IMG/VR virus record: IMGVR_UViG_3300030104_001601
Location: 1 to 26,996 of that record
Direction: 5' to 3' (one strand)
From: a virus
DNA length: 26,996 nt
Made by a program: the position numbers and the translations under genes. Below are positions 1 through 26,996 of this stretch, piece by piece. Every line of letters begins with the position of its first letter. The stretch's first letter is position 1. The notes beneath the pieces are model-generated. The model was not told the DNA's origin and searched no databases. It worked only from the letters and a program-made list of their open reading frames with translations.

Positions 1-556
1 TGGCCTGCACTTCGTACCCTGTCAAGCTGTTAGCCTCAGCCACGGCAAGATAATCAGTCTTGATTTGTCGCCGTAGCTTGATGCCAATAGAAGGCACCTT
101 GTTGAGTGTGATGCGATCACCAAACCATATGGAATAGGCATGGCCATCAATGCACACATCATCTTGACCAATGATGCAACGAAAGAACTCCTTTAGCTTG
201 GGGCCTGACAGAATGTTTTCTGTGTGGTCCAGGTTTGAGGAGTCACTAGCAAGAATTGCCAGTGCCTTTGCTTTGTTCTTGCCAAACGTGCAGACCTTGA
301 CATCAGTGCATGCATCAGCGCCAGCTGTGCAAAACACGTTGATCAAGTTCTCCGCATCAAGTAAGTTGCGAACCCACTTATTACGTGGAGACAGTGCAGC
401 GATCACACCGCAAGCAGTGGTCACTGTGATGTTGTAACGATTCGACAGCTCAACGGCTGCCGTGTTCGCTGTTGTATACCATGCCAAACCTTCAGCAACG
501 TCAGAAGCTGATGAGAGATCCAGCACGGCCTGAATGTGTTTCTGGTTGGAATTCAT
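1..556 (-). CDS. Conserved phage protein of unknown function, 3' end cut off by window edge
   Basis: An open frame reads from an ATG at 556 to the left edge without a stop, giving 185 residues. An in-frame TGA lies at 569-571, so the start can only be at or just upstream of 556. No clear Shine-Dalgarno is visible. Segments that look conserved are WYTTAN (26-31), AALSPRNKW (53-61), TFGKNKAKALAIL (90-102), GPKLKEFF (118-125) and VCIDGHAYSIW (134-144). I recognise this layout from uncharacterised proteins of tailed phages. The late Lys/Phe segment followed by an Asp-Gly-His loop recalls helix-hairpin-helix DNA glycosylase-like folds, but that is inference only. It is clearly richer in GC than the genes to its right. 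Function not assigned. Confidence 0.75.
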   Translation of the reverse strand, partial: MNSNQKHIQAVLDLSSASDVAEGLAWYTTANTAAVELSNRYNITVTTACGVIAALSPRNKWVRNLLDAENLINVFCTAGADACTDVKVCTFGKNKAKALAILASDSSNLDHTENILSGPKLKEFFRCIIGQDDVCIDGHAYSIWFGDRITLNKVPSIGIKLRRQIKTDYLAVAEANSLTGYEVQA

Positions 557-684
557 TGCGTGGTAGAATCAGTGTTGCTAGTGCAACGGTTAGGTGGAGA
601 TCAATAGTCTCCAATACTGATGACAGGTCATGAACCATCGCAGCCTGGTTAGCTGATCATCAGTGCCACCAACTTCACGCGCCC

Positions 685-936
685 TTAGGTGATTGGGCGA
701 GGCACGGACTCTTGAGGCGTCCCGGCTAAACCGTTTATGATCAACCGGCAATTAACAGCAGCGGTTTGTTTGTTGCCACCATCATGACGTGAGCGAAACA
801 GTAGTGCAAGCGCAACAGTTACACTAACAACCAACAAACGATACCATATCACTGACATCCATTGGTATGACTGGGATCTGGATGTCGCAACAGATTGTGT
901 GAGATTGAGAGAGGCAGGATCAGCGCCGCTGTCCAT
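685..936 (-). CDS. Possible small single-pass membrane protein (83 aa), doubtful
   Basis: This ATG-started frame encodes 83 residues with one hydrophobic stretch at about residues 27-46 (MSVIWYRLLVVSVTVALALL), followed by a basic RSRH. The topology could fit a small membrane protein such as a lysis accessory, but there is no recognisable family and no Shine-Dalgarno in front of the ATG. If it is not a gene, 557-1084 is a stretch of about 530 bp in which I see nothing else convincing. The region shares the elevated GC of the truncated gene to its left. Confidence 0.3.
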   Translation of the reverse strand: MDSGADPASLNLTQSVATSRSQSYQWMSVIWYRLLVVSVTVALALLFRSRHDGGNKQTAAVNCRLIINGLAGTPQESVPRPIT

Positions 937-1084
937 ATATTTAATGAATTGCCAATCAGAATCCAGTTGATATCGTTAGATCATCAGTCTAGCGTGGTAA
1001 AAATCTCACATAAGGGCAGAAAAGAGGGGCCATGGGGGTAGATTTCGGGGCCTGGACTACCGTTAAAGGCTTCAGAAATTTATG

Positions 1085-1270
1085 TCAAAATTTATCGAGC
1101 TGTCTTAGCTCCCGTTCATACGGTTTTTGACAGTAAAACTGCTTGACATCCTCAATATAAGGAGGAAACCACTTATTTACCTCCAGACAATATGACCAAT
1201 TAAGAGGTGTAAAACAATTAAGCACCATAACAGAAGTAAAAGCAGATACATGGTTCCACAGTGTAAGCAT
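1085..1270 (-). CDS. Small hypothetical protein (61 aa)
   Basis: The frame begins at an ATG that overlaps the stop of the upstream 89-aa gene by one base (TGATG), a typical translational-coupling junction. A GTG one codon earlier (1273) is the alternative start. The product is moderately hydrophobic at its N-terminus (LTLWNHVSAFTSVMVLNCF) and ends in a charged tail (KPYERELRQLDKF). No domain is recognised. The junction with the upstream gene is the main argument that it is real. Confidence 0.5.
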   Translation of the reverse strand: MLTLWNHVSAFTSVMVLNCFTPLNWSYCLEVNKWFPPYIEDVKQFYCQKPYERELRQLDKF

Positions 1271-1539
1271 CACGGCACCTCAAAGAACTTATCTTCTTTA
1301 AGATCATCAGGAAGACCGTAGTCTTTATGTTGTTCATCCATTTCGATACACCAAGCTTTAAGAGCTTTACCTGTATCAGTATTTTTAGCTATACCCAAGG
1401 TACGCCAAGCATCTAAGGGATCTAATCTGTACGTAGCTGCATTCTTGTAGTAGCACATAAATCCATTAGGACCTTCTCTTGTTTTGTGATATTCAACAAT
1501 GAAGTCTTTATCATTAAGGGGGAAAGCTATTCTTTTCAT
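1270..1539 (-). CDS. Hypothetical protein (89 aa)
   Basis: An acidic soluble protein of 89 residues starts at ATG 1539. It contains aromatic and charged patches (KDFIVEYHKTREGPNGF near residues 11-27, then DPLDAWRTLG) and an acidic C-terminus. I do not recognise the family. It is the first gene after the roughly 250-bp non-coding stretch downstream of the large terminase, so it may head a separate small transcription unit with the 61-aa gene coupled to it. Base composition is AT-rich like the late genes, unlike the region left of 1.08 kb. Confidence 0.65.
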   Translation of the reverse strand: MKRIAFPLNDKDFIVEYHKTREGPNGFMCYYKNAATYRLDPLDAWRTLGIAKNTDTGKALKAWCIEMDEQHKDYGLPDDLKEDKFFEVP

Positions 1540-1576
1540 ATGTATATGTAGGTGGTAAACACAGAGTTGATAGGTA

Positions 1577-1594
1577 ATTACATGTACGTGTAAT
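1577..1594. repeat. 18-nt near-perfect palindrome
   Basis: The sequence ATTACATGTACGTGTAAT pairs with its own reverse complement at 8 of 9 positions. It lies 38 bp upstream of the ATG at 1539 on the minus strand. This size and position would suit a dimeric regulator site, or it may simply be part of a structured leader. No protein partner can be named. Confidence 0.5.
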
Positions 1595-1604
1595 CAAGAT
1601 CAAC

Positions 1605-1639
1605 CAGGAGTTACGTTCGCGCTTTTGCGCTCACTCCTG
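1605..1639. repeat. Two-tier hairpin (7-bp outer, 4-bp inner stem)
   Basis: Outer arms CAGGAGT (1605-1611) and ACTCCTG (1633-1639) enclose an inner GCGC-TTTT-GCGC hairpin (1619-1630). No T-run follows on either strand, so a simple intrinsic terminator is unlikely. It could be an RNA processing site or a protection hairpin between the terminase transcript and the genes to its left. Confidence 0.5.
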
Positions 1640-1668
1640 AAGTTTGTGTCAGTTGGGTTTCTTGTCAG

Positions 1669-1760
1669 ATGGCGGAACTTACGGAATGTCCAAAACGGGG
1701 ACATTAATAAAGGGGAAGATTTGTCATCCTCCCCAGTCCAGAGATTCGAGTCCACCCTCT
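1669..1760 (+). other. Degenerate tRNA-Leu-like segment (possible relic or att-like sequence)
   Basis: ATGGCGGAACTT followed directly by ACGGA (1669-1685) resembles the D-arm region of cyanobacterial tRNA-Leu(UAA), with the usual D-loop and 3' D-stem (about 10 nt) missing. A 7-bp stem with a 7-nt loop sits at the anticodon-arm position (1685-1705). A long variable-arm-like hairpin follows (1712-1734), and TTCGAGTCC at 1745-1753 matches a T-loop. It is not a working tRNA: position 33 is not T, the T stem does not pair, and no acceptor stem forms. The tRNA family sequence is recalled, not searched. The competing reading is two ordinary hairpins on the minus strand. Confidence 0.3.
1706..1734 (-). 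terminator. Candidate terminator downstream of the large terminase gene
   Basis: On the minus strand a GC-rich stem (GGGGA pairing with TCCCC, with a short inner GAT/ATC extension) is followed by TTTATT. It begins 56 bp after the terminase stop. A second hairpin (AATGTCC / GGACATT, 7 bp with a 7-nt loop, 1685-1705) follows immediately. The T-tract is weak, so termination is plausible rather than strong. Confidence 0.4.
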
Positions 1761-1789
1761 CTCCTCCCTGTATACGGTGCGGATTGCGG

Positions 1790-3517
1790 TTAAACCCAGT
1801 TAGGGACTGGATTTCTAGAGTTACCGTTAGCTTGTTGTCTTTGTTCTTTATTTAGGCCTAAGACGAGGTGATTTGCAGAGCCTTGAGGGTCTTCTATTGA
1901 AGCTCTAAGGAGGTCTAAGAACTCTTCATTTTTACGGAAAGCTATCTGTTCTTGAGCTGAGATAGCTAGTACATCTGTAAAGTATTTAACACCTTGTGCG
2001 AGGCAGTCAAGGCGGTCATCATGTTTAACTGCGCCTTTTTCACGGCACATACGACTCATCTGGTAGAAGAGCATGTATAGCAGACGTTCTTCAGGAGGGG
2101 CTTGTTTGTTGGAGGAGTAATCCCAATCAATAACAGAGCGATCCACAACAAGACGATGCTGGTTGAGAACGGGTTCCAGAGTGTCGATAATACGGTCTTC
2201 TTTTCTGACGTTAGCGCGGACTTCTTCGACATCTATTCCTTGTTTAGTATTTACTAAGTGTTTTTTAAATAGTTCAGCGACGATACCGTCACCGAAGTTA
2301 GTTTCGATAACTAATTTAGTGACGTTGTATTTTTTACAGCCTTTTAGAATGTCCAGAAGCGTAGTGTCTGAGTATCCGTCTCTGTAAGCACGCATTTCGT
2401 GCAAGTACAAGATACCGTTGCGTTGGGAGAGATAACATGCAGCCGTTTCATCTGATCCACGACCCGACGGATCGACTGAGCAGATAGTTTCGGTGAAATC
2501 CCCCCAATCTCCTTGGAGCTGCATTGGAGAGTAGAAATAATCTCCAGGTAGACCGACAGTGGGAGCGTCACGGATGACGTTTTGAGGATCTGAGCACCAA
2601 ACGATGGATTCTGGTGCAGTAGTTGGATTGACAGAAGTGACGATAAGGTCAGCCATTTTAAGGGGGAACTTTTCAGCGTCACTAAGGGAAGTATCAAGCA
2701 TGAACTGAAGCATGAAGTTGCTTCTGCCCATTGCTGCTTCACGTTCAATAAGGTCTTCTTCATTAAATCTATCTGGGTCAGTTACTTGCCATTCATCAGC
2801 TCCGTTATCAATATCTTCTTGTAATTGAGGAGCTATGAGACCTTCGTAGTTGGTAAGACAACGAGGGAAACGTGCAGGCCAAACAAAAGGTCTGTAGTTA
2901 CGTTCAGATAGTTTTCTATAGATAGTGAAGACTGTCTGAGGAGTACCGAGGTACATGATTCGAGAGTCATCTTTAGGTGTAAGAATTGATTCAGCTTCTG
3001 TACAGAGTTGAAGCAATTTTTCTCTCATCATTTCTGTCATTGAGTTACCAGGAACTTCAATGTCATCCAAAATCATGAGGTCAGCACGACTACCCGTTAG
3101 TTGTCCAGTAATACCTACTGATTTGACTGAGGGGGCCTGGTGAGGGCTACAATTAACATCAAAGCTAATACGACTCCAGCGACTATCATCTGATTTAGGT
3201 TGTAAGTGAGAGAGCCAAGGCGTCTCAATGATTAGTTTTTGCAAGAAGATAGACATGTTATCTGCACGTTCTTTAGACGCAGAGATAATCATGATCTTCT
3301 TTTCTGGATCTTTGAAAAGTGTCCACAACACGAACGCACCTGTAATCCAAGATTTACCTACACCACGGAAAGCTTGAATCTGTAGACGCTTAGGACCATG
3401 TTGTAAATAGTCTGCAATTGCATATTGAGCGCGTGTAGGGGATGGAAGGTCAAGCTGAGCCCAGAGAGCCTGGAGGAACAGCTTGAAGTCATCCCTGAGT
3501 AATTCCAGGGTATCCAT
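1790..3517 (-). CDS. terL: Terminase large subunit (T7 gp19-like)
   Basis: This is the ATP-driven DNA packaging motor with its genome-cutting nuclease; it acts at the portal vertex of the prohead. The N-terminal ATPase shows Walker A in QAFRGVGKSWIT (48-59), Walker B LMILDDIE (147-154) and a coupling motif YLGTPQT (189-195). The C-terminal RNase H-like nuclease supplies acidic residues in CSVDPSGRGSDE (Asp349), VIETNFGDG (Glu405) and HDDRLD (499-504). The length, 575 aa, is close to T7 gp19 (586 aa). The gene starts three bases after the stop of the 340-aa gene, with GGTGG upstream as a weak ribosome site. It is the last gene of the late cluster. Confidence 0.96.
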   Translation of the reverse strand: MDTLELLRDDFKLFLQALWAQLDLPSPTRAQYAIADYLQHGPKRLQIQAFRGVGKSWITGAFVLWTLFKDPEKKIMIISASKERADNMSIFLQKLIIETPWLSHLQPKSDDSRWSRISFDVNCSPHQAPSVKSVGITGQLTGSRADLMILDDIEVPGNSMTEMMREKLLQLCTEAESILTPKDDSRIMYLGTPQTVFTIYRKLSERNYRPFVWPARFPRCLTNYEGLIAPQLQEDIDNGADEWQVTDPDRFNEEDLIEREAAMGRSNFMLQFMLDTSLSDAEKFPLKMADLIVTSVNPTTAPESIVWCSDPQNVIRDAPTVGLPGDYFYSPMQLQGDWGDFTETICSVDPSGRGSDETAACYLSQRNGILYLHEMRAYRDGYSDTTLLDILKGCKKYNVTKLVIETNFGDGIVAELFKKHLVNTKQGIDVEEVRANVRKEDRIIDTLEPVLNQHRLVVDRSVIDWDYSSNKQAPPEERLLYMLFYQMSRMCREKGAVKHDDRLDCLAQGVKYFTDVLAISAQEQIAFRKNEEFLDLLRASIEDPQGSANHLVLGLNKEQRQQANGNSRNPVPNWV

Positions 3518-3520
3518 CTA

Positions 3521-4543
3521 TTATTTACCACCCATTGCTGAGTATCTAGCACTCTGCTGCAATGACCAAGGGTGGGCAAAAAAAGCACCGTTAATGACAG
3601 AACCTGTCTTACCTTTTTGTTTAGCTAGGACAGCGTAGTTCTTTTTCGGGGGAGCTTTAATGACCTTTTTTGATTTAGCCTTGGTTGGTTGTGTTGGAGC
3701 TGGAGGTCCATGTTTAGGAAGTTCAGCTGCAGTAATAAGACCTTGGTTGTAGGCAGCTTCTAGTGAGCCATGAGCAAGAGCACTACTTTGGAGGACATCT
3801 TGTTTAATTAACTCAGCGGCAAAAAGGTAAGCATTGCCAGTCTGGGCAGCTCTAGCAAGAGCAACACCTGAGGCAACACGTTCCATAGAGATAGCGCCTA
3901 ACCGTCTTACAGGCTGGTGAGTATCGAACTTGACGTATTTTGCATAACGACGTTTGGCGTCTCTAGGTTGCCAAGTGTCCTGTGTAATACGCTCACCATA
4001 ACCAACATGATCACCAAACTTGTCTGGAAATCCAGCAAAGGCACCGTTGGTCATTCGCCTATAAAGACTGGACCGTTGATTAGTACGGTTATTTCCAGTT
4101 TGTCCACGGTTAATGGTTTTTCTGAAATCTTTTTCATCCTCAATAGCATGGAAATAATATTGAGAGTTAGAACCACCACCATCGCGTGCAGCTGGAATTT
4201 GATCAACCAGTTGATTTACGGAAGCTTGGATAGCAATGCGCTTAACTTTAGAGTTGGGATTGTCAGGTCGTGAAAAATTACCATCTGTTGTGAAGTCAAC
4301 GCTTCGACCACCTTGCAAACCAGTATCACCACCGAGCGTACCTTTAACTCCAGTTTCTGGATTATTAAGCACGGTATTACCGTTAGGCATTTGTTGAGGT
4401 TGATACTGCTGCATACTTTGCAAGTAACGCCTAGCTTCCTTTGCATCTGGAGACAAATTGAGAGTTTGTCCCATTGCCGCACGTTGCATTATCTGGACAA
4501 AGTTGTCTGATGTAAAATTCTGCTCTTCTTCTTCTGGGTTCAT
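3521..4543 (-). CDS. Hypothetical protein (340 aa) between HNH nuclease and large terminase
   Basis: The protein begins with an acidic MNPEEEEQNF, followed by a Gln/Asn/Gly-rich stretch to about residue 95, then a more ordered middle and a basic, Pro/Lys-rich segment near the C-terminus (KAKSKKVIKAPPKKNY). No enzymatic motif or membrane segment is visible. The start overlaps the HNH gene stop by 4 bases and the stop lies 3 bases from terL, so it is firmly part of the packaging cluster. It might be a DNA-binding or virion-associated protein, given the low-complexity head and basic tail, but this is inference and the family is not recognised. Confidence 0.8.
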   Translation of the reverse strand: MNPEEEEQNFTSDNFVQIMQRAAMGQTLNLSPDAKEARRYLQSMQQYQPQQMPNGNTVLNNPETGVKGTLGGDTGLQGGRSVDFTTDGNFSRPDNPNSKVKRIAIQASVNQLVDQIPAARDGGGSNSQYYFHAIEDEKDFRKTINRGQTGNNRTNQRSSLYRRMTNGAFAGFPDKFGDHVGYGERITQDTWQPRDAKRRYAKYVKFDTHQPVRRLGAISMERVASGVALARAAQTGNAYLFAAELIKQDVLQSSALAHGSLEAAYNQGLITAAELPKHGPPAPTQPTKAKSKKVIKAPPKKNYAVLAKQKGKTGSVINGAFFAHPWSLQQSARYSAMGGK

Positions 4544-4872
4544 AGTTTAATATGAGAAAGTATTAGTCCTTCTCTAAGTAGGTTTTGTCCGAAGCGTTCC
4601 CTCATCCAAGAACGCCAGTGTTTACTTCCTTTATCCTGGTTACATACTGAGCAGGCACAAACGAGATTGCTTGTAATATCCTCACCGCCATAGGTGCGAG
4701 GATGAACGTGATCCAAAGTAAGTTCGTGTAATTCATAAGTTTCTCCACAATAAACACATGTACAGCCGAAATGTTCTTTGATGCTGCGCCTCCAAAGACG
4801 CTTTGCTTCAGAGGATGTCATGGTTATTAGGTTTTCTAGATAATGTTCAGGAGTTGGAAGTAAAGGGGTCAT
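4540..4872 (-). CDS. HNH endonuclease
   Basis: A 110-aa protein carries a complete HNH zinc-binding nuclease motif. CVYC (39-42) gives the first zinc cysteines, LTLDHVHPRTYGG (51-63) holds Asp54-His55, NLV (69-71) the central Asn, and CSVCNQDKGS (74-83) the second cysteine pair with Asn78 and Lys81. Such nucleases nick or cut DNA. HNH genes beside terminase genes are common in tailed phages, and in some systems the nuclease aids cohesive-end packaging. Here it lies between the small and large terminase genes, overlapping both flanking genes by 4 bases. A solitary homing-type HNH is the alternative, but the tight coupling argues for a stable role in packaging. Confidence 0.92.
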   Translation of the reverse strand: MTPLLPTPEHYLENLITMTSSEAKRLWRRSIKEHFGCTCVYCGETYELHELTLDHVHPRTYGGEDITSNLVCACSVCNQDKGSKHWRSWMRERFGQNLLREGLILSHIKL

Positions 4873-5126
4873 GCGTACTTGATCTTTAGGCGAGGTCTGC
4901 GTCGGTTGGTAGAGGGTTTCTCTAACCTTCCTTTGTTTGGACCTGTATGAGAAGCATCTTTGCCATCACCATTGCCATAAGTACCAAGTTTCCGATTTAG
5001 CTTGTTAGCGTTAGTACGGATCCTTAGTCCCTTTTTAGTCTTGTTATATTTAGCCTGTTGCTTATTTCGTTTTTTACGCGCTTCAGGGTTGTTCTTGTAA
5101 TACGTAGACGTTTTACCGGCGGCCAT
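4869..5126 (-). CDS. Small highly basic protein of the packaging cluster (85 aa)
   Basis: The product is extremely rich in Lys, Arg and Asn (for example NPEARKKRNKQQAKYNKTKK near residues 14-33) with a central GTYGNGDGKDASHT segment. I recognise the pattern from small conserved proteins of marine phages, often next to HNH genes; their function is unknown. The charge suggests nucleic-acid binding. The start overlaps the small terminase gene by 14 bases and the end overlaps the HNH gene by 4 bases. The ATG has no strong ribosome site, so coupling to the upstream gene is likely. Confidence 0.8.
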   Translation of the reverse strand: MAAGKTSTYYKNNPEARKKRNKQQAKYNKTKKGLRIRTNANKLNRKLGTYGNGDGKDASHTGPNKGRLEKPSTNRRRPRLKIKYA

Positions 5127-5364
5127 AGAGTCTGCTCTGCACTAATTCAGGATCAATAGAAGGCATTACACTTGCTAGCTTTGACAATGGGTTACCTTCA
5201 TAGGCAACACCGCTGATGTCGTTCTTCGATAACCAATCACAAGCTGCTTTTAAATCTTGTGTCGTAGCTTCCCCAGACTTAACTCGGTTAAGAAACTCAG
5301 TAGTGACAAGATTATGCAGCTCGTTAAATTGATCCTCTGTAGCCTTATTCTGCTTCTTCGACAC
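5113..5364 (-). CDS. terS: Terminase small subunit (T7 gp18-like)
   Basis: This is the probable DNA-recognition subunit of the packaging motor. The 83-aa protein matches the size of T7 gp18 (89 aa). It has the pattern of short podovirus small terminases: FNELHNLVTTEFLNRVKSGE (13-32), then an ATTQDLKAACDWLSKNDI helix pair and a short C-terminal tail. The start is GTG at 5364, preceded by AAAGG at a suitable distance, and lies inside the end of the 59-aa gene (20-bp overlap). Position upstream of the large terminase and downstream of the holin-like genes is the same as in T7. Assignment rests on pattern and position. Confidence 0.8.
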   Translation of the reverse strand: MSKKQNKATEDQFNELHNLVTTEFLNRVKSGEATTQDLKAACDWLSKNDISGVAYEGNPLSKLASVMPSIDPELVQSRLYGRR

Positions 5365-5524
5365 TAGCCTTTACCTTTTTACTAGCACGTTTCTTAACTG
5401 GTGCTGATTCCTGAAGCTCAACAATATCGTTGACCATATGAGATAGTGCTTTTTCTGCAAGTTCGCGGGATTGATACTCCGCCAAGACTTTGCCACGCAC
5501 AGTATCGACAAGTTTAAAAGACAT
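5345..5524 (-). CDS. Small hypothetical protein (59 aa)
   Basis: Translating from ATG 5524 gives MSFKLVDTVRGKVLAEYQSR and a remainder ending in a charged tail (KKRASKKVKASVEEAE). It fills the space between the coiled-coil membrane protein (2-bp gap) and the small terminase (20-bp overlap), which supports its being real. The N-terminal half looks like a compact amphipathic fold (a strand followed by the AEKALSHMVNDIVEL helix) and the C-terminus is likely disordered. Function unknown. Confidence 0.65.
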   Translation of the reverse strand: MSFKLVDTVRGKVLAEYQSRELAEKALSHMVNDIVELQESAPVKKRASKKVKASVEEAE

Positions 5525-5526
5525 AA

Positions 5527-5781
5527 TTAGCTATTTCTAAGTACAATTTGATCTAATTTATTTTCAATGCGGATCATGTGATCTTCCATCCGCTTGGTCA
5601 TGACCGAAAGGTCAGCCTTTGACACATAGTCAGTGGCTACACCTAATTCAATGGCATCAATACGGCGATCCAGTCCGCTAATACGATCATGCACGTTATT
5701 AATTCTGTTGTGTAATCTATTATTTAGAGCTGCACCGCCTGCAATAGCAGCGATGACTAGCGTCACTGTTGCTTCTAGCAT
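5527..5781 (-). CDS. Membrane-anchored coiled-coil protein (84 aa), possible lysis accessory
   Basis: The frame is open further upstream, but I chose the ATG at 5781 because it forms a TAATG overlap with the preceding gene and puts a hydrophobic segment at the very N-terminus (MLEATVTLVIAAIAGGAAL). The rest is heptad-like and strongly charged (LNNRLHNRINNVHDRISGLD, then KRMEDHMIRIENKLDQIV), predicting a coiled coil. An N-terminal membrane anchor with a coiled-coil body is the layout of inner-membrane spanins such as T7 gp18.5, and the position near terS fits, but no sequence homology can be claimed. A holin or antiholin is the alternative. Confidence 0.75.
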   Translation of the reverse strand: MLEATVTLVIAAIAGGAALNNRLHNRINNVHDRISGLDRRIDAIELGVATDYVSKADLSVMTKRMEDHMIRIENKLDQIVLRNS

Positions 5782-6287
5782 TACCAGTTTGGTACGTTGT
5801 TTGTAGGTTGTGGTTTTCGTAGGGATACAATAGGTACGATGTCGTGACACAGAACTTCGACACGACTTCCAGGTCTAAAAGTAAACCCGGTCTTCATAAT
5901 TTCAGTGCACTTAAGCGCACGTACAAGCTCATAATCGAGCCGCATCTTCTGTTCGTGCTTACGTGCAATAGCTTTACAGGTTTCTATCATCCCACCATCT
6001 AGTGGTACAGAGAAATTGAGCTGTGCTCCCCAGTTATTGCTTTTGACATAGCTGTCATATTGATACGGCACCGTGTCATTGCCCATATAAAAGGGTGAAA
6101 ACTGCATAGTCGTACCGTTGCAACTATTGTTGCCACTGAAATACTGCCTAGACGGCGCTCCATTGTTTTGGAATTGCACCGCTTGGTTAGTTACGTTGCC
6201 CGTAGCAGCAGCCACGGGATTAGATGTGTTCTGTACCTTGGGGTCCTCAGCGTAAGCAGGACTTACTGAGAGAAGACCGACAAGGAT
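5781..6287 (-). CDS. Secreted protein of unknown function; start codon unresolved
   Basis: The conserved body starts near QNTSNPVAAATGNVTNQAVQ and runs through SRQYFSGNNSCNGTTMQFSP, a Pro/Tyr-rich centre, and a helical Lys/Arg/Glu-rich region with Cys residues. It is preceded in frame by a signal-peptide-like stretch (YYYILVGLLSVSPAYA / ED). No ATG, GTG or TTG lies just before that stretch. The nearest in-frame ATG is at 6455, deep inside the upstream gene, and the first GTG (6215) would delete the signal. I set the boundary at an ATC (6287) as a compromise. It ends in a TAATG overlap with the next gene. This type of protein recurs in cyanophages; its role is unknown, perhaps in the envelope at lysis. 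Confidence 0.7.
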   Translation of the reverse strand: MLVGLLSVSPAYAEDPKVQNTSNPVAAATGNVTNQAVQFQNNGAPSRQYFSGNNSCNGTTMQFSPFYMGNDTVPYQYDSYVKSNNWGAQLNFSVPLDGGMIETCKAIARKHEQKMRLDYELVRALKCTEIMKTGFTFRPGSRVEVLCHDIVPIVSLRKPQPTNNVPNW

Positions 6288-6613
6288 GTAGTAGTAGAGG
6301 TTTGCTGAATGGTTTCGTCGATGTCGATTGTTTCGATGATTCCTGCTGCTCTCTCCACGATTTCCAGTTGAAACTGGTCTCCAGCTGTATGAACTGAATA
6401 GGTTGTGGCAGAATCTGAGATATCTCCACTTGGTGTTACGTTTGTTCCAGACCATGATGTGTAATCACCACCATAAATCTCAGTCGAAATAGTTCGATCA
6501 ATATCAACAGTGGTGGTAGTAGTTGATTGCATTGACCCCTGAGTAAAATTAGGAGTCACTTGTTGTGCTGCTACAGGACTAGCCAGCATCAACATAAGAA
6601 ATAGATACTTCAT
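6263..6613 (-). CDS. Secreted Thr/Ser-rich protein (116 aa)
   Basis: A classical signal peptide, MKYLFLMLMLASPVAA, with likely cleavage before QQ, is followed by a Thr/Ser-rich, beta-prone body (FTQGSMQSTTTTTVDIDRTI, later SGDISDSATTYSVHTAGDQF). I recognise this from a recurring cyanophage family of unknown function. The start overlaps the holin-like gene by 4 bases (ATGA). The 3' end overlaps the signal-peptide region of the following secreted protein in another frame. Export to the periplasm or envelope is predicted, so a role in lysis or host-surface alteration is possible but unproven. Confidence 0.8.
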   Translation of the reverse strand: MKYLFLMLMLASPVAAQQVTPNFTQGSMQSTTTTTVDIDRTISTEIYGGDYTSWSGTNVTPSGDISDSATTYSVHTAGDQFQLEIVERAAGIIETIDIDETIQQTSTTTSLSVFSQ

Positions 6614-6912
6614 TCTTCTTTCTTCTTGGTGTCAGGGTTTTTTTGATTAGCAGCTTTACTATTTGATGTAGTGAGGCCAAATGTAGCCAAGGCCCCAGTA
6701 AATACTGAAGCAACAAAAGTGATGTCGCCACCACTCTGTCCTTTTTTAATCATAGGCAAGTCAACGTAATTAAGAGTGATAATAAAACCACTCCAAACTA
6801 CAACTCCCAACCTTACGAAGGTGCCAAGAATTTGGATCTCATCTTCAGTGTTTTCCTTGACCTTAGCTAGGAAGTTTCTTGGACCTGTTTGCTTTTTGTC
6901 AGCTTGTTCCAT
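6610..6912 (-). CDS. Two-TM small membrane protein, holin-like (100 aa)
   Basis: Two hydrophobic segments are visible: about 33-50 (VRLGVVVWSGFIITLNYV) and 64-81 (ITFVASVFTGALATFGLT). Both termini are charged, and the C-terminus ends in KKKEE. This size and topology fit a class II-type holin, which would permeabilise the inner membrane at lysis, and the position after the tail fibre matches T7 gene 17.5. The first 46 bases overlap the preceding Pro-rich gene. No endolysin is visible nearby, so holin function is inferred from topology and place only. Confidence 0.75.
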   Translation of the reverse strand: MEQADKKQTGPRNFLAKVKENTEDEIQILGTFVRLGVVVWSGFIITLNYVDLPMIKKGQSGGDITFVASVFTGALATFGLTTSNSKAANQKNPDTKKKEE

Positions 6913-7322
6913 GCTTGCTTAAATACTGGCTTCGCGATCATTACGATGTACTTGAATAACGAAGTCGCAATTAAGGTGGCACCTACAGAAATAAAAGCTG
7001 TAGTAACCGCGGTCGTCATAATAATAGTAGAAGGCATTGGAACTTCTACTTCCGTAAATGGAACTTCTACTATTTGCGCCTCAGGTGGAAGGGGTGGAAG
7101 AGTCGGGGCAGTTGGTATTGGCTTAACTGCCTCTTTATCAGGTGCTTTGTCAGAGTCATTTATACCCTTAATCCCTGGTGGCGGCCTAAGCACGCTAGGA
7201 GGCACCACAAGGGGCTTGTAGTAGGGCAATTCTGCTCTTGGGACTGATAGCACAGGAGCAGGTAAACCAGGACCTTCAGGAAGGTTTATAAAGGGTAATT
7301 GGGGCGGATTAGCCCATTCCAT
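6867..7322 (-). CDS. Proline-rich protein with C-terminal membrane anchor (151 aa)
   Basis: Residues 1-90 are dominated by Pro (MEWANPPQLPFINLPEGPGL, VVPPSVLRPPPGIKGI, PTAPTLPPLPPEA). A hydrophobic segment at about 99-121 and a basic tail (KYIVMIAKPVFKQAWNKLTK) follow. This looks like an extended domain tethered to the membrane. I recognise the type from cyanophages, without known function. Its ATG overlaps the stop of the 53-aa gene by one base (TAATG). Spanning the periplasm or linking tail and membrane would suit a Pro-rich arm, but this is speculation. Confidence 0.8.
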   Translation of the reverse strand: MEWANPPQLPFINLPEGPGLPAPVLSVPRAELPYYKPLVVPPSVLRPPPGIKGINDSDKAPDKEAVKPIPTAPTLPPLPPEAQIVEVPFTEVEVPMPSTIIMTTAVTTAFISVGATLIATSLFKYIVMIAKPVFKQAWNKLTKSKQVQETS

Positions 7323-7483
7323 TACTTAGCGGGGAACAACCCGTTCCGTACAAATTCAACAGCTTTGTCGTCAATGTCGTTGTCGGTTGTTTCAGCAAGT
7401 TTTTCTAGCATTTCAACGATCAAACCTTTAACACGGTCTGACTGCAAGAATTGAAACAAAAGTGGGCGAATAAGAGTAATCAT
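7322..7483 (-). CDS. Small conserved cyanophage-type protein (53 aa)
   Basis: Translating from ATG 7483 gives MITLIRPLLFQFLQSDRVKG, then an amphipathic helix (LIVEMLEKLAET), an acidic turn (DNDIDDKAVEF) and VRNGLFPAK. The ORF overlaps the 498-aa gene by 4 bases (ATGA) and the Pro-rich gene by 1 base (TAATG), so it fills the gap exactly. I recognise the family from other cyanophages by its N-terminal IRPLLFQFL and C-terminal NGLFP signatures. Function unknown; the hydrophobic N-terminus suggests peripheral membrane contact. Confidence 0.8.
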   Translation of the reverse strand: MITLIRPLLFQFLQSDRVKGLIVEMLEKLAETTDNDIDDKAVEFVRNGLFPAK

Positions 7484-8976
7484 AGTGAAAGTAAGTCGTG
7501 ATCAATACGTATGGATTGAATAGTTGCGTCACCTTTACTTGGGTGAGTGCATCGAATAAGAAAGACAGGTTCGTTAGTAGCAGTATCGTAACGAATAAAA
7601 TAGGAATAGATATCATTTTCATCTGCCTCGGCAAAGTCCCCAGGCATTTCATGATCTCTTGACGTGTCTAGTTTATAGATTTTAAGAACTGAAGGTTTAT
7701 TGGTTGAAGAGTCTATACTAAAAATAGTAACGATATCACTAGTAATAGATATAAACTTGCCGCTACCAATACCAAGAACTTTATCTCCGTAAGAGGTGAC
7801 AGGAGTTTCACCCGGATACCCACTTGAATTCGATAAATTAAGTGCCGGTTCTTTTGGCGCAAATTTAGAAAGATTTAGATTGTTAGATGAAAGATCTGTA
7901 AATGCATAGTTTGCTGAGCCGCCTGTACCTAATGTCCCTTCATAGGAACCTTGAGAAATGATAGGAACACCGTTTGGTCCTAGGTAAAGAAGTCCAGGCT
8001 TAGCCAAGAGATCTTCATGTAACTCCAAGGTATTAAGAGATTCCCAAATATTTACGGAATAAGCACGTTCCCAATGTAATTGAACATTACTGTGAGCAGC
8101 AGTGCCCCTAGCCATTACATGGTGGGCATAATAACCAGATGAGTTATATGTAAACGGAACACTACAAATACTGTGAACACTGCCAAGGTCTACTGAAACA
8201 ACATCAGGCTGAGGGACATGATGAAAATTATGGAACATTTTATCAGAACTACCAGTAACAGTGACATCTGATTCGCTCCATGTACCTACAGTAGGACCAG
8301 CGTTTCTTGAACAGTCAAGTTTGTAAAAGCCTGGTTTACCGTTAGGGCCACCGACCCCAGCAACAACCATTGAATTATCTCCACCGAAATACCCTGTGTT
8401 ACCTGAAGAACCACCAACTGGCAGGCATCCGCATCTTGTGCCGTGACCAATAAAAAGTCCGCCTGAAGCCGCATCAGTTACAGTAGTACCCTCAAAGGCT
8501 TGGCCATTTGCTCCATTAACGTAACCGACAGTATATCCATAAGTTTGACCAGTACCAACCCAATCAGTTTTACCAGCCATGATAAAAGAACCATGGCGAG
8601 GTTCATAAATTAAACCTACATTTGGAATGTCAGGATCACTACTTGTACTAGTAGTCCATACGTCATTTAGACCGGTTCCACCAAGTGTTGTGTTGATAGC
8701 AATGCTGCCATCAGTACCGACACTAAAAGTACGAATACTGAAACCGGTCTCATTGTTGTTAGGATCAATCCAGACACCCCAACGCGCAAAGGTTAAACGA
8801 TCAGTAAGGTTATCGGATGCTTGTAAAAGCGCAGCCGGGAAATAACCAGAACCTAATGGAGAAAGAGATCTAGTTTTAGGTCCTAGATCAATTGTCTTTT
8901 GATCAACAATGGTTCCAATATAGTCAAGGCGTTCCCGCATAAAACGCGGATGGTTAGATAAATGTTTTAAGTTCAT
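7480..8976 (-). CDS. Putative tail fibre-associated or receptor-binding protein (498 aa)
   Basis: The gene follows the tail fibre gene by 3 bp. After a short helical head (MNLKHLSNHPRFMRERLDYI) the protein is Gly/Ser/Thr/Asn-rich and beta-prone throughout, with many short turn motifs (GGSSGNTGYFGGDN, LGTGGSANYAF) and no enzyme motif that I can see. A distal fibre subunit, a spike or a propeller-like receptor-binding protein fits both position and composition. T7 itself has a single fibre protein, so a second fibre component is an inference from context. No chaperone or cleavage motif is evident. Confidence 0.65.
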   Translation of the reverse strand: MNLKHLSNHPRFMRERLDYIGTIVDQKTIDLGPKTRSLSPLGSGYFPAALLQASDNLTDRLTFARWGVWIDPNNNETGFSIRTFSVGTDGSIAINTTLGGTGLNDVWTTSTSSDPDIPNVGLIYEPRHGSFIMAGKTDWVGTGQTYGYTVGYVNGANGQAFEGTTVTDAASGGLFIGHGTRCGCLPVGGSSGNTGYFGGDNSMVVAGVGGPNGKPGFYKLDCSRNAGPTVGTWSESDVTVTGSSDKMFHNFHHVPQPDVVSVDLGSVHSICSVPFTYNSSGYYAHHVMARGTAAHSNVQLHWERAYSVNIWESLNTLELHEDLLAKPGLLYLGPNGVPIISQGSYEGTLGTGGSANYAFTDLSSNNLNLSKFAPKEPALNLSNSSGYPGETPVTSYGDKVLGIGSGKFISITSDIVTIFSIDSSTNKPSVLKIYKLDTSRDHEMPGDFAEADENDIYSYFIRYDTATNEPVFLIRCTHPSKGDATIQSIRIDHDLLSL

Positions 8977-8979
8977 AAT

Positions 8980-10653
8980 TTAATAAATAATAAAACCGGG
9001 TTCGCCTGTACCATCTTCGTCAGTCCACAGCACCGTAACAACGGCATAATCAACATCTAAGACATAGTTGTTTGCAGATCCCATTATTTTTTCGCCACCA
9101 TTAGCGACAAGAGTCGCAGGATTGGTTGCCCAGGTGCCATAACGATCAATTAGCACAAATTCAAAGCCATCTTCGTAATTAGCATTAACAGTGGGAAGTA
9201 ATACATTTCTAGCTCCAGACCTAGTATCAACCCAATATCTCCTGTGTTCGTCAGCTTGACCACCACCAAGGTTTATAACTTCCCCTTTTCTGTAGTCAAT
9301 CTGATTATCAACATATATCGTGTTAGCAGCCTTACGGTTCTGTGAGTTGTCGAGCTGTGTTTTGAATTCTACAGAACTATCATTGTGAATAACCTGACCA
9401 AGATTACTTACAGAATATACCGGGAACGCATCCTCAAAGTGATCTTTAACCCATTCTGTTGTTGCAATGGAGTTATCATCTGTAGATACATTTTGTACAG
9501 TTCCACTAATAGTAGGTGTACCAGTAAATACAGGACTATCAGACCCAGCACTTACGTCTTTCCAGGTTGAATTGACATAACCTTCAAATACATCGAGGTC
9601 AGTGTTGTACCTTAAGAAACCCTCCGCTGGTGACGAAGGTCGTTGCGCAGTCGTTCCTGCAGGGATAACTGCAGCGACTTGTTCCTTAGAAATGTAGTTA
9701 TTGTCTGGATCAATATTGAAGTAACTAAGATAATTCCAATCAGTACCATCATATCTGACTCGAAGGGCAAGAGAGGAACTTCCAGTGAAAGTACCTGGAA
9801 TACCAGTAAAACCAGAAGTCCCAGAACTAATTCCTGTACTGTCAGTAATTTCGGCAGTGTCGTTGGTATTTGGAGTAAGACCATTTAAGGTCGCAAGATT
9901 AGCAACCAAGGTAAGGGGCAGAACAGCAGAGACAAGTGCTGCAGATTGAGTAGCAAGAGCAGCCGCAGACTGTGCAACATTAACTGCAGAAATAATATTA
10001 CCATTACCATCCGTAGCCGTAGAATTTAAAATGGCTGTATTGGATTGATTAATAGCATCAACTGCAAGGGTAATGGCTAAATAATAAGTTCCAGCAGGTT
10101 GGCCTGGTACTTGTATTCTTGAATTACTAAGTGCAAGGCCTGCATTGTAGTCAGCTTGATTAGATGTACTGACAGCAGTAGAAGCCTGACTGACAGCACT
10201 AGCTGCAGAGGTTGACGCGGCATTAGCAATATCAATAGCAGAATTAAAACCACCAGCACCGTCTGATTCTCTAGAGTTAGTTAAAGCTAGATCACCCTTT
10301 GTATTAGCAGACGCAACGTCGACAAGAGCCTGGTCAACTTTGTTTTCAGACTCTTGCGTAACAAAAAGGTTTTGAACGAAGTTATTATTCAGGTCTTCTG
10401 CTTTAATAGCTGAACCTGGAAAAAAGGTAGAATTGAGCTGGTCAATATTAGTATCACGGAAGATACGGACAGCTTCACCAGCTAGTGGGGGGAAAGAAAA
10501 AGAAATTTGTGTGGCATTATCAAAAGAGTATTCAGTTGTTTGCAGTACATCGTCAACAGTTACTTTGACATCAGACTGATCAATGTATTCAAATGTAATT
10601 GAGAAGGCAGTAGTCTGACCATCTCCTGTGTATGTATTTTGTGTAATTGCCAT
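8980..10653 (-). CDS. Tail fibre protein, T7 gp17-like N-terminus (557 aa)
   Basis: Residues 1-100 match the T7 tail fibre attachment domain pattern: YTGDGQTTAFSITFEY (8-23), VDDVLQT, IRIFRDTNI-like AVRIFRDTNIDQ (61-72) and the LNNNFVQNLF end (88-97). This is the part that binds the tail. An Ala/Ser/Asn-rich coiled-coil shaft follows, with degenerate repeats of the form ALxNSxxxDGxG near 122, 173 and 207. A RYNTDLDVFEGYVNSTW segment of the kind common in phage fibres comes next, then a beta-rich C-terminal region that should carry receptor specificity. It lies 7 bp after the largest internal virion protein, as in T7. Confidence 0.92.
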   Translation of the reverse strand: MAITQNTYTGDGQTTAFSITFEYIDQSDVKVTVDDVLQTTEYSFDNATQISFSFPPLAGEAVRIFRDTNIDQLNSTFFPGSAIKAEDLNNNFVQNLFVTQESENKVDQALVDVASANTKGDLALTNSRESDGAGGFNSAIDIANAASTSAASAVSQASTAVSTSNQADYNAGLALSNSRIQVPGQPAGTYYLAITLAVDAINQSNTAILNSTATDGNGNIISAVNVAQSAAALATQSAALVSAVLPLTLVANLATLNGLTPNTNDTAEITDSTGISSGTSGFTGIPGTFTGSSSLALRVRYDGTDWNYLSYFNIDPDNNYISKEQVAAVIPAGTTAQRPSSPAEGFLRYNTDLDVFEGYVNSTWKDVSAGSDSPVFTGTPTISGTVQNVSTDDNSIATTEWVKDHFEDAFPVYSVSNLGQVIHNDSSVEFKTQLDNSQNRKAANTIYVDNQIDYRKGEVINLGGGQADEHRRYWVDTRSGARNVLLPTVNANYEDGFEFVLIDRYGTWATNPATLVANGGEKIMGSANNYVLDVDYAVVTVLWTDEDGTGEPGFIIY

Positions 10654-10660
10654 TAGTCAA

Positions 10661-13600
10661 TTAGTAAAGACCTTCTTTTTTCATATCATCCATGAACTGC
10701 TTCGCACCTTCAAAATTATTATCCCTGATATATGCAGCTTCTGTCTGCCGAATATGTTGACGACGATCAATCTCGGAAAGCTGGGGAATACGAGCATATG
10801 CATGTTTGATGGCTTCATTTAGACCCGCATCTAGCATTCTATGCAAGTCAGCAAGGTCATCTGTAGTTACGTTCAGACCTTCATCTTGGCCTTCCCTAAA
10901 GCGATTCCTGAAAGCTGTACCGTCTCCCCATTGCTCCATTGCCTTGTCAAGAGTAGCTGCCCACATTGGTTGGAAAATAAGATTGCCTTCTGGATCTCTG
11001 GCATTGAGGATTGCAGCTTGTTCAATGTTGTCAAGCTTTTCACCATGACCGTTAGTAGCAAGCTGAGGAATAGCGTTGTATTCAATATTAGTTTGGAACT
11101 GTTTACGGGGCGAAATACTGCCGTTGCATTTCCAAGGTGTATAGGTGTTTCTCATTCTACAAATAATAGAGTCAGGGACACCAATAGGACCACCCTCAAT
11201 CCAATCAGGTTCAGAGGGGTTTGACGATTTCACGAAAGGAAGTCTGGCAGCAATCCGTGCTGATAAATCATTATTAAGCAAACGGACTTCTGGATCCAGC
11301 AATCTACCAAGTTCATTAAGTTGACTTGAGCCTTGAATAGTCGCAGAGGTTAAAAATGCGGAACTCCAACGGTTAATAGCGCCTTGATCTCCTCTAAAGA
11401 TATCAAAGAATGGTTCAACACCGGCCATCAAAGCCTTATCTTTGAATACCGCTGCGAATGAAAACCCCAAACGTTTGTATAATTCGCCTACATTATCTGA
11501 ACCTAAGACATCAAAGTTATCTCCAATGGTAGCAATCAGACTGAGTGTATTTGTAATTGGGCCAAGACCTTCATAGCTATACCACTTATCATCGATCCAT
11601 TTAAATGAATTACGTGGCCACTGATTTTTATCTCTAGTAGCCTGGACTTCACGATTGTAGTGTCCAGCACCTGTGAGTCTGTCATTCATAAAAAGACCAA
11701 CACCAGTACCAACAAGCGCCATACCAAGTGCCTGACGGCCCTTCATTTCGTAGAAGATCTCGTTGTATTTCATCTTTAACTGACTCTTATCAGATACATC
11801 AATACCTTTAGAAGTCAGCAACTGTTCAACATGCTCAGGATCCATTTGATTATATGGAAGCCTAAACTCATGCTTTAATTTCAGGAATTGACCAACAGCA
11901 GGAGTAGACGCTAACAAACCAGTAGGTGAATAAGACATTGACAACTGCAATTCGTTGATGGGCGTCTTAGTAAACAAAAGAAATGGTTTCAAGATGGGCA
12001 AACGTGCAACAAGCGCAGACACGGATTGGCTTAATTCTGTGTCTAAGTTCAGTGAAATTTCACCAGCAGCCCGTCTTACAGCTTCATCAGTAAGTACGCC
12101 GTCATCATCAAACATAAGTTTGCGAGCATCTTCAGCTAACTCATAAGCATTTTCTTTAGTAAATTCTTTTGTTCCATCAGCAGTAATCTTGTCAAATGCT
12201 CTGCCCTTTGCTTCAAAGTCAGCAATTACTGATTGCACGAATCCATCTAAAGCTTGCATGGATCTAGTACCAAAACGGGACCAGGGATGATTAGCAAGAT
12301 CATTCATTGTATTTACGTGCTCCATCAACATCTGAGGGCCAAATTCACCGCGAGAAGCAAATGCATCAGCTGTTGCATTAAGCAGTTCCATTTGCCTTGC
12401 GTTAAATTCAAGGGAGTCGTAAACATCATCACGAACAGGCACAACACCTGGATCAAGAGCTGATCGCTTCCAAATTTGGTTCATGTATGAAAGACTGCGT
12501 TTCATGGTGTCCCAGCTTTGTTCATACTGAAAAAATGCTCTTTGAAGAGCTGCCCCGTCTCCCGCAAGAAGTGCTGCGCCAAAGTGAGTAACTGGTTTTG
12601 TGACCAGTAATTGAGTGGCAGATGCACCAGCTTTTACAAGTGTCTGGCCTGAACTAAGGACAGAGTTGTAGATGTTGGCATAGAAAGCACGGTTAATGAC
12701 AGAAGGAATGTCAGGATCTAAATCAACAAAAGCTTTCGACCAAATTGAAGTAGATTTTTTCACATATTGATTCAGCTTGAACAAGCTATCGACATTACCG
12801 TCAGTAAGCTCATAGGCCATCATTAAAGGCCCAAGCATTTCAGGATTTGATTCGTTAATAGCTCTAATTCTTTCAACAGTATCAGCAGCATCTCTATTTA
12901 GCTTATCCAGCATAGATAAGGTTTTATTCGTCTCATTCTTGAGCTGCTTATCCATTTGCTTGGCATAGATTTTATCAGCTCTAAGTCGCATGCGTTCAGT
13001 TCTAGTCAAATTAAGCATGCTTAAGGAGCGGCCACGAATATATCTAGTTTGTGCCTGTGTAGACATCAAGAATTGAACACGTTCAAGGATTTGATCTTGT
13101 ACTCTCTGTAGAGAACCAGAACCTTCTGTAAGACGCATTCCTTGTGCCATATCACTGACCTGACCAGCAAACGAAGTCGAAATATATGCACGGGCTCTTG
13201 CTTCATCCATATTGATGAAGTCATCCATGTACCGACGAATGGTGTCCATGACACCGTGATACGCGTCAGAAGACAGTGAAGCTACTCCAGTATCAGCATC
13301 TATACCTTTCATCAACTCTCCGCCAGGCTCAAAGGCTCTACGGAGTTGTTGGATATCCATGCGGTAAAGACTGTTAGCAAGCTCTATACCATCCTCAAGG
13401 ATTTGCTCATGAGAGAAATATGTACCATCTACACCACGCCAGCCATATGCATCAGCATCACGAAGGGCTTGAGCAGCTGATTTGAGAACAGTGTCAGCTT
13501 CTTCAAAACCGGCATTCATAAATTTAATACCAGCGTCACTGACTACGCTGCCTAAACGTCCATTAACAGTTCCCGCATTATATCTAATACGTATTGAATC

Positions 13601-14857
13601 AATTGAAGCTCCAACAATACCTAAGTCATCAACTGATCTGATGCCAGACTCTTGATAACCGAATGTATCGTGATAACCAAAGATATGCTTAGTGGGTTCG
13701 TCTAAATCTGCAGAACCTGCGAAGGCTGCTACATCTTCCGGTGTGTCAAAATTATAGGACTTAGCAAGGTTGTAAGAACCAAGTTCGTCTAAAGCTTCCT
13801 CACGCTTAAGAGCTGATCTTATGAAAGCCTCCTCTGGATTGGCATCTATGACAATATTCTCGTCAAAGAAATTCGCACTTTTTTGACTTTCAGGAATAGG
13901 CCCGAAAGGCATTTCAGTTAGGTCACTGGCAGCCTTAGCACCAAAGAATTTAAATGCACCTGAGGTCAAATCAGTCAAGAACCCTAGATAGGTTCCTTCT
14001 AGAACATTCTTCCAGCGTTTCTGGTCAGGCGTATCTAAATCAGTAGTTGCAATAGAATTAGGAATCCACCCCATAGATCTAGGAAATCTTTCTTTTAAGA
14101 CACCAGCCAGATTGTCGTCTTCCTGATTTTGTGGGACTACATAATCAACAACTGCACCAGTACCTGCCATGAAAGAAGTTTCACCAGCCCACTTAGCAAA
14201 TGGAGTATTTAAAGCTTTGCCAACAATAGGTACATTCTTATATCTTGTAGCAGTAGCACCTAGACGAGCTGCACCAAGACCACCTATTGCAATATTAGGT
14301 AGGATGAGAGCAGATAAGTCCCGGCTTGTTTGTGCAACCTCATTTTCAAACTTGGGTAATGGTTTAGCTGTAATACCGGGAATTCTGTTGATGATTGGAG
14401 CCATAAAATCCCAGATACCAGCTAATGCATCAATATCTTTTTCCCAACCCTGTTGATCTAACTTATCCCAATCTAGAGCGCCGTCCTCGTTAACGAACTT
14501 GCTAGTAGTTACTGGGCGTAGAACTCCTTTGTCATCAATTCTATCCCAGTAAGGACCTTCATTAAGCTCACCTCTTTGATAGGCAGCTTCATCCCAACCT
14601 GACTTGTTGGAGCTTTGTGTCGTCTGTTGCTGTTGTACTTCAGCTTGACCTTGGTTTTGAGGAACTACAGTTTGTTGATCAGAAACAGGAGCAAGATTCT
14701 GGACTTCAGGAATAGTATTGTTTTCGACACCTGTGGTAGCAGCATTAAGTTCGTCGATGCGTTCCTGAAGGTCATTTTCCTGCTGTTTTATTCGTTCATC
14801 TCTTATGCGTTGTTCCTCTTCAGACAAAGGGGAGTCTGAATATGGAGAAAATGTCAT
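10661..14857 (-). CDS. Large internal virion / DNA-ejection protein (T7 gp16 position, 1398 aa)
   Basis: At 1398 aa it is close in length to T7 gp16 (1318 aa) and occupies the same place, between the gp15-like gene and the tail fibre. The first 90 residues are charged and Gln-rich. The body is largely helical with coiled-coil stretches, a LPILKPFLLFTKTPINELQL segment and a Gly-rich hydrophobic ALGMALVGTGVGLF in the C-terminal third. By analogy it is injected with the DNA and helps form the trans-envelope channel. No lytic transglycosylase motif is seen here, in contrast to T7 gp16. The start overlaps the previous gene by 4 bases. Confidence 0.88.
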   Translation of the reverse strand: MTFSPYSDSPLSEEEQRIRDERIKQQENDLQERIDELNAATTGVENNTIPEVQNLAPVSDQQTVVPQNQGQAEVQQQQTTQSSNKSGWDEAAYQRGELNEGPYWDRIDDKGVLRPVTTSKFVNEDGALDWDKLDQQGWEKDIDALAGIWDFMAPIINRIPGITAKPLPKFENEVAQTSRDLSALILPNIAIGGLGAARLGATATRYKNVPIVGKALNTPFAKWAGETSFMAGTGAVVDYVVPQNQEDDNLAGVLKERFPRSMGWIPNSIATTDLDTPDQKRWKNVLEGTYLGFLTDLTSGAFKFFGAKAASDLTEMPFGPIPESQKSANFFDENIVIDANPEEAFIRSALKREEALDELGSYNLAKSYNFDTPEDVAAFAGSADLDEPTKHIFGYHDTFGYQESGIRSVDDLGIVGASIDSIRIRYNAGTVNGRLGSVVSDAGIKFMNAGFEEADTVLKSAAQALRDADAYGWRGVDGTYFSHEQILEDGIELANSLYRMDIQQLRRAFEPGGELMKGIDADTGVASLSSDAYHGVMDTIRRYMDDFINMDEARARAYISTSFAGQVSDMAQGMRLTEGSGSLQRVQDQILERVQFLMSTQAQTRYIRGRSLSMLNLTRTERMRLRADKIYAKQMDKQLKNETNKTLSMLDKLNRDAADTVERIRAINESNPEMLGPLMMAYELTDGNVDSLFKLNQYVKKSTSIWSKAFVDLDPDIPSVINRAFYANIYNSVLSSGQTLVKAGASATQLLVTKPVTHFGAALLAGDGAALQRAFFQYEQSWDTMKRSLSYMNQIWKRSALDPGVVPVRDDVYDSLEFNARQMELLNATADAFASRGEFGPQMLMEHVNTMNDLANHPWSRFGTRSMQALDGFVQSVIADFEAKGRAFDKITADGTKEFTKENAYELAEDARKLMFDDDGVLTDEAVRRAAGEISLNLDTELSQSVSALVARLPILKPFLLFTKTPINELQLSMSYSPTGLLASTPAVGQFLKLKHEFRLPYNQMDPEHVEQLLTSKGIDVSDKSQLKMKYNEIFYEMKGRQALGMALVGTGVGLFMNDRLTGAGHYNREVQATRDKNQWPRNSFKWIDDKWYSYEGLGPITNTLSLIATIGDNFDVLGSDNVGELYKRLGFSFAAVFKDKALMAGVEPFFDIFRGDQGAINRWSSAFLTSATIQGSSQLNELGRLLDPEVRLLNNDLSARIAARLPFVKSSNPSEPDWIEGGPIGVPDSIICRMRNTYTPWKCNGSISPRKQFQTNIEYNAIPQLATNGHGEKLDNIEQAAILNARDPEGNLIFQPMWAATLDKAMEQWGDGTAFRNRFREGQDEGLNVTTDDLADLHRMLDAGLNEAIKHAYARIPQLSEIDRRQHIRQTEAAYIRDNNFEGAKQFMDDMKKEGLY

Positions 14858-17562
14858 CTTAGATTCTCTTCCCTAGCTTGAATAAGTAACTGCCTGGCTT
14901 GGGCTCCAGACGTATGTGCATAGTTGCCTGCTGAATCGTAGTCATAAGAGCCGGCACCCGATGGTCCTTGTATGCTTGCCCATTCAAGTGAAAGGTCTTC
15001 ATGTGCTGCATTGAGATCATCGCTTGTACCATTTAGATATGCAGCAAGTCTTGGCCTTTTACTCTTATACATAAGTGCGAAGAGCATTTTGACTTGATTA
15101 GCAGGACTAAAGACATCTGATTCTGTAAGACCAGCATCCCTCATTGCAATAGGCAGAGTCGTACCAATGAATTGCGGACCACCCATCGCATTCCAACCCT
15201 GTGATTGCAGATCCATAACCTGACCGATGGTCATTTTTGATAGCCCTGGAATCCCTCCAGGTGTATCGCCCGCATTACCTTTGTTAGCCGATTCCCAACC
15301 ACCTTCACCTTGCATGATTAGATCAGCAAGTGCTTGATTTGCAGGACCTCTGGTTGAAGTGCGGAATGCACCTCTAACAGGTGGTGGTGTATTTCTAACT
15401 GGTGAAAGCAAAGCTTCGGCATCTCTAATTTGCTGTTGCCAAGTTGTAAGGTCAGTAGTAAATGTCCATTGCTGCGCTCTGGGTAGTTGCTCTGCAAGCA
15501 TATCCATAGTTGTATATTCTACAGGGTTAACTGTATCCATAATTTCTGCTAGTTTGTTATTTACTTGTAGTTGCGTCATTCCACTGCGCATACCAATTGA
15601 TCGGAATAGATCACTGTTACCAGTGGATTTTATCGACTCTGCTTCTTGGTTTATACGCGCTTCGCCATAAACTGCTACCCAACTTTCTGGTTTACGTTGT
15701 TCAGCTCTAGGCAAAGCCTTCCATTTCATAGATTGGTCTAAAAGTCTTTGCAGATCTTCTGCTTGAGACTTTGTTTTACCATCTCCAAAATAGTATTTGT
15801 TATAGTCATTTGTAATTGAAGACCCTCTACTATCAAGTCTTGCTTTGACTTCTACAGCAATATCTTTTTTAATAATTGCCAAAGCCGCGGTTGGATCTCC
15901 ATCTATCAACCTGGCATAATCATTCTTAAACTGCTTTACGATTTCATCAACAAAAAATTCAAACTTATGTGAGTTAGGTTTACCTGCTATGAACTTAAAG
16001 ACGTTACTATCTTGCGCCATCTGCTCTATTTGAGTAGAAACCATATCTCTAAAACCTCTCATTCCAGCAGAATTTCTTGTTTTATCCTGCTGTTTAGCCT
16101 TATTGATATAGGCATCATAAAGAGGCTGCGGCAACCCTGCAGACCTAACAAAATCCTCAGTGAGCTGATAACTGTTGAACTTTTCTTCAAGGATTTCTTG
16201 CATCCTTGGCGTTAGTTTGGAGTTAGTAGTTTGTCGCTTAAAGTAGCTATCATTACTGGTGTCACGTAAAGGATGCACAGCATCACCTGCTGCGATAACT
16301 TCCTGAAGATCAACCTGGGAAAAGTCATTATCCTGAGTCAATTCAGCAGCTTTTGCCAGCATGGCCTCATGGGACTTCATGTTTAAAAGATCGTCTTGTC
16401 TTCTGTTCTCAGCTTCAATCTGCCCCCTAAGTACCCGCTCACGGTTATTCAGTATCGCCTGTGCATCACTAAATCCGTGAGTTGCAATTGAAACAACCTT
16501 GCCATCCTTTTCAAATTTAGCGTTTCTTAAATCATTAATATCGTCTAAAGTATTAAGTTGAGGGGCCAGAATAGATACAATATTTTTTAAGCCCCCAGCT
16601 GAAGGACTACTTCCCTCTAATGCAAGAACTCCTTGTGCATTAAGTTTACCGCCCTGCCAAGCTACTTTATTAACAGTATTGGCTAAATCAACTCTTGCTG
16701 ATTCTTCAACTTTTTCTCTAACTTGTCCATTGATTTGAGTATTAATTCTACGTAAACCCTGTCGAATAATAGGGTTATAGGCCTGTTCAAGAATCGGTTG
16801 ACCAGGATATTCGTCACCTAGCCTTAGTTCGGCCCTCTGGGCCATCTCTTCTTGAGTTAAAAGTTTACGCTTCTCTTCAGGAGAGACATCTAAAAGACCA
16901 ATCTCCTCCAGTACCGCAAGATTATCATTTGCGGTCTTAGTCAAAACATTAGAGTTTTGAACGTAGTTTCTATAACCACCACCTTTAACTAGGTGATCAT
17001 AAACGACATCAATAAATTCTTGAGACCTACCGTCAGCTAGATACTTTTGGACAAGCTTACTTCTTTGGTATTCTGACTTAGTAATACTAGAGTCAAGCTC
17101 TTGAACCTGTTTAAGATCATGGAAGGAAAGACCATGCTTAAAAGCAATCTGGTTGATAGCTTTTTTTTGGTTTTCCTGATTTGTCTCCATGATACCAGTG
17201 GTGATATCAAGAGCTGTCTGAGAGAATTCAGATAGAAGCTTGAAGGGCTCAACCCTATATTTATTTTTGTCTTGTTCCTGTTTTAGTAGCCTTTTGTATC
17301 TAGCTACGTCTTCATTGTAGGCAGCTTCTCTGCCGTCTTGTTCAACTTTGTGGATAAGCTTCGCACCTTCACGCTCCATTTGATGGGAGGCACGGCGCGA
17401 TTCTTGGAAATAAGCTCTTTGCTTTTCGAGGTACGCCTGGTGGTCATTCATCCCCTGGAGCTGTCTATTAGCTTCGTTTTGAAGCTTTTTTACTTCGTCA
17501 GGGATTGTTATGGCATTAGAGCTAAAACTACCTTCCTGAGCTGATGATCTAAATTCTGCCAT
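14854..17562 (-). CDS. Internal virion protein with C-terminal lysozyme/transglycosylase-like domain (T7 gp15 position, 902 aa)
   Basis: The N-terminal 700 residues are helical, Gln/Glu/Lys-rich and probably coiled coil, as in T7 gp15 (747 aa). From about residue 741 a separate domain begins. LADLIMQGEGGWES gives a candidate catalytic Glu753, and NAMGGPQFIGTTLPIAM resembles the G-x-x-Q-F motif of soluble lytic transglycosylase and lysozyme folds. This domain would cut peptidoglycan locally during DNA ejection. Only the short linker PVRNTPPPVRG precedes it. The fold assignment is by motif and needs a profile search. Confidence 0.85.
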   Translation of the reverse strand: MAEFRSSAQEGSFSSNAITIPDEVKKLQNEANRQLQGMNDHQAYLEKQRAYFQESRRASHQMEREGAKLIHKVEQDGREAAYNEDVARYKRLLKQEQDKNKYRVEPFKLLSEFSQTALDITTGIMETNQENQKKAINQIAFKHGLSFHDLKQVQELDSSITKSEYQRSKLVQKYLADGRSQEFIDVVYDHLVKGGGYRNYVQNSNVLTKTANDNLAVLEEIGLLDVSPEEKRKLLTQEEMAQRAELRLGDEYPGQPILEQAYNPIIRQGLRRINTQINGQVREKVEESARVDLANTVNKVAWQGGKLNAQGVLALEGSSPSAGGLKNIVSILAPQLNTLDDINDLRNAKFEKDGKVVSIATHGFSDAQAILNNRERVLRGQIEAENRRQDDLLNMKSHEAMLAKAAELTQDNDFSQVDLQEVIAAGDAVHPLRDTSNDSYFKRQTTNSKLTPRMQEILEEKFNSYQLTEDFVRSAGLPQPLYDAYINKAKQQDKTRNSAGMRGFRDMVSTQIEQMAQDSNVFKFIAGKPNSHKFEFFVDEIVKQFKNDYARLIDGDPTAALAIIKKDIAVEVKARLDSRGSSITNDYNKYYFGDGKTKSQAEDLQRLLDQSMKWKALPRAEQRKPESWVAVYGEARINQEAESIKSTGNSDLFRSIGMRSGMTQLQVNNKLAEIMDTVNPVEYTTMDMLAEQLPRAQQWTFTTDLTTWQQQIRDAEALLSPVRNTPPPVRGAFRTSTRGPANQALADLIMQGEGGWESANKGNAGDTPGGIPGLSKMTIGQVMDLQSQGWNAMGGPQFIGTTLPIAMRDAGLTESDVFSPANQVKMLFALMYKSKRPRLAAYLNGTSDDLNAAHEDLSLEWASIQGPSGAGSYDYDSAGNYAHTSGAQARQLLIQAREENLR

Positions 17563-17568
17563 ATCAAT

Positions 17569-18885
17569 TTATCGGGGATAAAAACTAGAACTAAACTTTG
17601 TCATACCTGAACCAATTGTGCTGAGATAATTAGGAACAGCACTCTTAGCAAATGTCGCTCCAAATGCACCAAGACCTCCTAATCCGCCTATTCCAGTAGC
17701 TGCAAAACCACCAATCTTCAAAATATCGCCAAGGTTAGATAAGCCGACATTTTCCCTTGGTCCTTTAAAGTCTTCCCTTTTAGGTTCCGGTGTAGAAACA
17801 AAATCAGGGAAGTCAGGCATAGTAGGTCTAAGGATCATTTCAACGTAATCCGTAGTGTCAGGATTATCATATTTAGCGTAGATAGTCCTTGGATCTGGAA
17901 GATCAGGTAGACGTTCTGGTTTCAAAAGAACTGCTGCTTCTGCATTGAGATCAGCTTGCTTACGTTGCAATTCAATCTTTCTACGAACAACTGCGTCTCG
18001 TTGTTCGATACTATTGCGGGTCGCTCCAAACTTCAGGTTATTAAGTGAGTTGGTTGCATCTGCTTTTGCAAAATTCAGATCATATTCATTAGTAGCTGTG
18101 TTTCGAGCAAAGAGAACTTTTGTTTGATCAAGGATCAGCATGTCCTTCAGTTGCGCAACACCAAGATCTATTTGGTTTTCCGCATACATCAAACCATTTG
18201 CAATTGCAGACCGTGCTGCACCTGATTCAGCAAGAACACCGAGAGTTGCCTTAACAGCAGAGCGTCCGTTAGAACCTAGCGAACGTACTGTTCCTGCAGC
18301 TTTCATACCAGCAACAATCTCTTTTTGAGCAGCAATCATGCTTTCACCACGGGCCTTTCGCCGTGCTAAATCCAAGCCACCCATATCGGTATAAAACTTA
18401 GACGTAATGCCAGCCTCTTGCATATCAGCTTGAGCAAAGGCACTATGCTTTTTAAGCTTTAAACCTGTGGTTTCCGCACCAAAATCAATAACATTTTGAG
18501 ATTCATCAAAAGCTACTGCTAAGAGATCATCGTGCTTCTTTTGGATTTGCTCCATCATCGCAGCGTCTCTAGCAAAAGAGTTCTGTGTCCTCTGCCTCCA
18601 GCTTTGATCTAGTGACTTTTCATAAGCACGTTGAGCAGTATTAAACTCAAAGTCACGCATTTCTTGAGCAGACTCGTAGCCACGAATCATCTCTTCTTCT
18701 TGGAAGCGTGTAGTATCTTCTAGAAACTTTGTTTCCGATTTATACTGATCTTTAGAGAAATCATAGTCTTTTTTGCGCCGTCTCTCTGCAGCTCGCCACT
18801 GCTCTTTAGCATTTTTGAATGCTTTACCTTCTGCCTTACGTCGTTCAGCATTCCTATTTGCTGCTCCAAAGATATCAAAAGGCAT
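17569..18885 (-). CDS. Internal virion protein (T7 gp14 position, 438 aa)
   Basis: The N-terminal 110 residues are strongly charged and helical (KEQWRAAERRRKKDYDFSKD and onward), a likely coiled coil. The middle is Ala-rich (VLAESGAARSAIANGL). Near the C-terminus a Gly-rich hydrophobic stretch (IGGFAATGIGGLGGLGAFGA) could insert into the outer membrane, the role of T7 gp14 in ejection. At 438 aa it is about twice the size of T7 gp14 (196 aa). The ATG overlaps the tail tubular B stop by one base (TAATG), with GGGAG upstream. Position between tail tubular B and the gp15-like gene supports the call. Confidence 0.85.
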   Translation of the reverse strand: MPFDIFGAANRNAERRKAEGKAFKNAKEQWRAAERRRKKDYDFSKDQYKSETKFLEDTTRFQEEEMIRGYESAQEMRDFEFNTAQRAYEKSLDQSWRQRTQNSFARDAAMMEQIQKKHDDLLAVAFDESQNVIDFGAETTGLKLKKHSAFAQADMQEAGITSKFYTDMGGLDLARRKARGESMIAAQKEIVAGMKAAGTVRSLGSNGRSAVKATLGVLAESGAARSAIANGLMYAENQIDLGVAQLKDMLILDQTKVLFARNTATNEYDLNFAKADATNSLNNLKFGATRNSIEQRDAVVRRKIELQRKQADLNAEAAVLLKPERLPDLPDPRTIYAKYDNPDTTDYVEMILRPTMPDFPDFVSTPEPKREDFKGPRENVGLSNLGDILKIGGFAATGIGGLGGLGAFGATFAKSAVPNYLSTIGSGMTKFSSSFYPR

Positions 18886-21590
18886 TACTTTCTCCCATAG
18901 AATCTAGGTGTATAGTTTCCTTCCCACATCATTGAATTGACTGAAATAGGAAAAGGTGTGTTATTAAACATACGTACTTTGAAATTTTCTGTTCTTTGAT
19001 GAATGGGTACTGCAAAGACTGATTCATTGTCCAGCGGTACATCGTTGGCTAGATATGTATTAGCTTCGATTACAGGACTTGCTAAGAACCAATCCTGAAT
19101 ATAAAGGTTAATGGTCGAATTTGCAGGTGGAGCAGTATTAAAAACGATAGTAGTGTCATTTAAAAAACTAAAGTCAGTAGTTACGCTATCGTTAATCTTG
19201 ACCAAGACATCACTTTTTTCTTGGTAATCGAGTTCCCGCTTGTTAAATGGATAGGTAGTGGTTGACCCGTCACCAGTAAATGTCAGGTAATAAGGATTCC
19301 TACCGCGCTGGTTAATTTTAAAACTTAAAGCACCAGACAGTCCAACAGAGAATTTCATCCTAGAAATGGTAAGGCTGGCAGTAAAATCAGCAAGCTTACC
19401 TGCTTCATCGAGTCGAAAATAGGTTGCCGGCAAATGAACATCAAAGTTATATTTGAAGCCAACAATTACATCAGATGCAATATTGGAAAAGTCTTTTTGA
19501 GGAACAATAAAATATGGACCTGTTGCATCCGAAGCTCTTTCAGGAGTAATAGTAAACCCAGATTCAACGAACGTACCTGAACTAGTATTGCCCTTAGTAA
19601 TTAAAACCGGGGTTAATTCTGGAACATCATTATAAGGTAAGTAGCACTTACTCAAGTTATTAACTGAGTCGTATACAACACTAGATGCAGTTTTATAGAG
19701 ATCCATACATGGATTCACACGCTGACCACCACTGTTAACAATGATCGCTTGTTCAGGGCTTTGACTTAGAACAGCTTTAATAATGGAGAATTGATTTCCT
19801 TGCTTTGTGACTGCATACATATCATCCGAGTCAATTGTCAAGAACTGACAAGTGCCTGGCATAAGCCAACTAGTCCAAGCCTCCATTAAGTTCTTCTCAC
19901 CATCAGAGTAATATTTAAACAAATAAATCTCACGCTCAGATTGAGAAGACAAAACAACCATTGAGTTTTGAGGACTGGCAACAATATGATCAATGTTGGG
20001 AGAAATCCATTCTTTGACCACTCTCGATAAGTCGAGCACCTGGGGGTTTTGTTGCTGCCCCTTGGTAACCATACTGAAGACTCTTGTATAGCCTGGCGTT
20101 TTACTAATGAAGTTGATGTTTGTACCTACATCCACAGGATCAACTGTGTTAGTCATCTCAAAGTTAGAGATAGCTCTAATAGTCGATGTTGTTGGTGTCA
20201 GTACACCGCTGTCAGAGAACAGCAGAAACTGTTGTCGTGATGAGAACAAAAGCACACCTTGAGCTGTAGGCAACACAGCATGCAACGCTGTCGGTACAAT
20301 TGACGAACAGCTGAGATCAATAGGATCTGAATCTAAAGTTGCTTGTGCAGTTTCAAAATAGAAATTATAAAATGAACCGGAACGACTCATGCAAACATTA
20401 TCACCAGAAGTAAATCCCAACCTATTGTTATGGAAAAATCCAGAAGTGATTTTAGAACCTACAAAACTAGGATGACTATTAGATACATCATCACCAACTA
20501 ACCTTTGGTCGTACTCAATTTGCTTAAATGTAAAAGTATTCAAGCCTGTGTTTACTAACTCATGAGGCATAGTCCATATCTTTACGCCAGGCGACACGTT
20601 AGGAGCACGGGACTCTTCCCAATAGCCACGGCTGCTACCGTCGAATTCACGCCTAAAGGTGGCGTAGTAATCGTCAGTATTTTCTACAGTATTGGCAATT
20701 TTGACTGTATGGCCATCAAAAGATTCAATTGGCAATTGACCAACACTACGTACTTCGTCTTGGAAAGCTGAAATAGAAGCATTGCTTGAACCACCTTTTA
20801 CAGAGACAGTAAAGGGTAGTGGATCGCCATTAGGAGTTTTTCTAAATATATTTAGGCTAGCATTACCATTCCGTTCAACAGTATAAGTACCTCCAGTAGG
20901 TCCAGCTCCCGTATACCAAGGACCAAGTTGGTTGGCATAAATATTTTGTTGAGCTGTGATAGCAGCTTCAATGGCGTCCTTTAAGTTATGACCAGACTTA
21001 TCCGTTAAAACATCATCGAATGTGAAGTCCTGGCTATGAGAAGTAATAGTTGCAGTGGTGTCGTTAATGGTAACTTCATACGTTTGATCAGGCAGAGTTT
21101 GCTCTAAAACAATAGTTGCGACACCTAATGTTTCTACAACTGGTGCAGGTGTCGCTTCAACTGCAACGCTGCTGTTAATGACAATAGTTGTGTCCTGAAT
21201 AGTGATCAACTTATAGTCATCAGGATTAGCACTAGAGAGATAACTTGTTGAAGCAATGGTTTGATTGCCAACACCTGTGGGTACTGCGAAAGTTGTTACT
21301 GTACATTCAACACCTGATAAGGCATTCCATATTTTAATCTCTCCTTGAAGAACACATCCAATATAAGTTTCATCATCATCTCTGTTAATGTAAAACCACT
21401 TCCTATTGTCAAGGTTATCACCTGTGCCAATATTAATAAGATGTTCAAAGCCAGGTCTTTTAGTTAATCCATATGTTGCGTCAGGAAATGCATTATAAGC
21501 CTCACGGACTTGGCCTGGCAGCATTTTATCGTCAGATTGTTTAGACACTCCGCCAAGGTAATTGGGGATTCGTTGAGTTACTGCTGGCAT
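18885..21590 (-). CDS. Tail tubular protein B (T7 gp12-like nozzle)
   Basis: The N-terminus has the signature of this family: RIPNYLGGVSKQSDDKMLPG (7-26), then AYNAFPDATYGLTKRPGFEH. It is the hexameric nozzle below the portal and adaptor through which DNA leaves. The protein is beta-rich and 901 aa, somewhat longer than T7 gp12 (794 aa). Late in the sequence a YLTFTGDGSTTTYPFNKREL segment resembles the N-terminal attachment repeat of T7-type fibres and may mark an inserted beta domain. It lies 4 bp after tail tubular A. Confidence 0.95.
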   Translation of the reverse strand: MPAVTQRIPNYLGGVSKQSDDKMLPGQVREAYNAFPDATYGLTKRPGFEHLINIGTGDNLDNRKWFYINRDDDETYIGCVLQGEIKIWNALSGVECTVTTFAVPTGVGNQTIASTSYLSSANPDDYKLITIQDTTIVINSSVAVEATPAPVVETLGVATIVLEQTLPDQTYEVTINDTTATITSHSQDFTFDDVLTDKSGHNLKDAIEAAITAQQNIYANQLGPWYTGAGPTGGTYTVERNGNASLNIFRKTPNGDPLPFTVSVKGGSSNASISAFQDEVRSVGQLPIESFDGHTVKIANTVENTDDYYATFRREFDGSSRGYWEESRAPNVSPGVKIWTMPHELVNTGLNTFTFKQIEYDQRLVGDDVSNSHPSFVGSKITSGFFHNNRLGFTSGDNVCMSRSGSFYNFYFETAQATLDSDPIDLSCSSIVPTALHAVLPTAQGVLLFSSRQQFLLFSDSGVLTPTTSTIRAISNFEMTNTVDPVDVGTNINFISKTPGYTRVFSMVTKGQQQNPQVLDLSRVVKEWISPNIDHIVASPQNSMVVLSSQSEREIYLFKYYSDGEKNLMEAWTSWLMPGTCQFLTIDSDDMYAVTKQGNQFSIIKAVLSQSPEQAIIVNSGGQRVNPCMDLYKTASSVVYDSVNNLSKCYLPYNDVPELTPVLITKGNTSSGTFVESGFTITPERASDATGPYFIVPQKDFSNIASDVIVGFKYNFDVHLPATYFRLDEAGKLADFTASLTISRMKFSVGLSGALSFKINQRGRNPYYLTFTGDGSTTTYPFNKRELDYQEKSDVLVKINDSVTTDFSFLNDTTIVFNTAPPANSTINLYIQDWFLASPVIEANTYLANDVPLDNESVFAVPIHQRTENFKVRMFNNTPFPISVNSMMWEGNYTPRFYGRK

Positions 21591-21594
21591 CTAA

Positions 21595-22209
21595 TCACCG
21601 ATAAAGTACGTTGTAAGGCTGATAACTGTTGTATGAATTAGTATTTCCTGCGTGGCCAAAGTATGTGTAATCGCCCTGATTACATTCGTACTCCATAGCC
21701 ATTGCTCTCATATATTGTTCTTTTTGTTGTAGCATTTCATATTGATTAGGGTCACCAACCATTCGACTAGATGCGACTGAAGCAGCTTTAGCAGTGATGT
21801 AATCAGCAATCGGTGTGGGCAGGTCTACCCAATCAAAGAACCAAACAACATCACATTCAAGTTTATTTGTAAATGTATAAGTATGATTGGCTCTGTCATA
21901 GAGCTTGCCAAGTCTTTGAACAACATCCAGCTCTACATTAGATGCATTCCTGGTTGCATCAATCTGCAGGATATTAGGAGGAACGATGACTTCGTTATTT
22001 GTATCAGGAGTCATGTCATAGTGAAACTCCTTATTGAATGACCATCCTTCCGCCTGTACTTCCCGTGAGACTTCAAGCAAAGTCTGATAGGCAATCGCAA
22101 CGTCCGGGTTGGTTTGATCTAGGGTAGTCACAGGCGCTTGACCACATGACTGCAGAATTTGGTTTACTGCTGGCAGCTCTCGCTGAGCATTAGTGGTAGG
22201 AAAAGCCAT
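21595..22209 (-). CDS. Tail tubular protein A (T7 gp11-like adaptor)
   Basis: This adaptor sits between portal and nozzle. The 204-aa length matches T7 gp11 (196 aa). The N-terminus shows the family pattern: ELPAVNQILQSCGQAPVTTL (11-30), NPDVAIAY, then EVSREVQAEGWSFN. It is the first gene after the strong terminator that follows the capsid gene, so its expression depends on read-through or a separate promoter. No good Shine-Dalgarno precedes the ATG, only an AT-rich stretch. Confidence 0.95.
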   Translation of the reverse strand: MAFPTTNAQRELPAVNQILQSCGQAPVTTLDQTNPDVAIAYQTLLEVSREVQAEGWSFNKEFHYDMTPDTNNEVIVPPNILQIDATRNASNVELDVVQRLGKLYDRANHTYTFTNKLECDVVWFFDWVDLPTPIADYITAKAASVASSRMVGDPNQYEMLQQKEQYMRAMAMEYECNQGDYTYFGHAGNTNSYNSYQPYNVLYR

Positions 22210-22220
22210 AGTTTAAAATT

Positions 22221-22248
22221 AAAAAAAAGGGGCTCCCGAAGGAACCCC
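22221..22248 (-). terminator. Intrinsic terminator after the capsid gene (Tphi-like position)
   Basis: On the minus strand an 8-bp stem (GGGGTTCC with GGAGCCCC, one G-U pair) closes a TTCG tetraloop and is followed by eight T residues. It starts 30 bp after the capsid stop. This is a textbook intrinsic terminator. T7 has its main late terminator in the same place, between genes 10 and 11, which lowers expression of tail genes relative to capsid. Confidence 0.95.
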
Positions 22249-22277
22249 ATGAATAAAAGTAGAAAACTACTTTAGAA

Positions 22278-23414
22278 TTAAGAAGCGTTAGCAGGGTAGG
22301 TTGCACCGAACGGAATAGGAGCGGAAGCACCTGCATAAAGCTCAACGCAAGCAGCTGGGTTCAGGAAATCTGCGCCCATTGCGAGGCGTCCCAGGATTAC
22401 ATCGCCCTGGTAGATGACGGATACGTCACCACTGGTAACTTGTACTTGAGGACCAACTGCTTCTACAACAGCGGCGGCTTCACGTTGGAAGATAAGACCG
22501 CAAGTTGTGTCGAAAGCACTCTGTGCTCCGTAGAAGTTGTTCATTCCTGTTTCGTCGCCAGCTTCAAGAGCAGTGTCACTGCCGATGAAGTCGCCTGTGT
22601 TGCCAGGTGCGTTGACAGCGCCGCCGTACTTCACACCGTAGTTGCCAAAGAACGGAATGTTCATTGACTTGTAGATGTGGATACCAGCGATTTCAACGAT
22701 GCCGTTGCCGCCTTGCAATGCAGGAGCAGTGGCATCACGATTGATGAGACCACTTGTACCTGCAGCCTGGATCAATTCGTAGTACTGGCGGGGGTTCAGG
22801 ACAGCGCAACGGCCATCGCTAGAAACTCCCTTTTCGTCCAAAGCTGCAGCTGCATTATAAAAAGCTTCAATTAGCTTTGGAGAGCTGTATGCATCAGCTT
22901 CAGTAGTACCAACTGCAATTTGAGTACCACCGGGCTCCTCGAATCCAGTAGCGGCTACAGGAGATGCAATACGTGCACCTTTTGCAATCGCGCGGAAGAT
23001 CAGGCGGTCATACTTTTCTGCGAGGGCATAGCCGATTTTGCGGCTGATCTCCGAGCGCAGATCGTAATGAGAGAGGGTCTCATCAAGGTCATATACGAAC
23101 GCTGAACTGATGAGCAGATCGTCAATCGTGACGGTCTTCTCAGCCACCGGGGGCGCACCATCGGAGTTACCGAGGATTGCGTTGCCAGGTGTATGATACT
23201 CAGCCTTTGTACGGCCAGTATAGATGAACTGAAGAGATTTGCCGTTCTTCAGTGTACGCTTCATCACAAGATCGCGAGCGATTGCATTGTGCTGGAAGCC
23301 TTTAAACATCTCACCAGAGAAGAGCTTCAAATACAATTTGCGCTTATCGCCGGTAATATTTTCCTGACCAATATTAGTAAGAGCTGTGGTCAGAGCATTA
23401 GTTTGTTGTGCCAT
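22278..23414 (-). CDS. Major capsid protein (T7 gp10-like)
   Basis: This is the shell protein of the T7-like cyanophage head, HK97 fold by family. Diagnostic stretches are KLFSGEMFKGFQHNAIARDL (30-49), RTLKNGKSLQFIYTGRT and DDLLISSAFVYDLDETLSHY, then RKIGYALAEKYDRLIF. The 378-aa length fits T7 gp10A (345 aa) and cyanopodovirus relatives. It is richer in GC than most other late genes, as expected for a very highly expressed gene. A structured gene-free leader precedes it and a strong terminator follows, so it appears to be expressed as its own unit. No Shine-Dalgarno is obvious (CTCTTTAAAA just before the ATG). Confidence 0.96.
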   Translation of the reverse strand: MAQQTNALTTALTNIGQENITGDKRKLYLKLFSGEMFKGFQHNAIARDLVMKRTLKNGKSLQFIYTGRTKAEYHTPGNAILGNSDGAPPVAEKTVTIDDLLISSAFVYDLDETLSHYDLRSEISRKIGYALAEKYDRLIFRAIAKGARIASPVAATGFEEPGGTQIAVGTTEADAYSSPKLIEAFYNAAAALDEKGVSSDGRCAVLNPRQYYELIQAAGTSGLINRDATAPALQGGNGIVEIAGIHIYKSMNIPFFGNYGVKYGGAVNAPGNTGDFIGSDTALEAGDETGMNNFYGAQSAFDTTCGLIFQREAAAVVEAVGPQVQVTSGDVSVIYQGDVILGRLAMGADFLNPAACVELYAGASAPIPFGATYPANAS

Positions 23415-23571
23415 TTTTAAAGAGAGTGTATTAATCGACTCTCAAAGATCTTTGAGTTATTTAGTTGTAAGTTGTGGTCTTTCCCACCGTCTAGACGGCT
23501 AAGGGTATCCCCGTGGGGGCCAAAGCCAATAAGTGGGCAGGGGATTGCACCCTGCCTCTCGCTTTAACGAA
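23415..23571 (-). promoter_or_regulatory. Structured leader of the capsid gene; candidate late-promoter region
   Basis: The 157 bp hold no ORF but several self-complementary elements: a 7-bp stem with 7-nt loop (23536-23556), a 12-nt palindrome CCGTCTAGACGG (23487-23498), a 16-nt palindrome (23441-23456) and a GAGAGT/ACTCTC hairpin (23422-23443). On the minus strand GGGGATACCCTTA (fwd 23500-23512) partly resembles the Syn5 phage RNA polymerase promoter I recall (ATTGGGCACCCGTAA). A promoter plus RNA processing hairpins would match T7 phi10, but no start site can be proven from sequence. Confidence 0.4.
23441..23456. repeat. 16-nt perfect palindrome in capsid leader
   Basis: CTCAAAGATCTTTGAG is its own reverse complement over all 16 positions and lies 26 bp upstream of the capsid ATG. 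It overlaps the right arm of a second stem (GAGAGT 23422-23427 with ACTCTC 23438-23443), so two mutually exclusive RNA folds are possible just before the start codon. Confidence 0.7.
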
Positions 23572-23667
23572 TCACTTTGTGTATGCGACACCGCGATACT
23601 TGAGCTTCTGTTCCTTGGCAGCTTGCTGCTGCTCACGGACACGTTGCCTGAGTTCAAGTTTCGTCAT
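23572..23667 (-). CDS. 31-aa microprotein ending in a YRG motif
   Basis: Translating from ATG 23667 gives a Gln/Lys/Arg/Glu-rich helix (MTKLELRQRVREQQQAAKEQ) followed by KLKYRGVAYTK. GGAGGT lies 7 nt before the ATG, the clearest Shine-Dalgarno I noticed in the window, which strongly supports translation. The C-terminal LKYRGVAY resembles the YRG signature of DUF4278, a short domain seen in cyanobacteria and their phages; that link is by motif only. It is the last gene before the capsid leader. Function unknown. Confidence 0.7.
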   Translation of the reverse strand: MTKLELRQRVREQQQAAKEQKLKYRGVAYTK

Positions 23668-23674
23668 TGTGTTT

Positions 23675-23680
23675 ACCTCC
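23675..23680 (-). promoter_or_regulatory. Consensus Shine-Dalgarno for the 31-aa microprotein
   Basis: On the minus strand GGAGGT is followed by 7 nt (AAACACA) and the ATG at 23667. Several neighbouring genes (capsid, tail tubular A, psbA-linked ORFs) lack such a site, so this one stands out and decides the start. Confidence 0.8.
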
Positions 23681-23727
23681 GAAGAGATCCCAAGACCCCG
23701 TTCCATGCCTTGGGTAGCATGCGTCCT

Positions 23728-23898
23728 TTACATCGTGTCAAACAAGACATCGAGCTTTAGTCTGTCAAGTTGATCCCTGAGATGCAGAAGAGCTTGCTGC
23801 TCCTCTGGATCCCCACCGGGCCAAAACTTTATGTAATGGTTGACGGCTCTGTGCATCAACTCAATGTAGGCATCATTAACTCTAATTTCGTATTCCAT
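23728..23898 (-). CDS. Small conserved cyanophage-type protein (56 aa)
   Basis: Translating from ATG 23898 gives MEYEIRVNDAYIELMHRAVN, then HYIKFWPGGDPEEQQAL and a helical end (LRDQLDRLKLDVLFDTM). The WPGGDPEEQ turn followed by a Leu/Arg/Asp helix is a pattern I recognise from small cyanophage proteins near structural genes. It sits 27 bp after the 82-aa gene and 60 bp before the 31-aa gene. Function unknown; the helical content suggests a small dimer or a partner protein. Confidence 0.7.
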   Translation of the reverse strand: MEYEIRVNDAYIELMHRAVNHYIKFWPGGDPEEQQALLHLRDQLDRLKLDVLFDTM

Positions 23899-23925
23899 AA
23901 TTAAAAGGATGAACGGACGGGTTGT

Positions 23926-24174
23926 CTATTGTTCAACAGACTCGGTTGCCTGTTTCCAACCTTCCGAATTGAGTAAATTAAGAATATCTGTGTGGGTATA
24001 TTCAACACCACCTTCAATAGTATTTACAAAGGTAGGGCGATCCCCATCCCATTTAATAATGAGTTGCGAATTATCTAAAGAAGTTGGACATTGCCTAACA
24101 GTTTTAAAACAGGTCTGCTCGATATTAACTTTAGGCAATTCAGTAGTAGGCATTACGTAATAAGTTCTTGTCAT
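23926..24174 (-). CDS. Small protein of the tail/decoration gene cluster (82 aa)
   Basis: MTRTYYVMPTTELPKVNIEQ is followed by a Thr/Ser-containing segment and a core IIKWDGDRPTFVNTI, then EGGVEYTHTDILNLLNSEGW. I recognise this type from cyanophage fibre modules, where it commonly follows LamG-like or fibre genes. Its ATG overlaps the LamG-like gene by 4 bases (ATGA). No catalytic motif. A chaperone-like or capping role for the neighbouring fibre proteins is possible but unproven. Confidence 0.75.
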   Translation of the reverse strand: MTRTYYVMPTTELPKVNIEQTCFKTVRQCPTSLDNSQLIIKWDGDRPTFVNTIEGGVEYTHTDILNLLNSEGWKQATESVEQ

Positions 24175-25019
24175 GAGATTCCAAATCTACCTTTACGAGC
24201 ATTAAAGTTATTTTGTACACGGGTGGCACTGAAGTGATCATCGTAATAGCGGTACGCTGCTAGATCCATAACATCAGATCCACTGGTGTAACCAGGAACT
24301 GAAATAATTCCCATTCTTGAAGAAGTACCAGTATCAGTGACGCCAGAAGTAATTGTCTTTGTTTGATCGTAAATCAAATTGTTATTTACATACAACTGGA
24401 GATCTGTACCATCATAAGTAAAAACAACATGCTTCCAAGTATTCAAACTAGTTTGCGCAGTCATTCCAGATACTCCCGTTCCTTCATAGTCACTTACAGT
24501 ACCGTTTGAAGTGTTAGAACCCTGCACTCCTGGCTCAGTTCTTACAAACCAAGTATCCACACCAGGGAATTTAACCAGTGCCAATTGAAAGAAAGCTTCA
24601 ACTCTACTAGATGTGAAAGTATTATTTGCGGGATAAATGCTTAGCAAAACCCTGTTATTAAGGGTTATAAACCTAGCCCACACTTCTACTGTAAACTTGG
24701 GAGTAGTACTGTTTTTAGTGTTATACATAAAAAAGTAACTAGACCCAGACGATACATTCAATGCAGCAGTATCTCCAACACCATCAATCTGAATATATCC
24801 ATTTTGACCAACCTGTTGGTAGACAGGATCACCCTGAAAAACTCCATAAGTATTAGAAGTAGTATAACTAGTTAGGCTATTGAAGTCACTAAAAGGGTCG
24901 ACGCTTGGATAGCAAAGAGGGTTGCCAAAATCGACATCAATTTCAAGATCAGTAGTGTCATAATCCCGAGTTACAGAACGCGCATCTTCTGATCCGGTTA
25001 TTAAAGTAAGTGGGATCAT
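24171..25019 (-). CDS. LamG/concanavalin-like protein (282 aa), probable virion adhesion or decoration protein
   Basis: The protein opens with MIPLTLITGSEDARSVTRDY, then a beta-sandwich region with LamG hallmarks: KFTVEVWARF (108-117), SLNTWKHVVFTYDGTDLQLY (191-210), VNNNLIYDQT and a final RYYDDHFSATRVQNNFNARK. LamG folds bind glycans or proteins, so attachment to the cell surface is the likely use. It shares MIPLTL at the start and an NFNARKGRFG-like end with the next gene upstream, which marks the pair as diverged duplicates. It is coupled by ATGA overlaps on both sides. Confidence 0.8.
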   Translation of the reverse strand: MIPLTLITGSEDARSVTRDYDTTDLEIDVDFGNPLCYPSVDPFSDFNSLTSYTTSNTYGVFQGDPVYQQVGQNGYIQIDGVGDTAALNVSSGSSYFFMYNTKNSTTPKFTVEVWARFITLNNRVLLSIYPANNTFTSSRVEAFFQLALVKFPGVDTWFVRTEPGVQGSNTSNGTVSDYEGTGVSGMTAQTSLNTWKHVVFTYDGTDLQLYVNNNLIYDQTKTITSGVTDTGTSSRMGIISVPGYTSGSDVMDLAAYRYYDDHFSATRVQNNFNARKGRFGIS

Positions 25020-25669
25020 GCGTATCTATCCTCATGTGCGTTGTAATTTTGCAGAACCTCAGCTGCGGTCAATAGTTTATTTTTATATACCCGGAAAACT
25101 GAGAGGAAAAGGGGATGGTAAGTACCACTCTTGTCCCTACCAATGTATATCTTTTTAGCAACAGAGATATTTTTAGTCAAGGTATCCGTATAAATGAGCT
25201 GACCATTTTTATACAGTTTGTAATTGTTAGAAGATGAACTACCATCTCTTGTCCAAACATATTGAGTATGATAAATATAGGGATGGTTAAAATAACTTTC
25301 CTGCTTAATTTCGTAGCTTACAGGATCCTGCCCACCTTTATGTTCAAACAGTTCATCGCCGTTACTTCCATAACGATACCAAAATTCTACGCTAAACGAA
25401 TTAGAGCCAAAAGTAAAAACATTTGAACCAGTATTTGATTGCGCATAAGCATTAGCATTAGTCGAAAACCTTATTTCATTACCCCAATAAGAGTCTGCAT
25501 TAAAAGTCGTATTGTGTAAGGCAAAGTTATGGCCATTACCGGAAATATCGTACCAAGTGCTGCCGCTGCCTGGATATGAGGAAGTTTCATGAGCATCTAA
25601 ATATGTATCAAGGCCATCTGTTACATATCCAGGACCATCTCCGCCAGAGAAGAGGGTCAAGGGAATCAT
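25016..25669 (-). CDS. LamG/concanavalin-like protein (217 aa), paralogue of the neighbour
   Basis: Clear LamG-type signatures are present: YLDAHETSSYPGSGSTWYDI (23-42) leading into SGNGHNFAL, SFSVEFWYRY (91-100), NYKLYKNGQLIYTDTL and the terminal AAEVLQNYNAHEDRYA. This is the usual layout of stand-alone LamG proteins in marine phages. It begins with a TGATG overlap from the collagen-like gene and ends with a 4-base overlap into the second LamG gene. The role is probably surface recognition on the virion, with the target unknown. Confidence 0.85.
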   Translation of the reverse strand: MIPLTLFSGGDGPGYVTDGLDTYLDAHETSSYPGSGSTWYDISGNGHNFALHNTTFNADSYWGNEIRFSTNANAYAQSNTGSNVFTFGSNSFSVEFWYRYGSNGDELFEHKGGQDPVSYEIKQESYFNHPYIYHTQYVWTRDGSSSSNNYKLYKNGQLIYTDTLTKNISVAKKIYIGRDKSGTYHPLFLSVFRVYKNKLLTAAEVLQNYNAHEDRYA

Positions 25670-26217
25670 CAGCTGACTCCTTGACCGACAATTACAAATT
25701 TATTAGATGCAACACATAACAAAGTACAGAACCCATAACCAGCAAGCGTTTTGTTACCAGTAGTATTACTACCTGCAATACAAAGATCTACACTTGTACC
25801 TTCGGTAAGGGTTTGATCTGAACTGGAGTCGTTATAAATACCAATTGCTTCTCCTACTGAAAAGACAGAAGGAGGAACAGTTACACCACCAGTAGTAATG
25901 CTAATGAACTTACGTTCGTCACTTGCTACAAGTGTGTATGCAGATGTTTGAGAATTAGCTTGTATGGTTGTATCAACAGCAGGGCCTTGAGGGCCTGTAG
26001 CTCCATCAGAACCGTCTGCACCATCAGCACCATCAGCACCGGCAGGGCCTGTAGGGCCAGCAGGTCCAGTAGGGCCAGCAGGGCCAGTAGGTCCCTCAGG
26101 TCCAGTAGGACCAGCCGGTCCAGTACCACCAGGGCCTTGAGGTCCAACAGGGCCTTGAGCACCAGTGGTGTTATCAATATCAAAGCCGCCTGATAAAGGA
26201 TTAAATACGAATGCCAT
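25669..26217 (-). CDS. Collagen-like repeat protein (182 aa), probable head or tail decoration fibre
   Basis: After an 18-residue head ([18 protein letters not shown]), residues 19-80 are Gly-X-Y triplets, about 20 in all, with a single two-residue interruption after the fourth (GPG-GT-GPA). Pro fills many X positions, and three GAD triplets occur near the end. A 100-residue beta-rich domain follows (from [20 protein letters not shown]) and should act as a trimerisation or knob domain. The architecture predicts a trimeric rod with a globular tip. It lies 2 bp after the 67-aa gene and couples to the first LamG gene. Confidence 0.9.
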
Positions 26218-26219
26218 AG

Positions 26220-26423
26220 TTACACCTTCGTGACATCAGACAGCTTGTTATTTGCGTCATAGGTAAGCGTCATTGTGGCCACAACTACTCCACTTGCGCC
26301 GCCTTCCTTATACGTAATTGTTTCAATTTCACCAGTCCCGTTACCTGAAGCAACGTAGGTCATGGAAACATAATCATGTGGCGGGATGTATAAGCCCGCG
26401 ACGTTTTGAACTACTTGTGACAT
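26220..26423 (-). CDS. Small beta-rich protein (67 aa)
   Basis: [20 protein letters not shown] is followed by a [20 protein letters not shown] segment and a strand pair ([20 protein letters not shown]). I recognise this from small proteins in cyanophage structural modules; no function is known. It starts 7 bp after the stop of the 32-aa ORF and ends 2 bp before the collagen-like gene, so it belongs to the same transcription unit. The strand-rich composition would suit an adaptor between capsid and fibre. Confidence 0.8.
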
Positions 26424-26430
26424 AATTTAG

Positions 26431-26529
26431 CTAGTAATATTTTTTGTGCCTAGAAGAGCTAGGTCTATGGTCCCAAAAGATATAAGAGGTGACAGACAAT
26501 GCCACCAATGTAGTTAAAGCAATAATCAT
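26431..26529 (-). CDS. Possible 32-aa single-TM peptide coupled to psbA
   Basis: An ATG overlapping the psbA stop by four bases (ATGA) opens a frame reading [19 protein letters not shown], then [13 protein letters not shown] and a TAG. The first 19 residues form one hydrophobic helix and the tail is basic, so an orientation with the tail in the cytoplasm is likely. The stop is 7 bp before the next ATG, so the ORF fills the gap exactly. Size and shape resemble small photosystem or cytochrome b6f subunits, but I cannot match it to any of them by sequence. Confidence 0.5.
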
Positions 26530-26996
26530 CCAACAGCTGGAGCTTTAAGTGCAATAGGCACAATGTTGTTAGCTGCCAGATCAAGTGGGAAGTTATGTGC
26601 ATTCCTTTCGTGCATCACTTCAAGTCCAAGATCAGCACGGTTCAATACATCAGCCCAGGTGTTAACCACTTGGCCCTGTTGTGTCAGGACTGATTGGTTA
26701 AAGTTAAGGCCATTAAGATTGAAAGCCATAGTGCTGACACCCAAAGCTGTAAACCAAATGCCGATGACAGGCCAAGCTGCAAGGAAGAAGTGGAGTGAGC
26801 GGCTATTGTTAAATGAAGCATATTGAAAAATCAATCTACCAAAGTAACCATGCGCAGCCACGATGTTATACGTCTCTTCTTCTTGACCAAATTTGTAGCC
26901 ATTGTTTTGACTAACTTGCTCAGTGGTTTCACGAACCAAAGAAGACGTGACAAGACTGCCATGCATTGCTGAGAAAAGACTCCCACCGAAGACGCC
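26526..26996 (-). CDS. psbA: Photosystem II D1 protein, C-terminal 156 residues (5' part beyond window)
   Basis: The frame is open to the right edge, starting mid-protein at [19 protein letters not shown]. Using standard D1 numbering the visible ligands are intact: His215 and His272 for the non-haem iron, Ser264 and Phe255 at the QB site, and His332, Glu333, His337, Asp342 and Ala344 for the Mn cluster ([14 protein letters not shown]). A 15-residue tail ([15 protein letters not shown]) remains for processing by the host CtpA protease. The extrapolated length is about 359 aa. Phage D1 replaces the host subunit and keeps photosynthesis going during infection. The internal ATG at 26966 is not the start. 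Confidence 0.97.

Follow-up and report, generated by a model that had tools for sequence, protein, structure and literature searches.

The described systems closest to the locus considered here are accessory structures of phage particles. Collagen-like decoration proteins of the SPP1 gp12 type sit as trimers on the hexamers of the expanded capsid, and gp8.5 of phi29 forms head fibres. In SPP1, the gene for the collagen-like gp12 lies between those for the scaffold (gp11) and capsid (gp13) proteins and its product attaches to the capsid once this has expanded (PMC6316719); such decoration proteins have been credited with carbohydrate-mediated attachment (PMC7602432). A different point of reference is gp38, a receptor-binding protein found at the fibre tip (PMC12892980). 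Accessory phage fibres and collagen decorations are known already, then; what seems, on a limited check of the open-licence literature, to be undescribed is the cassette assembled from such parts that is analysed below, and with it the pairing of a small protein, p67, with fibres that carry an N-terminal NPFTG motif.

The window, that is, the whole stretch of DNA analysed, is a 26,996-base IMG/VR virus record that covers the structural half of a cyanopodovirus, encoded on the minus strand. In the direction of transcription the genes run psbA, p67, a collagen protein, LamG-1, LamG-2, p82, p56, p44, capsid, gp11, gp12 and so on to a T7-type tail fibre. The initial annotation had marked out five coupled ORFs at 23926–26423, and all five are present and tightly packed: p67 and the collagen gene are separated by a 2-nt gap, the collagen and LamG-1 genes overlap by 1 nt, and the LamG-1/LamG-2 and LamG-2/p82 junctions are 4-nt overlaps. 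The proposed base or adaptor, p67 (26220..26423, minus strand, as are all the features given here), is a 67-aa YD-repeat-like beta-sheet protein of the phrog_26903 family (PHROG E 1e-12). It is followed by the collagen fibre protein (25669..26217, 182 aa), which comprises an N-terminal motif (FNPLSGGFD), a Gly-X-Y rod and a C-terminal cap domain of 93 aa, colC (25672..25950), defined by homology search, AF2 modelling and Foldseek. LamG-1 (25016..25669, 217 aa; Pfam Laminin_G_3 E 2e-6) is the proposed tip adhesin, LamG-2 (24171..25019, 282 aa; E 1e-6) is a second LamG protein, and p82 (23926..24174) is an 82-aa LamG-associated small protein recognised by homologues that lie beside LamG genes.

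Pfam thus bears out the earlier reading of a collagen rod and two LamG proteins, with scores that just pass the curated cut-offs both for the collagen assignment (E 5e-7) and for LamG-1 and LamG-2 (28.8 and 29.5 bits against a gathering cut-off of 27.6). The Pfam collagen match spans residues 20–78, and the longest unbroken run of the rod is 15 triplets (residues 36–80). Laminin_G_3 is the sole Pfam domain above cut-off in either LamG protein, neither of which has the features of a gp38-type glycine-rich adhesin, and the only Pfam domain in the collagen protein is PF01391; the N-terminal domain of T7 gp17-type fibres (Phage_T7_tail, PF03906) was not found in it. The two LamG proteins, described at first as paralogues, have diverged to 30% identity over 87 aa and have a similar N-terminal leader, MIPLTL[FI][ST]G.

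On its left the cassette is bounded by psbA (photosystem II D1; 26526..26996), of which only the 3′ part is present since the gene is cut by the end of the window; it was identified by blastn against annotated psbA genes of many cyanopodoviruses and by tblastn. The psbA/p67 interval holds a weak terminator-like hairpin (26488..26506), although the count of such hairpins is not above chance. On the right lie p56 (23728..23898; 56 aa, phrog_628 by PHROG), p44 (23572..23706; 44 aa, with a weak Pfam match to DUF4278) and the gene for the Gp10A-like major capsid protein (22278..23414; Pfam E 5e-68). The cassette has accordingly been inserted between psbA and p56/p44, so that the position first assigned to it, between psbA and the capsid gene, is right except that these two small conserved genes intervene before the capsid gene. 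The T7 precedent invoked at the same time, of a scaffold gene directly before the capsid gene, transfers less well, as in cyanopodoviruses psbA itself normally lies between the two. The genes of P-SSP7 run portal, scaffold, hli, psbA, small ORF, capsid, and it is because psbA normally separates the scaffold and capsid genes in this way that the psbA–capsid interval can be regarded as a known cargo slot. A scaffold gene is seen upstream of psbA both in P-SSP7 and in one of the virus contigs and loci retrieved for comparison (L088; all are referred to here by L numbers), and the cassette, in a window that ends inside psbA, occupies the corresponding scaffold–capsid position.

The slot is unusually long in the window, at 3.1 kb: the 54 complete psbA–capsid slots drawn from an unbiased capsid-gene sample have a median length of 508 bp, and the longest of them measures 2353 bp. 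A p67 gene was present in one of these 54 slots (L014) and a collagen run of six triplets in none. In four cassette-free relatives that also encode p56 (L013, L022, L028 and L049), with capsid proteins 75–79% identical to that of the window, the order is simply psbA-p56-p44-capsid or psbA-p56-capsid, with psbA and p56 only about 110–260 bp apart. Other cargo found in the slot includes a 2OG-Fe(II)-oxygenase-like gene in L062 (just under the Pfam cut-off) and similar genes, judged by eye, in L063, L068, L080 and L084, as well as a murein transglycosylase gene in S-B28 and gp222 with a tRNA-Gly in NATL1A-7.

Relatives of the cassette genes occur in the same place elsewhere. L088 reads portal, scaffold, a 113-aa ORF, psbA, p67 (87% identical) and a collagen gene (85% identical in the cap domain) before the contig ends, and L014 reads psbA, p67 (67%), a 273-aa LamG protein that itself has the N-terminus MSLQYNAFSNQLNV, p82 (40%), p56, p44 and capsid. 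That L088, an independent contig, has closely related p67 and collagen genes in the same order after psbA, and that L014 is similar, places the arrangement beyond chance. In L206–L208, p67 lies between psbA and a gene for a 330-aa protein with a degenerate motif (HFDFANGKF) like that of the S-TIM5 protein, after which come p44 and capsid. In the cultured freshwater phage S-SRP01 the scaffold gene is followed by an RlpA-type gene, a hypothetical one, p67, a gene for a collagen protein (185 aa, beginning MFRLNPITGSL), an ORF of 291 aa and capsid; the window is therefore not alone in having a collagen fibre encoded between scaffold and capsid.

The most regular feature of these loci is the near-invariant pairing of p67 with the NPFTG motif. 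The p67 family has at least 514 confirmed IMG/VR matches, and at the 74 distinct p67 loci with readable downstream DNA the next ORF, mostly at a spacing of −4 to +35 nt, begins with an NPFTGxLD-type motif (M..FNPFTGxLD) in 73 cases, 64 of them picked up by a loose regular expression and the other nine, all variants, by eye, with four degenerate motifs in the set. The single exception is the capsid-side locus L222, in which p67 stands alone, with no NPFTG partner, directly after a connector gene (phrog_477). The converse also holds: of 4781 ORFs (stop to stop, 100 aa or longer) from the retrieved loci, a sample that is enriched for p67 loci and leaves out a second copy of the window, 70 begin with the motif in its strict form, every one of them directly after p67, and about 160 loci retrieved via the capsid protein or colC yielded no motif ORF lacking a p67. 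The window conforms, with p67, the 2-nt gap and then a collagen ORF with an NPxxGx[LF]D-type N-terminus. Beyond the motif, the bodies of the partner proteins are mutually unrelated (collagen, LamG or S74-chaperone fibre), which is how an adaptor and its plug would be expected to look: the small protein and the N-terminal peptide are conserved, and the fibres vary. A limited check of the open-licence literature, covering the pairing, NPFTG motif strings and phrog_26903, returned no description. The AF2 model of p67, a confident one (pLDDT 89), is a small four-stranded sheet that in Foldseek resembles a 'YD repeat' protein of S-SRP01 and a protein of S-TIM5. An assignment of p67 to a capsid or tail family by fold was considered and set aside, as the best PDB matches are to Rhs YD-repeat proteins and are not significant (E 0.06). 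The proteins encoded after p67 in S-TIM5 and S-TIM54 are annotated as 'virion structural protein'.

A second regularity concerns the other end of the rod. The colC domain has 357 IMG/VR matches, lies at the C-terminus of many fibres and is also present in S-B28 and S-CBS2. It is coupled to the gene that follows: of 61 distinct colC-terminated ORFs, 60 have a neighbour that begins −4 to +3 nt from their end, as LamG-1 does in the window with its 1-nt overlap. This neighbour encodes a LamG protein in four cases (the window, L124, L166 and S-B28); other loci have a glycine-rich (Gly_rich_2) protein there. Rods and tips are swapped modularly between phages. Structure prediction for the C-terminal domain of the collagen protein, part of one of the checks proposed at the outset, gave a confident model (pLDDT 87), and the best solved fold in Foldseek is the capsid spike of phage Pa223 (9ny6; E 0.0038, TM 0.50), a weak match, followed by tailspike and baseplate proteins; the model thus hints, weakly, at a kinship with phage surface appendages of head or tail. 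Many post-colC genes share a leader such as MTIQQMLLGG (pattern M-x-I-Q-Q-[ML]-[LM]-L-G). The leaders of LamG-1 and LamG-2 looked attractive by eye as colC docking signals, but against a profile of post-colC leaders 0.12 and 0.21 of background sequences score as high, and because they fall within background we make no claim of leader-based docking for the window.

Searches with LamG-1 (tblastn) found relatives in S-SKS1, immuto and a huge phage, and a pattern scan added two short loci; for LamG-2, tblastn and the pattern scan gave no relative in phage records or IMG/VR. PDB sequence searches with colC, p67 and LamG-2 returned nothing convincing. The association of p82 with LamG is constant, its homologues following or accompanying a LamG gene in every locus found (the window, L014, L124, S-SKS1, immuto, L267/L268 and L269).

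The explanation that we favour, with some though by no means full confidence, is that the five genes encode a single accessory and exchangeable adhesion fibre on the virion, additional to the T7-type tail fibre. In such a fibre p67 would be the small base that holds the structure on the particle by binding the NPxxGxFD peptide at the N-terminus of the collagen protein, whose repeats would trimerise into a short rod of about 15–20 triplets (~13–17 nm at the textbook rise of collagen) capped at its C-terminal end by colC. LamG-1 and LamG-2, made from overlapping starts, may then attach to the cap as lectin-like tips, with p82 helping to assemble or complete the LamG tip, and the fold of the LamG proteins suggests that the tips might bind glycans on cells or particles. 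The cassette probably helps the particles to stick to cells or surfaces, given that it is built from parts that other viruses carry beside the shell gene or the tail-fibre gene. The proposal of a second adhesion system is supported in that the gp17-type tail fibre, with its T7 N-terminal domain (Pfam Phage_T7_tail E 3e-16), is encoded apart from the cassette at 8980..10653, and the cassette itself is put together from fibre parts that recur elsewhere. An HMM scan of the whole window found one p67, one colC and two LamG domains, and no second p67/NPFTG pair near gp17.

Where on the particle such a fibre would sit is a separate matter: we put a place on the head or neck at roughly an even chance, consider a place on the tail quite possible, if short of even, and think it improbable that the products are not in the virion. 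The initial annotation had suggested the head, a location for which the scaffold–capsid position, the SPP1 precedent and the weak capsid-spike fold all speak, and against which stand relatives in tail-fibre loci. As a specific reading, one in which the cassette supplies a decoration for the capsid surface or the neck in the manner of SPP1 gp12 or phi29 gp8.5 and provides reversible glycan adhesion, we hold this only tentatively. The scaffold–capsid position is shared by the window, L014, L088, L207 and S-SRP01 and recalls the SPP1 gene order 11-12-13 (PMC6316719). The p67 pair is also found beside capsid genes of unrelated families, namely in L257 (SU10_MCP), L212 and L213 (phrog_1005), lying in L212 between portal and capsid and in L213 after capsid, and shortly after the coat and connector genes in the siphoviruses KBS-S-2A and S-H1. 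The place of a gene does not give that of its product on the particle, however, and the capsid spike that is the best solved fold for colC has tailspikes close behind it at its TM of 0.50. Proteins of the p67 family up to 76% identical to that of the window are encoded after gp17 in S-B28, with p67 likewise placed in S-RIP1, WH11-B and many contigs. Homology to tail-fibre loci had been named beforehand as grounds for rejecting a head location, and it is found in part: S-B28 encodes proteins closely related to p67, colC and LamG directly behind its tail fibre gene, and in many other podoviruses p67 has this place too; it is not decisive. The capsids of P-SSP7 and P-SCSP1u are without decoration proteins (PMC10575957), but as p67 was not found in either phage, their bare capsids do not decide the location.

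The same evidence can be read as pointing to a side fibre associated with the tail, its genes having moved from behind gp17 into the psbA–capsid slot and its products attaching to gp17 or to the adaptor or nozzle, and this too is a serious candidate that we would back only with reservation. The p67 gene and an NPFTG fibre gene lie directly or closely after gp17 in S-B28, S-RIP1, WH11-B, S-SRP02 and many contigs, colC and LamG are likewise behind gp17 in S-B28, and in PHROG the partner bodies match tail fibres for the most part. Moreover, records of the phage collection that carry p67 have it only once, as does the window, and one docking role combined with a moving gene fits this better than two roles. 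Set against this, p67 pairs adjoin capsid genes also in phages that have no gp17, and the T7 tail-fibre N-terminal domain is missing from the collagen protein. That the genes are not structural at all but form a cargo (moron) operon acting in or on the infected cell, for example by way of secreted adhesins, and merely share the psbA slot, is improbable: the slot is indeed a cargo site (2OG-Fe(II)-oxygenase-like genes, murein transglycosylase, gp222, tRNA-Gly), but the parts are of fibre type (collagen rod, capped fibre, LamG tips, S74 chaperone relatives) and homologous pairs lie inside the head or tail gene clusters of phages that lack the slot.

If the accessory-fibre explanation is right, p67 followed by an NPFTG protein would flag, in many aquatic phages, accessory fibre genes whose function is unknown, and this simple two-part attachment rule would predict which hypothetical proteins are virion fibres. 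Cyanophages would use the psbA–capsid cargo slot not for metabolic genes alone but also for surface adhesins, and the question of head or tail would become testable in the cultured phages S-B28 and S-SRP01. A bolder version, which we consider rather unlikely, is that p67 and the NPFTG peptide constitute a general plug and socket that mounts interchangeable fibres, be they collagen rods, S74 fibres or LamG tips, on the head or neck of unrelated tailed phages of podo-, sipho- and myovirus types; if true, this would be an undescribed class of swappable surface decoration, widespread among aquatic phages.

How, then, does the locus compare with known systems? SPP1 gp12 resembles it in gene position and collagen type, being a short collagen-like gene in the scaffold–capsid interval, but is 64 aa in length and has no described partners of the LamG or p67 type. 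As for the horn and knob proteins of Syn5, tblastn with the cassette proteins against the phage collection, which may not include Syn5, gave no Syn5 match. In T4-like phages such as S16 and PP01, the gp37/gp38 system combines a fibre that has its tip domain at the C-terminus with an adhesin encoded by a gene of its own just behind, and the glycine-rich adhesins that occupy the post-colC position in other phages do so as gp38 does after gp37; the difference is that gp38 is glycine-rich whereas the window has LamG proteins, and no relationship to gp37 is claimed. Flavobacterium phage immuto and Synechococcus phage S-SKS1 share with the window tandem LamG proteins and a p82 homologue, but these lie in large-phage fibre clusters, and no p67 or collagen was found in the stretches examined. 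S-SRP01 shares p67 and then a short NPxTG collagen protein between the scaffold and capsid genes, but its collagen protein lacks colC, the next gene encodes an unclassified 291-aa protein rather than LamG, and there is no psbA in the interval shown. In S-B28, where the order is gp17, two small genes, the colC protein, LamG, p67 and an S74 fibre, the parts follow gp17, away from the capsid gene, and the colC protein is without the NPFTG motif and precedes p67, with no collagen found in the stretches examined. Even so, S-B28 is like the window in having a p67 that is 76% and a colC that is 62% identical, in the LamG gene (PF13385) directly after colC and in the NPFTG partner directly after p67.

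Two other loci carry p67, the 67-aa YD-repeat-like protein, as the C-terminal part of a longer ORF, of 278 aa in locus L212 (5356-6192) and 247 aa in locus L242 (5425-6168), and these longer forms may reveal an attachment partner of p67. In locus L192, p67 is followed by an 83-aa protein (5186-5437) with three tandem NPxTG-type motifs (NPVTGQLD, NPFTGQLD and NPFGISLD). Immediately 3' of the NPFTG protein, the usual p67 partner, a gene judged glycosyltransferase-like by eye is found in L212 (6678-7877) and in locus L215 (6701-8418). KBS-S-2A (locus L187, 6301-7939) has the p67/NPFTG pair and then two tandem phrog_17104 paralogues, LamG-like by eye and without a Pfam match, in a siphovirus head cluster.

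The position of the pair in other podoviruses is occupied in the window by a 498-aa protein (7480-8976, minus strand), encoded directly after the tail fibre gene gp17, for which Pfam and PHROG searches gave no match. An HNH-endonuclease-like ORF of 110 aa, recognised by eye, lies at 4540-4872 (minus strand).

The psbA-capsid slot of five other cyanopodovirus loci (L062, L063, L068, L080 and L084) holds 2OG-Fe(II)-oxygenase-like genes, often paired; the label was checked in L062 only (E 3e-5, just under the Pfam cut-off) and was assigned by eye in the other four.

Just 3' of the window's capsid gene lies a strong terminator-like hairpin (22229-22248, minus strand; 8 pairs, T8 tail), resembling the arrangement in T7, where a terminator follows gene 10.
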